From assembly GCF_902859745.1 (NCBI RefSeq), contig NZ_CADIJW010000006.1:1-64000 (forward strand): a stretch of DNA of 64,000 nucleotides. The letters are read 5' to 3'. This document shows, in pieces, positions 1 through 64,000 of the stretch (its first letter is position 1; each line of letters begins with the position of its first letter). Source of the stretch: Achromobacter dolens (GTDB taxonomy: Bacteria > Pseudomonadota > Gammaproteobacteria > Burkholderiales > Burkholderiaceae_B). The notes under the pieces are model-generated. The model searched no databases and had not been told where the DNA came from. It saw only the letters and a program-made list of their open reading frames with translations. The position numbers and the translations under genes are program-made.

Positions 1-345
1 TTCCCGCATGGTGTGGGCGACCTCGATGCCGGCCAGCACGCCGATGATGCCGTCGAAGCGGCCGCCGCTCATCACGGTGTCGCAGTGCGAGCCGGTGGCG
101 ATGGGCTTGCGTTGCGGGTTGCGGCCGGCGCGCGTGCCGATGAGGTTGCCGCCGGCGTCCAGGCGGGAGGCCAGGCCGGCGGCCTCGAACTCGCCGCGCA
201 GCCACTCGCGCGCTTGCAGGAACAGCGGCGAAAAGGCGCGGCGGGTCCAGGGTTGGTCGGGCAGGGTGTAGCGCGACAGGGTCTCGACGCGCGACCACAG
301 GCGCTCGGCATTCAATGGGGGGAAAACGGGTAAGGCGGTGGGCAT
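1..345 (-). CDS. M20-family Zn-dependent amidohydrolase (allantoate amidohydrolase / N-carbamoyl-amino-acid hydrolase type), N-terminal part
   Basis: Only the first 115 codons lie in the window; the gene runs off the left edge. The visible part shows the metal-site segment TGSHCDTV (His87, Asp89) followed by GGRFDGIIGV (Asp98), the hallmark of the allantoate deiminase / L-carbamoylase branch of the M20 peptidase superfamily, which hydrolyses ureido or amide bonds in nitrogen salvage. The start is the ATG whose complement lies at 343-345. The exact substrate cannot be told from this fragment. The next gene leftward is out of view. Confidence 0.82.
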   Translation of the reverse strand, partial: MPTALPVFPPLNAERLWSRVETLSRYTLPDQPWTRRAFSPLFLQAREWLRGEFEAAGLASRLDAGGNLIGTRAGRNPQRKPIATGSHCDTVMSGGRFDGIIGVLAGIEVAHTMRE

Positions 346-439
346 GGAGATTCCAGGATTTGCATCGGCGATTATGGCATGTGGGATACGGCCGCCATGT
401 TCGCCGCGGCGCGGACGCGCCGCGCCGCCTCGCCTTGCC

Positions 440-1231
440 TCAGGACGCGCGCCAGGCTGGCGGGCGCTTTTCCAGGAACGCGCTGACGCCTTCCCGCGCT
501 TCATCCGACGCACGCACCGCGGCGATGCGTTCGACCGAATCGGCCACCAGCGCGTCATCCAGCGGCCGGCCGGCAAAGTCGCGCACCAGCCGCTTGCTGG
601 CCTGCACTGCCTGCGGGCCGTTGTCGCACAGCGCGCGGCAGACGGCGTCGGCTTCGTCCTGCAGCCGCGCCAGCGGCACGACGTCATGCAGCAGCCCCAT
701 GCGATACGCGGCGGCGGCGTCGAAGCGCTCGGCGGTCAGGAAGTAGCGGTTGGCCGCGCGTTCGCCCATGGCGCGGATCACGTAGGGGTTGATGGTGGCC
801 GGCAGCAGCCCCAGGCGCGTTTCCGACAGGCAGAACTGCGCCTGATCGGCGGCGATGGCGACGTCGCAGGCCGCCACCAGGCCCATGCCGCCCGCATAGG
901 CGTCGCCGTTGACCGCCGCCACCACGGGTTTGGGGCAGGACCAGATGGCGCGCAGCATCCGCGCCAGGCGGTCGGCGTCGGCGCGATTGTCGGCGTCGGT
1001 CAGCGTGGCCATCCTGCGCATCCAGTTCAGGTCGCCGCCCGCGCAGAACGCCTTGCCCGCGCCGGTCAGCAGCAGCACCCGCACGGCCGGGTCGTCCGCC
1101 GCCTCGCGCACCGCCGTGGTCAGCGCCGCGATCAGCGTTTCGTCGAAGGCATTGCGCATGTCCGGGCGGTTCAGCGTCAGGCGGGCGACGGGGCCGTCGC
1201 GGTCCACCAGCAGCGGGGTCGGCGTGCTCAT
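440..1231 (-). CDS. Enoyl-CoA hydratase/isomerase family protein, methylglutaconyl-CoA hydratase-like
   Basis: 263 aa crotonase-fold protein of normal length. The oxyanion-hole segments are visible: AFCAGGDLNW (61-70) and GGMGLVAACD (114-123), then SETRLGLLPA (136-145). The first catalytic Glu of classical enoyl-CoA hydratase is replaced by Gly (GGMGL), while the second (Glu137) is kept. This pattern is common in bacterial methylglutaconyl-CoA hydratase / LiuC-AtuE relatives, so hydration of a branched unsaturated CoA ester is more likely than generic beta-oxidation. It is transcribed divergently from the SDR gene at 1367, and an acyl-CoA synthetase lies downstream of that pair, which supports a role in acyl-CoA metabolism. 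The substrate is inferred. Confidence 0.85.
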   Translation of the reverse strand: MSTPTPLLVDRDGPVARLTLNRPDMRNAFDETLIAALTTAVREAADDPAVRVLLLTGAGKAFCAGGDLNWMRRMATLTDADNRADADRLARMLRAIWSCPKPVVAAVNGDAYAGGMGLVAACDVAIAADQAQFCLSETRLGLLPATINPYVIRAMGERAANRYFLTAERFDAAAAYRMGLLHDVVPLARLQDEADAVCRALCDNGPQAVQASKRLVRDFAGRPLDDALVADSVERIAAVRASDEAREGVSAFLEKRPPAWRAS

Positions 1232-1366
1232 GCGGGTCTCCGAATTATTGATAAAGGCTCAACTAATAGCCTGAATCGATGCATTGTTTCCATAGGGTTA
1301 TACGCCTAAACGACGCACTTATTTTCAGGTTATTGAGTTATCCTCAAAAAAATAATGGAGCGAGAC
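1232..1366. promoter_or_regulatory. AT-rich divergent promoter region
   Basis: 135 bp between the minus-strand hydratase and the plus-strand SDR. It is clearly AT-richer than its flanks (for example the stretch at 1313-1356), as expected for back-to-back promoters. The SDR start at ATG 1367 is chosen because GGAG at 1357-1360 sits 6 nt before it. A weak AGGCT-N8-AGCCT inverted repeat lies near 1256. No operator is convincing enough to assign, though the TetR protein at 2242-2967 is the obvious local candidate regulator. Confidence 0.4.
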
Positions 1367-2278
1367 ATGAACCCATCCCCCGACGGCGCCGCCGCGGCGT
1401 CGCGCTACGCGTCGGTCTTCCGGCCGGGCCTGTTCGACGGCAAGACCGTCATGGTCACGGGCGGCGGCAGCGGCCTGGGGCGCTGCACCGCGCACGAGCT
1501 GGCTTCGCTGGGCGCGCGCCTGGCGCTGGTGGGCCGCAAGCCGGAAAAGCTGGAGGCCGCGCGCGATGAACTGGCGCGCATCTATCCCGAGGCCGCGGGC
1601 CGCATCACGCTGCACGCCTGCGACATCCGCGGCGAAACCGGCGTGCGGGGTGCGGTGGCCGACGCGCTGGCCGCGCATGGCGCCATCGACGGCCTGTTCA
1701 ATTGCGCCGGGGGCCAGTTCCCCGCGCCGCTGGACCAGATCAGCTTCAACGGCTGGAACGCGGTGGTGCAGAACAACCTGCATGGCACGTTCCTGATGGC
1801 GCGCGAGGTCTATACCCAGCACATGCGCCAGCATGGCGGTGCCATCGTCAACATGCTGGCCGACATCTGGGGCGGCATGCCCGGCATGGGGCATTCCGGC
1901 GCGGCCCGCGCCGGCGTCTGGAACCTGACCGAAACGGCGGCCTGCGAATGGGCCCACGCCGGCGTGCGGGTGAACGCGGTGGCGCCGGGCTGGATCGCCT
2001 CCAGCGGCATGGACAGCTACGACGAGGACTACCGCGCGGTGTTGCGCGGGCTGGCCGCCAAGGTGCCGTTGCAGCGCTTCGGCACCGAGGCCGAGCTGGC
2101 GGCGGCGGTGGTGTTCCTGCTGTCGCCGGCGGCGGCCTTCATCAATGGCAGCGTCATCCGCGTGGATGGCGGCGTGCCCAACGCGCGCCATTCCTGGACG
2201 CTGGCGCCGGCCGCGCGCGGCGAAACCTACGACGGCTTTCCTCAGTACGCGCCGCCGTCCTTGTTCTCGGCGGACTGA
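1367..2278 (+). CDS. SDR-family oxidoreductase, trans-2-enoyl-CoA reductase-like
   Basis: 303 aa. Rossmann motif TGGGSGLG (about 31-38) binds NAD(P)H. In place of the standard YxxxK active site the sequence reads HSGAARAGVWNLTET, the form seen in peroxisomal trans-2-enoyl-CoA reductase / 2,4-dienoyl-CoA reductase relatives, so reduction of an enoyl-CoA is more likely than alcohol oxidation. The C-terminal NGSVIRVDGG motif is normal. It lies divergent to the hydratase and its 3' end overlaps the convergent TetR gene by 37 nt. A third gene, the acyl-CoA synthetase at 3100, completes an acyl-CoA group. Reaction direction is inferred from family resemblance. Confidence 0.83.
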   Translation: MNPSPDGAAAASRYASVFRPGLFDGKTVMVTGGGSGLGRCTAHELASLGARLALVGRKPEKLEAARDELARIYPEAAGRITLHACDIRGETGVRGAVADALAAHGAIDGLFNCAGGQFPAPLDQISFNGWNAVVQNNLHGTFLMAREVYTQHMRQHGGAIVNMLADIWGGMPGMGHSGAARAGVWNLTETAACEWAHAGVRVNAVAPGWIASSGMDSYDEDYRAVLRGLAAKVPLQRFGTEAELAAAVVFLLSPAAAFINGSVIRVDGGVPNARHSWTLAPAARGETYDGFPQYAPPSLFSAD

Positions 2279-2967
2279 AGCCGATGCAGGGCGTCTTGCA
2301 CCTCGCCCCGGAATCGCGCCAGCGCCAGCGCGTCGCGGCGCGGCGGCTGCAGCGCCTGCCACAGGAAGTCGACCAGTTGGTCGGCGGTGGCCGCCACGTC
2401 GACCCGCGTTCCGCGCAGGATGGCGTCCCACAGCACGTGTTCCATCGGGCCATAGATGGCCGAGCGCAGCAGGCGCAGCGGCATGTCCTCGCGGATGTGG
2501 CCGTCGGCCTGGCCTTGCGCCAGGATGCGCATCAGCGGCGCGGTGTAGCGCCGCTGCAGGCCGGCATAGATCTCGCCGAAATCGTCGTTGCGGGCCCGGC
2601 CTTCGGACAGGATGAAGGCGCACAGTCCGGTGCCCTCGGCCAGCAGGTGGCGCAGGTGCGCATGCACCAGGTAGTGCAGTTGGGCCCGCGCGCCCTGCAC
2701 GTGCGGCAGGTAGTCCTCGACCTTGGCGATGATCTCGTCGTACCAGTCGCTGATGACGCGCACGCACAGCTCGCGCTTGCCGCCGAAGTAGGTGAACACC
2801 GTGCCTTCGGACACGCCCAGCCGCTGCGCGATCTCGGTGGTGGTGGCGGCCTGGAAGCCGGCCTCGGAAAACACCTGCCGCGCGACCCGCAGGATGTCCC
2901 GTATCCGTTGCTCGGACTTCGCGCTGGCCGGCGGGCGGCGCATCGGGACGGCGGCGGTTTTTTCCAT
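2242..2967 (-). CDS. TetR/AcrR-family transcriptional regulator
   Basis: 241 aa. The N-terminal helix-turn-helix is clear: ILRVARQVFSEAGFQAATTT followed by EIAQRLGVSEGTVFTYFGGK (about 28-67), the standard TetR DNA-binding domain. The C-terminal part is the variable ligand-binding domain. The gene is divergent from the acyl-CoA synthetase at 3100 and convergent with the SDR, so it probably represses one or both in response to an acyl-CoA or free acid (inference from FadR-like TetR members). The last 37 nt overlap the SDR 3' end on the opposite strand. Confidence 0.88.
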   Translation of the reverse strand: MEKTAAVPMRRPPASAKSEQRIRDILRVARQVFSEAGFQAATTTEIAQRLGVSEGTVFTYFGGKRELCVRVISDWYDEIIAKVEDYLPHVQGARAQLHYLVHAHLRHLLAEGTGLCAFILSEGRARNDDFGEIYAGLQRRYTAPLMRILAQGQADGHIREDMPLRLLRSAIYGPMEHVLWDAILRGTRVDVAATADQLVDFLWQALQPPRRDALALARFRGEVQDALHRLQSAENKDGGAY

Positions 2968-3099
2968 GGGGGCGGCGGGGCGATGGGAAGTGGCCAGGGC
3001 TTACTATCATAACGACCCGCGGCGCCGCGCCTCAAAGCCCCCGCCACGAATACAAAAGAACAGCGAACACAAGAACCGCGACACGGAGACCCGAGCATC

Positions 3100-4722
3100 A
3101 TGCTGTCCAGAACCGAAACCTACGCGCAGTTGGCGTCTTCCTTCCAATGGCGCGTGCCGGCGGCCTACAACATCGGCGTGGACGCCTGCGACAAGTGGGC
3201 CGACGGCAGCGGCCGGCTGGCGCTGATCCACGAGAAAAGCGACGGCAGCCAGACGCGCTACAGCTTCGACGACATCAAGGCGCGCGCCAATCAGTTGGCC
3301 AACGCGCTGCGGCGCCAGGGCGTGCGGCGCGGCGACCGGGTGGCGGTGTACCTGCCGCAGGCGCCCGAAACCGCCGTGACCCACATCGCCGTGTACAAGC
3401 TGGGCGCGGTGGCGGTGCCGCTGTTCACCTTGTTCGGCGTCGACGCGATCCAGTACCGGCTGGCCGACAGCGGCGCCGCCGCGCTGGTCACCGACGCCGA
3501 GGGCTGCCGCCGCCTGCGCGAGATCCGCGCCACGCTGCCGGCCCTGCGGACGGTCTATTGCGTCGACGGTCCGGGCGAGGGCGGGGCGCTGCCGTTTCAC
3601 GCCTCGCTCGACGCCGAATCCGCGCAGTTCGAAGCCGAACCCACCGCGGCCGACGACCCGGCCGTCATCATCTACACGTCGGGCACCACCGGCAAGCCCA
3701 AGGGCGCGCTGCACGCCCACCGCGTGCTGCTGGGCCACCTGCCGGGCGTGGAGATGTCGCACGAATTCTTTCCCGAGCACGCCACGCTGATGTGGACGCC
3801 GGCCGACTGGGCCTGGATCGGCGGCCTGCTGGACGTGCTGCTGCCGGCCTGGCACCACGGCGTGCCGGTGCTGGCGCGGCGCTTCGAGAAATTCGACGGC
3901 GCCGCGGCCTTCGACCTGATGGCGCGCCATGGCGTCACCCACACCTTCCTGCCGCCCACCGCGCTCAAGATGATGCGCGGCGTGGCCCATCCGCCCGCGC
4001 CCGGCGCGCTGGCGCTGCGTTCGGTGGCCAGCGGCGGCGAATCGCTCGGCGCCGAGCTGATCGACTGGGGCCGCCGGGTGCTGGGCGTGACCATCAACGA
4101 GTTCTACGGCCAGACTGAATGCAACATGCTGGTGTCATCGTGCTCATCCCTGTTCGAGCCGCGCATCGGCAGCATCGGCCGCGCCGCGCCCGGCCACCGG
4201 GTCGCCATCGTGGACGAGCAGGGCGCCGAAATGGCCGATGGGCAGGAAGGCAATATCGGCGTATTGCGGCCCGATCCGGTGATGTTCCTGGGCTACTGGA
4301 ACAACCCGCAGGCCACCGCCGAGAAATTCGCCGGCGATTACCTTCTGACCGGCGACATGGGCGTGCGCGACGCCGACGGCTTCATCCGCTTCGTCGGCCG
4401 CAACGACGACGTCATCACCAGCGCCGGTTACCGCATCGGCCCCGGCCCCATCGAAGACTGCCTGCTCGGCCACCCCGCGGTGCGCATGGCGGCCGTGGTG
4501 GGCGTGCCCGACGCCGAGCGTACCGAGGTGGTGATGGCCTACGTGGTGCTGCACGACGGCGTGGCCGGCGACGAGGCGCTGGTCAAGGCGTTGCAAGCGC
4601 ACGTGCGCACCCGGCTCGCGGCCCACGAGTACCCGCGCCGCATCCGCTTTGTAACCAGTTTGCCGACCACGGCCACCGGCAAGATCATCCGCCGCTCGCT
4701 GCGCGACGGCAGCTATGCATGA
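3100..4722 (+). CDS. AMP-dependent acyl-CoA synthetase (medium-chain/aromatic acid type)
   Basis: 540 aa ANL-superfamily ligase. The P-loop-like motif IIYTSGTTGKPKG is at 190-203, MWTPADWAWIGG follows, and the C-terminal domain carries TGDMGVRDADGFIRFVGRND, the SAGYRIGPGPIED hinge and the acyladenylate Lys in TTATGKIIRRSLR near the end. It activates a carboxylic acid with ATP and CoA. Length and motifs resemble medium-chain acyl-CoA or benzoate-type ligases rather than acetyl-CoA synthetase (about 650 aa). The start is supported by GGAG about 11 nt upstream. It is divergent from the TetR gene, the likely regulator. Confidence 0.88.
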   Translation: MLSRTETYAQLASSFQWRVPAAYNIGVDACDKWADGSGRLALIHEKSDGSQTRYSFDDIKARANQLANALRRQGVRRGDRVAVYLPQAPETAVTHIAVYKLGAVAVPLFTLFGVDAIQYRLADSGAAALVTDAEGCRRLREIRATLPALRTVYCVDGPGEGGALPFHASLDAESAQFEAEPTAADDPAVIIYTSGTTGKPKGALHAHRVLLGHLPGVEMSHEFFPEHATLMWTPADWAWIGGLLDVLLPAWHHGVPVLARRFEKFDGAAAFDLMARHGVTHTFLPPTALKMMRGVAHPPAPGALALRSVASGGESLGAELIDWGRRVLGVTINEFYGQTECNMLVSSCSSLFEPRIGSIGRAAPGHRVAIVDEQGAEMADGQEGNIGVLRPDPVMFLGYWNNPQATAEKFAGDYLLTGDMGVRDADGFIRFVGRNDDVITSAGYRIGPGPIEDCLLGHPAVRMAAVVGVPDAERTEVVMAYVVLHDGVAGDEALVKALQAHVRTRLAAHEYPRRIRFVTSLPTTATGKIIRRSLRDGSYA

Positions 4723-4785
4723 GTCCTGGCGGCGCGGCGAAAACCGGGCGACAAACCCGGTGACAAACTCGTCCGTTTGGTCGGG

Positions 4786-4816
4786 TTGACGGCCTGCCCG
4801 GCGCTGCAAGTATGAT
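4786..4816 (+). promoter_or_regulatory. Candidate sigma-70 promoter of pckG
   Basis: TTGACG at 4786-4791 and TATGAT at 4811-4816 resemble -35 and -10 hexamers with a 19-nt spacer, slightly longer than ideal. A start near 4823 would place the stem-loop at 4830-4857 at the very 5' end of the pckG leader. Confidence 0.4.
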
Positions 4817-4829
4817 GGCGCAAACATGT

Positions 4830-4857
4830 ATACGGCCCCAGTCAAACGGGGCCGTAT
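4830..4857 (+). promoter_or_regulatory. Perfect 10-bp stem-loop in the pckG 5' untranslated region
   Basis: ATACGGCCCC (4830-4839) pairs with GGGGCCGTAT (4848-4857) around the 8-nt loop AGTCAAAC. No U-tract follows, so it is not a standard terminator. It lies 31 nt before the pckG start codon and may affect mRNA stability or translation. Confidence 0.6.
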
Positions 4858-4888
4858 CGCCATTAGCCTTAGTATGGAGATAACCCTG

Positions 4889-6745
<1,857 letters not shown>

Positions 6746-6810
6746 GCCTGCCGCGCCGCGGGCGGCCACGCCTAAGCCGGCCGCACCTCAGCCGGCCGCG
6801 CCCGACCCCA

Positions 6811-6842
6811 AACCCGCGCAGGGTGACGTGCGCGGGTTTTTT
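6811..6842 (+). terminator. Rho-independent terminator after pckG
   Basis: AACCCGCGCA (6811-6820) and TGCGCGGGTT (6829-6838) form a perfect 10-bp stem with an 8-nt loop, followed by a run of T through 6842. It lies 65 nt past the pckG stop and just before the methyltransferase start. Confidence 0.9.
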
Positions 6843-6858
6843 ACGGCACAATCGTTCC

Positions 6859-7488
6859 ATGCACCTCGACGCCGAAGACCTCGCCAAGATCACCGAACTG
6901 ACCCTGGCCCACTACGAAGAAAGCGCCCAGTCCTTCGAGGCCGGCACGCGCGACCACGACGTCAGCCAGAACATCGCCGCGCTGCTGCGCCATATCGACG
7001 GCGAGCCGCCCTACGACATCCTCGACCTCGGCTGCGGCCCCGGCCGCGACCTCAAGACCTTCGCCGCCCTTGGCCACCGCCCCGTCGGCCTGGACGGCAC
7101 CCCCAGCTTCGTCGCCATGGCCCGCGCCGCCAGCGGCCGCGAAGTCTGGCACCAGGACTTCCTGCGCCTGCAACTGCCCGCGGCCCGCTTCGACGGCATC
7201 TTCGCCAACGCCGTCCTGTTCCACGTCCCCACCCAGGAACTGCCCCGCGTCCTGCGCGACCTGCGCGCCACCCTCAAACCCGGCGGCGTCCTCTTCAGCT
7301 CCAACCCCCGCGGCGGCAACCAGGAAGGCTGGAACCGCGGCCGCTACGGCGCCTACCACGACCTGGCCGGCTGGCGCACCCTGCTGCAAGCCGCGGGCTT
7401 CGAAGAGCTCGAACACTACTACCGCCCCGACGGCCTCCCTCGCGAACAACAACCCTGGCTCGCCAGTGTATGGAGAAGGGCGGACTGA
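6859..7488 (+). CDS. Class I SAM-dependent methyltransferase
   Basis: 209 aa. Motif I ILDLGCGPGRDLKTF binds S-adenosylmethionine; motif II/III-like segments FDGIFANAVLFHV and LKPGGVLFSS follow in the usual order. The substrate is unknown. The start at ATG 6859 gives MHLDAEDLAK and avoids starting inside the preceding terminator, where a longer reading frame would begin. Because the terminator ends only 17 nt upstream, the gene needs read-through from pckG or its own promoter overlapping the hairpin. Confidence 0.85.
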   Translation: MHLDAEDLAKITELTLAHYEESAQSFEAGTRDHDVSQNIAALLRHIDGEPPYDILDLGCGPGRDLKTFAALGHRPVGLDGTPSFVAMARAASGREVWHQDFLRLQLPAARFDGIFANAVLFHVPTQELPRVLRDLRATLKPGGVLFSSNPRGGNQEGWNRGRYGAYHDLAGWRTLLQAAGFEELEHYYRPDGLPREQQPWLASVWRRAD

Positions 7489-7730
7489 CCGCACGACGCG
7501 ATACACGCGTCACCTTCCGCTCCCCGCATCGGTGAAATGGCCAACCTCTCTCTATCTCCCAGCAAGTTGCGGAAGATGGATATGCATCGATCACCGGCGC
7601 GCAGCGCATTCGCCACCCCCTCAAACGCCTGGACGCCAATCTTGGCCGCCCGCGCGGCCAGGATTGGCAGCCCTGAAAATTCCCTTCCCTGACCACAGGT
7701 CCTGCAGCGCGACAGACCAAGACGCACGTA

Positions 7731-7895
7731 GCCCCTCGGGCGGGCGCAGTCGGTGGCGGGCAACCTCGATGCGCCCGCGGGAATCTGAAGGCAGTCGCCG
7801 CAGGCGACAACGAAGATGACAACGGGGCAGTCCGGAGCGAACGCTCCGGACCGCAATCGTGGGCGCCCGCCACCGACTGCGCCCGCCCGAGGGGC
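7731..7895. repeat. 31-bp perfect inverted repeat with internal hairpins in a non-coding gap
   Basis: The gap 7489-8136 (about 650 bp) has no convincing gene. It contains two 31-nt arms, 7731-7761 and 7865-7895, that are exact reverse complements (left arm begins GCCCCTCGGGCGGGCGCAGT). Between them lie two smaller perfect hairpins: GTCGCC/GGCGAC at 7794-7808, and GTCCGGAGC/GCTCCGGAC at 7830-7851. Just right of the arm a short direct repeat GCCTACGAAGC occurs twice (7897 and 7915 region). The layout resembles a REP/BIME-like or MITE-like intergenic element. No transposase and no target duplication were identified. Confidence 0.75.
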
Positions 7896-8136
7896 AGCCT
7901 ACGAAGCAGAGCCGGCCTACGAAGCCCATCACCCTGACCACCCCCTTCCCAGGCGAACAAAGCAAAGCAAAAACCGGATACCCACCGCAGCCACCGGCCA
8001 TCCCCCCCTGACGGCCATCAACCCCCCCCGCAATACCCGCACTCCCCGGATACCCACCGCCAAATCCGGCTACCCCCCAGCAAGCGCCCAGCCGCAACAT
8101 CCGCCTCACGATCTCAGCAATCCAGGAGGCAAGCAA

Positions 8137-8925
8137 ATGAAGGGACTGGCCCAAAAAACCGCCATCGTCACCGGCGGCGCCACGCTGATCGGCGCCGGCG
8201 TCGTCGCCGCGCTGCGCGCCAACGGCGTGCGCGTCGCCATCTTCGACATCGACGCCGACGGCGCCGCCCGCGTCGCCGCCACCGACCCCGACGGCATCCG
8301 CGCCTGGCCGCTCGACATCACCGACGACGCGCAACTGGCCCGCGCCGTCGCCGAGGTCGCCGTCCACTTCGGCCGCATCGATTACCTGGTAAACCTCGCC
8401 GCCACCTACCTCGACGACGGCGCCGCCTCCGGCCGCGCCGACTGGCTGCGCGCCCTGGACATCAACGTCGTCAGCGCCGTCATGGCCGCCCGCGCCGTGC
8501 ATCCGCACCTGGTGGCCGCCGGCGGCGGCGCCATCGTCAACTTCACCAGCATCTCGTCGCGCGTGGCGCAGACCGGCCGCTGGCTCTACCCGGTCTCCAA
8601 GGCCGCCTTGCTGCAGGTCACCCGCAGCCTGGCGATGGACTACGCCGGCGACCGCATCCGCGTCAATTCCGTGTCGCCCGGCTGGACCTGGTCGCGGGTC
8701 ATGGACGAACTGACCCAGGGCGACCGCGCCAAGACCGATCGGGTCGCCGCCGACTTCCACCTGCTGGGCCGCGCCGGCGATCCGGCCGAAGTGGCCGAGG
8801 TGGTCGCCTTCCTGCTGTCGGACCACGCCAGCTTCGTCACCGGCGCCGACTACGCCGTCGACGGCGGCTACTCCGCCATGGGCCCCGAACAGGCCCGTCC
8901 CGCCATCCCGCGCCTGGCCGAATAA
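8137..8925 (+). CDS. SDR-family oxidoreductase, first gene of the StyA-like operon
   Basis: 262 aa short-chain dehydrogenase. The cofactor loop is TGGATLIGAGV near the N-terminus, the NLAATYLDDG segment follows, and the active site LYPVSKAAL keeps the Tyr-x-x-x-Lys pair; the C-terminal TGADYAVDGG is standard. It likely oxidises an alcohol or reduces a carbonyl of an aromatic pathway intermediate. ATG 8137 is chosen because AGGAGG lies at 8124-8129. It heads a plus-strand operon that continues to 13256 with short gaps or overlaps. Confidence 0.88.
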   Translation: MKGLAQKTAIVTGGATLIGAGVVAALRANGVRVAIFDIDADGAARVAATDPDGIRAWPLDITDDAQLARAVAEVAVHFGRIDYLVNLAATYLDDGAASGRADWLRALDINVVSAVMAARAVHPHLVAAGGGAIVNFTSISSRVAQTGRWLYPVSKAALLQVTRSLAMDYAGDRIRVNSVSPGWTWSRVMDELTQGDRAKTDRVAADFHLLGRAGDPAEVAEVVAFLLSDHASFVTGADYAVDGGYSAMGPEQARPAIPRLAE

Positions 8926-8993
8926 GGCCGGCCTCACCGCTCATCGGCCCGCCAGGATCCCGGCGGACCCGCACACCAAACAGGAGAAGCATC

Positions 8994-10235
8994 ATGCGTC
9001 GAATCGCGATCGTCGGAGGCGGGCAGGCCGGCCTGCCGTTGGCCCTGGGCCTGCTGGACAAGGGCTACGAGGTGACCGTGGTCACCAACCGCGAGCCGGA
9101 TGACATCCGCCGCGGCAAGGTCATGTCCAGCCAATGCATGTTCGATGCCTCGCTGCAGATCGAGCGCGACCTGGGCCTGAATCAGTGGGAAGCCGACTGT
9201 CCGCCGGTCGAAGGCATCGGCCTGGCCGTGCCGCACCCCGAGCGCCCCGGCCACAAGCTGATCGACTGGGCCGCGCGCCTGGACCGCCCGGCGCAGGCGG
9301 TGGACCAGCGCATCAAGATGCCGGCCTGGATGGAATTGTTCGCCGCCCGCGGCGGCCGCCTGCTGATCCAGGATGGCGGCGTGGCCGAGCTGGAGCTGCT
9401 GGCCGCCTCGCATGACCTGGTGCTGCTGGCCGCCGGCAAGGGCGACGTGGTCAGGCTGTTCGAGCGCGACACCGCGCGCTCGCGCTTCGACCAGCCGCAG
9501 CGCGCGCTGGCGTTGACGTACGTGCACGGCATGCGCCCGGCGCCGGTGTTCTCGCGGGTCGCCTTCAACCTGATTCCCGGCGTTGGCGAGTACTTCGTGT
9601 TTCCTGCGCTGACCCTGAGCGGCCCCTGCGAAATCATGGTGTTCGAAGGCGTGCCGGGCGGCCCGATGGACTGCTGGCGCGATATCAAGACGCCGCAGGA
9701 CCATCTGGCCAGGAGCCTGGACATCCTGCGCACCTTCCTGCCCTGGGAGGCCGAGCGCTGCGCATCGGTCGAACTGACCGACGCCAACGGCATCCTGGCC
9801 GGCAGCTTCGCGCCCACGGTGCGCAAGCCGGTCATGACCCTGCCGTCCGGCCGCCTGGTGTTCGGCCTGGGCGACGCCGTGGTCACCAACGACCCCATCA
9901 CCGGCCAGGGCTCGAACAACGCCACCAAGGCCTGCGCCGTCTACCTGGAGGCGATCCTGGCGCGCGGCGACCAGCCCTTCACCGCCGACTGGATGCGGCA
10001 GACCTTCGAGCGCTTCTGGGACTACGCCAGCGCCGTGGTCGACTGGACCAACTCGATGCTGCTGCCGCCGCCGCCGCATCTGCTGCACCTGCTGCAGGCC
10101 GCCGGCGACGCGCCCGCGCTGGCCAGCGCCATCGCCAACGGCTTCAACCATCCGCCCAACTTCTTTCCGTGGTGGACCGACGCCACCGCCTGCGAGGCCT
10201 TCATCGCCGAAAAATCCACTCGGGCGGCGGCGTGA
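8994..10235 (+). CDS. Styrene monooxygenase StyA-like flavoprotein oxygenase
   Basis: 413 aa, matching the size of StyA. The N-terminal FAD site is RIAIVGGGQAGLPLALGLL (3-21), and the conserved GLGDAVVTNDPITGQGSNNA stretch is the second FAD/substrate motif of styrene and indole monooxygenases. Such enzymes use reduced FAD from a separate reductase to epoxidise an aromatic alkene or indole; the partner reductase is the next gene, joined by a TGATG overlap at 10233-10237. AGGAG at 8982-8986 supports the start. The natural substrate is not known; styrene, indole or a related aryl alkene are candidates. Confidence 0.86.
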   Translation: MRRIAIVGGGQAGLPLALGLLDKGYEVTVVTNREPDDIRRGKVMSSQCMFDASLQIERDLGLNQWEADCPPVEGIGLAVPHPERPGHKLIDWAARLDRPAQAVDQRIKMPAWMELFAARGGRLLIQDGGVAELELLAASHDLVLLAAGKGDVVRLFERDTARSRFDQPQRALALTYVHGMRPAPVFSRVAFNLIPGVGEYFVFPALTLSGPCEIMVFEGVPGGPMDCWRDIKTPQDHLARSLDILRTFLPWEAERCASVELTDANGILAGSFAPTVRKPVMTLPSGRLVFGLGDAVVTNDPITGQGSNNATKACAVYLEAILARGDQPFTADWMRQTFERFWDYASAVVDWTNSMLLPPPPHLLHLLQAAGDAPALASAIANGFNHPPNFFPWWTDATACEAFIAEKSTRAAA

Positions 10236-10738
10236 TGGCGGCCCTGGACTGGGGCAGCACCGACCTGCATCCGAAGGTCCTGCGCGGCGTGCTGGGCAGC
10301 TACCCGACCGGCGTGGCCATCGTCGCCACGCGCTGTCCGGACGGCCGCAAGGTCGGGCTAACCATCAACTCCTTCGCCTCGCTGTCGCTCGATCCGCCGC
10401 TGGTGCTGTGGAGCCTGGTGAACCGCTCGCCCAACCTGGCTGCATTCCGCGACTGCGACCACTTCACCATCAGCGTGCTGGCCCGCGGCCAGGAGGCGCT
10501 GGCGCGGCGCTTCGCCGATCCGGCGGTGCCCGACAAGTTCGAAGGCGCCGAGCTGCACGAGGTGCCCGAGGGCGTGCCCGCCATCGCCGGCGCCGTGGCC
10601 ACGCTGGTCTGCGCCAACGACCAGCAGAGTCCGGCGGGCGACCACCTGCTGCTGTTCGGCCGGGTGCTGCGCGTGGCCAGCCTGGAGGCCACGCCGCTGG
10701 TGTTCCATGCGGGGCGCTTCACGGCGCTGACCCTATGA
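10235..10738 (+). CDS. NAD(P)H:flavin reductase, StyB/HpaC-like
   Basis: 167 aa, typical of the short-chain flavin reductase component of two-component monooxygenases. The sequence LGSYPTGVAIVAT and the GLTINSFASLSLDPPLVLW flavin-binding segment are characteristic. It supplies reduced FAD to the preceding StyA-like oxygenase. The start ATG at 10235 overlaps the stop of the oxygenase gene (TGATG), implying translational coupling and fixed stoichiometry; a longer frame starting at 10169 would overlap the upstream gene by 67 nt and is less likely. Confidence 0.9.
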   Translation: MAALDWGSTDLHPKVLRGVLGSYPTGVAIVATRCPDGRKVGLTINSFASLSLDPPLVLWSLVNRSPNLAAFRDCDHFTISVLARGQEALARRFADPAVPDKFEGAELHEVPEGVPAIAGAVATLVCANDQQSPAGDHLLLFGRVLRVASLEATPLVFHAGRFTALTL

Positions 10739-12366
10739 TGCCCTTATCTTCCGCCTCCGACGCCCAGATCATCGTGGTGGGCAGCGGCATGAATTCGCTG
10801 GTGTGCGCCGCGCTGCTGGCGCAGCGCGGCAAATCGGTGCTGGTGCTGGAGCGCAACGACCGCCTGGGCGGCTGCATCCGCACCGAGGAACTGTTTCCCG
10901 GCTACCGCCATGACGTGCTGTCGAGCTGGTATCCGCTGTTTGTCGGCGGTCCCGCCTACGCCGCCCTCAAGCCGGCCCTGCAGGCGGCCGGCCTGGAATT
11001 CGCCCAGTGCGACTACGCCACCGGCCTGGCGCTGCCCGACGGCAGCGGCATCGCCCTGAAGCAGGACATCGCGGACAGCGCGCGGCGCCTGGACGCGTGG
11101 GCGCCCGGCGACGGCGCCGCGTTCGGCGCCATGGCGCAACGCCTGTTCGGCGAAGACGCCGCGCTGACCTTCGGCCTGCTGGGCCAGAACCCCTATGGCG
11201 CCGGCATGCTCAAGCTGCTGTTCGGCGAGTGGCGCCGGCGCGGCCTGGACGGGCTGATGGCGTTCGCCGCCGATTCGCTGGAGAGCTTTCGCCGCTGGTC
11301 GGACCGTGAATTGCAATCCGACGCGGCGCGCGCGCTGATCGCGCCCTGGGTGCTGCACACCGGCCTGGGACCGGACGACGCCTGTTCGGCGCTGATCGGC
11401 AAGCTGACCTTCGCCGCGGTGGTGGCCGGCGGCATGCCGGTGGTCAAGGGCGGCAGCCAGGGCGTGGTGGACGCCCTGGTCAAGGTCATCGAGCACCACG
11501 GCGGCCGGTTGCGGACCGGCGCCGCCGTCGAACGCATCCTGACGCATGGCGAAGGCCGCCGCCGGCGCGCCGTCGGAGTCGTGGCCGCCGGCCGCGAGTA
11601 CCGCGCCGGCGAGGCCGTGGTCTGCAACGTCACGCCCGGCCAGTTGTACGGCACGCTGCTGCCCGACGCGCCCGAGCCGGTGCGGCGCCGCGCCGCCGGC
11701 TACCGCCATGGCCGCGGCGGCATGCAGATCCATTTCGCGCTCGACGCGCCGCCCGGCTGGCGCACGCCCGAACTGCGCCACGTGCCGCTGGTGCACCTGA
11801 CCGAGAGCATGGAGCAGGTCTGCGCGTCGGTCACCGAGGCCAACAACGGCCTGTTGCCGGCGCGGCCCACGCTGGCCATCGGCCAGCCGGTCGCCGTCGA
11901 TCCGTCGCGCGCGCCGGCCGGCGGCTGGATCCTGTGGGTGCAGATGCAGGAGCTGCCGGTGCGCGTCAAGGGCGATGCCGCCGGCCTGATCGACACGCCC
12001 GCCGACGGCCGCTGGACCGAGGCCCTGCGCGAGGCCGTCGCCGATCGCGTGCAGGCGCGGCTGGAGCCGGTCATGCCCGGCCTGGCGCAACGCATCGTCG
12101 GCCGCCGCAGCTACTCGCCGGCCGACCTGGAGGCGCTGAACTGCAACCTGGTGGGCGGCGATCCTTACGCGGGCATCTGTTCGCCCGACCAGTTCTTCTG
12201 GCTGCGCCCGTTCGCCGGCAGCCAGGGCGCGCGTGGCCACCGCACGCCGCTGCGCAACCTTTTCCACATCGGCGCCGCCACCCACCCGGGTCCCGGACTG
12301 GGCGGCGGTTCCGGCTATCTCGTCGCACAACATCTCGCGCCCCGCGGGGGCAGGAGCGGAACATGA
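10735..12366 (+). CDS. FAD-dependent oxidoreductase, phytoene-desaturase/amine-oxidase-like
   Basis: 543 aa. The dinucleotide-binding motif IIVVGSGMNSLVCAALLAQR and LERNDRLGGCIRTEE at the N-terminus, GGSQGVVDALVKVIEHHGG in the middle, and the C-terminal LFHIGAATHPGPGLGGGSGY FAD motif place it in the CrtI / NAD(P)-FAD oxidoreductase family (COG1233). These enzymes desaturate or oxidise hydrophobic substrates. The tandem ATGATG at 10735-10740 overlaps the flavin reductase stop, so the two are translationally coupled. Its place beside a StyA-like oxygenase suggests action on the same aromatic pathway; the reaction is unknown. Confidence 0.82.
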   Translation: MMPLSSASDAQIIVVGSGMNSLVCAALLAQRGKSVLVLERNDRLGGCIRTEELFPGYRHDVLSSWYPLFVGGPAYAALKPALQAAGLEFAQCDYATGLALPDGSGIALKQDIADSARRLDAWAPGDGAAFGAMAQRLFGEDAALTFGLLGQNPYGAGMLKLLFGEWRRRGLDGLMAFAADSLESFRRWSDRELQSDAARALIAPWVLHTGLGPDDACSALIGKLTFAAVVAGGMPVVKGGSQGVVDALVKVIEHHGGRLRTGAAVERILTHGEGRRRRAVGVVAAGREYRAGEAVVCNVTPGQLYGTLLPDAPEPVRRRAAGYRHGRGGMQIHFALDAPPGWRTPELRHVPLVHLTESMEQVCASVTEANNGLLPARPTLAIGQPVAVDPSRAPAGGWILWVQMQELPVRVKGDAAGLIDTPADGRWTEALREAVADRVQARLEPVMPGLAQRIVGRRSYSPADLEALNCNLVGGDPYAGICSPDQFFWLRPFAGSQGARGHRTPLRNLFHIGAATHPGPGLGGGSGYLVAQHLAPRGGRSGT

Positions 12367-13256
12367 AGAGACACCTGACACGCCGGCTGGCTTGCGCCGC
12401 GGCATTGGCGCTGGCCGGCGGCGTGGCGCAAGCCACCGAAGGCGGCGGCCTGGGCATCTATCCGGACGGCCTGGAGAACTTCATGTCGGGCGCGCTGCCG
12501 CCGCCCGGGGTGCACATGCTGGTCTACGGCGGCGGCGCGCGCTACGACAAGCTGCGCGGCAACGACGGCGAGCGCCTGCCGGTGCCGGACTTCAAGGTCG
12601 ACGTCAACGTGCTGGCCCCGCGCCTGATCTGGGTCACGCCGCAGCAGGTGCTGGGCGGCCAACTGGCCTTCCATGCCATCGCGCCGCTGCTGGACGTGAC
12701 CTTCAAGGCCGGCGGCCAGCGTTACCGCAGCACCGGCCTGGGCGACATGACGCTGGGCGTGGCGCTGGGCTATCACCTGTCCGAATCGCTGCACTACGTG
12801 GTCGGCCTGGACATGTACGCGCCCACCGGCGAATACGACCGCAAGGACCCGTCCAGCCTCGGCAAGAACTACTGGACCGCCCAGCCCGTGTTCGCGCTCA
12901 GCCGCATCAGCCCGGACGGCTTCAATGCCGATCTGAAGCTGATGTACGACTTCAACTTCCGCAACACCGCCACCGACACCCGCTCGGGCCAGGCCATCCA
13001 CGCCGACTACGCGGTGGGTTGGGGCGTGGGCAAGGGCTGGGTGCTGGGCGTGGGCGGGCATGCCTTCCAGCAGGTCACCGACGACAACGGCCCCAACAGC
13101 GCCGCCGGCCGCGCCCGCGCCTTCGGCGTGGGGCCGTCGGTGCGCTACATGAACGACCGCGGCTGGCTGTTCACCGCCAAGTGGCAGCAGGAATTCCAGG
13201 TCAAGAACCGGCCGGAGGGCGCGCAGTTGTACGTCAAACTGGCCATTCCGTTCTAG
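12363..13256 (+). CDS. SphA/MetA-pathway outer-membrane channel-like protein
   Basis: 297 aa. A signal peptide (MKRHLTRRLACAAALALAGG, cleavage after AQA) is followed by a beta-rich sequence with alternating aromatic residues and a C-terminal YVKLAIPF ending in Phe, as in outer-membrane barrels. The family (COG4313, phenol degradation MetA-pathway protein, SphA) is found with aromatic and terpene catabolic genes and likely helps hydrophobic substrate uptake. ATGA overlap at 12363-12366 couples it to the preceding gene; it is the last gene of the operon. Confidence 0.8.
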   Translation: MKRHLTRRLACAAALALAGGVAQATEGGGLGIYPDGLENFMSGALPPPGVHMLVYGGGARYDKLRGNDGERLPVPDFKVDVNVLAPRLIWVTPQQVLGGQLAFHAIAPLLDVTFKAGGQRYRSTGLGDMTLGVALGYHLSESLHYVVGLDMYAPTGEYDRKDPSSLGKNYWTAQPVFALSRISPDGFNADLKLMYDFNFRNTATDTRSGQAIHADYAVGWGVGKGWVLGVGGHAFQQVTDDNGPNSAAGRARAFGVGPSVRYMNDRGWLFTAKWQQEFQVKNRPEGAQLYVKLAIPF

Positions 13257-13303
13257 GGCCCGCGCCCGGCTCCTTTCAGGATAGACAGGCCCTGGGGCTG
13301 CGT

Positions 13304-13335
13304 GCGGCGGGCCGGCCCGGCAGCGGGCCCGCCGC
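13304..13335. repeat. GC-rich inverted repeat after the StyA-like operon
   Basis: GCGGCGGGCC (13304-13313) and GGCCCGCCGC (13326-13335) pair perfectly around a 12-nt loop, about 50 nt past the operon's last stop codon. There is no T-tract, so a terminator role is possible but unproven. Confidence 0.5.
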
Positions 13336-13426
13336 GGGGAAAGGGGGCGATGGCAAGGCGGGCGCCGGCCGCCCGCCGCCGCGAATGGGCTAGACTCAAG
13401 GCTCTCTTCGTTTCAAGCAGCCATCC

Positions 13427-13801
13427 ATGATTGTCAAAGCCTTGCGTGCCGGTGTGGGTCAACTGATTGTCCTGGGCGATGCGCTGACGCGCCCGCGCCC
13501 GCGGCAACGCTCGGCCCAAGGCCAGGCCGCCGTCGACCGCGAGGCGGCCGCGCTGTCGCTCTACCAGTTCCATGCCTGCCCGTTCTGCGTCAAGACGCGG
13601 CGCGCCATCCACCGCCTGAACGTGCCCGTGGCGCTGCGCGATGCCAAAGGGGATCCCCAGGCGCGCGCCGAATTGCAGGCCGGCGGCGGCAAGGTCAAGG
13701 TGCCGTGCCTGCGCATCGAGGAAGCGGGCGGCACGCGCTGGATGTACGAGTCCAGCGACATCATCGCCTACCTTGAACAACGCTACGCGAACGTGGCCTG
13801 A
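13427..13801 (+). CDS. Glutaredoxin-like / GST N-terminal domain protein
   Basis: 124 aa. After a basic, possibly membrane-associated N-terminus, the thioredoxin-fold domain begins LSLYQFHACPFCVKTRR with the redox pair Cys51-x-x-Cys54, then KVKVPCLRI (cis-Pro region) and ESSDIIAYLEQRY, the glutathione-binding end of the domain. It probably performs glutathione-dependent thiol-disulphide exchange. No C-terminal GST helical domain is present, so glutaredoxin-type is the better name. A lipoprotein gene follows after 12 nt. Confidence 0.85.
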   Translation: MIVKALRAGVGQLIVLGDALTRPRPRQRSAQGQAAVDREAAALSLYQFHACPFCVKTRRAIHRLNVPVALRDAKGDPQARAELQAGGGKVKVPCLRIEEAGGTRWMYESSDIIAYLEQRYANVA

Positions 13802-13813
13802 CGCGGCGGCTCC

Positions 13814-14236
13814 ATGACACGCCCCGCCCGCCTGACTGTTCTCGTCCTGTGCGCGTCGGTGGCGCTGGCGGGTTGCGACTCGTCGCTGCCGCCGCCGCCC
13901 GCCGGGTCCAGGCTCACGGCGGAAACCCTGGCCACCCAGGAAACGCCGCCCGAACGCCAGTTCAAGGGCACCTTGGCGGGCAAGCCCATCCACCTGCTCA
14001 TGCATGAATGCAAGGTCTACAAGGTGGAACCGGCGGAAGGCGATAACGTCGCCTGGACGCAGGTGCTTGAAGGCGATTTCTCCCTGTTGCCCACACTCTG
14101 CGTGCGCCAGGAACTGACGGCGGGCAAGGGCTTCGTGCAGGCCTTCATCGGCCGCCAGGCGTTCGGCGCCGGCGGCTGCTGCGCCGGCACCCCGGAATAC
14201 CGCTCGACCGACGGGCTGACCTGGAAGCCGCGCTGA
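13814..14236 (+). CDS. Putative lipoprotein of unknown function
   Basis: 140 aa. The N-terminus has a basic start, a hydrophobic core and the lipobox VALAGC with Cys21 as the lipidation site, followed by a proline-rich spacer. Six further Cys residues include a Cys-Cys pair near the C-terminus (AGGCCAGTPEY), suggesting disulphides in the periplasm. No family recognised. It follows the glutaredoxin-like gene by 12 nt and is probably co-transcribed. The stop codon lies in the first unit of a 12-bp repeat. Confidence 0.7.
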   Translation: MTRPARLTVLVLCASVALAGCDSSLPPPPAGSRLTAETLATQETPPERQFKGTLAGKPIHLLMHECKVYKVEPAEGDNVAWTQVLEGDFSLLPTLCVRQELTAGKGFVQAFIGRQAFGAGGCCAGTPEYRSTDGLTWKPR

Positions 14237-14304
14237 ACGCCACGCTGAACGTCGCACTGAACGCCACGTTGAATGCCGAACGGAATGCCGCAATGAACGC
14301 CGTC
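14233..14304 (+). repeat. Six imperfect 12-bp tandem repeats
   Basis: Six consecutive 12-mers starting CTGAACGCCACG (14233, 14245, 14257, 14269, 14281, 14293) with a few substitutions each; the core GAAYGCC recurs in phase. The first unit contains the stop codon of the lipoprotein gene, so slippage here could change the protein's C-terminus. Confidence 0.75.
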
Positions 14305-14415
14305 AGCGTGAGCGGACGATCGTTTGCGATTGGCCATCCCCAGGGTTGTCTGAACGCAGGGCCTGGCCAGTCCTGACAAAGTTGCCGCTTCAGCCGTGCA
14401 GCCGCACGTGCCGCG

Positions 14416-15483
14416 TCAGCCGTGCCGGCGCACGCTCTGGCTGGGGCTTTCGCCGTAACGCGCCTTGTAGCCGGCGCTGAAACGTCCCAGGTGCGCAAAA
14501 CCCCAGCGCAACGCCACGCCCGCGACGTTCTGGCATTCGCCTGACAGCAGTTCGGCGCGCGCCCGCTCCATGCGCAGATCGCGCAGATAGTGCATGGGGC
14601 TGATGCCCAGGAATTCCTTGAAGCCGGCATACAGGCTGCGCACGCTGACTCCCGCGATGCGCGCCAACTGCTCGGCGCTGACCGGCTCGTGCGCATGCGC
14701 CTGCAAGTAATCCTGCACGCAGCGCACGTGGCGCGGCAGCACCGCGCCGCGGCGGCCCGCGGGCGTGGCGCTGTAGTTGTGGGGCAGGGCGGACAGCAGC
14801 GTCGCCGCCACCAGTTGTTCCATCTGGTGCACGATCAGCTTGTGCTCGGCCAGGTCGGCGTGCTGCGAGGAACAGTCCAGCAGATACGCCATCAGGCAGC
14901 GCCAGGCCGGACACTCGCGCCAGCGGAACCCCAGTTGGAAGCGCAGCGGCCGATCCAGCGTACAGCCCAGGTGGCCCACCAGGGTGCGTTCCAGCAGGGA
15001 GCGGCCCACCCGCAACATGAACTGGTCGTTGTCGTCGGCCCAATGCATCGCCAAGTCGTCATCCGGGCTCACCACCGATGCCACGTCCGGGGTCGAATCC
15101 ACCCGCTGCGGCCCGCTCTCGATCAGCGCGGCGCCCGACAGCGGCATCTGCACCAGGAAGAAGTCCTCCAGCGGGCCCGGCCGGATCTCGACGTTCGCGC
15201 CGTAGCGCAGCCGGTTCAGCGATACTTCGCCCAGCGGCTGGTGATGCATGCGCGCATTCAGGCGCTGCGTCGATCCGACCACGCCCAGGTGGTGCGGCCG
15301 CATCACGCGGCCCACCATGGCGCGTGCTTCGTCCAGGTCGCCCGAGGCGAACAGTTGCTGCGCGGGTGTCGCCAGGATGGTGTCGATGCGCCACCCCGCG
15401 GCGCCGGCCATGGCCCCGGCGGCCGCGCGCGGCCCGGCGGCTTGCCATGATGTCTCGGCATCGGACTGCGTCGTGTTCAGCAT
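14416..15483 (-). CDS. AraC-family transcriptional regulator
   Basis: 355 aa. The C-terminal AraC/XylS helix-turn-helix pair is clear: SAEQLARIAGVSVRSLYAGF and a second helix set ending GFAHLGRFSAGYKARYGESP. The N-terminal 200 residues match the AraC-binding-like domain found in regulators of aromatic catabolism (FeaR/OruR type). It lies immediately downstream of a Bug receptor and close to the StyA-like operon, but neither target is proven. The start ATG at 15483 has AAGGA upstream. Confidence 0.88.
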   Translation of the reverse strand: MLNTTQSDAETSWQAAGPRAAAGAMAGAAGWRIDTILATPAQQLFASGDLDEARAMVGRVMRPHHLGVVGSTQRLNARMHHQPLGEVSLNRLRYGANVEIRPGPLEDFFLVQMPLSGAALIESGPQRVDSTPDVASVVSPDDDLAMHWADDNDQFMLRVGRSLLERTLVGHLGCTLDRPLRFQLGFRWRECPAWRCLMAYLLDCSSQHADLAEHKLIVHQMEQLVAATLLSALPHNYSATPAGRRGAVLPRHVRCVQDYLQAHAHEPVSAEQLARIAGVSVRSLYAGFKEFLGISPMHYLRDLRMERARAELLSGECQNVAGVALRWGFAHLGRFSAGYKARYGESPSQSVRRHG

Positions 15484-15783
15484 GGCCGGGATTCCTTGCT
15501 CAGGTCCTGATGTCCGGCGGGCAGCGGCCGCCGGTTCCCCTGGCGGCCACGTCCGTGGCGCGCCTTTATGATGGTCCTCATAGTAAAACGCCGCGCCCCG
15601 CGCGGGACTGCTGGAAAACCCGTCCCGGCGGGCATGGGGCTATCCGTTTTTGGCGCTGGCTGTCCAGGGCGTGCGGGAAAACGTCCGGCGCCGGCCGGCC
15701 GTCAACGCTCGAGGCAGATGGACACCGGTTCGGTCAGCCGGCGGGCTGGCGCGGGAACCCGCCCGCGCCAGCCCTCGAACCGC
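15484..15783 (-). terminator. 300-bp gap with a 13-bp perfect stem-loop after the Bug gene
   Basis: No gene is seen here. GGGCTGGCGCGGG (15743-15755) pairs perfectly with CCCGCGCCAGCCC (15762-15774) around a 6-nt loop, 10 nt past the stop of the Bug receptor gene on the minus strand. It lacks a clear U-tract, so it may terminate or protect the 3' end. The rest of the gap should contain the AraC gene's promoter; no element stands out. Confidence 0.6.
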
Positions 15784-16773
15784 CTACTTATCGAGCCAGG
15801 GCGCTTCCTTCCAGAGCGCCTGGAATTCCGCTTCGCCGGCCGCCAGTTCCTTGGCGTACTCCGGGGGCGCCAGATAACGCAGCGGCGCGAACATGTCCCT
15901 GGCCTTGGCCTGGAACTCCGGATCGTCCACCGTGCGTTTCACGGCGGCGACGAGCTTGGCGCGCACGTCGTCGGGCAAGCCCTTGGGCGCGGCCAGTCCT
16001 CGCAGCGACGCCAGTTCGAAATCGAAGCCCTGTTCCTTGAAGGTAGGCACGTCCGGCAGCGCCGCCGAACGCGTCTTGCCCATCTGCCCCAGCATGCGCA
16101 ATGGGGTGCCGCCTTTCTGGTACTGCAGCGCTTCGCCCACGTTGATGGCGCCGATCGTGATCTCGCCGCTGGCCAGCGCGCCCCGCACCTCGCCCGCGCC
16201 CTTGTAGGGGATGTGGCTGAGCTTGCTGCCGGACACGCGTTCGAAGCGCAGCATGGCCAGGTGGTCGTCGGAGCCCGTGCCGGTGGTGCCCACCGTGACC
16301 TTGCCCGGGTTCTTCTTGGCGTAGGCGGACAGGTCGGCCAGGGTCTTGATCGGGTTGTCGTTCAGCACCGAAAACGCGCCGGGATCGTCGATCAGGTTGC
16401 CCAGCAGATCGAAGCTGCGCCAGGTGAAGCTGGTCTTGCGTTCGATGGGAATCGTCAACAGGTTCGGCGTGTTGATGAAGCCGATGGTGTAGCCGTCGGG
16501 CTGGGCTCGCGCCAGCTCCGAGAAACCAATCGCGCCGCCCGCGCCGGGGCGGTTCAGCACGACGATGCGGGCATCGCCGCCCAGGTATTTCTGCAGATAG
16601 GGCGCCATCATGCGGGCCACCAGGTCGGTGCCGCCGCCCGGCCCGTAAGACACGATCAGGTTGATCGGATGTTCGGGGTAGCCGGCCGCTTGCGCGCCGC
16701 CGCTGAACAGGGCGGCGCCCGCCAGCAAGGCTGCCAGCGCGCGCAGCGTCCCGCGTTTATTGTGTTTTTGCAT
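15784..16773 (-). CDS. Bug/TctC-family tripartite tricarboxylate transporter substrate-binding protein
   Basis: 329 aa with a signal peptide (cleavage near AQAAG, about 30). The signatures YPEHPINLIVSYGPGGGTD, VLNRPGAGGAIGF and the later VPTFKEQGFDFELASLRGLA are diagnostic of Bug proteins, periplasmic receptors that bind carboxylates or other small molecules. No TctA/TctB membrane genes are nearby, which is usual for these greatly expanded families in Bordetella and relatives. The start ATG 16773 has AAGGAG upstream. The preceding genes (dehydrogenase, RraA-like) suggest an organic-acid substrate. Confidence 0.93.
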   Translation of the reverse strand: MQKHNKRGTLRALAALLAGAALFSGGAQAAGYPEHPINLIVSYGPGGGTDLVARMMAPYLQKYLGGDARIVVLNRPGAGGAIGFSELARAQPDGYTIGFINTPNLLTIPIERKTSFTWRSFDLLGNLIDDPGAFSVLNDNPIKTLADLSAYAKKNPGKVTVGTTGTGSDDHLAMLRFERVSGSKLSHIPYKGAGEVRGALASGEITIGAINVGEALQYQKGGTPLRMLGQMGKTRSAALPDVPTFKEQGFDFELASLRGLAAPKGLPDDVRAKLVAAVKRTVDDPEFQAKARDMFAPLRYLAPPEYAKELAAGEAEFQALWKEAPWLDK

Positions 16774-16850
16774 GGTTTGTCTCCTTGGTATGTGGCCGGG
16801 GCCTGCCTGCATCGTGCGTTGCGATGCCGGCGATGGCTCAAGCCGTGTAG

Positions 16851-17894
16851 TCATGCTAGATTTGCGATGCGTTCGGCCGCCAGCGGCCAGACCTCCGGAT
16901 TGACGAGTTGCGGTGGGCGTTCGCCGCGCAGCATCGCAACGAGCTGCGTGGCCGATGAACGGGCGACGTTGCGCCGGGCTTCGTGGGTGACGCCGGCGGT
17001 GTGGAAGGTGGCGACGACGTTGGGCAGGCCCAGCAGCGGGGCGTCGCGTTCGGGCGGCTCCTGTTCCCAGACGTCCAGCCCGGCGCCGCGCAGATGCCCG
17101 GCGCGCAGCGCGTCGTGCAGTGCCGCTTCGTCGTGGATGCCGCCGCGCGCGGTCGAGAGGAACACCGCATCGCGTTTCATGGCCGCGAAGGCCTTGGCGC
17201 CGAACAGGCCGCGCGTGGAGGCGTCCAGGGGGCAATGCAGCGACACCACGTCGGACCGCGCCAGCAACTCGTCCAGCGACACCGGCTCGGCGCCGCGGTC
17301 GCGGATGGCGTCGGCGGACAGCAGCGGATCGTGCGCGATCACGCGCAGGCCGAAGCCGCGCGCAATGCGGGCGACGCTGGTGCCGATCTTGCCGATGCCG
17401 ACCAGGCCGAGGACGAGGCCATGGATTTCATGGCCCATGAGATCCTCGCGCGTGAAGCCGGCATCGTGGCGCAGGCGCTGGTGCGATTCCACCACGCGCC
17501 GCTGCACGGCGAGCAGCAGCGCGTACGTGTGCTCGGCCACAGATTCCGCGTTGCCGCCCGCCTGGTTGACCACGGCGATGCCCGCCGCGGTGCAGGCCGC
17601 CACGTCGATGGTGTCGTAGCCCGCGCCACCGGACGAGACGCACACCAGGTCCGGACATTGCGCGATCAGGTCGGCATTGACGAACCATTGCCGCGGCAGT
17701 TCGTCCTTGGCCGCGGAAACGTGATACGCATGGGCCGACTTCAGGCCGGCCAGCGTGCGCGCATCGTCGCCCCTTGCCGGCAGCACCGACAGCGAGACGC
17801 CGGGCGCGGCGCCGATGATCTCGTCGAACACCGGATTGAGCCAGAGGTCCAGGCGGCAGAGCCGGGTGGTCTGGGTGGAAGACGCCGCGCTCAC
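16851..17894 (-). CDS. D-isomer-specific 2-hydroxyacid dehydrogenase
   Basis: 347 aa. NAD-binding motif LVGIGKIGTSVARIARGFG, catalytic Arg in STARGG, Glu in WEQEPP and His in ATFHTAGVT are all present. It reduces a 2-oxo acid or oxidises a D-2-hydroxy acid with NAD(P). The start is a GTG at 17894 that overlaps the TGA stop of the upstream RraA-like gene (GTGA), so the two are translationally coupled; no suitable ATG is near. The substrate is unknown. Confidence 0.88.
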   Translation of the reverse strand: MSAASSTQTTRLCRLDLWLNPVFDEIIGAAPGVSLSVLPARGDDARTLAGLKSAHAYHVSAAKDELPRQWFVNADLIAQCPDLVCVSSGGAGYDTIDVAACTAAGIAVVNQAGGNAESVAEHTYALLLAVQRRVVESHQRLRHDAGFTREDLMGHEIHGLVLGLVGIGKIGTSVARIARGFGLRVIAHDPLLSADAIRDRGAEPVSLDELLARSDVVSLHCPLDASTRGLFGAKAFAAMKRDAVFLSTARGGIHDEAALHDALRAGHLRGAGLDVWEQEPPERDAPLLGLPNVVATFHTAGVTHEARRNVARSSATQLVAMLRGERPPQLVNPEVWPLAAERIANLA

Positions 17895-18559
17895 AGCACG
17901 CCCCGCGCCTTGAGCGTGGCGTCGACCCAGGCGCGGTCCAGCGCGCCGCGCGCGATGTCCTCCAGCACGCGGGCTTCCGCCGCGGCGATCGCGCGCACGC
18001 GCTCCGCGATGGCGGGGGCCTCGTCGGGACGGATGGCCAGCAATCCGTCGGCATCGCCCACCAGCAGGTCGCCGGGCAGGACCACCATGCCGTCGATCGC
18101 GATCGGCACGTTGATGGCGCCGGGGCCGTCCTTGTAGGGACCGCGATGCGCGACCCCGCGCGCATAGACGGGAAAATCGCCCGCGCCGATCGTTTCGCTG
18201 TCGCGGATGGCGCCGTCGATCACGAAGCCGGCCAGCCCGCGTCGGGCGGCCCAGCCAACCATGATCTCGCCGATGATGGCGTTGTTCATGTCGCCGCCGG
18301 CATCGACCACGATCACGTCGCCCGGCTCGGCGGAATCGATCGCCTTGTGCACCATCAGGTTGTCGCCCGGCCGCGTGCGCACGGTGTAGGCGCGGCCGAG
18401 GATGCGGCGCGAGCGATGCATCGGGCGCAGGGCCGAGGTGCCGGTCGCGCGGCTCATCGCGTCGCTGATGTTGGCCACGGCCAACGCCTGATAGGCCGCG
18501 AGCGTTTCGCGGCTGGGGCCGGCGGGGCATGCCTGCAGGGTGAATCCGAACTCCGACAT
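17891..18559 (-). CDS. RraA-fold protein (4-hydroxy-4-methyl-2-oxoglutarate aldolase-like)
   Basis: 222 aa. The conserved block GDVIVVDAGGDMNNAIIGEI, FVIDGAIRDSETI and VLPGDLLVGDADG matches the RraA/HMG-aldolase family, with the DGxxRD motif that holds the metal and the retro-aldol substrate in true aldolases. In catabolic operons these proteins are usually aldolases or oxaloacetate decarboxylases rather than RNase E regulators, and the company of a Bug receptor and a hydroxyacid dehydrogenase supports that here. AAGGAG lies before the ATG at 18559. Confidence 0.82.
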   Translation of the reverse strand: MSEFGFTLQACPAGPSRETLAAYQALAVANISDAMSRATGTSALRPMHRSRRILGRAYTVRTRPGDNLMVHKAIDSAEPGDVIVVDAGGDMNNAIIGEIMVGWAARRGLAGFVIDGAIRDSETIGAGDFPVYARGVAHRGPYKDGPGAINVPIAIDGMVVLPGDLLVGDADGLLAIRPDEAPAIAERVRAIAAAEARVLEDIARGALDRAWVDATLKARGVL

Positions 18560-18685
18560 GGCGCTTTGTCTCCTTGGATGTTTGTCCGGGGGGACTCTAC
18601 GCCGGGCTCATGGCGGTTTAAAGCGAATAATTTGATGTCGAAAACAACGCTTTTTGGAAAGTGTTGCGTGCGGCTCGCGCCCGGG

Positions 18686-19585
18686 CTAGAGCATTCCGGC
18701 AGGGGCGTGAAAGTCCAGGCAGGCCTGCGCGTGCGTGCGCAGGCTTTCCAGCATGGGCCGGGTGTCGTCGCGGCGCCACTGGAAGGTATAGGCCAGGGGG
18801 CGCAAGGGCGGAAAGCGCGACAGCGGCTGCAAGTCGCCGCGCTGGATCAACACCTGGGCCCAGGCGGCAGGCAGGAAGCCCAGCCCCAGCCCTTGCCGCA
18901 GCATGGCGGCGATGCCCGGCCAGCTATTGCAGCATTGATTGCGGCCGGGCGACACGCGCTGCTCGGTCAGCCAGTCGTCGAGAATGCGGATCGCGCCCGA
19001 GCTTTGCGGCAGGGTGATGAGCGTCAGGCCCGGCAGATCGGCCGGTTCAAGCGAGGCCGCGTCGGGCACGGCCCGGGCCGATACCACCCATTCGAAATGG
19101 GCGCTGCCGATCACGCGCGAGGCGAGCGACGCTCGGGACGACGGGCCCGCGATCACCGCGAAGTCGAGCTCGCCTTCCTCCAGCCCGCGCTCGACCAGTT
19201 CGCCCACGCCCACGAAGGGCTCGACCAGCAGGTTGGGGTGGGCCTGCTGGATGACGGCGATCAGCCCGGCCATCCACGTCATGGCGGTCAGCTCTCCGGC
19301 GCCGAAGCGGCAACGGCCGGAGTAGCTGAGGTTGTTGCTGGCCTGCTGCATGAACTGGTCCGCGTTGCGCAGCAGGTCCTTGGCATGGGGCACCAGTTGC
19401 TCGCCCAGCGCGGTCAGGGCGGCGCTGCGGGCACTGCGGCTGAACAGCGCGGCGCCGATCGAGGATTCCAGCTCGCCGATCCGCTTGGACAACGACGACA
19501 CCGAAATATTCAGGCGATTCGCGGCGATGGCAAAGTTCTTGCAGGTGGCGGCCCAGTAAAAGGCCTCGAGTTGCTTGAGCGTCAT
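18686..19585 (-). CDS. LysR-family transcriptional regulator
   Basis: 299 aa. N-terminal winged helix starts MTLKQLEAFYWAATCKNFAI and continues AANRLNISVSSLSKRIGELE (about 20-40). The rest is the periplasmic-binding-like effector domain. It is transcribed away from the alpha-hydroxyacid oxidase at 19758 and toward the Bug/dehydrogenase/RraA operon (start 18559), so it could control either; LysR regulators most often act on the divergent neighbour. Confidence 0.9.
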   Translation of the reverse strand: MTLKQLEAFYWAATCKNFAIAANRLNISVSSLSKRIGELESSIGAALFSRSARSAALTALGEQLVPHAKDLLRNADQFMQQASNNLSYSGRCRFGAGELTAMTWMAGLIAVIQQAHPNLLVEPFVGVGELVERGLEEGELDFAVIAGPSSRASLASRVIGSAHFEWVVSARAVPDAASLEPADLPGLTLITLPQSSGAIRILDDWLTEQRVSPGRNQCCNSWPGIAAMLRQGLGLGFLPAAWAQVLIQRGDLQPLSRFPPLRPLAYTFQWRRDDTRPMLESLRTHAQACLDFHAPAGML

Positions 19586-19757
19586 GGGAAGTGAAGGGTC
19601 GGGGCGACTGCAAGGCGATTGAGGGCGAGGAAAAGTGTAATAACGAACATCAATAAAGTCACTTTATTCAAACCTCGGGCCGGCCTATATTCGTTCGCCG
19701 TTACCCATGACCCTTGCGCGGCGGATGGTCCGCCGGGCCCCGCCAGGAACCCCCGCC

Positions 19758-20915
19758 ATGCCAGACCCGCTGCGCCGCATGCTCAGCCTGCACGACTTCG
19801 AAGCCGCCGCCCGGCGGATCCTGCCCAAGCCCCTGTATGCCTATGTGTCGGGCGCGGTGGAAGACGGGCAGTCCGAGCGGAGCAACCGGCAGGCCTTCGG
19901 CGAATACGGGTTCCGCCCGAAGGTGCTGGTGGACGTGTCGCGCCGCCACACCCGCTGCACGATATTGGGCCGCGAGTATGCGGCGCCCGTCGGCGTGGCG
20001 CCCATGGGCATTGCGGCGCTGACCAGCTATCGCGGGGACGTGGCGCTCGCCCGCGCCGCGGCCGCGGCGGGCGTGCCCTGCATCATGAGCGGGTCCTCGC
20101 TGATCCGCCTGGAAACCGTGATGGCGGCGGCCCCGGGGACCTGGTTCCAGGCCTACCTGCCCGGCGACAGCGCCCAGATTGCCGCATTGATCGACCGTGT
20201 CGCCGCCGCCGGCGTGGAAACATTGGTGCTGACGGTCGACACGCCGGTGGCCGCCAACCGCGAGAACAACGTGCGGGCGGGGTTTTCCACCCCGCTGCGA
20301 CCCAGCATAGGCCTGGCCTGGCAGGGCATCACGCACCCGCGTTGGCTGATCGGGACCCTGCTGCGCACGCTGGCCCGCCACGGCATGCCGCACTTCGAAA
20401 ACAACTACGCCGCGCGCGGCGCGCCGATCCTGTCCAGGCATGTGCTGCGCGATTTTTCCGATCGCGGGCACCTGAACTGGCAGCACGTCGCCGCCATACG
20501 CAAGACCTGGAAGGGCCAGATGGTCCTGAAGGGCATCCTGCATCCGGACGACGCGCGCACCGCGCGCGCGCACGGCATGGACGCGGTCATTGTGTCCAAC
20601 CATGGGGGGCGGCAACTGGACGGCAGCCTGGCGCCCCTGCAGGCCTTGCCCGCGATCGTGGACGCCGCGGGCGGCATGGACGTCATGCTCGACAGCGGCG
20701 TGCGACGCGGCACGGACGTGCTGAAGGTGCTGGCGCTGGGCGCGCGCTGCGTATTCGTCGGCCGGCCGTTCAACTATGCGGCCACGGTGGCGGGCGAGCG
20801 CGGCGTGGCCCATGCCATCGCGCTGATCTCCGAGGAAATCAGGCGCGACATGGGCTTGCTGGGTATCGTCGATCTGCGGGAGATCAACGAGAGCTTGTTG
20901 CAACGCTGCCGATAG
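19758..20915 (+). CDS. FMN-dependent alpha-hydroxy-acid oxidase/dehydrogenase (LldD-like)
   Basis: 385 aa. The FMN enzyme signature VIVSNHGGRQLDGSLAPL with the catalytic His, plus VGVAPMGIAAL, FQAYLPGD and the C-terminal DSGVRRGTDVLKVLALGA phosphate-binding region, identify the lactate/glycolate/mandelate dehydrogenase family. It oxidises an L-2-hydroxy acid to the 2-oxo acid. ATG 19758 is preferred over 19707 because AGGA lies about 11 nt upstream and the protein then starts like family members. The adjacent 2-hydroxyacid dehydrogenase of opposite chirality (16851) suggests the locus handles a hydroxy acid. Confidence 0.88.
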   Translation: MPDPLRRMLSLHDFEAAARRILPKPLYAYVSGAVEDGQSERSNRQAFGEYGFRPKVLVDVSRRHTRCTILGREYAAPVGVAPMGIAALTSYRGDVALARAAAAAGVPCIMSGSSLIRLETVMAAAPGTWFQAYLPGDSAQIAALIDRVAAAGVETLVLTVDTPVAANRENNVRAGFSTPLRPSIGLAWQGITHPRWLIGTLLRTLARHGMPHFENNYAARGAPILSRHVLRDFSDRGHLNWQHVAAIRKTWKGQMVLKGILHPDDARTARAHGMDAVIVSNHGGRQLDGSLAPLQALPAIVDAAGGMDVMLDSGVRRGTDVLKVLALGARCVFVGRPFNYAATVAGERGVAHAIALISEEIRRDMGLLGIVDLREINESLLQRCR

Positions 20916-20997
20916 CCGTGCGGACGGTGCCAGGCCACGTTGGGCGCTTTTTGTCCGACACCGCGCGCCAGTCAGATACCGTGCTGGAGGCCGTCCT

Positions 20998-22218
20998 TCA
21001 TGCGTTCGCGCCGATCACGCATGAAGCGCGGCAGTAAGGTTCGATACCGCGCAGATCAAGTTCGAATCCCAAGCCGGGCGCTTCGGTCAGCGACAGCACG
21101 CCGTCTTTGATCCATTCCCCGTAAGTGGACGTGGCCCGAAGCGGGTTGTGGTTGACGTCCAGCTCCAGGTATCCTCCCCCTCCCGTCGCCGCGAGGACGT
21201 GAGCGGACGCAATGGCGGCGACCTGGGTTCCGAACGAATGGGGGCAGAACTGCCTGTTCGCGGCGATGGCGCGAAGTCCGACTTCGTGAGCGCCGCTGAT
21301 TCCTCCCCATTTCGCCACGTCGGGTTGAATGACATCGAGCCAGGACAGGGCGGCAACGAATTCGTCGATATCGGCAAGGTTCTCACCGGCAGCAATCGGG
21401 ATTCGCGTCCTGGCTTTGAGCGCCTGCCATTCGGAGGCGGGACATTCCGGGCCAAGCGGTTCCTCGATCCAGGAAAAATCGCCGTCATCCAACTGCGCCA
21501 GCGCTTGCGTGGCAGTGGCGAGATCCCACCCGCAATTTGCATCGAGCATCATCGCCTCTGTTGGCGCCAGCGCCCGCCGTTGCCGGAGCAATAGCGGGAT
21601 AGACCTGGCATCGTCGAATCCGGCCTTGAACTTGAATGCGTTATATCCCGCCTGCCGCAAGACATCCAGGCGAGCGGCCGGCGTGTCCGGGGCCAGGCCG
21701 CTCGCATAGCAGCGCATGCGGGCTTGCGTGCCCCCGAGTACGCGATACAGGGGCAGACCCATTCGCCTGGCCTGGAGATCCCAGAGCGCCGTGTCCATGC
21801 CGCCAAGAATCTGCGCGACAGGCCCTCGCTCTCCCGCCAGGCGAATGATCGGCAGCGTCAGGCTGCGCAGGCGTGCGATGGCTGGCTGCACCGCCTGGAA
21901 TGTTGTGCCCACCAGCGCGGGGGCGACGAACTCGCGAAGCAGATTCAGCCGGTGCAGGGCGCCGGAAGCCGGCATGCCCGACCACACTTCGCCCCAACCG
22001 AAGGATCCGGATGCGTCCTCGACCCGGATCAGAACGGCGCCGCGTTCGCTGCGTACGCCAAAGGACGACGCGATCGACTCGGCCGGCGCGACGTACGCAT
22101 AGAGCGAAACGCCAGTCACGGTCGTGGTCGGCAGCGCGGAAACCATTGTGGCCGCGGTCGCCCGCGCTGATCCGATGGACTCGTCTGCATGGCGGGGGCG
22201 AAACGAAAGCTCAGACAT
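20998..22218 (-). CDS. Mandelate racemase/muconate lactonizing enzyme family protein
   Basis: 406 aa enolase-superfamily enzyme. The barrel residues are visible in order: the KxK base in NAFKFKAGF, metal ligands in MLDANCGWD, WIEEPLGPE and AAGENLADID, and the catalytic His in FCPHSFGTQ. It abstracts an alpha-proton from a carboxylate, giving racemisation, dehydration or cycloisomerisation. ATG 22218 overlaps the preceding RraA-like gene by 8 nt; an upstream ATG at 22233 is the alternative. It is the last gene of a four-gene operon (Bug, SDR, RraA, MR/MLE). Substrate unknown. Confidence 0.88.
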   Translation of the reverse strand: MSELSFRPRHADESIGSARATAATMVSALPTTTVTGVSLYAYVAPAESIASSFGVRSERGAVLIRVEDASGSFGWGEVWSGMPASGALHRLNLLREFVAPALVGTTFQAVQPAIARLRSLTLPIIRLAGERGPVAQILGGMDTALWDLQARRMGLPLYRVLGGTQARMRCYASGLAPDTPAARLDVLRQAGYNAFKFKAGFDDARSIPLLLRQRRALAPTEAMMLDANCGWDLATATQALAQLDDGDFSWIEEPLGPECPASEWQALKARTRIPIAAGENLADIDEFVAALSWLDVIQPDVAKWGGISGAHEVGLRAIAANRQFCPHSFGTQVAAIASAHVLAATGGGGYLELDVNHNPLRATSTYGEWIKDGVLSLTEAPGLGFELDLRGIEPYCRASCVIGANA

Positions 22219-22888
22219 GTCCGTACTTGGCAAGGGCGTCCGACAGGGTAAGGCCGTGGTTCAGCTCGGCGCGCAGTTGCAGTTCCTGGGCGGTGAGCCG
22301 TTCCGCCTCGGCGAGCACGTCGTTGACATGCCGCGCGGGAATAACGATCGCGCCGTCGGCGTCGGCAAGAATGAAGTCGCCCGGGCTGACGGAGACGAGC
22401 GCGCTGGTGGCTCCCGCCAGGTAGACGGTCTCGCGAAACCCGGTAACGCGCCAGCGGCCGATGGATTGCGTCGGCGTCCGGTATTTGGCGAAGATGGGAA
22501 AGTTCATCTTGTGCAGCCAATGAATATCGCGGATTCCCCCGTCGATCAAAGCCCCCACGGCTCCCCGCTCCCGCATGCCAAGGGCGATCAGTTCGCCGAA
22601 GTAGCAGACGCCTTTGCCATCGCCGCTCCAGACGGTCACTTCATCCTCGGACACCTGTTGGCAGGCCTGCATCTTCTGTTCGTCGCCGCCGAGCGGGCCG
22701 GGGACCATCTGGCCGCGGATGGTATACGCCCAGCCCGCCAGCTTGTCCGTGCCGGTGAATTGCCTGAACTCTGGCGCAAGACTCTGGTCCATCAGGCCCA
22801 TGGTGTCCATGACGTCCGCCACATTGGCGGTGTCAACCTTCAAGAATCGCGCGCGGATCTCGCGTCGGCTTTGTGCATCAATAGTCAT
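22211..22888 (-). CDS. RraA-fold protein, second copy
   Basis: 225 aa. Same family as the protein at 17891 but clearly diverged: motifs WAYTIRGQMVPGPLGGDEQK, GALIDGGIRDIHWL and SVSPGDFILADADGAIVIPA are present, including the DGxxRD element. A retro-aldolase or decarboxylase role on a branched dicarboxylate is plausible. It overlaps the enolase-superfamily gene by 8 nt and lies 12 nt after the SDR gene, so the four genes form one transcript. Confidence 0.83.
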   Translation of the reverse strand: MTIDAQSRREIRARFLKVDTANVADVMDTMGLMDQSLAPEFRQFTGTDKLAGWAYTIRGQMVPGPLGGDEQKMQACQQVSEDEVTVWSGDGKGVCYFGELIALGMRERGAVGALIDGGIRDIHWLHKMNFPIFAKYRTPTQSIGRWRVTGFRETVYLAGATSALVSVSPGDFILADADGAIVIPARHVNDVLAEAERLTAQELQLRAELNHGLTLSDALAKYGHV

Positions 22889-22900
22889 GTCTTCTCTCGT

Positions 22901-23686
22901 TCAAATGGCGGGAATCAGCCCGCCGTCCACGCGCAGCGACGTCCCCGTGATGTAGGACGCACATTGGCTTGCAAGAAACGCCACGGCGTTGGCGTACTCG
23001 GCGGGCTCCCCGTAGCGGCCAGCCGGAATGGTCGATGTGCTGCTGGCGGCGACCATCTCCTGCGTCAGCCCGGCCGCTTTGGCGCGAGACTGATCGAGCG
23101 CGGCAATTCGCTGGGTGGCGATGCGCCCGGGAATCACCACGTTGACGGTCACCCCGTCTTTCGCCACTTCCTGCGCCAGCGATTTCGACCAGCCCACCAA
23201 GGCGAGCCGCAAGGCATTGGAAGCCGCAAGACCCGGTATCGGAGTGACGACTCCCGAGGAGGTTGACGTGATCACCCGTCCCCAGCGCCGCGCCTGCATA
23301 TCCGGCACAAGCAGCCGGGTCAGCGTCATCAACGACAGCACCATCGAATCGAAGTAGCGATGCCATTGCTGTTCGGTGATGTCGTGGGTCATGCCAGGCG
23401 CGGGGCCGCCCGAATTGTTCACCAGGATATCGATCGGCCCATTCTCCTGTTTCACCAGCATCACTTGGCGGCTGATCGACCCGACATCCGACAGATCCCA
23501 GGCGACGGGCTGCGTGATCCCGCCAAGCTCGGCAATCGCATAAGCCGCCCGCTGCGCCGAAGCAAGATCCACATCGGCCAGAATCACGCGGCACCCCTCT
23601 TGCGCGAGCGCTTTGGCAATGGCGCTACCCAGCCCACCCCCAGCGCCCATCACCAGGGCGGTCCTGCCATCAATTCCCAAATCCAT
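22901..23686 (-). CDS. SDR-family NAD(P)-dependent oxidoreductase
   Basis: 261 aa. Cofactor loop ALVMGAGGGLGSAIAKALA and NNSGGPAPG are normal. The catalytic Tyr-x-x-x-Lys is not obvious: the expected place reads LAASNALRLALVGWSKSLA, with Asn and Arg where Tyr and Lys usually stand, so this may belong to a bacilysin-BacC/3-oxoacyl-reductase-like branch with altered chemistry. The start ATG at 23686 overlaps the Bug gene stop (TGATG), showing translational coupling. Confidence 0.82.
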   Translation of the reverse strand: MDLGIDGRTALVMGAGGGLGSAIAKALAQEGCRVILADVDLASAQRAAYAIAELGGITQPVAWDLSDVGSISRQVMLVKQENGPIDILVNNSGGPAPGMTHDITEQQWHRYFDSMVLSLMTLTRLLVPDMQARRWGRVITSTSSGVVTPIPGLAASNALRLALVGWSKSLAQEVAKDGVTVNVVIPGRIATQRIAALDQSRAKAAGLTQEMVAASSTSTIPAGRYGEPAEYANAVAFLASQCASYITGTSLRVDGGLIPAI

Positions 23687-24666
23687 CACTTGTTCTCCTG
23701 CTGTAGTTCCGGGGCGGCTGCCACCACCTTCTTCGACATTTCAAGATCGGACAGCCAGATCGCCTGGAATCGCGTGGCGGAGGGCTCGCCTGGCAGGAGC
23801 GCGGATGCCGCCATCTGCTGCACGACCGCCGCGTCCTGAAAGACTCGGTCGATCGAATCCGATATCCGTTGAATCCGGTCCGCTGGCACGTCCTTCGGCG
23901 CGAAGATTCCTGCCCATGTCGTCACCACAAAGCCCGGCAATCCGCTTTCGCCCACCGTCGGGATTGACGGCGCCAACGCGAAGCGCTCCGGGCCCGTCAT
24001 GGCGATACGTCGCGCCTTTCCAGAAGACACCACGGGTTCGGTGGATGGAACCGTCTCAAAAAGGAGGTCCGCCTCGCCAGACGCGACGCCCAGGGACGCG
24101 GCCGGGCTGCCATTGAAGGGCACCGCGTAGATATCGACACCGGCCATCTGCTTGAAAAGCTCAAGCGATACGTGCGAGGCGCTGCCCACCGCGGCAAACG
24201 CGCCGACCAGCTTTCCAGGCCGGTTTTTGGCTGCGGCGATGATGTCGGACACGGACTCCAGCCCCGATCCCGCGCGCGTTATCAGGCTGAAGTCTGTCTT
24301 GTATATCTGGCTGACGGCGGCGAAATCGGCGGGGAGTGATCCCGCCTGTTTGGGGTGGATGTAGGGAGAGATCGCCATGGTGCTCGATGGCGCGAGCAGC
24401 AGCGTGTAGCCGTCGTGGGCACTGCGGAGCACCTCGCGGGCTGCGAGCAGTCCATTGACGCCGGGACGGTTTTCAACGATCACGGCCTGTTTCAGATCGG
24501 CCGACAGGCGCGCAGCCACGAGCCGCCCGCCCACATCGGGGGTCGAACCGGGCGGGGTCGCAACAACAATACGAATGGGCTTTGCCGGATAGGTTTCCCC
24601 CTGTGCAAACGACACCGACGCGGAAAACGTGCAAATTACGGACAAAGCGATGGGAGCAAAGCGCAT
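23686..24666 (-). CDS. Bug/TctC-family substrate-binding protein, second copy
   Basis: 326 aa with a signal peptide (MRFAPIALSVICTFSASVSF, cleavage near FAQ). YPAKPIRIVVATPPGSTPDV, VENRPGVNGLLAAREV and later VGESGLPGFVVTTWAGIFAP are Bug signatures. It is the first gene of the minus-strand operon and divergent from the LysR gene at 24858. ATG 24666 is preferred because GGAG lies 7 nt upstream; longer starts at 24678 and 24693 exist. Confidence 0.93.
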   Translation of the reverse strand: MRFAPIALSVICTFSASVSFAQGETYPAKPIRIVVATPPGSTPDVGGRLVAARLSADLKQAVIVENRPGVNGLLAAREVLRSAHDGYTLLLAPSSTMAISPYIHPKQAGSLPADFAAVSQIYKTDFSLITRAGSGLESVSDIIAAAKNRPGKLVGAFAAVGSASHVSLELFKQMAGVDIYAVPFNGSPAASLGVASGEADLLFETVPSTEPVVSSGKARRIAMTGPERFALAPSIPTVGESGLPGFVVTTWAGIFAPKDVPADRIQRISDSIDRVFQDAAVVQQMAASALLPGEPSATRFQAIWLSDLEMSKKVVAAAPELQQENK

Positions 24667-24693
24667 GTATGGCTCCATATGAGCGGACAGCAA

Positions 24694-24857
24694 CTCTCGG
24701 ACGGCAACTCTTCAAGGGTCGCGGTAACTTTCATGAATACTGGCTTGGATGTTGCTTCGCACCAAGCCGTCGATCCAGTGCGGCGCCTTTGGTGCTTGCA
24801 AGCAATTTACGTGGATGGGATCATCGCGTCTAATATCGTTCATGATCTAGGCGATAC
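24694..24857. promoter_or_regulatory. Divergent Bug-operon/LysR promoter region
   Basis: About 160 bp between the divergent genes. An ATCAT...ATGAT interrupted palindrome spans about 24819-24845 beside AT-rich sequence (TCTAATATCG), a reasonable place for LysR-type autoregulation. No footprint-level motif can be assigned. Confidence 0.35.
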
Positions 24858-25790
24858 ATGGGACATATACCCTCAGCCATCCCGGATCTTCGGGTGTTAC
24901 GCCAGTTCCTGGCGGTTTCCGAGTGTGGAAGCCTGCGCAAGGCAGCGGAAGCGTTGCGGATGTCACAGCCTCCGCTCAGTGTCGCCATGCGGCAGTTGGA
25001 GCAGGCCGTGGGAACGTCGCTGTTCGTGCGGTCCGCGGTGGGCGTGCAGCTCACCGCCGCCGGGGTTGTGCTTAAAGGGGAGGCGGAAAAGCTGATCGCG
25101 CACGGCGTTCGCGCTTTCGACATGGCTCGCGCGGTCGGACGCGGGGAACTCGGAGAGGTCAGGGTTGGGTTCATCACGTCGGCGATGGTCGACCTGCTTC
25201 CCGCAGTCTTGGCGCGGTTCTCTTCGTCTCACCCGGCAGTACGGCTTCGATTGGTTGAAGGCGTATCCATCGAGATCGCCTCAATGGTGGACGAGGGCAA
25301 AATCGACCTGGGGGTGCTGACGCCGCCCGTTCCCTATCCTGCCGGAAGCCTTCATTTCCCGGTCTCTCGAGACCGCCTGGTGGCGCTGTTGCCTCGCGGG
25401 CATCTGTTTGCCTCTCGCAAAGCGATCCGTCTGGCTGAACTCAGTGACGAGCGATTCGTATCTTTCTCTGCCACTCGCGTGCCTGCCTTTCACCAACGTA
25501 TCAGCGCCGCGTGCCTCGAAGCGGGATTCCAACCGCAGATCGTTCAGGAAGCGGCGCATATCCACACGATCATCGCGCTGGTCGCCGGAAAATTGGGCGT
25601 GGCGCTGGTTCCGTCCACCGCGGCGCGCTCCGCCCGGAAAGATGTGGTCGCGGTGGCGCTACGCGACCCAAGCAAATTGCTCGATACCAGTCTGGAGGTT
25701 GTCTATCTGGAGGACACGCTTACTGTGGCCTCCCGGGCGTTTCTTGCCCATTTGAAGGGATACGCTTCAGATCCGCCGCCGGGGTTGTGA
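24858..25790 (+). CDS. LysR-family transcriptional regulator
   Basis: 310 aa. Winged helix: LRVLRQFLAVSECGSLRKAA followed by EALRMSQPPLSVAMRQLEQ (about 12-50); the effector domain follows (GEVRVGFITSAMVDLLPAVL). The gene is divergent from the Bug/SDR/RraA/MR operon, its most likely target, probably responding to the transported acid. It converges on the aminotransferase gene, leaving 53 bp between stops. Confidence 0.9.
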   Translation: MGHIPSAIPDLRVLRQFLAVSECGSLRKAAEALRMSQPPLSVAMRQLEQAVGTSLFVRSAVGVQLTAAGVVLKGEAEKLIAHGVRAFDMARAVGRGELGEVRVGFITSAMVDLLPAVLARFSSSHPAVRLRLVEGVSIEIASMVDEGKIDLGVLTPPVPYPAGSLHFPVSRDRLVALLPRGHLFASRKAIRLAELSDERFVSFSATRVPAFHQRISAACLEAGFQPQIVQEAAHIHTIIALVAGKLGVALVPSTAARSARKDVVAVALRDPSKLLDTSLEVVYLEDTLTVASRAFLAHLKGYASDPPPGL

Positions 25791-25843
25791 CGCGTTCCTT
25801 TTTTATCGCTGCTCCATGTTCTTCGCATCAGCCGCCGGCCCGG

Positions 25844-27160
25844 TCAGATGCCGTCACCAAGAAGCGCTCGTCGCAAGCATTCAAAAATCTGTTCGACCTG
25901 GGCAGGGCTGATGATCAGCGGCGGTGAAATGACGATCATGTCGCCGGACGCTCGCACCAGTACGCCCTGCTCAAAGCAATAGCGGGCGACATCCGCGCCC
26001 CGCATGCCGGCCGCGCCGGCGCGCGGCGCGAGGTCGACGGCGCACAGCAGGCCGATGCTGCGCACATCGTTCACATGCGGCAGACCTTCGAGCGCCAGCG
26101 CTTGCGACTGCCAATGGGAGCTGATCTGCCGCACCCGGGCGTTGATCTCCAGGTCCTGGTGCAGACGCAGCGTCGCCAGGCCGGCCGCGCACGCCAGCGG
26201 ATGGGCGGAATAGGTGTAGCCGTGCATCAGCTCCACCACCTGCGGCGGTCCGGCCATGAACGCTTCGTAGACGGCGCCGCCGACGATGACGCCGCCCATG
26301 GGCACCGCGCCGTTGGTCAGGCCTTTGGCCACGGTCATCAGGTCTGGGGTAACGCCAAACACCTGCGAGGCGAAGTTGTCGCCCACGCGCCCAAAACCGG
26401 TGATCACTTCGTCAAAGATCAACAGCACGCCATGTTGCGTGCACAGCTCGCGCAAGCGTTGCAGGTAGCCGACCGGGGGCGGATACACGCCGCCGGAACC
26501 GGTGACCGGCTCGACAATGACGGCGGCCACCGTGCCGGGGTCCTGGATGTCCAGCAACTGCGCCAGCGCTTCCGCATAGCTGGCGCCGTGATCCGGTTGT
26601 CCGGCGCTAAAGCGCATGCTGGCGTCATACGGCAGCGGCAAATGGCTGACCTCGCCCAGCAGCGGCCCGAAGTCGCGCTTCTGGCGCCCGATGCCCGAGA
26701 CGGACAAGCCGCCAAATCCCATGCCGTGATAGCCCTTGGCCCGGCCGATGAACTTGGTGCGGCGGCTGTCGCCACGAGCCTGATGATAGGCGCGCGCAAT
26801 TTTCAAGGCGGTGTCGACGGCTTCGGAGCCGGAGTTGGTGAAGAACACTCTGGTCATGCCCTCGGGCGCCAGGGCAATCAAGGCATCCGACATGGCCTGC
26901 GCGCCCGGATGGCTCATCTTGAACGAGGAAACGAAGTCCAGGCGCGCGGCGGCCTCTTGAATGGCTTGCACAATGCTCGCCTGGCCGTGGCCGGCGTTGA
27001 CGCACCACAGGCCGGCCATGGCGTCCAGAATCTGGCGGCCGTCGGGCGTGCGGTAGTACATGCCTTCGGCGCTGTCGAACATCATGGGCTGTTGGTGAAA
27101 CTGGCGCATCGGGGTGAAAGGCGCCCAGAAGGCATTGGAAACGGGACTGGCGTCGGTCAT
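25844..27160 (-). CDS. Class III omega-aminotransferase (beta-alanine:pyruvate type)
   Basis: 438 aa. PLP-enzyme motifs: FFTNSGSEAVDTALKIAR (106-123), LLIFDEVITGFGR (Asp250 contacts the PLP ring) and the Schiff-base Lys279 in VAKGLTNG. Sequence style matches omega-amino-acid:pyruvate transaminases, which deaminate beta-alanine, gamma-aminobutyrate or related amines. It is the last gene of the ABC-transporter operon, 34 nt after the ATPase gene, suggesting that the imported substrate carries an amino group. Confidence 0.9.
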   Translation of the reverse strand: MTDASPVSNAFWAPFTPMRQFHQQPMMFDSAEGMYYRTPDGRQILDAMAGLWCVNAGHGQASIVQAIQEAAARLDFVSSFKMSHPGAQAMSDALIALAPEGMTRVFFTNSGSEAVDTALKIARAYHQARGDSRRTKFIGRAKGYHGMGFGGLSVSGIGRQKRDFGPLLGEVSHLPLPYDASMRFSAGQPDHGASYAEALAQLLDIQDPGTVAAVIVEPVTGSGGVYPPPVGYLQRLRELCTQHGVLLIFDEVITGFGRVGDNFASQVFGVTPDLMTVAKGLTNGAVPMGGVIVGGAVYEAFMAGPPQVVELMHGYTYSAHPLACAAGLATLRLHQDLEINARVRQISSHWQSQALALEGLPHVNDVRSIGLLCAVDLAPRAGAAGMRGADVARYCFEQGVLVRASGDMIVISPPLIISPAQVEQIFECLRRALLGDGI

Positions 27161-27194
27161 GGAATCTCCTTGATGGGTTGAGCCGGCGGCCGGC

Positions 27195-28832
27195 TCAGGC
27201 TTGGGCCGGGCGGATGCGATAGCCCCCGTTGGCCAGCTTTTCCAGCGGGCTGGCCGCGGCCAGCAATTTGCGGGTGTAAGGGTGTTGCGGCGTGTCGAAC
27301 AAGGCGTCGCGGGCGGCGATTTCGACAATTTCGCCCTGGCTCATCACCGCCACGCGATGCGCGATGCGTTCGACCGCGGCCAGATCGTGCGAGATGAACA
27401 GGCAGGCAAAGCCGTATTGCTTCTGCAGACGCTCGAACAGATCCAGAATCTGCTTCTGGATGGTCATGTCCAATGCCGATATCGGCTCATCGGCAATGAC
27501 CATCTTCGGCCGGCGTACCAGGGCGCGGCCGATCGCCACACGCTGACGCTGGCCGCCAGACAGTTGATGTGGGAAGCGGTCCCGGAACGACGGATTCAGG
27601 CCGACGTCGTTCAGCGTTTCCGCCACGCGCGCGCGACGCTGCGCGTCGTTCAAGTCATCGCAATGCCGCAGGGGTTCGGCCAGGATCTGCCCGATCCGCA
27701 TGCGCGGGTCCAGCGAGGAATACGGATCCTGAAAGATCATCTGGCATTGCAGGCGGGCGCGGCGGTTGACGGACTTGAGCAGGTCCACGCCTTCGAACCT
27801 GATGCTCCCGGCGCGGGGTTTGACCAATCCGGCCACCGCGCGCCCCAGCGTCGTCTTGCCGGAACCGCTGCCTCCGACAAGCGCCAGCGTTTCACCTGGC
27901 GCGATGCTCAGGTCCACGCCGCGCACCACGCGATAGGCGGCGCCGCGCTGCCAGAAGCTGCGCGGACCGGGGTACTCGACGCATACGTCCTTGACCTCGA
28001 CCAGCGGTGCGCCGGCATGGGGCAAGGGCGGCAGGACACCGCGGCGGGGCAGTGCCTCCAGCAACTGACGGGTGTATTCGGCTTGCGGGTTCAGCAGGAT
28101 CGAGGCCGTGGGCCCCTGTTCGACCGCCTGCCCATTTCGCATGACCACAACCTTGTGGGCATAGCGCGCCACCAGCGAAAGGTCATGGCTGATGAACAGC
28201 ACGGCCGTGCCTTGTTCACGCGTGAGCTCCAGCATCAGTTCGATGACATCCAGCTGGGCCAGGCAGTCAAGCGCCGTGGTGGGCTCATCCGCGATCAGCA
28301 ACGCCGGACGCAGCAGCATGACGGACGCCAGCATGATGCGCTGGCGCATGCCGCCCGAGAACTCATGCGGATAAGCGGTCAGGCAGCGTACCGGGTCCTT
28401 GATACCGATGCGCTCCAGCATGGTGAGACAACGCTGGCGGATCTCGGCCGCGCCGAGCCGCGTATGCAGCTTGAGCGCTTCGCTCATTTGACGGCCGATG
28501 GTCAGTGCCGGGTTGAGCGACACCATGGGTTCCTGGAAAACCATGCCGATCTCGGCCCCGCGAACCCGGCGCAAGGCGCGGGCATTGCGCGTGTCCAGCG
28601 TCCGGCCCTTGAAGCCGATGCTGCCGTCCGCCACCTGCATGGGGGCGGGCAACAGGCCGATGACGGCGCGGGCAGCCATGGTTTTGCCGCTGCCCGACTC
28701 TCCCACCAGCGCCAGGATTTCGCCTGGCGCCAGCTCGAAACTGACATCGTTCACGGCCAGCGGGCCATCCACGCCGGCACGAATCTTCAGGTGCTTCACA
28801 GACAACAGGGATGCGTTCTCGGTCATGTTCAT
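27195..28832 (-). CDS. Oligopeptide-type ABC transporter ATP-binding protein with two fused ATPase domains
   Basis: 545 aa. Two complete nucleotide-binding domains in tandem: Walker A GESGSGKT with signature [12 protein letters not shown], then Walker A GGSGSGKT with signature [15 protein letters not shown]; Walker B motifs [12 protein letters not shown] and [12 protein letters not shown] follow each. This is a DppD-DppF fusion as in GsiA/YejF. It overlaps the permease gene by 4 nt (ATGA). Together with two permeases and a binding protein it forms a complete importer. Confidence 0.94.
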
Positions 28833-29686
28833 TTCCTCATGCGCGGATCGAGGCGATCACGCAGGGCATCGCCAAACAGGTTGATACCCAGCAGGGCCAT
28901 GCTGATCAGCACACCGGGAAACACGCCCAGCCATGCGGCCGACGCAATGTAGGGACGGCTGGCCGCCAGCATGCTGCCCCAGGTGGCCGCGGGCGGCGGT
29001 ACGCCCAGTCCGAGAAAGCTCAGTGCGCTTTCGGACAGCAAGGCCCAGCCGAACATGCTGGTGGCCAGCACGCACACGGGCGCGAGGCAGTTGGGAACGA
29101 TGTGGCGGAACATCGTATATAGCTCGGAATTGCCAATGACCCGGGACGCCTCGATGAATTCGCGCTCACGCAGCGACAGCACGCTGCCGCGAACCACCCG
29201 CACCACCGACGGCGTGTAGGCCATGCCCAACGCCAGGACGATGCTGTACTGGCTGGCGCCCAGCACCGCCATAATGCCCAGGGCCAGCAAAATGCCGGGA
29301 AAGGCCAGCAGGGCGTCGTTGAACATCATCAGGATGCGGTCGGTCCAGCCGCGCAGGTAGCCGGCCAGCATACCGATCAGGGTGCCGCATCCCAACGCCA
29401 CCGCCACGGACAGGAGGCTGATCCACAGGCTGGTCGATGCGCCGATGATCAGCCGGCTCAGGACGTCGCGGCCGAACTCGTCCGTGCCCAGCCAGTGCCG
29501 CGCGCCAGGCGCCTGCAGCCGAAGGCTCAGATCGAGCTTGAGCGGGTCGTACGGCGTCCACACCAGGCCCAGCAGCGCCAGCGCGACCAATCCCAGCAGA
29601 AGGCCGCCGCCAATCAAGGCATTGAGCGCGGGCAGGCCGCGGCGCCGCACGGGGGCGGCCGGCAAGGAGATGACGTCGCCATTCAT
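28829..29686 (-). CDS. ABC transporter permease, DppC-like
   Basis: 285 aa. About six membrane segments, with LGTDEFGRDVLSRLIIGAST near the N-terminus and the EAA-loop region REREFIEASRVIGNSELYTM typical of DppC/OppC. The gene overlaps both neighbours by 4 nt (ATGA), so the transporter is translationally coupled throughout. Confidence 0.93.
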   Translation of the reverse strand: MNGDVISLPAAPVRRRGLPALNALIGGGLLLGLVALALLGLVWTPYDPLKLDLSLRLQAPGARHWLGTDEFGRDVLSRLIIGASTSLWISLLSVAVALGCGTLIGMLAGYLRGWTDRILMMFNDALLAFPGILLALGIMAVLGASQYSIVLALGMAYTPSVVRVVRGSVLSLREREFIEASRVIGNSELYTMFRHIVPNCLAPVCVLATSMFGWALLSESALSFLGLGVPPPAATWGSMLAASRPYIASAAWLGVFPGVLISMALLGINLFGDALRDRLDPRMRK

Positions 29687-30624
29687 AGTTTCACCCTGGG
29701 ATCAAAGACCGGATACAGCAGGTCAACGATCAAATTCACCACGACATAGATGCTGGTGATCAACAAAAGACACCCCTGCAGGACCGGATAGTCACGGGCA
29801 AAGATTGAATCCACCATGAGCCGGCCGATGCCGGGCAAGGTGAAGACGGTTTCCAACACCGCAATGCCGCCCAGCAGATTGCCCAGGATCAGGCCCACGA
29901 GCGTCCAGGTCGGCGCAAAGGCGTTGCGCAAGGCATGGCCCCACAGCACCGCCGATTCCGACAGGCCCTTGGCGCGGGCGTGGGCGATGTATTCCAGCCG
30001 CAAGACCTCGATCGTGCTGGCGCGGGCCATGCGGGCGATGGAGCCGAACTCCACGAGCGTCAGCGTCACCACCGGCAGGACCAGATAGCTCAGGCCGCGC
30101 AACGGATCCGCGCTGACGCTGACGTAGCCGACGATGGGCAGCCACCCCAGCGTCATGCCGAAGCAGTACAGCAGCAGCAAGCCCAGCCAGAAGGCGGGAA
30201 TTGACAGCAGCAGGGTGGCGCCGGCGACCAGGCCCAGATCCATCAGGCTGTTCTGCTTCCAGGCGGCGTAAAGGCCCACGGGAACGGCCAGCAGCACTGC
30301 CAGTCCCACCGAGATCAGCACGATGACGGCGCTGACGCTGAAGCGCTCGACCAGGAGGCCCAGCACCGGCTGGCTGCTACTGATCGACAAGCCGAAGTCG
30401 CCGCCCAACACCGCCCGTATCCAGATCAGGTACTGGGTCACGAATGAGTGATCCAGTCCCAGGGCCTTGCGCATGTCGGCAAGGCTTTGCGCGTCCGCCA
30501 TATCCCCCAGCATCAGCAGGGCGGGGTCGCCCGGGATGAAGCGGATCAGGCCGAAAACCATGATCGAGATCAGCAGCAGGGTGGGCAGCGCCATGCCCAG
30601 GCGCTGAATGAAGAATCGCAACAT
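29683..30624 (-). CDS. ABC transporter permease, DppB-like
   Basis: 313 aa. Begins MLRFFIQRLGMALPTLLLIS, the usual DppB N-terminus, with FIPGDPALLML and the EAA-like ARAKGLSESAVLWGHALRNA region. ATG 30624 is chosen over a start 90 nt upstream because it gives the family N-terminus and lies just after the binding-protein stop at 30632. Confidence 0.93.
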   Translation of the reverse strand: MLRFFIQRLGMALPTLLLISIMVFGLIRFIPGDPALLMLGDMADAQSLADMRKALGLDHSFVTQYLIWIRAVLGGDFGLSISSSQPVLGLLVERFSVSAVIVLISVGLAVLLAVPVGLYAAWKQNSLMDLGLVAGATLLLSIPAFWLGLLLLYCFGMTLGWLPIVGYVSVSADPLRGLSYLVLPVVTLTLVEFGSIARMARASTIEVLRLEYIAHARAKGLSESAVLWGHALRNAFAPTWTLVGLILGNLLGGIAVLETVFTLPGIGRLMVDSIFARDYPVLQGCLLLITSIYVVVNLIVDLLYPVFDPRVKL

Positions 30625-30631
30625 GACGGGC

Positions 30632-32209
30632 CTATTTCGTGGTCGCCGCCAAAGACACGCCCCACAGGCGCGGCTTGGAAATCGGCCAGGTTCGATAGCC
30701 CTGGACGCCATCACGGAAGGCGCCGATGGCGGTCCCGTTGTAGACGATGACCATGGGCACGTCCTTGATCAGCATGTCGTGCAACCGATCGAATAGCGCC
30801 TGGCGCCTGGCCGGATCGGCTTCGCGCATGGCCTGGCGCAGGATGTCGATGGCTTCACCGTTGTCCCAGACCTTGCGGGCCTCCCTGGACTTGTCACCCA
30901 GTATCTGCTCGAAACTCAAGGCCGGGTCGAAGCGGGGAGAATACGAGAACGCCATCATCTGATAGTTGCCGCTCTGGTAGCGTTCAAGCTGCGTGCCCCA
31001 CTCCAGCGTCTCCATCTGGATGTTGATGCCCACGGCCGCCAGCATGGCCTGACTCAGAATGCCCATATCGAACATCTGCGGGTAGCGCTTGTTCACAATC
31101 ATCTTGATCGGCTGACCGCGATAGCCGGCCGCGCTCAGCAAGGCGCGGGCCTCGGCCAGATCGGTGCGGTAGCCCTTGGCCGTCGCCGCGTCATAGTAGG
31201 TGCTGCTGCTGGGCACGGCCGAATTGTTGACCTTGGACAGTCCGCTGGACAGCGTGGCCACCATCTGGCCGTAGTCCAGCGACAGCGCAATGGCGCGGCG
31301 GATACGCACATCCTTGAGCAAAGGGTCGCGGGTCTGGAACAGCAGGCCGTTGATGGACATTGCCGGGCTGACCTGGACGGTCAACCCCTTGACCTGCTTC
31401 AAGTCAGCCGCGTCGGTCGCCGTCACGTCGGGCAGCAGATCGACGCCGCGCGCCATCAGCGCGGCCTTGGCCGTCGCATTGTCGGGGATCACGACAAAGC
31501 GCACCTGGTCCACCAGCGCGGCCTTGTTGCCGGTATACCCGTCAGGCTTTGCCTCGGCACGCGGCGCATAGTCAGCAAAGCGTTGCAGCTCCACATATTG
31601 CCCGCGTTGCCATTGCCCCAGCTTGAACGGCCCGGTTCCCACCGGCGAGCGCCACGCGCCTTCCGGCGTCAGCGAATCCGGATGCAGAATGCCCGTGCCC
31701 CCGCAATCGGTTCTGGCCATCGTCGCCAGAAACAAGGCGTTGGGCTGTTCCAGGGTGAACACCACGGTCATCGGGTCCGGGCTGCTGATGTCCTGCACCT
31801 TGAGCAAGCCGCGGCCATCGAAGTCGCCCAGGCAGCGCCATTGTGTCTTGGGATCGAGGTAGCGGCGCCAGGTCCACAAGACTTCGGCGGCCGTCAACGG
31901 CGCCCCGTTATGAAACCGCACGCCATCGCGCAGTTTGAAGCGGTAGCTGCGTCCATCATCAGAAACCGTGATCGAGTCTGCCAGCAACGGCCCCACGGTC
32001 GCGTCTTCGCGGTAGGCCACCAGGCCTTCCACCATATGCATGACGACGGCGTCGGTGTTCTCGTCCCGGTTGACGCCGGGGTCGGTGCTGCGGATATCAC
32101 CGCTGATGCCGACCTGAATCCGTGATGGCTCGGCGGCGAGACTTCCGGCCGTTGCCAGCGTCAACGCCAGCGCGGCGTACCCCAGGGCGGCCTTTACACT
32201 GTTGCGCAT
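30632..32209 (-). CDS. ABC transporter substrate-binding protein, family 5 (peptide/nickel/opine type)
   Basis: 525 aa with a signal peptide (ALALTLATAGSLAAEPSR, cleavage after LAA). SYRFKLRDGVRFHNGAPLTA is the family-5 signature, and the C-terminal half shows the expected LLSAAGYRGQPIKMIV stretch. ATG 32209 has AAGGAGGA upstream. It delivers an unknown oligopeptide-sized or amino-compound ligand to the permeases encoded next. Confidence 0.93.
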   Translation of the reverse strand: MRNSVKAALGYAALALTLATAGSLAAEPSRIQVGISGDIRSTDPGVNRDENTDAVVMHMVEGLVAYREDATVGPLLADSITVSDDGRSYRFKLRDGVRFHNGAPLTAAEVLWTWRRYLDPKTQWRCLGDFDGRGLLKVQDISSPDPMTVVFTLEQPNALFLATMARTDCGGTGILHPDSLTPEGAWRSPVGTGPFKLGQWQRGQYVELQRFADYAPRAEAKPDGYTGNKAALVDQVRFVVIPDNATAKAALMARGVDLLPDVTATDAADLKQVKGLTVQVSPAMSINGLLFQTRDPLLKDVRIRRAIALSLDYGQMVATLSSGLSKVNNSAVPSSSTYYDAATAKGYRTDLAEARALLSAAGYRGQPIKMIVNKRYPQMFDMGILSQAMLAAVGINIQMETLEWGTQLERYQSGNYQMMAFSYSPRFDPALSFEQILGDKSREARKVWDNGEAIDILRQAMREADPARRQALFDRLHDMLIKDVPMVIVYNGTAIGAFRDGVQGYRTWPISKPRLWGVSLAATTK

Positions 32210-32269
32210 GAAGTAATCCTCCTTCAATGGGTGGGCGGCGCGGCCAGGACATGGCCGTGCCGCTTGTGC

Positions 32270-33151
32270 TTATTGCTGCGCCTGGCGAGTCCGCCGTTCG
32301 CGCAACACCGCCGCGAAGAATTTCTGCGCGGCCGGCATGACTTTGATGCCCATGTGGGGCACGTTGGGAATCTGATCCAGCGTGGCGCTCACGCCCGCCG
32401 CTTCGAAGCTGGCGCGCAGGCGTTCCAGCCGCTCGGGCCGGGTGCGGCCGGCGTCGTTGGCGCCTTCCATGTAGTGCTTGCCGCCGGGGCGATGGGTGAT
32501 TTCCCAGGTTTCGAGATCCGCCGCGCCGACCACCATGTGGATGGGGACCTGACGCAGCGCATCAAGGTTCAGCGCCTTGCCAAACCGCGTCTCCATGTCG
32601 GCGACGCCCACCCACCACTTGCGCGCGGTGTCCAGCAGCGTGACCGAACCCGGCGCGCCGATCGACGCGGCCCAGAGCCTGTCGGGGTGCAGGTAGCAGA
32701 AGCGATTGGTGAACTGGCCGCCGCCCGAATAGCCAAAGAGGGCAAAGGTGTCGAAGTCGCGGCCGTACTTCTTGCCGACCTCGGCGACCATATCCAGCAG
32801 GATCTGGTCATAGCGGATATCCCCTTCAAGAATCTGCTTGTAGCCGTCGCCGTTGCCATCGCCCAGCACGCCCACCGGAAACAGCGGCGCCAGGATGACG
32901 CAGTCGTTCCAGCGGCCAAACTCGGCAAAGCTGTTCCGGTAGGTTTCCATCGCGCGGTTGGACCCGTGCACGACCACCACGAGATCCACGGGACGCGTTG
33001 CGTCTTCGATGGATTCCGGTACGTAAAGACAATAGGCGAAGCGTTTGTCGCCCGCATGGGCATAGACCGTTGTCGGCCCTTGGTCGTATAGACGCCGCGC
33101 GTTTTGCCGCGCCAGCAGGTCGGCCTGGGAATCCGGGGTAGCAGTGCTCAT
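32270..33151 (-). CDS. Alpha/beta hydrolase, poly(3-hydroxybutyrate) depolymerase-like
   Basis: 293 aa, no signal peptide. Nucleophile elbow FALFGYSGGGQFTNR with Ser142; the oxyanion segment VVVHGSNRAMETYRNSF lies near 60-75, and a late His (VPHMGIKV) could complete the triad. It is the first gene of the ABC-transporter/aminotransferase operon and divergent from LysR 33267, so it probably hydrolyses an ester or amide in the imported compound. The precise substrate is unknown. Confidence 0.78.
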   Translation of the reverse strand: MSTATPDSQADLLARQNARRLYDQGPTTVYAHAGDKRFAYCLYVPESIEDATRPVDLVVVVHGSNRAMETYRNSFAEFGRWNDCVILAPLFPVGVLGDGNGDGYKQILEGDIRYDQILLDMVAEVGKKYGRDFDTFALFGYSGGGQFTNRFCYLHPDRLWAASIGAPGSVTLLDTARKWWVGVADMETRFGKALNLDALRQVPIHMVVGAADLETWEITHRPGGKHYMEGANDAGRTRPERLERLRASFEAAGVSATLDQIPNVPHMGIKVMPAAQKFFAAVLRERRTRQAQQ

Positions 33152-33266
33152 GGTCTACACCATTCAATGAGAAGACCCGCAGTATCCGCCAGTGCCTATA
33201 CAAAGAAAATCTAATTTAGTTTTAATTGGAGTAAAGTGAATCTTTACCTAAAAATCGCCTCGCGCC

Positions 33267-34157
33267 ATGAGCAGCATCCGGTTTCTCAGAACATTCATTG
33301 CCGTCGCGGAGGAGGGCAGCTTTGCCGCCGCGGCCGACCGGGTCGCGTTGACCAGCGCCGCCGTCGGCCAGCAAATGCGCGCGCTTGAAGACGAAATGCG
33401 CCGTACGTTGTTCGAGCGCAATCACAGACAGACGAGTTTGAGTCGCGACGGGACGCTGCTGCTTCCGCGCGCCAGGCGCCTGGTGGCTGATTACGAAGCA
33501 ATGCTTGAAGACCCGGATCGGGATTTGCGCATGGAAGGCGAAATCACCGTGGGCGGCATCATTTCGGCCATGGGGCTGCTGGCCAATTGCCTGGTGCAGC
33601 TAAAGGCCATCCATCCCAAAGTGTCGGTCACGCTGACCAGCGCGCGTTCTGATGAGCTGGCGCCGCTGCTGCTGGCCGGCGAGCTGGACGCGGCGGTCGT
33701 GGTGAAGTCGCCCCGGCAGGAATTCAAAGGGCTGAGCTGCTCGCGGCTCTATGACGAACCGCTGATCCTGCTGGCCAGCGCGCAGGCCCATGCAAAAACG
33801 CCGGACATCACCGAGCTGCTGGCCACTCAGCCCTACATCCGCTATGACCGCAATACCGCCACCGGTTCCAAAGCCGATCGGGTGCTGCACCGATTGCGAG
33901 TCAAACCGCAGGAAATCCTGGAGCTGAACTCGATTCTTGGCATTGCGGCGCTGGTGCGCCAGCAAGTGGGCGTCAGCTTGGTGCCGTTGTTGCAAAACGT
34001 CCATTGGAACAAAGACCCGGCATTGAAAGTGCTGCCGTTGCCGGGGCCACAGGAGTTTCGCAGCATCAGCATCGTGGAACAGGGGCGCAAACGCCATCTG
34101 ACTGGCGAAATCAACAGGTTGTTGCGCATGGCTTTCGACCTGCGCGGCTCGCCCTAG
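33267..34157 (+). CDS. LysR-family transcriptional regulator
   Basis: 296 aa. Winged helix: IRFLRTFIAVAEEGSFAAAA followed by RVALTSAAVGQQMRALEDEM. Effector domain begins GEITVGGIISAMGLL. The 115-bp region before it (33152-33266) is strikingly AT-rich and divergent to the hydrolase/ABC operon, the likely target. Confidence 0.9.
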   Translation: MSSIRFLRTFIAVAEEGSFAAAADRVALTSAAVGQQMRALEDEMRRTLFERNHRQTSLSRDGTLLLPRARRLVADYEAMLEDPDRDLRMEGEITVGGIISAMGLLANCLVQLKAIHPKVSVTLTSARSDELAPLLLAGELDAAVVVKSPRQEFKGLSCSRLYDEPLILLASAQAHAKTPDITELLATQPYIRYDRNTATGSKADRVLHRLRVKPQEILELNSILGIAALVRQQVGVSLVPLLQNVHWNKDPALKVLPLPGPQEFRSISIVEQGRKRHLTGEINRLLRMAFDLRGSP

Positions 34158-34243
34158 ATCGCGTCTCTGGCCCAGGCAGCAAGCAGGCGTTACCCCACGG
34201 GCGGCCGTTGCCGGGGCGCTTGAGAGGCGGACGTCCAACGTAC

Positions 34244-35089
34244 TCAGGGCGCCGCGTCTTCGGTCCACCCTGCCAGTCTGGAAATGGCGCGGGACTTTTC
34301 GAGCAGCAACTGCGCCGTATCGGACGCCAAGTCGTCATCAATCGCGCCCACCGGCCCCATCAGCGTGATGCCGGCCGTCATGGAGCCTAGCATGTCGAAT
34401 ACAGGCGCCGACAAGGACGTGAAATGCGGGAGCAGCGCATGTCGGCAGCGGCTGATGTGATGTTTTCTCACTTCTTCGCGAATCGCCTCGACCTCCTGGG
34501 GCGTATAGCGATGCGCGGCCTGTGCGTCATAGCGGTCTGCCGGCGCCTCCATTTCAATGTCGAGGAGTTCGCGCGTACTCGCCGCCGGCAGGTGCGCCAG
34601 AAAGTTGCGCCCCAGGGCGGATGACAACAGAGGCAGCACGCTGCCCACGCGCAGTTCCAGCAACGGACGGCTGCGGGCGCCTTCGACGCGATAAACGATA
34701 GTTGGGCCTTTGTTGCCCCACACGCCCAGAAATACCGTGTGGCCGGTGATCGTGGCGACTTCCTCCATGATCGGGCGCGCACTGCTGAACACATCGAATT
34801 GCTCCAGGGCTGCCAGCCCCAGTCGCAGGGCATACGGCCCCAGGCCGTAGTGGCCTGTGTCGGCGTGCTGCTGGACGACGCCCACCTTCTGGAAGCTCAC
34901 CAGGTAGTAATGGACGTTGGGCACGGTCAGGTCACAGGCGTCGGCGATGTCCTTCAGGGGCGTGGGGCGGCCAGCCTTGCGGATGACGTCAAGGATACGA
35001 AAGCCCACTTCTATCGATTGAATACCTCGGCGACCCGGGGCCGTCGCCTGTTCCGAATCGTTTTTCGCCGTAATGGCGGACTTGGCCAT
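34244..35089 (-). CDS. IclR-family transcriptional regulator
   Basis: 281 aa. N-terminal winged helix (SIEVGFRILDVIRKAGRPTP, then LKDIADACDLTVPNVHYYL) and the IclR effector domain with GLGPYALRLGLAAL and IVYRVEGARSRP. It is divergent from the MHS transporter/nitrilase operon at 35262, the expected target. An 8-bp-arm palindrome lies in the shared promoter region. Confidence 0.9.
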   Translation of the reverse strand: MAKSAITAKNDSEQATAPGRRGIQSIEVGFRILDVIRKAGRPTPLKDIADACDLTVPNVHYYLVSFQKVGVVQQHADTGHYGLGPYALRLGLAALEQFDVFSSARPIMEEVATITGHTVFLGVWGNKGPTIVYRVEGARSRPLLELRVGSVLPLLSSALGRNFLAHLPAASTRELLDIEMEAPADRYDAQAAHRYTPQEVEAIREEVRKHHISRCRHALLPHFTSLSAPVFDMLGSMTAGITLMGPVGAIDDDLASDTAQLLLEKSRAISRLAGWTEDAAP

Positions 35090-35205
35090 GCACCCCCCTC
35101 CTCAAATTCTGTGGCGAGAAGTGTAACAGTGACCCAGGCGCGTTCCGCGAGGGGCCCTTGTGGCTGCCAGGGGTTTCCCCTAGTTCTGAAAAGCGGTTCA
35201 TGAGT

Positions 35206-35237
35206 TTGATAATAGTTAAGCGATACAGCATTATCAA
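35206..35237. promoter_or_regulatory. Candidate IclR operator
   Basis: TTGATAAT (35206-35213) and ATTATCAA (35230-35237) are perfect inverted arms separated by 16 nt, between the IclR gene and the transporter gene and 25 nt before the latter's start. IclR-type regulators bind AT-rich palindromes, so this is the best local operator candidate; binding is inferred. Confidence 0.5.
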
Positions 35238-35261
35238 TTTATAACTTCGGGGAATACACGC

Positions 35262-36914
35262 ATGGAAGCGCACGTCGCGATGCAAGGGACCGGCACGGGT
35301 TCGATGCTCAGCAGAAGGGAAGAACGCCAGGTGGTTGTGGCGTCGACACTGGGCACGCTGTTCGAGTGGTATGACTTCTTCATCTACGGGACCCTGGCTG
35401 TCTTCATGAGCCAAGTGCTGTTTCCGCAGGACAATCCCACTGTCGCGTTGCTGGCGGCGTTGGGTGCGCTGGCGGTGGGGTTCATCATCAGGCCACTGGG
35501 CGCGGTCATGTTCGGCTATCTGGGCGATAAGTTGGGCCGCAAGTACACCTTTTTGATCACGGTGGTGATGATGGGCGGCGCGACGGTGCTGATCGGTTGT
35601 CTGCCCAGCTATCAATCGGCGGGACACTTGTCGTGGATCCTGCTGCTGACTTTGCGTGTGGTACAGGGCCTGGCCGTGGGCGGCGAGTACGGGGGAGCCG
35701 TGATCTATGTGGCGGAACACTGCGAGCCGAAGCGTCGCGGGCTGCTGACCGGATGGATCCAGATCACGTCCTCGGCGGGACTGATCTTGTCCCTGGTCGT
35801 GATTCTCTGCACTCAGGCCTCCATGAGCGTGGAGGAGTTTCGTCAATGGGGCTGGCGCTTGCCGTTCATTCTGTCGATCGTGATGTTGGCCGTCTCGATC
35901 TACGTGCGGGCCAAGTTGCACGAGTCGCCTGTGTTCACCCGCATGAAGCAGCAGAACCGTTTGTCCCGAAATCCGGTCAAGGAGACCTTCGGCCAATGGC
36001 CCAGCCTGAAACTGGTGCTGCTGGCGCTAGTGGGCGTGACCGCGGGGCAGGGGGCGACGTATTTCACCGGCCAGTTTTACGTCATGATCTTCATGCAGCA
36101 GGCCGTGCAATTGGATCAGACCAGCGTCTATACACTGATCCTGATCGGTTTCATCATTGGTGCGCCGACTTTCGTGCTGTTCGGTTGGTTGTCCGACCGC
36201 ATAGGCCGCAAGTGGATCATGATGGCCGGACTGTTCATTGCGGCGATCGGCTATCACTCGATGTTCGACGCGCTGCTCAAGGCTGGCAACCCCGCTTTGG
36301 CGCAAGCCATGCAGAGCACGCCGGTGCGCATACACGCCGACGCCAGCGGCGGGGCCTGCGACTTCGGGCTGCAAGCCGCCATGATCGGCAGCCACGCAGA
36401 CCATAAGAAGGTTTGCGTGCAAGCCAAGAAATTCCTGGTTGGCAAGGGCATCAGTTTTGAGTACGCCGCGCCCTTGCCTGGCCAGTCCATTGCCATGAGC
36501 GTGGGGGCCACCACGGTCAACGGCTTTGACCGCGCCGCTTATGCCCGCGCGCTGACCTCTGCCGGCTATCCCGACCGTGCGGATCCCGCACGCGTCGATC
36601 GCGCCACCATCATCTTGATCCTGGTGTTGATGACCGCCGTTGTAGCGATGGTCTACGGTCCGGTCGCATCCTACCTGGTTGAGCTGTTCCCGGCCCGCAT
36701 CCGCTATACCGCGCTGTCCTTCCCGTATCACATTGGCGCCGGCATATTCGGCGGCATCGTGCCCTTCACTGCCACTTACCTGGCCCAGGCCAGCGGCGAC
36801 ATCTTTGGCGGCCTGATGTATCCCGTCATCGTGACCGCGGTGGTCGGTATCGTCGGCACGCTGTTCCTGCCAAACACCCGCGCTCGTGCCATTGACGAAG
36901 ACCCCGCGCACTGA
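35262..36914 (+). CDS. MHS-family MFS transporter (metabolite:proton symporter)
   Basis: 550 aa. Twelve-helix MFS with the MHS-type N-terminus TLGTLFEWYDFFIYGTLAVF and loop motif GYLGDKLGRKYTFL; the second-half loop motif GWLSDRIGRKWIM is also present. Usual members have about 430-450 aa. The extra length is a soluble insertion of roughly 100 residues (about 345-445, includes DASGGACDFGLQAA and VCVQAKKFLVGKG) between the C-half helices. It is the first gene of an operon with nitrilase and a flavin-reductase-like gene, so uptake of a nitrile or its acid product is likely. Confidence 0.88.
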   Translation: MEAHVAMQGTGTGSMLSRREERQVVVASTLGTLFEWYDFFIYGTLAVFMSQVLFPQDNPTVALLAALGALAVGFIIRPLGAVMFGYLGDKLGRKYTFLITVVMMGGATVLIGCLPSYQSAGHLSWILLLTLRVVQGLAVGGEYGGAVIYVAEHCEPKRRGLLTGWIQITSSAGLILSLVVILCTQASMSVEEFRQWGWRLPFILSIVMLAVSIYVRAKLHESPVFTRMKQQNRLSRNPVKETFGQWPSLKLVLLALVGVTAGQGATYFTGQFYVMIFMQQAVQLDQTSVYTLILIGFIIGAPTFVLFGWLSDRIGRKWIMMAGLFIAAIGYHSMFDALLKAGNPALAQAMQSTPVRIHADASGGACDFGLQAAMIGSHADHKKVCVQAKKFLVGKGISFEYAAPLPGQSIAMSVGATTVNGFDRAAYARALTSAGYPDRADPARVDRATIILILVLMTAVVAMVYGPVASYLVELFPARIRYTALSFPYHIGAGIFGGIVPFTATYLAQASGDIFGGLMYPVIVTAVVGIVGTLFLPNTRARAIDEDPAH

Positions 36915-36934
36915 ACCGATAAAAAAGGAAAAAC

Positions 36935-37894
36935 ATGTCCCAGCAACAGCGTTTCAAGGCTGCCGTGATTCAGGCGGCTTCCATTCCGACAGACAGCATT
37001 GCCAGCGCGCAAAAGGCGGCGTCATTGATCCGTCAGGCGGCGCAGCGGGGAGCGCGGGTGTTGGTGTTTCCCGAAGCCTTCCTGGGAGGGTATCCCAAGG
37101 GAAATTCCTTCGGCGCCCCTATCGGCATGCGCAAGCCCGAAGGCCGCGATGCCTATTCCCGGTATCACAGCCAGGCTATCCGTCTGGACGGCGAGGAAGT
37201 CGCGCTGGTGGCGCAGGCCGCGGCGGACACCGACAGTGTCGTGGTGATGGGCTGCATCGAGGCCGATGGCGGCACACTGTACTGCACGGTGCTGTATTTC
37301 AACGGCCGTGAAGGCCTGGCGGGCAAGCACCGCAAGTTGATGCCCACCGCCGGCGAACGCCTGATCTGGGGGTTCGGCGACGGCTCGACCTTGCCCGTCC
37401 TGGACACTCCGTTCGGCAAGGTCGGCGCCGTCATCTGCTGGGAAAACTACATGCCGATGCTGCGCATGTACATGTACAGCCAGGGCGTGGCGCTGTACTG
37501 CGCCCCGACCGCGGATGATCGCGATTCCTGGATTCCCAGCATGCGCCACATCGCACTGGAGGGGCGCTGCTATGTCCTGACCGCATGCCAGCACCTGCGT
37601 CGCAACGCTTATCCCGAGGACTTCGAGTGTGCGCTGGGCGACGCGCCCGACACCGTGCTGATGCGTGGCGGCAGCGCCATCATCGATCCTCTGGGCGAAG
37701 TGGTGGCGGGGCCGGATTTCGATGCCGAGACCATCCTGTACGCCGACATCGATCCCAATCAGATCCTGCGCGGCAAATACGACTTCGACGTGGCGGGCCA
37801 TTACGCGCGTCCCGACGTGTTCCAGTTGCATGTCGATGTCGGCGAAAAGCGTGCGGTTTCCAGTCATTGCGCCGTTCGCCAACAGGAGGCCTGA
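36935..37894 (+). CDS. Nitrilase
   Basis: 319 aa. The catalytic triad is visible: Glu47 in VFPEAFLGGYPKG, Lys134 in KHRKLMPTAGER, and the nucleophile Cys168 in GAVICWENYMP. The Cys-Trp-Glu-Asn context is that of true nitrilases (nitrile to acid plus ammonia) rather than amidases. Its neighbours, an MHS symporter upstream and a flavin-reductase-like protein 3 nt downstream, form an IclR-controlled operon. Arylaliphatic or aliphatic nitriles are both possible. RBS AAGGAA precedes the ATG. Confidence 0.93.
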   Translation: MSQQQRFKAAVIQAASIPTDSIASAQKAASLIRQAAQRGARVLVFPEAFLGGYPKGNSFGAPIGMRKPEGRDAYSRYHSQAIRLDGEEVALVAQAAADTDSVVVMGCIEADGGTLYCTVLYFNGREGLAGKHRKLMPTAGERLIWGFGDGSTLPVLDTPFGKVGAVICWENYMPMLRMYMYSQGVALYCAPTADDRDSWIPSMRHIALEGRCYVLTACQHLRRNAYPEDFECALGDAPDTVLMRGGSAIIDPLGEVVAGPDFDAETILYADIDPNQILRGKYDFDVAGHYARPDVFQLHVDVGEKRAVSSHCAVRQQEA

Positions 37895-37897
37895 TTC

Positions 37898-38512
37898 ATG
37901 CATTTCGACTTCAGCGCGCTGCCGGCGCAGACGGTCTATAACGTGCTGACATCCACCGTCACCCCGCGCCCGATCGCCTGGTTGACGACGCTGTCCGGCC
38001 AGGGAGTGGTAAACGCGGCGCCATTCAGCTTCTTCAATGTCATGGGCCATCAGCCGCCGACCGTCGCGATCGGCTTGATGCGTCATTCCAGCGGTGAACT
38101 GAAGGACTCCAGCGCCAACATCATCGAAAACGGCGAGTTCGTGGTGAACCTTGTGCCCGAGCCGCTGATCGAGCAGATGAATCAGACTTGCGCGGACTAT
38201 CCGGCCGACGTCGATGAGCTGGCCGCGGCCGGGCTGACGGCCAGGCCCGCGCGAAGCGTGGCGCCTCCCTTGATAGACGGCTGCCCGGTGGCGCTCGAAT
38301 GCATCAGTCAGGCAACGATCGTCACGGGGCCTCGCCAGCTGGTGGTGATTGGCCGGGTGTTGGGTGCTCATGTGTCCGATGCCTATGTGCTGGACGCACA
38401 GCGAGGGCACGTGGATACCCCGGCGATGGGGCTGGTCGCGCGCATGCATGGCGGCGGCTGGTACGCTCGTAGTACTGACCGCTTTCAGTTGACGCGGCCG
38501 TCCTCTCCTTGA
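37898..38512 (+). CDS. Flavin reductase-like / flavoprotein oxygenase (DIM6/NTAB family)
   Basis: 204 aa. FMN-binding split-barrel signature: VTPRPIAWLTTLSGQGVVNA followed by APFSFFNVMGHQPPTVAIG; later NGEFVVNLVPEPLIEQMNQT. AGGAGG lies at 37884-37889 inside the end of the nitrilase gene, with a 3-nt gap, so translation is coupled. The role beside a nitrilase is unclear: it could provide reduced flavin to an unlinked oxygenase or act directly on the acid product. Confidence 0.85.
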   Translation: MHFDFSALPAQTVYNVLTSTVTPRPIAWLTTLSGQGVVNAAPFSFFNVMGHQPPTVAIGLMRHSSGELKDSSANIIENGEFVVNLVPEPLIEQMNQTCADYPADVDELAAAGLTARPARSVAPPLIDGCPVALECISQATIVTGPRQLVVIGRVLGAHVSDAYVLDAQRGHVDTPAMGLVARMHGGGWYARSTDRFQLTRPSSP

Positions 38513-38562
38513 TTGGCTCCGCGGAACCTGCGGGTCAGGCAAACCCATGCGTCGGGCTGGCG

Positions 38563-40239
38563 CTACCTGAAAAACACCGATTCGATCCTGTTCCGGCCGC
38601 GTTGCTTGGCGTAATACAGCGCGCGATCGCTGCGGCTGAGCGCCAGTTCCGCGTCGTCGTCGTGCGTATGCAGCGCGGAAATGCCGATGCTGACCGTCAG
38701 CGGAATGCGCTGTCCGCCCGTCAGATAGGGCGTATCCGCGATGCGGCGCTGTACGTCGTGGGCGAACAGGTGCGCGCTTTCGATGTCGGTGTCCGGCAGC
38801 ACGACGGCGAATTCCTCGCCGCCAATACGGCCCACCAGGTCGATCTCGCGCAACTGGGCACGCAGCATGCGGGCGAAGTGCTGCAGCACGCCGTCGCCGA
38901 TGGCGTGGCCCCAGGTGTCGTTGATGTGCTTGAAGTGGTCCAGGTCGCACATGAGCACCGCCGAACCGTGGCCGCCGTCGCTCTTGATACGCGCAAGCTC
39001 CGCGGCGATGCGCGACATGAAATGGCGGCGGTTCGGCAGGCTGGTCAGCGCGTCGGTGGCGGCGAGTTCGCGCAATTCCAGTTCAGCGCGCTTGCGGTCG
39101 GTGATGTCCGTGACGAAGCCGTGCCAGACCACGCCCCCGCCGGCCTCGCGGCTCGGGCTGGCGTCGCCCAGCCGCCACCGCACCCCCTGTCGCGGCAGGC
39201 AAACGCGGAACTCCAGGTGCCAGCGCGTGAGCGCGGCGGTCGCCTGCTGCAGCGATGCCCGGTAGGCGGGCAGGTCCTCGGGATGGACGCGCTGTTCGAT
39301 CGCGGTGGCGCTGGCGCGCACGTCGTCGGCGGTCAGCTCGAACATGTCGCGGATGCCGGCGCTGACATACGAGAACCTCGCGCCGCCCTCGGTCACGGCC
39401 TGGCACTGAAAGACCAGGCCGGGCACGGCGTCGGTGAGGTTGACGACCAGGTCCGCCGTGAGCTTGAGCCGTTCCGCCAGGGCGCGCACCGCGCTGATGT
39501 CGGTGGTGGTGCCCATCATGCGCAGCGCCTTGCCGGCCTCGTCGCGACTGACCACCTTGCCCCGGCTGCAGATCCACTTGTAGCTGCCATCCTTGCAGCG
39601 GATGCGGTGCTCGACCTCGTAGCTTTCGGTCTTGCCGTCGAAATGGTCCTGCATGGCGGCTTGCACGAAACCCAGGTCGTCCGGGTGCAGGCGCTGGTAG
39701 GCGTCTTCGATGCGGGTCGTGAGTTCGGACTCGGAATAGCCCAGCAAGGCCTTCCAGCCGGGCGAATAGGTGATCTCGCCGGTCACCACGTTGCGGTCCC
39801 ACACTCCCGTGCCGCTACCGGCGATGGCCAGCGACAACTTCCTGGCTTCCTCCCGCCAGGCGATTTCGTCGGCGCGCTCGCGCGATGGGGGGGCGATAGC
39901 GGTCGCCGCGAGGTCCGCCAGGTCTTGCAGGGTCCGGCTGTCTTCATCCGTGAAAGCGCGTGCCTGTCCGTGCAGCAGGCGCACGCTACCCAGCAGGCGT
40001 CCGTCGGCGGCTCGGATAGGGGATTGCATGGACCATGGCTGCGGCGAAGCGGGGGGCGTGCCGGCCATCGCCTCGCATGCGCCCGCGGCGTCGGCGCGGG
40101 CAACGATCGCCGTGTCGACATTGAACAGTCGCCGCGCCAGGCGCGCCAGCCGCTCCAGGGCGCCGTCGGACCCGCCATGGCCGCTGCCCACGCCCTCGCC
40201 AGGAGGTCGGGTTGGAGGCGGATCGCCGATAACGGGCAT
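38563..40239 (-). CDS. GAF-PAS-PAS-GGDEF diguanylate cyclase
   Basis: 558 aa, soluble. The N-terminal 150 residues resemble a GAF domain (AAGACEAMAG, SVRLLHGQARAFTDED), followed by two PAS domains (about 155-280, with the EVEHRIRCKDGSYKWI PAC segment; and about 290-410). The C-terminal cyclase domain has the active-site motif GGEEF and an intact inhibitory site REID five residues upstream. It should make cyclic di-GMP in response to a sensed signal and be subject to product inhibition. No EAL domain. Confidence 0.92.
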   Translation of the reverse strand: MPVIGDPPPTRPPGEGVGSGHGGSDGALERLARLARRLFNVDTAIVARADAAGACEAMAGTPPASPQPWSMQSPIRAADGRLLGSVRLLHGQARAFTDEDSRTLQDLADLAATAIAPPSRERADEIAWREEARKLSLAIAGSGTGVWDRNVVTGEITYSPGWKALLGYSESELTTRIEDAYQRLHPDDLGFVQAAMQDHFDGKTESYEVEHRIRCKDGSYKWICSRGKVVSRDEAGKALRMMGTTTDISAVRALAERLKLTADLVVNLTDAVPGLVFQCQAVTEGGARFSYVSAGIRDMFELTADDVRASATAIEQRVHPEDLPAYRASLQQATAALTRWHLEFRVCLPRQGVRWRLGDASPSREAGGGVVWHGFVTDITDRKRAELELRELAATDALTSLPNRRHFMSRIAAELARIKSDGGHGSAVLMCDLDHFKHINDTWGHAIGDGVLQHFARMLRAQLREIDLVGRIGGEEFAVVLPDTDIESAHLFAHDVQRRIADTPYLTGGQRIPLTVSIGISALHTHDDDAELALSRSDRALYYAKQRGRNRIESVFFR

Positions 40240-40422
40240 TTCAGGACCTGATCAATACGGGGTTCGGCGGTACAGCCGGGACGCGGGTGCCCGATATTCT
40301 GTCACGTTCCTCGCGAAAATTGCATCACTTTGGCAGTGATTCGGGGCGCGTCATGAGACTTTCTGGCCGAGACTACCCGGCCGAGGCGCGCTGGCGCGTC
40401 AACGCCGATCCGGCCTCCCAGT

Positions 40423-40543
40423 GCATTTGCCCATGCTTTCCGGCATTGAAATTCTGGATTGCCAGGACGATCTCCGCCTGAGAATTCATCACAAACGGCC
40501 TCGATCGGCGTGAAAGTACGGACCGGAGACCGTTCTGGCTTCG
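40423..40543 (-). pseudogene. Remnant of a pirin-like gene (C-terminal end plus an internal piece)
   Basis: 40423-40500 matches the last 26 codons of the intact pirin gene at 49822-49899 with about 88% identity (both contain CGACGATCTCCGCCTG), but the stop codon is changed to Trp. Directly next to it, 40501-40543 matches pirin positions 50140-50181 (TCGATCGGCGTGAA). About 240 bp between the two parts is missing, so the copy is internally deleted and cannot encode the protein. Confidence 0.8.
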
Positions 40544-40878
40544 ATTCCGTTAGCCCTGTTCCCGCCGAAATTCTCGACGCACATGCTGATCGAAGACGCG
40601 TTCAAGGCCGCCAATGTGCAATTGCCGATAGCGGCGGAAACGGATAGCACGGAGTCGCTCCTGGCGGTCTCCGGGGATGGGCAGCTTGGGACATCGTTCC
40701 TGAAACGGCGGCGACGGGCTTCGGGCGCGGCAATTTCGTCCCTATCACGCAGCCGGAATTGTTTCGACAACTCCGCTTGCCGTGGCCGAAGGGAGCAGGG
40801 GGGACTCGCGCCGCGACGACTTTCGCCTGGATGCTCAAGGAGATATCCATGGCAGTGAGAAAGGGCCAGAACGTGTGA
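40544..40878 (+). pseudogene. Remnant of a LysR-family regulator (C-terminal half, frameshifted)
   Basis: Reading from 40544 gives IPLALFPPKFSTHMLIEDAF and then AAETDSTESLLAV, typical of the LysR effector domain. After a frameshift near 40672 the sequence continues in another frame with DIVPETAATGFGRGNFVPI, RQLRLPWPKGAGGTRAATTF and MLKEISMAV up to a TGA at 40876-40878, the usual LysR C-terminal pattern. The helix-turn-helix half is absent. Its left end abuts the pirin remnant. The rest of the gap 40240-40920 shows no other feature. Confidence 0.72.
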
Positions 40879-40920
40879 GCGTGGACGGATTGTTGCCCTG
40901 GTCGCCGACACGGATGCTGT

Positions 40921-42453
40921 TTAGAACCGCCTCTCCAGCATCAGGCTGACCTCGGTCCGGTCCCGCGCATACATGGGCAGATTGCTGGTGATCTTGAGGT
41001 AACTGAGGTTCAGCTTCGGCTCCATCCCGGCTATCTTGAGGTCCGGCCTCCAGACCGAGGCGTCCACGCGCAGTTCATGATCGCGCCGCCGCTGGTTCAG
41101 GAACAGGGCGTAGGGCGCCTCATACGCCTGGCGGCCATAGCGGGCGCTCAAGCGCGTGCCCAACATTTGCCCAAAGGTCTTGACCACGCCCAGCTGCGCC
41201 CAGGGAAAGCGATAGGTGTATTCGCCCGCCGCCACCGCCTCGCGCTGCAGCCCGACGCTGGCGTAAGCCAACAGCGCTGGCGAGAACACGCGGATGGCCG
41301 TCAGCGACAGCACGTCCAGATGGCCGTCATAGGCGGCATAGGCCCGATCGTCATAGCCGCGCTTGAGCCACAGCCAGGCCCCCATCAACTGCCACCCCGG
41401 CGTTGGCCGCCACCCGTACTCCAGGCTCAAGCCGCGGTTGTGGCTATAGCGCCGGCTGCCCATCCAGCTGCGGCCCGCCTGGGGCGTCGCGGCAAACCAG
41501 CGCGTGGCATCCTGCCACTTGTAGCCGCCGCGCAAGGTCAGGGAGCGGTCGCTGTAGTCGCGTTGCACGCGATACGCGGTGCCGTCGATATCCGCGCCCA
41601 GCGTGTAGTAGTGATGCCCGCCGAGATTGCGTTCGACATTGGCGCTGCTGCTGTATTTCAACCCCCAATCCGCCTTGGGCAACGCGTCGCGGCCCTTCGC
41701 GAACGGCACCCATACGGGACCTTGCCGTGTCGCGACCGGCAGGTACAGCATTGGGTCGCGGTTGGCCGAATTGACGTTGTTGCTGTAGACCGTGCCCGCG
41801 CCCAGGCGGAAATTCCAGCGGCGCTGCTGCGCCAATGCCTGACGGTAACGCATGACGCTGCGCTGCGCCGCCGGCTCCAGCGACCCCAGCCGCAGGTCGG
41901 CCAGCTCGGCGTCGGACTGCGCGAATTGGCGATCCTCCATCAGCATGGTGGCCAGTTCCAGCCGTACGTAGCCCAGGTCGGGATGCTGCGCCACCAGTTG
42001 GCGGTACAACGCGATGGCCTCGGCCAGCCGCCCGTCGTGGCGCAGCAGCGCGCCATGCACGTAGTCGCGCAGGATCGGATCGACGCCGGCCATCCAGGGG
42101 TAGAAGCGCATCACCCGACGCAGGGTGCTCCAGTCCTCTTGCAACATCGCCTGGTTGAGGATGCGTTCGGTCAGCTTGAGGTCGTCGGCCAGGTCCTGGT
42201 CGGTCAGTTCGACGGGGGGCTGGGCTGGTTGGGTGGGCTGGCGGTGCGTGATGGCGGGCGTGGGGCGAGGGGGAGGGGGGAGCGTCGGGGTGTCCGGCTC
42301 CAGGGGGCGGACGGGAGCGGGCAGGACGGCGGGTGACGGCGTGGCGGGTTGGGCCTGGAGCGTAAGCGGGTAGCCCGTGACCAACAGGCTGATGACGATT
42401 GCCGTGAACAGTGAATGACGGCGAGAGGGGTTGGACCAGAGAGGGTGCGGCAC
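40921..42453 (-). CDS. Slam-type surface (lipo)protein assembly modulator, type XI secretion outer-membrane translocon
   Basis: 510 aa from the GTG at 42453. A signal peptide (HSLFTAIVISLLVTGYPLTL, cleavage near LQAQP) leads into a Pro-rich linker, a helical TPR-like periplasmic domain (about 90-210: LRRVMRFYPWMAGVDPILRD, RLAEAIALYRQLVAQHPDLG) and a beta-barrel ending in LMLERRF. This is the Slam (DUF560) architecture, which moves hemophilin-like or lipoprotein clients across the outer membrane. The hemophilin-like gene directly upstream is the natural client. A longer reading frame starts at TTG 42486, but that codon overlaps a terminator U-tract. Confidence 0.86.
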   Translation of the reverse strand: MPHPLWSNPSRRHSLFTAIVISLLVTGYPLTLQAQPATPSPAVLPAPVRPLEPDTPTLPPPPRPTPAITHRQPTQPAQPPVELTDQDLADDLKLTERILNQAMLQEDWSTLRRVMRFYPWMAGVDPILRDYVHGALLRHDGRLAEAIALYRQLVAQHPDLGYVRLELATMLMEDRQFAQSDAELADLRLGSLEPAAQRSVMRYRQALAQQRRWNFRLGAGTVYSNNVNSANRDPMLYLPVATRQGPVWVPFAKGRDALPKADWGLKYSSSANVERNLGGHHYYTLGADIDGTAYRVQRDYSDRSLTLRGGYKWQDATRWFAATPQAGRSWMGSRRYSHNRGLSLEYGWRPTPGWQLMGAWLWLKRGYDDRAYAAYDGHLDVLSLTAIRVFSPALLAYASVGLQREAVAAGEYTYRFPWAQLGVVKTFGQMLGTRLSARYGRQAYEAPYALFLNQRRRDHELRVDASVWRPDLKIAGMEPKLNLSYLKITSNLPMYARDRTEVSLMLERRF

Positions 42454-42484
42454 GGGTCTTCCGGATGCGGCGGCTTGAATAGGC

Positions 42485-42514
42485 AAAAGGACTGCAGGGG
42501 AATCCCTGCAGTCC
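42485..42514 (-). terminator. Intrinsic terminator/attenuator between the hemophilin-like gene and Slam
   Basis: On the minus strand GGACTGCAGGG and CCCTGCAGTCC form a perfect 11-bp stem (42514-42504 with 42499-42489) with a 4-nt loop, followed by TTTT at 42488-42485. It lies 110 nt past the hemophilin-like stop and about 30 nt before the Slam start, so it may lower Slam expression relative to its client. Confidence 0.82.
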
Positions 42515-42623
42515 GTGATGGGAGCGATCGCAATTCAATGGCGGCCAATATCAAATAGCAGTCCGATTTGGGTCGCTATCTATTTGATGTTGAAGAGATA
42601 TTGCTCCGACCTTCTGGTAGCGA

Positions 42624-43514
42624 TTACTGTTTTGCGCCGATGACCGCGACGGAGCCGACGCGGTCAGGCAGACCGTTGATGGCGCCTGCGATTTCCGCGC
42701 CGTTGGGGCCAAAGAGCGTCAGGTCATATTCCGGTTTCGCTACGAGACCACCGATTTCCTTCCACGCGTCGGGATTGCTGACGTCGTTCGTGGTGATAGT
42801 CACGTCTCCGGCGAAGACCAGACCGTTGCCGGTCGCATCCAAAGCCGTCGGATCCAGCTTGCCGTTATTGATGTTGAAGACAATGTCCTTGCCGGTCGAG
42901 GATATCTTGGCAGGAATCTTGATCTCGTCCAACGAGAATGACCCCTGGCCCGTGGCGGAGCTGGGGCCCGTTACCGTGACCTGGTAATCGAACATGCCAC
43001 GCGGGAAGTTCGAGAAGGTCACACCGGCGTAGTTGTAGGTGCCATTTACCAGCGTATCCGGCGCGGTCTGCTCGCCGACGATGCTCTTGACGAAGTGGCG
43101 GCCCACTGTGCCACGTGCAAGGTTGACCACCGCCGCCGAGTAGTTCTGGCGGTAGACGCGGTATACCACCGGAGACTTGACGCCGGCGGCCGCGGAATTG
43201 TCATTGGAGGTCAGGCTCAGATCATCGTTGCGACCTGTGCCTGCGGGGCCGTTCTTGCCGTACAGGGTGAAGGCTTGCAGGGAGTTCAGATCGAATACGT
43301 TGGAAATGCCTGTGCTGGCCTGAGTCGGAACGGCCGCGGAAGTGGAGGGACCGTAGGTCTGACCGTTGTAATTGAACGAGCCCTGGTAAACGACATTTGC
43401 TTGTTCTTCCAGGTTGCTGGGTTGGTCGAGGTCCAATTGGTTCCAGCCTGCGGAGGCGACGCCGGCGGATCCGGTCATCAGCAAGGCGGCGGAAAGTGAG
43501 GCGAGTTTGCGCAT
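42624..43514 (-). CDS. Hemophilin-like secreted protein, probable Slam client
   Basis: 296 aa. The N-terminus MRKLASLSAALLMTGSAGVA with cleavage after ASA is a signal peptide without a lipobox Cys, so the protein is soluble rather than a surface lipoprotein. The C-terminal 100 residues look like the small beta-barrel handle of Slam-dependent proteins: FSLDEIKIPAKISSTGKDIV and ending YDLTLFGPNGAEIAGAING with the final IGAKQ, close to the FGPxAxExGG...GAKR ending of transferrin-binding-protein-like and hemophilin C-domains. The middle part (about 25-190) would be the ligand-binding domain. AAGGA precedes the ATG. Heme as ligand is inferred from the family. Confidence 0.78.
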   Translation of the reverse strand: MRKLASLSAALLMTGSAGVASAGWNQLDLDQPSNLEEQANVVYQGSFNYNGQTYGPSTSAAVPTQASTGISNVFDLNSLQAFTLYGKNGPAGTGRNDDLSLTSNDNSAAAGVKSPVVYRVYRQNYSAAVVNLARGTVGRHFVKSIVGEQTAPDTLVNGTYNYAGVTFSNFPRGMFDYQVTVTGPSSATGQGSFSLDEIKIPAKISSTGKDIVFNINNGKLDPTALDATGNGLVFAGDVTITTNDVSNPDAWKEIGGLVAKPEYDLTLFGPNGAEIAGAINGLPDRVGSVAVIGAKQ

Positions 43515-43648
43515 GGTCGTGTCCTTGAAAAGGGATGATGAACGATCCCCAGTGGCAACAAGGGTTGATTTTTGGGGACCTGGGTGAACCCGGCAGCCAG
43601 CGTTGTCGCCAGGACTGCGACCTGATCGGCTAGGATCCACACATCTAG

Positions 43649-43677
43649 GAGGACACGCGACCAGTGGTGAAAGTGCA
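43649..43677 (-). promoter_or_regulatory. Shared 29-nt motif upstream of the hemophilin-like gene (candidate ECF promoter)
   Basis: On the minus strand TGCACTTTC, 7 variable nt, GTCGCGTGTCCTC. An identical-core copy lies at 46619-46647 upstream of the receptor gene, with the same 7-nt spacer. The motif ends about 135 nt before the hemophilin-like start. The local FecI-like sigma factor is the best candidate reader. Confidence 0.65.
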
Positions 43678-43763
43678 CGCCGTGTGCCAAACCCATGCAG
43701 CCTTTCGTCCGATTCGGTTATATGCGGCAGAGGACGGCTGCGCGTCGGATGATCCGGATACCT

Positions 43764-46535
43764 TCACAAGCGGTAGCTCAAGGTCAGCAACGCATTCCGT
43801 GGCGGTGCTGAATTAAAGGAGCGTTCATGCTGGTAGTAGACCTTGTCGAATATGTTGTTGACGTTCAGTTGCATGCTGAAGTGCCGGTCGATCTGGTAGC
43901 GCACCATTAGGTCGACGACGTAGTAGGCGTCCTGTCGCATCAGGTAGTCCTGCTTGCGGTGCTCTAAGTCCATGGGAATCCAGGCGGACTGTGTGCGGCT
44001 CTGCCAGCGCACGCCCGCGCCCATGGTCAGGCGTTTGACGCGATAGGTGGTGAACAACTTGAAGGATTGTTCGGGCGCGCGATAGCTGCCGGTCAGGTCG
44101 TCAACCGCCGAAAACATGATCTCCCCCTTGAATGGCGGCAGGACCTGTTTTTGTTTGACGTAGCCCACGGCGATATTCCAGTCTTTCGTGATAGCGCCGG
44201 TGGCATTGAATTCCCATCCATAGACGCGCCAGCCGTTGTTGTCAGTAGTCGGGGCGTTGGGGTCGTAGCTTTGAAAGGGAAAGTCCTTTTGTGTCATCCT
44301 GAAGTAGGATGCTGCGATATTGAGGCGTTCGTCGAAAAATGCGCCTTTGAGGCCTCCCTCCTCGGTGATCGAGCGCACCGGGGGGAGGTAATCGCCGGTA
44401 ATGGCGTTGGTGCCACCGTTTGAACCGTTATAGACGGGGTCGCGCACGTAGGACGTTGTATAGCTGCCGTAGGCATTGATCTGCGGCGTCAGTTCGACGA
44501 TCAGACCGCCATAGGGCAGGAACTTCGGGCGCATGGTGGGGTTGGTGGAATTGGGAAGGAAGTGGGTGGAGTTGCAGTGGTCGACTAGACAGTCGGTGTC
44601 GACATGGTCCGTCTCCACATCCTTGGCCCAACGCCCGCCCAGAATGAGATGAACGCGCGAAATCGGTCGCAAATGGCTGCTGAAGTAGTACCCGGTTTGC
44701 CGGCGCTTGGTGATATATCGTTCCCTGGCGCTGTACATGTCCCTGCGGGAGCCGGCCAACTCTGATTCCTCGGGAAGGCGAGCGGTCCAGCCTTTGATGG
44801 GAATTGCACCTATCGACGTGCGGTCCATGGGCGACCTCGGTGGGAGGCAAGAGCGATTGCGGCGGCCACATGACTCGAAAGCGAGTAGGGGGTATTCCGC
44901 CGTCCCGAAGGAATCATAGCCACCGTAGACCATGTGATTCACGTTATAGGCATTGGCGCCCACGACGAATTCCTGGTCTCGGCCGAATGCCTCAATACGG
45001 CCTTTCAGGTGAACATCCACGGCATTGACGATGTTCTCTTGATGGTCGCGTTTGGCAACGTAGCTGGCCAACCCCGCTTGGGGCACGTAATAGCGGGATC
45101 CCATTTCCCCGTACAACTGGTCGTCCATGTTGCTGGCATGGTTGTAGCTGGCCTTGAATGACCAGTCGTCGTTGAAAGCATGGTCCCAGGTGAGAAACAG
45201 ATTGGTGTAATTACGATGGGTGTGTGACCAAGGGGTTGCGTTATTGAAGCCGCGCGAGACGCCTCTGGTTGGCAATACGCTGTCGCCTGGTGGCAGGTCG
45301 CGTATGCCCTCCGGTAGAAATTCTTTTTCTCCAGGCCGGAATCTGTTGTTTGACACTTCCGAATACCTCGCCAAGCCATGCGGCGAGGCCCCGTCCAGCT
45401 TGAAGTCGAATTGCGTCACGCCGGCGCTGATGCGGTTGTTCTCCGTCACATCCAATTGCCCGATCAGCGACACCGCGCCTCGATTGCTCTTGACCCGCTC
45501 GACCCAGTGATTACCCTTTTGCATGGCTGCCGCCAGCCGCACCCGGAACCGGTCGTTGACCGGCGTGGAGAGGTCCAGCTCGGCGCGGCGATTATTCCAG
45601 CTGCCGTATTTCAAATTCGCCGACAGGTGACGATCCAGGTAGGGATACTTGCGCACGAAGTTCAGGCTGGCCGACGCATCGCCTTCGCCGCCGGTCAGGC
45701 TGTTGGAGCCGCGGATCACATCGATGCGCTCGTACAGAAAGGAATCCTGCAGCCCGATGTTGCCGTTGGCGGAGCCGGACAGTATGTAGCTGCTGGCCAT
45801 GACGCCATCCAGTTGCACCGAAGTGACCGGAAAAGTCCGTGAATAGACAGGTTGGTTCCCGGCGCCCGCCACGCCGGCGGTAATCAGTGTGATGCCTGGC
45901 GTCTGGTCCAGCACTTCACTGACCGTCAACAACCCCTGATCCTGAATCTGCTGCGCCGTGAACGTGGTGATGCTCTGCGGCGTTTCCTTTGGCGCCAGGT
46001 CTAGCTTGGTGGCGCTGGACGTGCTGCTGACGGTGTAGCCCCGGTTGGGCGCGTCGCCTTCGCGGTAGCCGCTGACGGTGACGGCGTTCAGCTGGGTCAC
46101 ATCGGTGGCGTCCTCGCCTGCCGCCTTCGGCAAGCCGCGCAGCATGTAGCGCCCCGGCGCACGCGCCACCGCTTCGAATCCGCTGCCTTGGAGGATGCGG
46201 CGGAAACCCGCCTCCACCTCAACACTTCCCCGCAACCCGGCGGATTCCTTTCCCGCAAGCAGCGAGGCGTCGAACGACAGGCTGACGTCGACCGCCTGCG
46301 CGTACTGGTTCAGCACCGTGGTCAGCGGACCGGCCGGGATGTCCACCTGCAAGGTGCTGGCGGCGAGGGCTGCCGAGGGCGTTTGCGCGTGGGCGGCGCG
46401 CAGCGGCGTGAAGGCGGCCAACAGGCATATGAGCGTGAGATTCAGCGTGAACTGGCGCGCGCCCGGCGCGGCAGGGTGCGAGGAGCGGCCAGGCGCGCAG
46501 GCCGGTGAAGTGGAGGGGTGATCGTGCATGGACAT
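43764..46535 (-). CDS. TonB-dependent receptor with N-terminal signalling (STN) domain
   Basis: 923 aa from ATG 46535 (46571 or 46529 are alternatives; no start has a strong ribosome site). After the signal peptide (LICLLAAFTPLRAAHA) comes an STN domain (LQVDIPAGPLTTVLNQYAQA ... GRYMLRGLP), then the plug (ETPQSITTFTAQQIQDQGLL, RIDVIRGSNSLTGGEGDAS) and the 22-strand barrel ending LLTLSYRL. STN domains contact FecR-type regulators in the periplasm. Barrel style is that of the siderophore-receptor family, so both heme delivered by the hemophilin-like protein and a ferric siderophore are possible ligands. Confidence 0.92.
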   Translation of the reverse strand: MSMHDHPSTSPACAPGRSSHPAAPGARQFTLNLTLICLLAAFTPLRAAHAQTPSAALAASTLQVDIPAGPLTTVLNQYAQAVDVSLSFDASLLAGKESAGLRGSVEVEAGFRRILQGSGFEAVARAPGRYMLRGLPKAAGEDATDVTQLNAVTVSGYREGDAPNRGYTVSSTSSATKLDLAPKETPQSITTFTAQQIQDQGLLTVSEVLDQTPGITLITAGVAGAGNQPVYSRTFPVTSVQLDGVMASSYILSGSANGNIGLQDSFLYERIDVIRGSNSLTGGEGDASASLNFVRKYPYLDRHLSANLKYGSWNNRRAELDLSTPVNDRFRVRLAAAMQKGNHWVERVKSNRGAVSLIGQLDVTENNRISAGVTQFDFKLDGASPHGLARYSEVSNNRFRPGEKEFLPEGIRDLPPGDSVLPTRGVSRGFNNATPWSHTHRNYTNLFLTWDHAFNDDWSFKASYNHASNMDDQLYGEMGSRYYVPQAGLASYVAKRDHQENIVNAVDVHLKGRIEAFGRDQEFVVGANAYNVNHMVYGGYDSFGTAEYPLLAFESCGRRNRSCLPPRSPMDRTSIGAIPIKGWTARLPEESELAGSRRDMYSARERYITKRRQTGYYFSSHLRPISRVHLILGGRWAKDVETDHVDTDCLVDHCNSTHFLPNSTNPTMRPKFLPYGGLIVELTPQINAYGSYTTSYVRDPVYNGSNGGTNAITGDYLPPVRSITEEGGLKGAFFDERLNIAASYFRMTQKDFPFQSYDPNAPTTDNNGWRVYGWEFNATGAITKDWNIAVGYVKQKQVLPPFKGEIMFSAVDDLTGSYRAPEQSFKLFTTYRVKRLTMGAGVRWQSRTQSAWIPMDLEHRKQDYLMRQDAYYVVDLMVRYQIDRHFSMQLNVNNIFDKVYYQHERSFNSAPPRNALLTLSYRL

Positions 46536-46618
46536 ATCGCGGCATAGTGATTGAACGGGAAGCGAGGCCATGGCCGGAACCGGTTCGGTTCGCGTCCATG
46601 GCGAGCGCCATCGTCATT

Positions 46619-46647
46619 GAGGACACGCGACGTACTACGAAAGTGCA
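46619..46647 (-). promoter_or_regulatory. Shared 29-nt motif upstream of the TonB-dependent receptor (candidate ECF promoter)
   Basis: Minus-strand TGCACTTTC, 7 variable nt, GTCGCGTGTCCTC: all 22 fixed positions agree with the copy at 43649-43677. It ends 84 nt before the receptor start used here. It sits between the fecR-like stop and the receptor gene, where a FecI-dependent promoter would be expected. Confidence 0.68.
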
Positions 46648-46736
46648 AATGCGATTTAAAAAAATACTTATGTGATCGCTTTTACGCTTGACCCGTGGCG
46701 TCGGGCACGAGGCCGCCGCCTGCGCCACCGCCCCGG

Positions 46737-47732
46737 CTACGCCCCTGGGCGCGCCAGCACCGTCACCCAGTAGCGCGTATGCCGCCGCACCTGCACAGGG
46801 AAACTGTCCGAGATTGCTTCCAGCGCCTCGTCGGTGTCCCGCAATGAGAAGACCCCGGAGACCTTCAGATCGGCCACCGCCGGATCGCACCGCAGAATGC
46901 CGGGCCGATAACGCGCCAGTTCGGCGACGACCTCGGCCAGTGGCCGATCCTCTACAACCAGACGGCCATGCAGCCAAGCCTGCGCATCCAAGGACGCGGC
47001 GCCCACCGGCCCCGCGCCGTCGGCATCGAACGACACCGCCTGACCGGCGCGCAGCAGCACCGCAGGGATGCGGATCGAAGGGTGATTCTGCGTCTGGCCA
47101 GGCAGGATGGTGGCCGAATGTTGCAACACCTGCACCCGCGTGTCGCGGGTATCCAGCCGCACCGTGAAGCGGGCCTCCTGCGGCAGGATGTCGCCATGCG
47201 GCGTGCTGACGACGAACGGGCGCGGCATGGCCCGCGAGGTCTGGTCCTGATGGACCTGCATCAGGATCTCGCCGGCACGCAGCACCACCCGACGCCGCGC
47301 GTCGCTGAAATCCAGCGTCACGCAGGTGGCGGTGTTTAGATAGAGCTGCGAGCCGTCGTCCAGTTGAAATTGGCGCAGCTCGCCGGTCGCGGTCTGCCAG
47401 ATGTCCGACTCCCCTGACCGCATGACGCCATAGGTGCCGGTGGCCAGCAGGCCCATCCCCATCAACGACAGCAGGCTGCGGCGCTGCGCGCGCCGGCGCG
47501 CGGACGGGGTGAGCACGGCCGTGGCGACATTAGCCGGCACGCGGCTGAAGGCGCCCCGCATCTTCTGCAGTCGTTCCCAGGCCTGGCGATGCGTGGGGCT
47601 GGCGTCGAGCCAGGCCTGCCAGTCAACGCGATCGCGCGGCGTCGCGTCTTCGGCCATGAGGCAGGCAAACCAGCGGGCGGCTTCGTGTACGGCCGATTCC
47701 TCGGCGGACGACGGCGGGCGGGACTCGGCCAT
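46737..47732 (-). CDS. FecR-like anti-sigma/sigma regulator
   Basis: 331 aa. Cytoplasmic N-terminal domain (HEAARWFACLMAEDATPRDR ... WQAWLDASPTHRQAWERLQ, DUF4880 pattern), one membrane helix (SLLSLMGMGLLATGTYGVM, about 105), periplasmic FecR domain (ATGELRQFQLDDGSQLYLNT) and a C-terminal STN-like end (LVVEDRPLAEVVAELARYRP). It passes the receptor's occupancy signal to the sigma factor encoded upstream. The gap to the fecI-like gene is 16 nt, so they are co-transcribed. Confidence 0.93.
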   Translation of the reverse strand: MAESRPPSSAEESAVHEAARWFACLMAEDATPRDRVDWQAWLDASPTHRQAWERLQKMRGAFSRVPANVATAVLTPSARRRAQRRSLLSLMGMGLLATGTYGVMRSGESDIWQTATGELRQFQLDDGSQLYLNTATCVTLDFSDARRRVVLRAGEILMQVHQDQTSRAMPRPFVVSTPHGDILPQEARFTVRLDTRDTRVQVLQHSATILPGQTQNHPSIRIPAVLLRAGQAVSFDADGAGPVGAASLDAQAWLHGRLVVEDRPLAEVVAELARYRPGILRCDPAVADLKVSGVFSLRDTDEALEAISDSFPVQVRRHTRYWVTVLARPGA

Positions 47733-47748
47733 GCAACCTGCCGGGGGA

Positions 47749-48270
47749 TCAGAAGGCCGCCAGGCAGCAGTGCGCCATGGCGCGCGCGATGTAGTTCTTC
47801 ACCGTGCGCAGCGAGACATTCAGATTCACGGCGATCTGCGTGTAGGGCAACCCTTGGAACTGCGATAGCACCAGGGCCTGCCGCACCTTCGGGTCGAGGC
47901 CGTCGAGCATGCGATCGAACTCGAACAACGCCTCGCGCACCAGGGCCTGGGTTTCGAGGGAAGGCACCTGCTGATGCGGCAGGGAGGCCAGGACTTCGAG
48001 ATAGGCGATTTCCAGCGCCTGCCGCCGGTAGAAATTGGCCACCAGCCGTCCGGCCACGGTAGCCAGATAGGCGCGCGGTTCGCGCAGGGGGGAGGTGTCG
48101 ATGTGGAGGGGAGTGGCGGCGCACAGCACGCGGACGAAAGTGTCCTGGGTCAGATCGTCGGCGTCTTCGGCGCGGCGGACTTTAGTGCGAAGCCAGTTGC
48201 GCAGCCAACCGTGATGCTCGCGGTATAGGCCACCGACCTGGTGGGCGGTGGGGGCGAGGCACTTTTTCAT
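47749..48270 (-). CDS. FecI-like ECF sigma factor
   Basis: 173 aa. Region 2 (LYREHHGWLRNWLRTKVRRA, DLTQDTFVRVL) and region 4 (LSQFQGLPYTQIAVNLNVSL, TVKNYIARAMAHC) are in order, with no extra domain. ATG 48270 gives MKKCLAPTAH; a longer frame to 48387 would begin with an unlikely Pro-rich stretch. It likely directs RNA polymerase to the two shared motifs in this locus. A Fur box was looked for upstream and not recognised. Confidence 0.93.
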   Translation of the reverse strand: MKKCLAPTAHQVGGLYREHHGWLRNWLRTKVRRAEDADDLTQDTFVRVLCAATPLHIDTSPLREPRAYLATVAGRLVANFYRRQALEIAYLEVLASLPHQQVPSLETQALVREALFEFDRMLDGLDPKVRQALVLSQFQGLPYTQIAVNLNVSLRTVKNYIARAMAHCCLAAF

Positions 48271-48701
48271 GGTGGGGACGGCGGGGAGTGAAGTGCGAAT
48301 GGGAAGTGTTTTGTTTTTATAGTCGATGGGGTAGGGGGATGGGCGGGGGGCTGGGGGAAATCGGGTTTGTCTGAGGTGGGAGGGCACCGTCGTGGCTGTC
48401 GGGGAAGTGCTTGGTCAGCTTAATGTGGGTCACTGATGTGATTTGGCGAGGACCGCTTCCGGCCAGGAAGAGTCACTCATTCTGGTGGACATTTCGACAT
48501 TCGTGCGACAGCTGTACTTCATCCATGGACGTTCGACCATCGCGATGTGCGTTGCGTCATCCAATAGTCGTTTGGCATGCATGTTCGGGCCATCCCGCTT
48601 CAGGGGGTGGATACAATGCAACGCAGCGGGCATAGTATGCAATATCAACGCAAGCGCGCTGACGCCCAAGCCATTTCAAACCATATCCATAGGGAAAACA
48701 T
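48271..48701. other. Non-coding gap upstream of the fecI-like gene
   Basis: About 430 bp without a convincing gene. The left part is G-rich with an AT-rich patch (48306-48322, TATAAAAAC on the minus strand) that could be the sigma-factor gene's -10 region. The right part is AT-richer and leads into the orphan gene at 48702. No Fur-box-like palindrome was seen by eye. Confidence 0.4.
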
Positions 48702-49433
48702 ATGTCCGCGATCGTTCCGACAGCGCCTGCCAACGTTGAAATTTTCAACATCACGGTAAATCACTTCCACAATCAGGTAATCCCCGATGTTGAACGACTG
48801 GTGGCTGATCTGCGGGGGGAGCGAGACGCATTCGAACTGCGTCTCGAGCTGAAATCCTCACGCGAGGCGTTGCAGGAGAGTGCTGTCAAACTCAACATGC
48901 TATTCGGCAAGTTGCTGGACATCATCAAGCTGCGCGCTTTCGCTTCCGAATACGCGTACAGCGAGGCACTTCTCAATGCGATGCAATCTGGAGTGGCTTT
49001 GCTAGATATGTATGAGCGAGTCAGCGCCGAACACGTGGACTTTGGCGGTTTAATACGCGACCATCTTTCCAAGCATCTCGAGGCGTTTTATCGTGACTCC
49101 GAAGCCAGTAAGGTCATTAGCACTCAGTGGCTGGACGACGCAATGTTCTACGATTGGCTGATTGCGAATGAGCTCCTCGATGGACGACAACTAGGACGTT
49201 GGGGCGAATGGACGCCGCGCTTCAGCGCGGAGGACCTCAAAGCGTTTGAACTGGGGCAGACCGCGAATATCGCAAAGTCCGTCAAGGCAATCACTGCCGC
49301 GAACGGTGGGCGATGCTATATGCCAAACCCGCATCGGGACGGGGTGGTCCGTAACTATTTCGAGGCGCACAAGTTGCAACGGTCGCAGATCAAAGATATG
49401 GGGGCCGTGTCTGAGCAACAGAGGCTCGGGTAG
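48702..49433 (+). CDS. Hypothetical protein, AT-richer orphan gene
   Basis: 243 aa, family not recognised. The first 100 residues are strongly helical and charged (VERLVADLRGERDAFELRLE, SSREALQESAVKLNMLFGKL), consistent with a coiled coil; no signal peptide, membrane helix or known enzymatic motif. The C-terminal part has WGEWTPRFSAEDLKAFELGQ and a short Cys-containing GGRCYMPNPHRDG. Codon use and base composition are less GC-biased than the neighbours, suggesting horizontal acquisition. AGGGAAA precedes the start. Function unknown. Confidence 0.6.
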   Translation: MSAIVPTAPANVEIFNITVNHFHNQVIPDVERLVADLRGERDAFELRLELKSSREALQESAVKLNMLFGKLLDIIKLRAFASEYAYSEALLNAMQSGVALLDMYERVSAEHVDFGGLIRDHLSKHLEAFYRDSEASKVISTQWLDDAMFYDWLIANELLDGRQLGRWGEWTPRFSAEDLKAFELGQTANIAKSVKAITAANGGRCYMPNPHRDGVVRNYFEAHKLQRSQIKDMGAVSEQQRLG

Positions 49434-49742
49434 CATCAGCGACCCTTACGACCTCGTCCGATGAACGTCCGCTACCTTCTTGACAAGAGGCATCAATACT
49501 TCGCTCGTTCCACGGTCGGCATTGGGTCGGAAGCTGGCATCCGCGCGGGGCAGCTTCCGGCCAAAGACGGGCTTGAGTCCGCGAGGGACGGGTTTTCAAT
49601 CAAGGCGGGCCTATCCGCAATTTTGTGTGCGGGGCATATCATGAGGACTAAAGATCATGGATATGCCGATGAAGAAGAAACGCACAGCAGCCGCTCAGGC
49701 GGCGGATCGTAATGCCACTTTCACGTAACTCCATAGCCCAAC
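49434..49742. other. Gap with no supported gene
   Basis: About 300 bp downstream of the orphan gene. An 83-codon reading frame (49461-49712) exists but has no good ribosome site and no recognisable similarity. Composition is intermediate between the islet and the flanking core genes; the right boundary of the AT-richer islet probably lies here. Confidence 0.35.
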
Positions 49743-49776
49743 AAAAAGCCGCGTTCCCCAACCCAGGAAACGCGGC
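49743..49776 (-). terminator. Rho-independent terminator of the pirin gene
   Basis: On the minus strand GCCGCGTT (49776-49769) pairs with AACGCGGC (49755-49748) around a 13-nt loop and is followed by TTTTT (49747-49743). It lies about 40 nt past the pirin stop codon. Confidence 0.85.
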
Positions 49777-49817
49777 CTCATCCAGCAGGACCGACCAGCT
49801 AACGCCGGTCCCGTCCT

Positions 49818-50681
49818 TTAATGCATCTGCCCATACTTCCCGGCATTGAAGTCCTGGATCGCCTCGACGATCTCCGCCTGCGAATTCATCACAAACGGCC
49901 CGTATCCCACCACTGGCTCGTCGATCGGCTCGCCGCTCAACACCAGGAAAACGGCGTCGTTGTTGGCTTCGACCGTGATCTCGTCGCCATCCTGCGAGAA
50001 CAGCGTCAGTTGCGCGTCGCGCGCCACCGCTTCGCCGTTGACCAGCACCGTGCCGCGCAGCATCACCAGCATGCTGTTGCGGCCCGCCGGGATCGCGAAG
50101 GTCGCGGTCTTGCCGGCGGCCAGGCGCACGTCCCACACGTCGATCGGCGTGAAGGTGCGCGCCGGGCCGGTCTGGCCGCCGTAGCTGCCGGCGATGACGC
50201 GCAGCGAGCCGGCATCGCCAGGCAGCGACACCACCGGGATATCCGCGTTCAGCAGGCTCTGGTAGCCGGCCGGCGCCTTCTTGTCCTTGGCCGGCAGATT
50301 GACCCACAACTGCACCATCTCCAGCTCGCCGCCCTGGCGGGTGAACGCGGGGGAGTGGAACTCTTCATGCAGGATGCCCGAGGCGGCGGTCATCCACTGG
50401 ACGTCGCCGGGCCCGATGACGCCGCCGTTGCCGGTGGAGTCGCGGTGCTCGACCTCGCCGCTGTAGACGATGGTCACGGTTTCGAAGCCGCGGTGCGGAT
50501 GCTGGCCGACGCCGCGCGGTTGCGTGGCCGGCGCGAATTGCGCCGGGCCGGCGTAGTCCAGGAGCAGGAACGGGCTGACGTTCTTGCCCTTGTCGTTGTA
50601 CGAGAACATCGAGCGCACCGGAAAGCCGTCGCCCACCCAGTGGGGACGCGGGCTGGCATGCACACCCAGAATCTTCTTCAT
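49818..50681 (-). CDS. Pirin-family protein (quercetinase-like cupin)
   Basis: 287 aa bicupin. The metal-binding segment QHPHRGFETVTIVYSGEVEH (His residues and Glu) and MTAASGILHEEFHS are the pirin hallmarks; the C-terminal cupin begins near VWDVRLAAGKTATFAIPAG. Members act as quercetin dioxygenases or redox-dependent regulators. ATG 50681 is preferred over 50690 because AGGA then has proper spacing. A degraded second copy of this gene is at 40423-40543. Confidence 0.92.
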   Translation of the reverse strand: MKKILGVHASPRPHWVGDGFPVRSMFSYNDKGKNVSPFLLLDYAGPAQFAPATQPRGVGQHPHRGFETVTIVYSGEVEHRDSTGNGGVIGPGDVQWMTAASGILHEEFHSPAFTRQGGELEMVQLWVNLPAKDKKAPAGYQSLLNADIPVVSLPGDAGSLRVIAGSYGGQTGPARTFTPIDVWDVRLAAGKTATFAIPAGRNSMLVMLRGTVLVNGEAVARDAQLTLFSQDGDEITVEANNDAVFLVLSGEPIDEPVVGYGPFVMNSQAEIVEAIQDFNAGKYGQMH

Positions 50682-50933
50682 GATCGTCATTCCTGTTGCG
50701 CGGCCCCTGCGGGGCCGTTCGTCATACCTGTCAAGATAAGGGCGGGAGGCCGCTTTCGGTAGTCCCCGCCATCGATAAGCACTGTTCCAGGAATAGGACA
50801 CTGATAGCGCCAGACCTGGGCAGGTGTTGCCAGTGAGGCACGCGCGGCGCCGGGAGGAATCCGGGCCCGGACCCGTTCCGGTGGCCGGCGCGGGCGGCGG
50901 CGGAAGGCCCGCGAACCCGGGTATTCTTGCGCC

Positions 50934-51476
50934 ATGCAACGAATTGCCGATACCACCGTGGCCGACCGATATGCCCACGTCCAGGGCTTCGCCCCGGTTG
51001 CCGCCGCCGACGCCCGCATCCTGGTGCTGGGCTCCATGCCCGGCGTCGCCTCGCTGCGGCAGGCGCGTTATTACGCCCATCCGCGCAACGCCTTCTGGCC
51101 CATCGCGGGCCAGGTGCTGGGGTTCGATCCCGCCGCCGACTACCCGCGGCGCCTGCAAGCGCTGCGATCCGCCGGCGTCGCGCTCTGGGACGTGCTGCAG
51201 GCCTGCGAACGGCCGGGCAGCCTGGATGCGGACATCCGCGGCGATACCCTGGTGCCCAACGACTTCGCGGCGTTCCTGTTGGCGCATCCGCGCCTGGTGC
51301 GGGTCTGCTTCAACGGCGCCAAGGCGGCCAGCCTGTACCGCCGCCATGTGTTGCCGCGCCTGCCGGCGCGGCCGCTGGAGTACGTCGACCTGCCATCCAC
51401 CAGCCCGGCCCACGCGGCCGCGTCGTTCGAGAAGAAGCTGGCCGCCTGGCGCGAGGCGTTGACGGTGCCTGCCTGA
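50934..51476 (+). CDS. DNA-deoxyinosine (hypoxanthine) glycosylase, UDG superfamily
   Basis: 180 aa. ILVLGSMPGVASLRQARYYA followed by HPRNAFWPI is the family 6 hypoxanthine-DNA glycosylase version of UDG motif 1, and YVDLPSTSPAHA is the motif 2 loop. It removes deaminated adenine (hypoxanthine) from DNA. It stands alone, convergent with ccmI, with no operon partner. Confidence 0.9.
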   Translation: MQRIADTTVADRYAHVQGFAPVAAADARILVLGSMPGVASLRQARYYAHPRNAFWPIAGQVLGFDPAADYPRRLQALRSAGVALWDVLQACERPGSLDADIRGDTLVPNDFAAFLLAHPRLVRVCFNGAKAASLYRRHVLPRLPARPLEYVDLPSTSPAHAAASFEKKLAAWREALTVPA

Positions 51477-51594
51477 TCCTGCGCCCGGGCGCTGGCGTCG
51501 CCCGGGCAGCGACGCACGGCGGGAGATCTCGCGCCGAAGGGGCAACGGGAACAGCGGGAGGCGGGCGTGGATTGGCCGTGAGGAATGCGGACGG

Positions 51595-52632
51595 TCAATC
51601 CTGCCGGCCGCGGCCGCCACTGGCGCGAGCTCCCGGCGGGAAGGCGGGGCATTCCGCGCCGGCCGCCGTGCGATCAGCCGCCGTGCGATCAGCCGCTGTA
51701 CGATCAGCCGCTCCACCATCGGTCGCCGCACCCTCGGCCGCCCCACCATCGGTCGCCGCACCATCAGCCGCCGCACCCTCGGCCGCCCGGCGGGCCTGCG
51801 CCAGGCTGGCCTGGACCTGCTCGTGGACGGGGCCATCCGGGTCGACCAGCGGCAGCAGGCGTTCCCAGGCGTCGATGGCCCCGTGGAAGTCGCCGCGGAA
51901 AAACGCGCTGGTGCCGGCCAGGGCCAGGCCTTTCACGTCGTCGGGCGCAAGCGCCAGCAGCCGGCCGATCAGGCGGTCGGGTTCGCCCGAAAAATCTCCG
52001 TCCGCCGCGGTGGCCAGGAGGTCGGCCCAGTCCGCCAGCACGCCGGGATCCTGCGGCGCCCGGGCGCCCATGCGCGCCCAGGTTGCCGCGCCGCCGGCGA
52101 AGTCCCCCAGCGTCGCGTAGGTGTGGGCCAATGTCATCCAGCCCTCGGTGTCGTCCGGGTGGGCCTGCAGGTGCTGGATCAAGCCGGCCAGCCGTTCGGC
52201 CATGGGATCGCCGGCGTCGTGCCCGGCGCTGGCGGAGGGCGACGCGTGCGGGTCGGCGTCCGCCGGCGTCAGGGCCGCCGGGTCGCCGAGCGCGGCGTAC
52301 AGGCCGACGCTGATCGCGCCCAGCCCCAAGGCCACCGCCAGGGCCCAGCGGGGCGCGGGCCGGGTATCGAGGCGGTCCGGCGCCGCGCATCCTTCCCGCA
52401 GGGCGCGCCGCTCGATCTCGGCGCGCGCCTGGGCATAGTGGTCCGGGGCGATTCGCCCGCTGGCATGGTCGGCCTGCAATTGCGCCAGTTGTTCGCGCAG
52501 CACCGCCAGGGATGCCTGCGCCTGGGGCGAGCCGCCGCGCCGGCCGGCGGCTTCTGGCGCCAGCAGGGGCGGCAGCACGAACAGCAGGGCGACGGCGACC
52601 ATGCCGGCCGCGAGGAGCCAGAACAGGGTCAT
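51595..52632 (-). CDS. ccmI: Cytochrome c biogenesis protein CcmI
   Basis: 345 aa. N-terminal membrane helix MTLFWLLAAGMVAVALLFVL, a cytoplasmic segment LREQLAQLQADHASGRIAPD, a second helix (ALAVALGLGAISVGLYAAL) and a periplasmic TPR domain (GWMTLAHTYATLGDFAGGAA). CcmI holds apocytochrome c for the CcmF/H heme ligation complex. The C-terminal 60 residues are low-complexity Ala/Asp/Gly/Thr/Arg, encoded by a 15-bp tandem repeat. It overlaps ccmH by 4 nt and is last in the ccm operon. Confidence 0.93.
   Translation of the reverse strand: MTLFWLLAAGMVAVALLFVLPPLLAPEAAGRRGGSPQAQASLAVLREQLAQLQADHASGRIAPDHYAQARAEIERRALREGCAAPDRLDTRPAPRWALAVALGLGAISVGLYAALGDPAALTPADADPHASPSASAGHDAGDPMAERLAGLIQHLQAHPDDTEGWMTLAHTYATLGDFAGGAATWARMGARAPQDPGVLADWADLLATAADGDFSGEPDRLIGRLLALAPDDVKGLALAGTSAFFRGDFHGAIDAWERLLPLVDPDGPVHEQVQASLAQARRAAEGAAADGAATDGGAAEGAATDGGAADRTAADRTAADRTAAGAECPAFPPGARASGGRGRQD
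51662..51781 (-). repeat. Eight 15-bp tandem repeats inside ccmI
   Basis: Consecutive 15-mers starting GCCGCCGTGCGATCA (51662) and continuing with related units to 51781, e.g. GTCGCCGCACCCTCG. The period is a multiple of 3, so copy-number change keeps frame and only varies the CcmI tail. Confidence 0.8.
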
Positions 52633-53192
52633 GGAGCGCGCTCCCCGCCGGCGGCGAACGGCCCGGCGTCTTGCGGGGGCTCGGCCAGCAGGGCCCGGGC
52701 CGCCTGCGCTTGCGGCTCGGGCAAGGGCGCCTCCGGCGCGCGGGTATGGCGCCGCAAGCGCCACAGCAGGCCGCCCATGGCGCCGGCAAGCAGCACGCCG
52801 GGCCCGATCCACAGCAGCGCGGTGCGGGCTTTCAGCGGCGGGCGATAGAGCACGTAGTCGCCATAGCGCGATACCAGGAACTGGCGCACCTGGACCTCGT
52901 CCTGACCCGAGCGGAACAGGCGACGCACTTCGTCGCGCAGGTCGCGCGCCAGCGGCGCGCGCGAGTCCGCCAGGGATTCGTTCTGGCACACCAGGCAGCG
53001 CAGGTCGCGCGTGAAGGCCTGGACGTGCGCTTCCAGGGCGGGGTCGGACGCGGCGGCGGGCGCCTCGCTGGCCACGGCCCGGGCCGCAATGAATAGCGCC
53101 AGCGCGATGCCGCGGCCGGTCGCGTGCCAACCGCTGGCCACGGCGGTGCGTCCTATCGTGGGGCGAGGCTGGCGGGGGATGTCAGGGTTCAT
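52629..53192 (-). CDS. ccmH: Cytochrome c maturation thiol oxidoreductase CcmH
   Basis: 187 aa. Signal/anchor N-terminus, then the active-site motif DLRCLVCQNESLADS with Cys66 and Cys69, and a C-terminal membrane helix (TALLWIGPGVLLAGAMGGLL). It reduces the apocytochrome CXXCH thiols before heme attachment. It is the short CcmH form with CcmI encoded separately. The gene overlaps ccmG by 11 nt. Confidence 0.94.
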   Translation of the reverse strand: MNPDIPRQPRPTIGRTAVASGWHATGRGIALALFIAARAVASEAPAAASDPALEAHVQAFTRDLRCLVCQNESLADSRAPLARDLRDEVRRLFRSGQDEVQVRQFLVSRYGDYVLYRPPLKARTALLWIGPGVLLAGAMGGLLWRLRRHTRAPEAPLPEPQAQAARALLAEPPQDAGPFAAGGERAP

Positions 53193-53715
53193 TCAGCGTC
53201 TCCCGCGCTCGGGGGATCAGGATGTTGTCGAGCACGTCCTGTGTGACCGGCCCGACGTGCTTGTAGCGGATGACGCCCTGGGCGTCGATGAGAAAGGTCT
53301 CGGGCACGCCGTACACGCCATAGTCGATGCCGAGTTTGCCGCGCGGGTCGAGCACCGTGGCGGTGTAGGGGTTGCCCAGGCGCGCCAGCCATTCGCGCGC
53401 CGCGCTGTCTTCGTCCTTGTAGTCCAGCCCGACGATGGCAATGCGGCCTTCGCGGGCGGCGCGCAGCAGCACGGGGTGTTCGACGCGGCAGGCGACGCAC
53501 CAGCTGGCCCAGACATTGAGCAGCCAGACCCGGCCGCGCATATCGTCCAGCCCGAACTGGCCTCCCGGCGCGTCCAGCCGCGCCAGCGTGAAGGGCGGCG
53601 CTGGCCGGCGAACCAGGGGCGAGGGCAATTCGCGCGGGTCCAGGCCCAGGCCGACGGCGAGCATGGCTACCAGCCCGAGAAACAACAGCAGGGGCACGAG
53701 GGATCGTAGTTTCAT
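53182..53715 (-). CDS. ccmG: Thioredoxin-like protein CcmG/DsbE
   Basis: 177 aa. One N-terminal membrane anchor (LVPLLLFLGLVAMLAVGLGL), then a thioredoxin fold with WLLNVWASWCVACRVEHP (Cys73, Cys76) and the family's GVYGVPETFLID (cis-Pro). It keeps CcmH or apocytochrome c reduced in the periplasm. ATGA overlap with ccmF. Confidence 0.95.
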   Translation of the reverse strand: MKLRSLVPLLLFLGLVAMLAVGLGLDPRELPSPLVRRPAPPFTLARLDAPGGQFGLDDMRGRVWLLNVWASWCVACRVEHPVLLRAAREGRIAIVGLDYKDEDSAAREWLARLGNPYTATVLDPRGKLGIDYGVYGVPETFLIDAQGVIRYKHVGPVTQDVLDNILIPRARETLNEP

Positions 53716-55703
53716 GGCTGTTCGCTTTGAGGCAGCCGGCCGTGGCTCGTGGGCGAGGCGTCGCGCCGCGAAGCCGGCTTGCGGTAGCGGCGGTCGGCGG
53801 CGGCGGCCAGGCCGCCCAGGATCATCAGCGCGCAGCCGGCCCAGATCCAACTGATGAACGGCTTGTGGAACAGGTTCACGATCCAGCCGCCGTCGGGCAG
53901 GCCTTCGCCCAGCGCGGTGTAGAGATCGCGCAAGGGGCCGACGTCGATGGCCGATTGCGTCATCGGCATCGCCTGGGTCACGTAGTGGCGGGTCTCCGGC
54001 CGCAGCGTGGCGACATGCCTGCCCCCGCGCGCGACGTCGAGGGTGGCGCGCGCGGCGATCCAGTTGGGGCCGGCGACCTGCTCGACGCCGCCGAAGGTGA
54101 AGGCGTACCCGGCCAGATGGGCTGTCTGGCCGGGCAGCATGCGCACGTCGAGCTGTGACTGGAAGCTGTTGACCATGGTGACGCCGATGATGAACACGCC
54201 CAGGCCCAGATGCGCCAGCCACATGCCCCACCAGCTCCCGGGGATGCCGCGCAGGCGGGTGGCGATGTCGGCCCGCCCGCCGCCGCGCAGGCGCTCCGCC
54301 AGCAAGTGCAGGCTGCCCAGCACGATCCAGGCCGCCAGCGCCAGGCCCAGGCAGGTGCGCCAGGTGAAGTGCCCGAGCCCGTAGCCCAGCGCCGGGCCCA
54401 GCAGCGCGCTGGCGAGCGCGGCCGGCCCCAGGCGGCGCGCCAGCCGTTGCCAGGTGTCGGCCTTCCAGCGCGCCACGGCGCCGGGCACCAGCAGCGCGAG
54501 CACCGGCGTCATCAACGGCACGAAGGTGGTGTCGAAGTAGGGCGGTCCCACCGAAATCTTGCCCAGGCCCAGGGCGTCGAGCAACAGCGGGTAGAGGGTG
54601 CCGAGCAGCACCGCCGCGCAGGCCACGGACAGCAGCGCGTTGTTGGCCAGCAAGGCGGCGTCGCGCGATACCAATTGGAAGTGGCCGCCGCCCTGCAGCC
54701 GCGGGGCGCGCCAGGCGTATAGCAACAGCGATGCGCCCACCACCGTCACCAGCAGGCACAGGATGAACACGCCGCGCGCCGGGTCGGTGGCGAAGGCGTG
54801 CACCGAGGTGACGACGCCGGATCGCACCAGGAACGTGCCCAGCAGCGATAGCGAGAAGGTGCCGATCGCCAGCAGCACGGTCCAGCCGCGGAACGCGCCG
54901 CGCTTTTCGGTCACGGCCAGCGAGTGGATCAGCGCGGTGCCCAGCAGCCACGGCATGAACGAGGCGTTCTCGACCGGATCCCAGAACCACCAGCCGCCCC
55001 AGCCCAGCTCGTAATAGGCCCAGCTCGATCCCACCGCGATGCCGGCGGTCAGCAGCACCCAGGCGGCCACGGTCCAGGGCCGCGACCAGCGCGCCCAGGC
55101 GGCATCCAGGCGTCCCGTCATCAGGGCCGCGATGGCAAAGGCGAAGGCGATGCTGAAGCCCACGTAACCCAGGTACAGCAAGGGCGGATGGATGATCATG
55201 CCGGGGTCCTGCAACAGCGGGTTCAGGTCGCGGCCCTCGCGCGCCGCGGGCAGCAGGCGGGAGAAGGGGTTGGAGGTCAGCAGCGTGAAGGCGGTGAAGC
55301 CCGCGCCGACCGCGCCCAGCACGCCCAGGACCCGCGCCGTGAAGGCCTCGGGCAGCCCGCGGCTCCAGCGCGTCACCGCCACCGTCCACAGCGACAGCGA
55401 AACGATCCACAGCAACATGGAGCCCTCGTGGTTGCCCCAGACCGCGGTGATCCGGTAGATCAGCGGCGTGCGGCTGTGGCTGTTGTCCGCCACCAGCCGC
55501 ACGGAGAAATCATTGGCGATGAACAGCAGGTGCAGGCAGGCGTATGACAGCAGCACGAACAGCAGTTGCCCGCGCGCGGCGCCGCGGCCGACCGCCATCA
55601 GCGCCGCGCGGCCGCGCCAGGCGCCATACAGCGGCACGATGGCCTGCACCAGCGCCAGCGCGAAGCCAAGCATCAGGGAAAAGTGGCCGACTTCGGCGAT
55701 CAT
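53712..55703 (-). CDS. ccmF: Heme lyase CcmF
   Basis: 663 aa polytopic membrane protein. The WWD heme-handling domain [18 protein letters not shown] is intact; the periplasmic His residues flanking it (e.g. [13 protein letters not shown]) are present. It joins heme from holo-CcmE to apocytochrome c. Overlaps both ccmE and ccmG by 4 nt. Confidence 0.96.
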
Positions 55704-56149
55704 GGCCGCACCGTCCTGCTGGCGTCGTGGGCGCGCGCGATGGCGTCGCGCGCTTCGATCGGCGTGTAGTTCTCGTCGTGGCGGGCCAGCACGCTGGTCG
55801 CGGTGAACACGCCGTCGGCGTCCAGCGTGCCCTGGGCCACCACGCCCGTGCCTTCGCGGAACAGGTCGGGCAGGGCGCCGCGATACACCACGGGGACCTC
55901 GTGGGCGGTGTCGGTGACGATGAAGCGCACGCCCAGGCCGTCGGCCTCGCGTTGCAGCGAGCCGGCCAGCACCATGCCGCCGACGCGGAACAGCCGCTGC
56001 CGCGGCGCCTCGCCGCGCGCGATTTCGCTGGGCGTGTGAAAGAACACCAGGTTCTGGCGCATGGCCGTCAGGATCAGGGCGGCTGCCGCGCTCAGCAGCG
56101 CGAAGGCACAGAGCAGCAGGAGCAGGCGCCGGCGGCGGGGGGGGGTCAT
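55700..56149 (-). CDS. ccmE: Heme chaperone CcmE
   Basis: 149 aa. N-terminal membrane anchor, then an OB-fold with [20 protein letters not shown] and the covalent heme site [10 protein letters not shown]: His124 binds heme and Tyr128 ligates iron. Overlaps ccmD and ccmF by 4 nt each. Confidence 0.95.
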
Positions 56150-56355
56150 GCCGGTCCTCTGTCGTGTGATTGCTGCCTGGCCGTGGGATTGGCGCTAGCC
56201 AGCGCCGCCAGGCGCCGCCGCGCGCGCCGCCGCCGCCGGGCCAGCGACACGCATTCGGCCAGCACCAGCAGGGCCAGCATGCCGTAGCTGCCCCAGACGA
56301 AGGCGGCGCGCCCGCCCATGTGCCAGAACGCGGCCCAGGATTGCCAGTGCATCAT
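56146..56355 (-). CDS. ccmD: Heme exporter small subunit CcmD
   Basis: 69 aa. [20 protein letters not shown], one membrane helix and then a run of Arg residues: the normal CcmD layout. It overlaps ccmC (ATGA) and ccmE by 4 nt. It stabilises the CcmABC-CcmE complex during holo-CcmE release. Confidence 0.9.
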
Positions 56356-57161
56356 GCCGGCTCCTTGCGCGTCGCCGTCTCGCGGCGCGCCAGCTCGCGC
56401 ACCCAGCCGGCCGGCCACTCCCGCTCCAGCATCATGACGCGCGCGCGCGCCAGCGCGACGGCGGCGGTGTAGGCCCACGCGGCCAGGGCCATGAGCAGCA
56501 TGGCGGCCAGCATGGTCGCCGCCATGGACGGCGCGCGCGTCAGGCTGACCGAAGCGCCCTGGTGCAGCGTGCTCCACCAGGACACCGAGAAATAGATGAC
56601 CGGTACGTTGATGGCGCCCACCAGGGCCACCAGCGCCCCGGCGCGGTCGCCGCGATGGGGATCGACAGTCAGGGCGGTCAGCGCCAGGTAGCCCAGGTAC
56701 AGGAATCCCAGGATCAATTGCGAGGTGAGCCGCGCGTCCCAGACCCAGTAAGCGCCCCAGGTTGGCCGGCCCCATAGCGCGCCGCTCCAGAGCGCGACGA
56801 AGCAGAACAGCGCGCCGGTGGGAGCCAGCGCGCGCGCCATGATGAACGACAGTCGGGTGCGCAGGATCAGGCCGAGCGCGGACCAGAACGCCATCAGCAG
56901 ATAGATGAACAGCGACATCCACGCGGCGGCGACGTGGATGAAAATGATGCGGTAGACCTCGCCCTGGGTGGCATCGGTGGGCGCGACGAAGAAGCCGATC
57001 GCCAGGCCGCATGCGCCAAGCAGGATGGCGAGCCCGCCACACCAGGGAACCAGCCTGCCCGCCAGCGGATAGAAGGCCTGTGGCGCGGCGAACCGCAGCA
57101 GACGGGTGGCGCGGCGGGCGGGAGGAGCGGGCGGGAGGGCAGGCATGGGAGGCATCTTCAT
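56352..57161 (-). CDS. ccmC: Heme transport/chaperone protein CcmC
   Basis: 269 aa. Six membrane helices and the WWD domain GRPTWGAYWVWDARLTSQLI; conserved His residues in IIFIHVAAAWMS and the STLHQGAS loop hold heme. It loads heme onto CcmE. ATG 57161 overlaps ccmB by 4 nt. Confidence 0.95.
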   Translation of the reverse strand: MKMPPMPALPPAPPARRATRLLRFAAPQAFYPLAGRLVPWCGGLAILLGACGLAIGFFVAPTDATQGEVYRIIFIHVAAAWMSLFIYLLMAFWSALGLILRTRLSFIMARALAPTGALFCFVALWSGALWGRPTWGAYWVWDARLTSQLILGFLYLGYLALTALTVDPHRGDRAGALVALVGAINVPVIYFSVSWWSTLHQGASVSLTRAPSMAATMLAAMLLMALAAWAYTAAVALARARVMMLEREWPAGWVRELARRETATRKEPA

Positions 57162-57838
57162 TCTTCGACGGCGAAGCGCAGCGCCAGGACACAGGCGGGC
57201 GGGGCCAGCGCCAGCGCCGCCAGCAGCGCGCCGCCAAGCAGCAGGAACGGGGTGGCGGGCGGCTGGCCGGTGCCACACGAGGCCACCGAGCCCGCGCCGA
57301 AGATCAGCACCGGCACGAACCAGGGCAGCAGCAACAGGGCCTGCAGCACGCCGCCGCCGCGCATCCCGAGGGAGAGCGCGGCGCCGATCGCGCCGACCAG
57401 GGCCAGCACCGGCGTTCCCAGCGCGAAAGATAGCGACAGGGTCAGGCGCGAACACTGACCCAGGTCAAACAGCAGGCCCATGACGGGCGCCACGGCGATC
57501 AAAGGCAGACCGGTTCCGATCCAGTGCGCCGTGATCTTGGCCAGCACCCAGAGCGTGGCGGCGCCCGGCGAAAGCAGTAGCTGTTCGAGCGTGCCGTCGG
57601 CGTGGTCCTGCGCGAACAGTCGATGCTGCGATAACAGCGCGGCGAGCAGCGCGGCGACCCATAGAACGCCGGGCCCGAGCGTGCGCAGCAAGGCCGCATC
57701 GGCGCCCACGCCCAGCGGGAACAGGCAGGCGACCAGCACGAAGAAAAGCAGCGAGACGACGGCGTCGGCCCGGCCTCGGCCAAGCAGCAGCAGATCGCGC
57801 CGCAGGACGGCGAAGAAGGGACTGGCCGGCCGCGTCAT
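57158..57838 (-). CDS. ccmB: Heme exporter membrane subunit CcmB
   Basis: 226 aa, about six membrane helices. FAQDHADGTLEQLLLSPGA is the CcmB signature. It pairs with CcmA; ATP hydrolysis by CcmAB releases holo-CcmE from CcmC. Overlaps ccmA and ccmC by 4 nt. Confidence 0.94.
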   Translation of the reverse strand: MTRPASPFFAVLRRDLLLLGRGRADAVVSLLFFVLVACLFPLGVGADAALLRTLGPGVLWVAALLAALLSQHRLFAQDHADGTLEQLLLSPGAATLWVLAKITAHWIGTGLPLIAVAPVMGLLFDLGQCSRLTLSLSFALGTPVLALVGAIGAALSLGMRGGGVLQALLLLPWFVPVLIFGAGSVASCGTGQPPATPFLLLGGALLAALALAPPACVLALRFAVEE

Positions 57839-58461
57839 GGCGCGCCTGGACCAAGATCGAGGGTGCGCACCGGCCGGTCGAAGGCCACCTCCTGGTGCGT
57901 GGTCAGGAGGACGCACCCGCCGTTGTCGCAATGGTTTGCCAGCGTCCGCGTCAGCGCCGCCACCGTGGCCGCGTCGAGCAGGTTGAAGGGTTCGTCCAGG
58001 ATCCACAGCGGCCGCGCCGGGCGCAGCGACAGCCGCGCCAGCATCACGCGGCGCCGCTGGCCGCGCGACAGCAGGCGCGTCGGCAGGTCGAGCATCGCCG
58101 CCAGGCCCATCCGGCACAGCGCGTCGCGACAGGCCGCGGCGGAGACGGCATCGGCCTGGGCCTGGCACAGGAAGCGCAGGTTTTCGAGTGGGGTCAGGGA
58201 ATCGGCGAGCGCGTCGGCATGGCCCAGGTAGAGCAGGTGCTGGCGGTAGGCCGGCCCCAGGCGGTGGATGTCGGCCCCGCGCCAGCACACCGTGCCGGCG
58301 TCGGCGTGCGCCAGGCCGCACAGGATGCGCAGCAGGCTGGTCTTGCCATGGCCGTTGGGCGCGGTCACGCGCAGCAGTTGCCCCGCGCATAGCTGGAACG
58401 ACACGTCTTCGAACAGCAGACGGGTTCCTTTCGAACAGGTGAGCCCCTGCGCTTCAAGCAT
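57835..58461 (-). CDS. ccmA: Heme exporter ATP-binding subunit CcmA
   Basis: 208 aa. Walker A APNGHGKTSLLR, signature LSRGQRRRVMLARL and Walker B PLWILDEPFNLLD are present; these slightly unusual Walker A/signature forms are normal for CcmA. First gene of the ccmABCDEFGHI operon, divergent from torE, so the 410-bp gap to 58875 holds both promoters. Confidence 0.95.
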   Translation of the reverse strand: MLEAQGLTCSKGTRLLFEDVSFQLCAGQLLRVTAPNGHGKTSLLRILCGLAHADAGTVCWRGADIHRLGPAYRQHLLYLGHADALADSLTPLENLRFLCQAQADAVSAAACRDALCRMGLAAMLDLPTRLLSRGQRRRVMLARLSLRPARPLWILDEPFNLLDAATVAALTRTLANHCDNGGCVLLTTHQEVAFDRPVRTLDLGPGAP

Positions 58462-58874
58462 GGCTGGTGCCCATCCAGATAGTCATGACAACAATCCCCG
58501 CTGCATCAAGGGCGGCGCGAAGCCGACAACGGGATCGGATATTAATGAATCCGGATCGCCGTTTTGCTTGGCCGCGGCGCATTTGGATTTATGTCGGACG
58601 CGTTTACCGTCGGCCTCACCATGGTGCAGATCGCCGCGCCACGATATGCGTTTTTCGGAGGTCACCCGGCCGTGGTTTCGGATCGGTCTGAGTAATGGGC
58701 GCGATGGCGCGTGCGACCTGCGGCGCTTGACGGAGATCAACATGCGAGGGTCGGCCGCGCGTCGATCATGAAAAGGCATCGAACCGCCAACGGCCCTCGC
58801 GGGGACCGCCGGCCTTGCTTGTGCCGCGACGCGGTTCGACGCAGTCGCCGTTCATATCCAAATAGTTGTACTCC
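58462..58874. promoter_or_regulatory. ccm/tor divergent regulatory region
   Basis: About 410 bp with no convincing gene. It holds an Fnr/Anr-like site (58727-58740), a GATCAT -10-like element at 58764-58769 with spacing fitting activation of torE from a site near -41, and a single 9/10 match to the E. coli tor box at 58848-58857 (CCGTTCATAT). Confidence 0.5.
58727..58740 (+). promoter_or_regulatory. Fnr/Anr-like box upstream of the tor operon
   Basis: TTGACGGAGATCAA matches TTGAT-N4-ATCAA with one mismatch. It lies 135 nt before the torE start. Oxygen-limited activation of tor, and possibly ccm, is the expected effect. Confidence 0.6.
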
Positions 58875-59039
58875 GTGAAAAGCAAACCCAAGCACAGCAG
58901 TAATGGTGGTGGGGCCGAGTGGGCAAAGTTCCTGTCGCTGGCCTTTGTGGCGTGTCCCGTCGTGGCGTTCCTGATGATCTGCATCTACGGATTCGTCGTC
59001 TGGTTCGGGCAGATCCTGTTCTGGGGGCCGCCGGTATGA
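58875..59039 (+). CDS. torE: TorE/NapE-family small membrane protein
   Basis: 54 aa from the GTG at 58875. A polar, basic start (MKSKPKHSSNGG) leads into EWAKFLSLAFVACPVVAFLM and IYGFVVWFGQILFWGPP, the one-helix pattern of TorE/NapE proteins that accompany periplasmic reductases. It is the first gene of the operon, 38 nt before the multiheme cytochrome gene. Its biochemical role is unknown in the family. Confidence 0.82.
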   Translation: MKSKPKHSSNGGGAEWAKFLSLAFVACPVVAFLMICIYGFVVWFGQILFWGPPV

Positions 59040-59077
59040 ATGCTCCGTTCTACAAAGCCGCAGCCTGAGCCACCGAC

Positions 59078-60298
59078 ATGAAAAATCCCTTCAAGATCGC
59101 CAAATCCATCATCCAATGGACGGGCGCGCTGCTGCTGCGGCCCGCCACCCGCATCGGCCTGGGCGTGCTGGTCATCGGCGGGTTCCTGGGCGGCGTGACG
59201 TTCCTGGCCCTGTTCAATACCGGCATGAACGCCACCAACACCGAGGCCTTCTGTATTTCCTGCCACTCGATGCGTGACACGGTGCTGCCCGAGCTGCAGC
59301 AGAGCGTGCACTGGAAGAACCGCTCGGGCGTGCGCGCCCACTGTCCGGACTGCCACGTGCCGCATGACTTCACCTCCAAGGTCGCGCGCAAGATGCAGGC
59401 CTCGCGCGAAGTGCTCGGGCACCTGATGGGCACCATCGGCACGCCCGAGAAATTCCAGGAACACCGCATCGTGCTGGCCACGCGCGAGTGGGCCCGCTTC
59501 AAGGCGAACAACTCCAAGGAATGCCGCAATTGCCATGATTACGCCAGCATGGATTTCGACAAGATGCGGGTGACCTCGCAGACCACCATGCACGGCGCGG
59601 CCGAACGCGATGCCAGTTGCGTCGACTGCCATAAGGGCATCGCGCACCGGCTGCCAGAGGTCAAGTCGCAGGGCAACCCGGCGCTGGCGGCGCTCACCGC
59701 CGACGCTCGCGGCGCCGCCATCGACGCCGGCCGCGACTACTACAGCGTCATGCCGCAGCCGATTTACGCGGACGAGGGCCTGGCCCGCGAGATTGGCGCC
59801 ATCGAGATCGCCACCGGCGTGAAGGTGCTGCAGAAGAAAAAAGACGCGGTGCAGGTCGAGTTGCAGCTCTGGAGAAAGAACAAGGGTTACGCCCGCGTGC
59901 TGTACGGCCGGTTCGGCATGAATATCACCAGCGCCGTGCTGAGCCAGGACGTGTCGCGCGACGACGGCGTGGTCCATGTGATCGAAAGCCGGATCGACGA
60001 CGTGACCGGCCTGCAGTGGCAGAAGATCTCCGCGACGGTCTGGCTGCGCGGCGGCGGCCTGGTGGCTGACGTCGAGCCGATCTGGGCGGTGGCGCGCAAG
60101 AGCTATTCGCAAAGCTGCAGCGTGTGCCATCGCCAGCCGAACGAGGCCTCGCACGACGCCAATCAATGGCCGGGGCTGTTCGGCGGCATGGTCGGGTTCA
60201 CCAACATGGATGATCCGACCGCCAGGCTGGTCCTGAAGTACCTGCAGTTGCATTCCTCCGATTTCGTAGCCAAGGACGGTGTGGCTTCGGCCCACTGA
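59078..60298 (+). CDS. torC: Pentaheme c-type cytochrome, TorC/DorC-like quinol dehydrogenase
   Basis: 406 aa. N-terminal membrane anchor ([19 protein letters not shown]) and a NapC/NirT domain with four heme sites CISCH, CPDCH, CRNCH and CVDCH, then a C-terminal domain with a fifth site CSVCH. Five hemes and this length are those of TorC/DorC, which pass electrons from menaquinol or ubiquinol to the periplasmic reductase. Dependent on the adjacent ccm products for heme attachment. The torA start follows 7 nt later. Confidence 0.92.
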
Positions 60299-60305
60299 GC
60301 AAGAA

Positions 60306-62831
60306 ATGAAAATCTCCCGTCGACGTTTCATGGGCGGTGTCGCCGCTTCACTGGGTTCCTTCGTGGTGCCGCCGCTTCTGCGCAATGGCAATGTCGTGCG
60401 GGCCGCGGGCGCCACCGCGGCCGATCCTGGTCGCTGGAAGTTCTCGGGTGCACATTGGGGCGCCTTCCGGGCCCGGGTCGTGGCCGGCCACGTGGTGGAA
60501 ATAAAGCCGTTCGAGTTCGACAAGCACCCCACGCCGATTCTGGACGGCACGCTCGACGTGCTGTACAGCCCATCGCGGGTGCGGTACCCGATGGTGCGCC
60601 TGGACTGGTATCGCAACCGGCGCGCGGGCGCGGCCCCGAGCCAGGCCGGCCAGGCGTCGCGCGGCGACAACCGGTTCATCCGGGTGGGCTGGGACGAAGC
60701 CCTGGACCTGGTCTATGACGAGCTGGAGCGTATCCAGAAAGACTACGGTCCGTGGGCGCTGCACGTGGGCAACGTCGGCTGGCACGCGGTGGGCCTGATG
60801 CATAGCTGCGGCAACCATATGCTGCGGGCGATGGGGATGCACGGCAACAGCGTCGGCACGGCCGGCGACTACTCCACCGGCGCCGGCCAGACCATCCTGC
60901 CCTATGTGCTCGGGTCGACCGAGGTGTACTCGCAGGGCACGTCGTGGGAGATCATCCTGAAGGAGACGCAGGTGCTGGTGTTCTGGGCCAGCGACCCGAT
61001 CAAGAACCTGCAGGTGGGGTGGAACACCGAAACGCACGAGGCCTACGAGCATCTGGCGCGGCTCAAGCAGAAGGTGGCCAGCGGCGAGATCTCGGTGATC
61101 AGCGTCGACCCGGTGAAAAGCAAGACGCGCAACTACCTGGGCTGCGAACACCAGTACGTCAACCCCATGACGGACGTGGCGCTGATGCTGGGCCTTATCC
61201 ATACCCTGTGGAAAGAGGCGTTGTACGACAAGAAATTCATCGAGACCTATGCCGTGGGCTTCGAGGAATTCATCGCCTATGTCGAAGGCAAGACCGAGGA
61301 CAAGATCGAGCGCACCCCCGAATGGGCCGAGTCCATCTGCGGCGTGCCGGCCGGGCGCATCCGCGAGCTGGCGCGCCTGATGGCGGGCAATCGCACGCAG
61401 TTGATCTTCGGCTGGGCGATCCAGCGCCAGCAGCACGGCGAACAGCCTTACTGGATGGCCGCGATCCTGGCCACGATGCTGGGCCAGATCGGCTTGCCGG
61501 GAGGCGGCATCAGCTACGTCCACCACTACAGTTCGGCGGGCGTGCCGGCTTCGGGGGCGTCGATGCCGGGCTCGTTCCCGCTGAACCTGGATCCGGGCCG
61601 CAAACCGCGGCACGAGAACGACGACTATCAAGGCTACAGCGCGGTGGTGCCGGTGGCCCGCGTGATCGACGCGCTGCTGGAGCCGGGCAAGGAAATCAAC
61701 TACAACGGCCACAAGGTCAAGCTGCCGCCCTACAAGATGGCCATTTTCTCGGGCGGCAACCAGTGGCACCGGCAGCAGGACCGCAATCGCATGAAGCGGG
61801 CCTACCAGAAGCTGGAGACCGTGGTCGCGATCGACTACAACTGGACGGCCACCTGCCGCTTCGCGGACATTGTGTTGCCGGCCTGCACGCCGTTCGAGCG
61901 CAATGACATCGACGCCTACGGGACCTTCTCCAACCGGGGCGTGATCGCCATGCACAAGCTGGTCGATCCGCTGTTTCACTCGCGTTCGGATTTCGACATC
62001 TGGACCGACTTCTGCAAGCGCATGCAGCGCGATGTGGAATACACCCGCAACATGAATGAGATGCAGTGGGTCGAATTCCTGTACGAAGAGTGCCGCAAGG
62101 AGAACGCCGGCAAGGGCTTCGCCATGCCGCCCTTCGCGCAGTTCTGGGAACAGGGCTACGTGCTGTTCCCGGAGGGCAAGCCGTGGGTGCGGCATGCCGA
62201 TTTCCGCGAGGATCCGGAAGTCAACGCCCTGGGCACGCCGTCCGGGTTCATCGAAATCTACAGCCGCAAGCTCGCCAGCTTCGGCTACCGCGACTGCAAG
62301 GGGCATCCGCTCTGGATGGAAAAGGCCGAGCGGTCGCACAGCGGTCCACGTTCGGACAAGTACCCGCTCTGGATGCAGTCCTCGCATCCCAACGAGCGCC
62401 TGCATTCGCAGACGTGCGAATCACCGTCGCGGCGGGCGACCTACACCATCCAGGGGCGCGAGCCCGTCTATATCAGCCCCGAGGACGCGCGGCAGCGCGG
62501 CATCCGCCAGGGCGACCTGGTGCGGGTCTTCAACGACCGCGGGCAATTGCTGGCGGGGGCCGCCATCTCCAGCGACTTCCCGCCCGGGGTGGTCCGCATT
62601 CACGAGGGCGCCTGGTATGGGCCGACCGGACCCGAGATCGGCGCGCTGGATACCTACGGCGATCCCAATACATTGACGCTGGACATCGGCTCATCCGAGC
62701 TGGCGCAGGCGACCAGCGCCAATACCTGCCTGGTGGAAATCGAGCTGTTCAAGGGCGCCGCGCCGGCGGTGACGGCATTCGGCGGTCCGGCCGAAGTCGA
62801 TATCGACGGCAAGCTCATGGCCAGCCTTTGA
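60306..62831 (+). CDS. torA: Molybdopterin S-/N-oxide reductase, TorA-like
   Basis: 841 aa. Twin-arginine signal [20 protein letters not shown] directs export of the folded enzyme. The DMSO-reductase-family segment [12 protein letters not shown] contains the presumed molybdenum-ligating Ser190; no N-terminal Fe-S Cys cluster is present, as in TorA/DorA/BisC. It reduces trimethylamine N-oxide, DMSO or a biotin/methionine sulfoxide-like substrate in the periplasm. ATG 60306 gives the signal peptide; the frame extends upstream to 60279 but overlaps torC. Confidence 0.93.
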
Positions 62832-62846
62832 GAGCTGGGATAGCCG

Positions 62847-62875
62847 GGGAGGGCGTGTTGCCCTCCCTCTTTTTC
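62847..62875 (+). terminator. Intrinsic terminator/attenuator between torA and torD
   Basis: GGGAGGGC (62847-62854) and GCCCTCCC (62860-62867) form an 8-bp stem with loop GTGTT, followed by TCTTTTTC. It lies 16 nt past the torA stop and 13 nt before the likely torD start. Confidence 0.8.
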
Positions 62876-62887
62876 GCGGAGCAGCAA

Positions 62888-63559
62888 TTGAACAGCGAGC
62901 ACATCGACCCGGAATGGGTGGCGGCGTCCTCTCTGCGGTCGCAGTTGTATGGATGGTTTTCCACCCTCTTCGCCCGGGAGCTGGGGCGGGACGCCATGGC
63001 GCTTTACCAGGGAGGGGGCGCCGCGGACATCATGGCCGTCCTTGCCGAACTCGGAATGGCGCGCGAGGCGGACGCCGTGGCCGGGGTGTTCCAGGAGTGG
63101 GCGCGGCACGCGGATGCCGCGGTCGAGAATGCCGCCGACTTCGCCACCCTGTTCCTGATGGAGGGCCGTGCCTGCCCGCTTCCTTACGCCTCGTACTATC
63201 TGGATGGCGGCGGACAGTTGTACGGCAAACCGGCGCTGTTGATGCGCGCGATGCTGGCGTCCAATCGGTTGCGGCTCGACGAACCGTTCAAGGAGCCGGA
63301 AGACCATCTCGCCGTCATGCTGGCATTGATGTCCCACTGGGCGAAGGCCTGCGATCGGCCCGCCGACCTCGCGGGCCAGGCGCGGGAGCAGGCCGCGTTC
63401 ATTGAATCCGCCCTGTTGTCCTGGATCGACGCCTGGCTGGCGCGCATGCACGCCATCAAGTCCCTGACGTTCCGTTTCTATCCGGCCGTCGGCGCGCTGC
63501 TGGCCGCGTTTTTGCGCCAGGATCGCGACTTCCTGCGGTCTTTCGAGGTGGAGGCATAA
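62888..63559 (+). CDS. torD: TorD-family molybdoenzyme maturation chaperone
   Basis: 223 aa from a TTG at 62888, chosen because GGAG at 62878-62881 has a 6-nt spacer; an in-frame GTG at 62855 falls inside the terminator loop. All-helical; the conserved TorD patch EGRACPLPYASYYLDGGGQL and FKEPEDHLAVMLALM is present. It binds apo-TorA for molybdenum cofactor insertion before Tat export. Confidence 0.88.
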   Translation: MNSEHIDPEWVAASSLRSQLYGWFSTLFARELGRDAMALYQGGGAADIMAVLAELGMAREADAVAGVFQEWARHADAAVENAADFATLFLMEGRACPLPYASYYLDGGGQLYGKPALLMRAMLASNRLRLDEPFKEPEDHLAVMLALMSHWAKACDRPADLAGQAREQAAFIESALLSWIDAWLARMHAIKSLTFRFYPAVGALLAAFLRQDRDFLRSFEVEA

Positions 63560-63586
63560 GAACGTCTGAAATAAACCCGTCCCCCA

Positions 63587-63600
63587 TTGATCGGCATCAA
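63587..63600 (+). promoter_or_regulatory. Perfect Fnr/Anr box
   Basis: TTGATCGGCATCAA fits the TTGAT-N4-ATCAA consensus at every position. It lies 61 nt before the GTG of the ferredoxin-type gene; a centre at -41.5 would give a start near 63635 with GATAAG/TAAGTT as the -10 region. Confidence 0.8.
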
Positions 63601-63661
63601 CTCTCTATATAACTAAAAGCGATAAGTTAATGGCACAACGACATAATTCGCGGAGAAGTCT

Positions 63662-64000
63662 GTGCCTCACCCCCCACCCGAAGTCCCCCTCCCGGGCAAA
63701 CGTGGTTTCCTGAAGAACCTGCTCGGCCTGAGCGCCGCGGCCACCATCATCCCCATCCGTGCCGAAGCCGGCACCGGCATCAACCAGCAACCCCCTCGTC
63801 GTCCCGGCATCCCTGGCAAGCGCTACGGCATGCTGGTCGACCTGCGCAAATGCATCGGCTGCCAGTCCTGTACGGTCAGTTGTTCGCTGGAAAACCTGCC
63901 GCCCGTCGGTCAGTTCCGCACCACCGTCCTGCAATACGAAGTCCAGCCCGACAATGGCGGCCCCTGCGCCATGGTGATGCTGCCGCGCCTGTGCAACCAC
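63662..64000 (+). CDS. 4Fe-4S ferredoxin-type electron-transfer subunit (TtrB/NrfC/DmsB-like), N-terminal part
   Basis: 113 codons visible; the gene runs off the right edge. KRGFLKNLLGLSAAATIIPI resembles a Tat-type leader with one of the two arginines replaced by Lys. The first cluster motif is CIGCQSCTVSCSLEN (ligands to one 4Fe-4S), and a CNH at the edge begins the next. Such subunits accept electrons from, or give electrons to, a molybdoenzyme (tetrathionate, thiosulfate, DMSO or selenate type). The GTG start at 63662 has GGAG 6 nt upstream. A perfect Fnr box lies upstream. Confidence 0.85.
   Translation, partial: MPHPPPEVPLPGKRGFLKNLLGLSAAATIIPIRAEAGTGINQQPPRRPGIPGKRYGMLVDLRKCIGCQSCTVSCSLENLPPVGQFRTTVLQYEVQPDNGGPCAMVMLPRLCNH

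Follow-up and report, generated by a model that had tools for sequence, protein, structure and literature searches.

The window, a 64,000-nucleotide stretch of Achromobacter dolens DNA, contains a five-gene cluster on the minus strand that codes, in this order, for a FecI-like sigma factor, a FecR-like anti-sigma factor, a TonB-dependent receptor with an STN domain, a secreted client and a Slam translocon. These genes most likely constitute one functional unit, which appears to be a new combination of known parts. It is moderately probable that the unit forms a loop similar to that of the Has system but built from other parts, in which a carrier exported by Slam would feed an iron-chelate receptor whose occupancy would induce both the receptor and the carrier. 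This reading is drawn from the gene content, the conserved gene order, a duplicated locus-specific promoter-like element, the joint exchange of receptor barrel and client, and paired changes of STN and FecR.

Gene content and conservation of the cluster

The FecI-like ECF sigma factor gene (47749..48270, on the minus strand, as are all the features described below) codes for 173 amino acids from the ATG at 48270. Its product exceeds the cut-offs of Pfam Sigma70_r2 and r4_2, and scores 185 bits on the NCBIfam FecI model, under the equivalog cut-off of 260. The FecR-like anti-sigma factor (46737..47732, 331 amino acids) scores 56 bits on the Pfam model FecR and 50 on DUF4880, above the cut-off in both cases; the genome has 22 FecR matches, this one included. 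The receptor gene (43764..46571) is listed with 935 amino acids, its start codon being uncertain, and shows STN, Plug and barrel matches over the Pfam cut-offs. The STN domain (PF07660) covers residues 96-145 (46137..46286) with 30.7 bits against a cut-off of 28.4. An ECF sigma factor, a FecR anti-sigma factor and an STN-bearing receptor are therefore adjacent, the arrangement of FecI/FecR cell-surface signalling.

The client gene (42624..43514) codes for a protein with a putative signal peptide at residues 1-22 (43449-43514), recognised by eye, and devoid of a lipobox and of cysteine. The last gene (40921..42486, 521 amino acids as listed) belongs to the Slam/T11SS outer-membrane translocons: both the SlipAM barrel (152 bits, cut-off 22) and the N-terminal TPR domain (TPR_Slam, 87 bits) are over cut-off, and SlipAM matches nothing else in the 6.29 Mb genome. 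Between client and Slam there is a hairpin with an 11-pair stem followed by a T run (42489..42514), a possible partial terminator. The listed TTG start of Slam falls inside the hairpin tail, and an alternative GTG is located at about 42453. A hairpin with a T-rich tail is present at the same position in 8 of the 9 loci of the family; terminator-like sites in the region number 3 vs a shuffle mean of 6.2, that is, fewer than in the shuffles. The initial annotation had grouped these five genes in a single cluster with a client lacking a lipobox, and that description is confirmed.

The five-gene order is preserved at five further loci (L011 and L021-L024). It is also preserved in L013 and L014, from two species, where FecR is shortened to 90 and 94 residues and the receptor gives no STN match. 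In L012, receptor, client and Slam adjoin an unrelated FecI/FecR pair (FecI identity 38.5%); compared with L011, the plug (95%) and the barrel (79%) are kept but STN and FecR fall to 46% and 39%. Thus the association of Slam and client with the receptor and FecI/FecR is conserved in other genomes, a point that the initial annotation had proposed to check. This natural variation divides the locus into three modules: signalling (FecI, FecR and STN), recognition (receptor barrel and client) and export (Slam). A crude scan for a Fur box before fecI found none in the Achromobacter loci and a weak one (13/19) in L013 and L014.

The neighbourhoods of 40 other Slam loci (the best 45 matches minus the window's own and four others) were surveyed using two queries for FecR and three for FecI; 7 of these stretches were shorter than 10 kb. 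FecR was found near none of them and a FecI-like gene near two. The link with FecI/FecR is therefore not a general property of Slam neighbourhoods, no generic Slam-FecR linkage being seen in this survey. The four matches left out were the second ones of pairs at G229:C1:1357 kb and G498:C101, which lie inside fetched stretches, and the fragmentary G498:C189 and G339:C95. L089 and L094 gave no match with the Slam queries.

Nature of the client and its receptor

The client seems to resemble meningococcal factor H binding protein (fHbp) and not a heme carrier. Pfam FHBP_C matches all nine members of the client family (E up to 0.1). In the window client it is the sole Pfam match up to E 0.1, with 28.6 bits, only 0.5 bit over the cut-off of 28.1. 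The client family profile finds solved fHbp chains at E about 8e-5, and hhalign comparison of this profile with fHbp-type proteins (ten sequences, one of them, L101, a 129-residue fragment) gave 97.4% probability, the reversed control giving 0.4%. A single-sequence PDB search with the window client returned no fHbp chain, a whole-genome FHBP_C search at E 0.001 did not report it, and its score on the NCBIfam factor H binding model is 13.9 bits vs 200. The fHbp link is thus weak for the window protein alone, and the case depends on the family profile. Since FHBP_C also matches other, larger proteins, it indicates a barrel family and not fHbp function. The N-terminal region of about 80 residues showed no matches, and the absence of cysteine from all nine clients separates them from the lipidated fHbp family. 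The window client may have the C-terminal eight-strand barrel of Sec-dependent T11SS clients, but an AlphaFold2 model of its mature form, built on three aligned sequences (window, L007 and L008), did not yield the fold, its mean pLDDT being 30. The client was not found in plasmids, and no further client sequences were found in viral contigs.

As far as sequence models can tell, the receptor is nearest to the FpvA/FauA/FhuE siderophore receptors and not to heme receptors. Its best PDB matches are FpvA (5odw) and FauA (3efm). The receptors of the window, L012 and L013 score 202-226 bits on the siderophore model TIGR01783 and 61-80 on the heme model TIGR01785. Only that of L012 (225.5) is over the TIGR01783 cut-off of 223.5, the window receptor reaching 207.8 and that of L013 202. 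The window receptor gave 277 bits on the FauA model, whose equivalog cut-off is 900, and 76 bits on the TonB-hemin model (cut-off 316.85), which places it outside the heme class. Its relatives in plasmids have less than 60% identity.

The initial annotation had described the locus as of the hemophilin type, the client carrying a hemophilin-like C-terminal barrel. According to that reading, the client would be a heme carrier like HphA or Hpl and the receptor would import heme. The export machinery and the layout are the same as in HphA-HsmA-HphR, one histidine (H140) is invariant in all nine clients, so the client may bind heme, and in L077, a further Slam locus of the family, an HphA client accompanies a heme-class receptor and an ECF gene. 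However, none of the nine clients matches HphA_N or HphA_C (E up to 0.1), whereas the L077 client, used as a control, scores 39 bits on both models; the client profile gave 0.1% probability against the L077 client. The heme receptor of L077 also shows the reverse pattern to the window receptor, with 96 bits on the siderophore model vs 323 on the heme model. Domain models and profile comparison thus reject the hemophilin type, and a heme uptake system of this kind seems unlikely. The grouping of Slam, client, receptor and FecI/FecR stands; the hemophilin assignment is not supported, nor its barrel confirmed, the client being fHbp-like and the receptor nearest to siderophore receptors.

Shared promoter-like element and exchange of barrel and client

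A bipartite promoter-like element, TTGCACTTT-N11-GCGTGTCCTC, precedes the receptor gene (46619..46648) and is a putative FecI target. A second copy, with one mismatch to the consensus, precedes the client gene (43649..43678). The element gave two exact matches in the 6.29 Mb genome and none in the reversed control. When up to three mismatches were allowed, the search recovered the receptor copy without mismatch, the client copy with 1 and a single further site with 3; this third match (40592-40621) is probably due to chance. No other site was found within two mismatches in the whole genome, despite its 22 FecR matches. Both copies are kept in six loci, window included, and all 12 sites, chosen by a search allowing up to five substitutions, retain TGC-CTTT and GCGTGTC at one spacing. 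The client-side element of L023 and L024 differs from the window form by 4 and 5 substitutions, respectively. In L013 and L014 a match of the same spacing is present at the receptor start; it overlaps the listed start and would be upstream only if a later ATG were used. In L012, whose FecI is unrelated, the element was not found, and the regions upstream of receptor and client have no 8- to 11-base word in common. Because the receptor and client genes share this locus-specific element, both are most likely under the control of the sigma factor.

By comparison of DNA identity, dS and trees, the receptor barrel and the client were exchanged jointly between Achromobacter lineages. The exchanged block, delimited against L023 and L024, runs from about residue 240 of the receptor to its end and includes the client (42451..45900, breakpoints accurate to about 150 bases). 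Between the window and L023, dS is 0.06-0.13 across fecI, fecR and the initial segment of the receptor, rises to 1.27 over the remainder of the receptor and 1.22 in the client, and drops back to 0.07 in Slam. In barrel and client trees the window groups with L021/L022, and in the Slam tree with L023/L024. The opposite grouping is rejected in each case by the AU test (client p 0.001, barrel 0.006, Slam 0.002).

These results bear on a reading that takes the receptor for a normal siderophore transducer served by its FecI/FecR pair, and regards client and Slam as an unrelated factor, secreted or surface-exposed (such as one that binds factor H), only co-regulated with it. FpvA/FauA-class receptors, to our knowledge, do not normally need an extracellular protein partner. 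Some Achromobacter are opportunistic pathogens, and Neisseria fHbp is described as binding complement factor H. However, the barrel and the client moved as one block and share a tree that differs from those of FecR and Slam, and this disfavours a receptor merely adjacent to the Slam pair, the alternative that the initial annotation had left standing. Moreover, receptor, client and Slam still occur together when the regulators are different, as in L012, or when parts of the signalling module are reduced, as in L013 and L014. Co-regulation without a functional partnership is therefore held to be rather improbable.

Proposed circuit and relation to known systems

In the Has-like loop that we favour, Slam would export the soluble fHbp-like client, which would bind an iron chelate outside the cell, most likely a ferric siderophore and less likely heme. 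The chelate would then be passed to the partner receptor, the STN-bearing FpvA/FauA-like protein. Occupancy of this receptor would act through the STN domain on FecR, freeing the FecI-like sigma factor, which would read the two copies of the element and so transcribe two units, one being the receptor gene and the other an operon of client and Slam. Feedback would follow, and the hairpin after the client gene would hold Slam below the level of the client. That the client instead opposes uptake, sequestering the ligand from competitors or blocking the receptor while the sigma circuit senses competitor siderophores, is very improbable. In favour of this reading, the client is soluble and would be in excess over Slam if the hairpin acts as proposed, and the hemophilin of H. 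haemolyticus is reported to keep heme from a competitor by sequestering it (PMC10964412). Against it, a purely sequestering protein would presumably have no need of a matched receptor allele.

The closest analogue of the proposed loop in wiring is the Serratia Has system (HasI/HasS, HasR, HasA and HasD/HasE), which the initial annotation does not name. Both share gene logic and order: sigma factor, anti-sigma factor, transducer-receptor, secreted carrier and exporter. HasDE is a type I exporter. However, the cluster has neither a hemophore of the HasA type nor the export proteins that go with one: the client matches FHBP_C only, the exporter is a Slam/T11SS protein recognised by SlipAM, and siderophore receptors are the nearest relatives of the receptor.

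We know of no Slam-exported protein partner in the FpvA/FpvR/FpvI and FoxA/FoxR/FoxI circuits. These circuits share with the cluster the probable receptor class, the STN domain and the FecR/FecI-type partners, as described in PMC9249621 and PMC11637429. The HphA-HsmA-HphR system of Acinetobacter, which has a Slam-dependent hemophore, gathers a secreted client, a Slam and a TonB receptor in one locus (PMC8560813), but the cluster described here lacks HphA domains and a heme-class receptor and has an added FecI/FecR control; FecI and ECF do not appear in the main text of PMC8560813. The survey of Grossman 2025 predicted 285 soluble and 54 lipidated fHbp-like T11SS cargoes (PMC12282271), and the window client fits the soluble class as presented there. 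The main text of PMC12282271 does not mention FecR, sigma factors, siderophores or Achromobacter.

Neisseria fHbp and the window client share the C-terminal barrel family, including a YRQ/YKQ-x2-S strand, and fHbp is a Slam client, as proposed here for the window protein. However, the latter is not a lipoprotein, its N-terminal part is unmatched and it adjoins its own receptor, probably of the siderophore class. Binding of xenosiderophores by fHbp in vitro has been reported (Veggi 2012, cited in PMC5607398 and PMC5472700), although the review PMC5472700 presents a siderophore-binding role as undemonstrated and the link with iron regulation as questionable. A more specific proposal, which we make tentatively, is that the client is a Slam-exported siderophore-binding protein with its own receptor and sigma factor, and thus an iron-acquisition relative that would explain the in vitro binding by fHbp. 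Barrel and client might then act as a specificity cassette, set between fixed signalling and export modules, that re-aims the circuit at new chelates.

If the Has-like loop is true, a Slam/T11SS system would be under dedicated cell-surface-signalling control, and the logic of Has, in which a secreted carrier helps to induce its own system, could be built from unrelated families of carriers, exporters and receptors. The poorly understood soluble fHbp-like cargo would gain a likely partner and a ligand class, which bears on whether siderophore binding by fHbp has a meaning. The exchange of modules would also provide a natural experiment on the joint evolution of receptor and carrier specificity.

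Gene content and distribution of the locus

A FecI-like sigma factor (fecI, 47749-48270), a FecR-like regulator (fecR, 46737-47732), a TonB receptor composed of STN, plug and barrel (43764-46571), a putatively secreted client (42624-43514) and the Slam translocon (40921-42486) are encoded in a row on the minus strand. These are the five genes named in the initial annotation, and the five gene calls hold. SlipAM has a single match in the whole 6.29 Mb genome, the Slam of this locus, and FecR has 22 in the same genome. The closest named relatives of the client belong to A. ruhlandii and A. insuavis (73%). Window-type clients were found in 5 of the 43 genus genomes, 5 of 151 in the family sample, 2 of 399 in the order sample (a decayed copy in genome G383 besides the window) and, by family-profile search, 1 of 369 in the class sample, the one being the window; these samples overlap and the window is included in every count.

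Nine intact loci and one decayed locus were found over all samples. The order fecI-fecR-receptor-client-Slam is that of the window, L021, L022, L023, L024 and L011, as well as of L013 and L014, whose FecR proteins have 90 and 94 residues, respectively. L012 carries receptor, client and Slam, with a FecI/FecR pair (just 37-39% identical) behind Slam on the opposite strand. Slam and receptor are kept together in all nine intact loci. In the decayed locus (L025:4852-11573, from G383, a member of family f44, possibly the Neisseriaceae) receptor, client and Slam are all broken, client and Slam being in pieces, and a search for FecI/FecR there gave no match. By eye, its receptor is split by an apparent transposase gene.

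For comparison of the linkage, a set of 40 further Slam loci from the order was used, which are the best 45 of a longer listing less five (the window's own, two inside stretches already covered and two fragmentary); seven of the 40 stretches are shorter than 10 kb, owing to contig ends or stretch length. FecR was found near none of them with two FecR queries, which a divergent FecR could escape, and a FecI-like gene lies near two, both in genus g13 and close to HphA-type loci.

Several features surround the locus. A 100-base direct repeat of 83% identity (40401-40500 and 49801-49900) brackets it. Read by eye, the copy at 49801 coincides with the 3' end of a pirin-like gene; the repeat may be a trace of the insertion of the locus or of a gene copy since lost. 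In comparison with L023 and L024, similarity ends abruptly just upstream of fecI, near 48450; beyond Slam, it continues to 38551 in L023 and ends near 40800 in L024. These different ends suggest different genomic positions for the locus. At 51645-51794, in G+C-rich DNA, a 60-base unit is present in seven overlapping copies with a spacing of 15 bases.

Classes of the client and the receptor

The N-terminus of the client reads as a signal peptide (end ASA-GW), and Cys is absent from all nine intact family members; therefore, the client is not a lipoprotein, and its earlier description as a signal-peptide protein with no lipobox stands. Its supposed hemophilin-like barrel does not. Pfam FHBP_C matches 9/9 clients and HphA_N and HphA_C match 0/9 (E up to 0.1 in both cases). 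A profile of the nine clients finds fHbp chains among solved structures at E about 8e-5, in two colinear stretches, and none of its 11 matches at E of 5 or less is a hemophilin. When profiles were compared with each other, ten fHbp-type frames of family f44 gave 97.4% probability over client residues 117-280, versus 0.1% for an HphA-type client and 0.4% for a reversed set. The client strand YRQNYS (YRQKHS and YRQKQS in L013 and L014) is the counterpart of Y(K/R)Q-x2-S, a motif seen in eight of those ten frames. Taken alone, the window client exceeds the FHBP_C cut-off by just 0.5 bit and reaches 13.9 bits, against a cut-off of 200, with the NCBIfam factor H binding model; a single-sequence structure search returned no fHbp chain, and a whole-genome FHBP_C search at E 0.001 did not report it. 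Since FHBP_C also matches larger proteins, the client is assigned to the barrel family. Its first approximately 80 residues match nothing, so the putative ligand-binding part may be new.

The solved structures nearest to the receptor are FpvA, FauA and FhuE, and its score is 208 bits with the siderophore model (below the cut-off of 223.5) versus 76 with the heme model. A control is provided by L077 (8253-14130; genome G013, genus g13), where an ECF sigma gene, a heme-class receptor, a client carrying both HphA domains and Slam stand in a row, and FecR was not detected; its receptor scores 323 bits on the heme model versus 96 on the siderophore model. L077 scores as hemophilin, indicating that the tests recognise such loci and that the window locus is not one. 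By these sequence comparisons, the hemophilin label is replaced by a putative fHbp-like carrier with a probable siderophore-class receptor. L093 resembles L077, its HphA-like frame containing an in-frame stop; L077 and L093 constitute a second, independent pairing of an ECF sigma gene with an HphA-type Slam locus.

Recognition, signalling and export modules

The DNA of the window is about 97% identical to L023 and L024 through fecI, fecR and the receptor start; between about 45850 and about 42500 the identity is only 44-90% in bins of 150 bases, and within Slam it is again about 97%. Accordingly distributed are the dS values against L023 (L024 alike): 0.134 in fecI, 0.059 in fecR, 0.097 in receptor residues 40-240, 1.265 in the remaining receptor, 1.219 in the client and 0.072 in Slam. 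The client and barrel trees concur in grouping the window and L021/L022 (support values 100/98 and 99/98); in the Slam tree, the window's partners are L023/L024 (100/99). In AU tests, the grouping window+L023+L024 is rejected for the client (p 0.0012) and the barrel (p 0.0065). For Slam it is window+L021+L022 that is rejected (p 0.0024), as it is, weakly, for FecR (p 0.036). These p values are optimistic because the groups were named after the identities had been seen, while the dS step is independent of the grouping. Trees, AU results and dS step together indicate that barrel and client travelled together. Receptor variability is highest in stretches near residues 400-440, 545-615 and 655-675; Cys pairs occur in two of the three, and they are candidate docking loops.

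The STN domain has no match in the L013 and L014 receptors, and in these two species the FecR frames (L013:12842-13066 and L014:12251-12463) can be aligned with FecR in its N-terminal part alone and could be remnants. L012 is 95% and 79% identical to L011 in plug and barrel but only 46% in STN and 39% in FecR; the STN match of L012 lies below the Pfam cut-off (22.1 vs 28.4). Therefore, STN and FecR change together, as expected from the mutual binding of these domains described for FoxA/FoxR (excerpt of PMC11637429). With respect to export, Slam remains with the locus throughout.

Promoter-like element and proposed working

One bipartite element precedes both the receptor and the client gene (client copy at 43649..43678). 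Only these two sites in the whole genome carry the exact form GCACTTTC-N(7-11)-GTCGCGTGTCC, and the reversed control has none. With up to three mismatches to TTGCACTTT-N11-GCGTGTCYTC, the same sites appear at 0 and 1 mismatches and one other at 3; the latter (40592-40621) shares their strand, lies behind Slam and has no evident gene following it. In 12 sites from six loci (window included), picked by a search allowing up to five substitutions, TGC-CTTT and GCGTGTC keep one spacing in all 12, and GCACTTT is intact in 10, being altered only where L023 and L024 have their client copies. L013 and L014 (FecI at 54%) show TTGCACT and GCGTGTC, equally spaced, at the receptor start, a match that overlaps the listed start codon and would thus lie upstream only with a start at a later ATG. 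A search of L012, whose FecI is unrelated, found no element. Across loci the element, as judged from sequence, follows the sigma factor, and the locus FecI would read it.

A hairpin with a T run lies between client and Slam (42489-42514). The region has no excess of terminator-like sites (3 vs 6.2 in shuffles); a hairpin with a T-rich tail occupies this position in 8/9 loci (best of many sub-windows), differing in sequence in L011, L012 and L013. It may keep Slam below the client level.

Receptor occupancy would free the sigma factor, which would raise receptor and carrier-Slam together, and such a loop is what the genes and elements most likely support. The Serratia Has system is a known precedent for this logic, and the inducer described for it is heme at HasR with hemophore present (excerpt of PMC9249621); by analogy, the client would itself contribute to induction. 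A ferric siderophore is the most likely ligand, because of the receptor class and the barrel kinship with fHbp, reported to bind xenosiderophores in vitro (as cited in excerpts of PMC5607398 and PMC5472700); passages of the latter review call the physiological role of this binding undemonstrated and the link to iron regulation questionable. Heme is a possible alternative. Confidence is high that the locus is one unit wired as described, moderate that the client is a carrier, and low for the exact ligand.

Among the matches listed in the open-licence literature, titles and abstract beginnings gave no description of Slam under FecI/FecR control. Slam neighbourhoods are treated in PMC12282271, PMC8406197 and PMC5449769; neither FecR nor sigma appears in the main text of PMC12282271 or PMC8406197, and 'sigma' is used three times in PMC5449769, always as a supplier's name. 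Neither FecI nor ECF occurs in the main text of PMC8560813. What is new here is the joining of cell-surface signalling to the T11SS, in a locus that is a real conserved regulatory unit with clearly separable modules.
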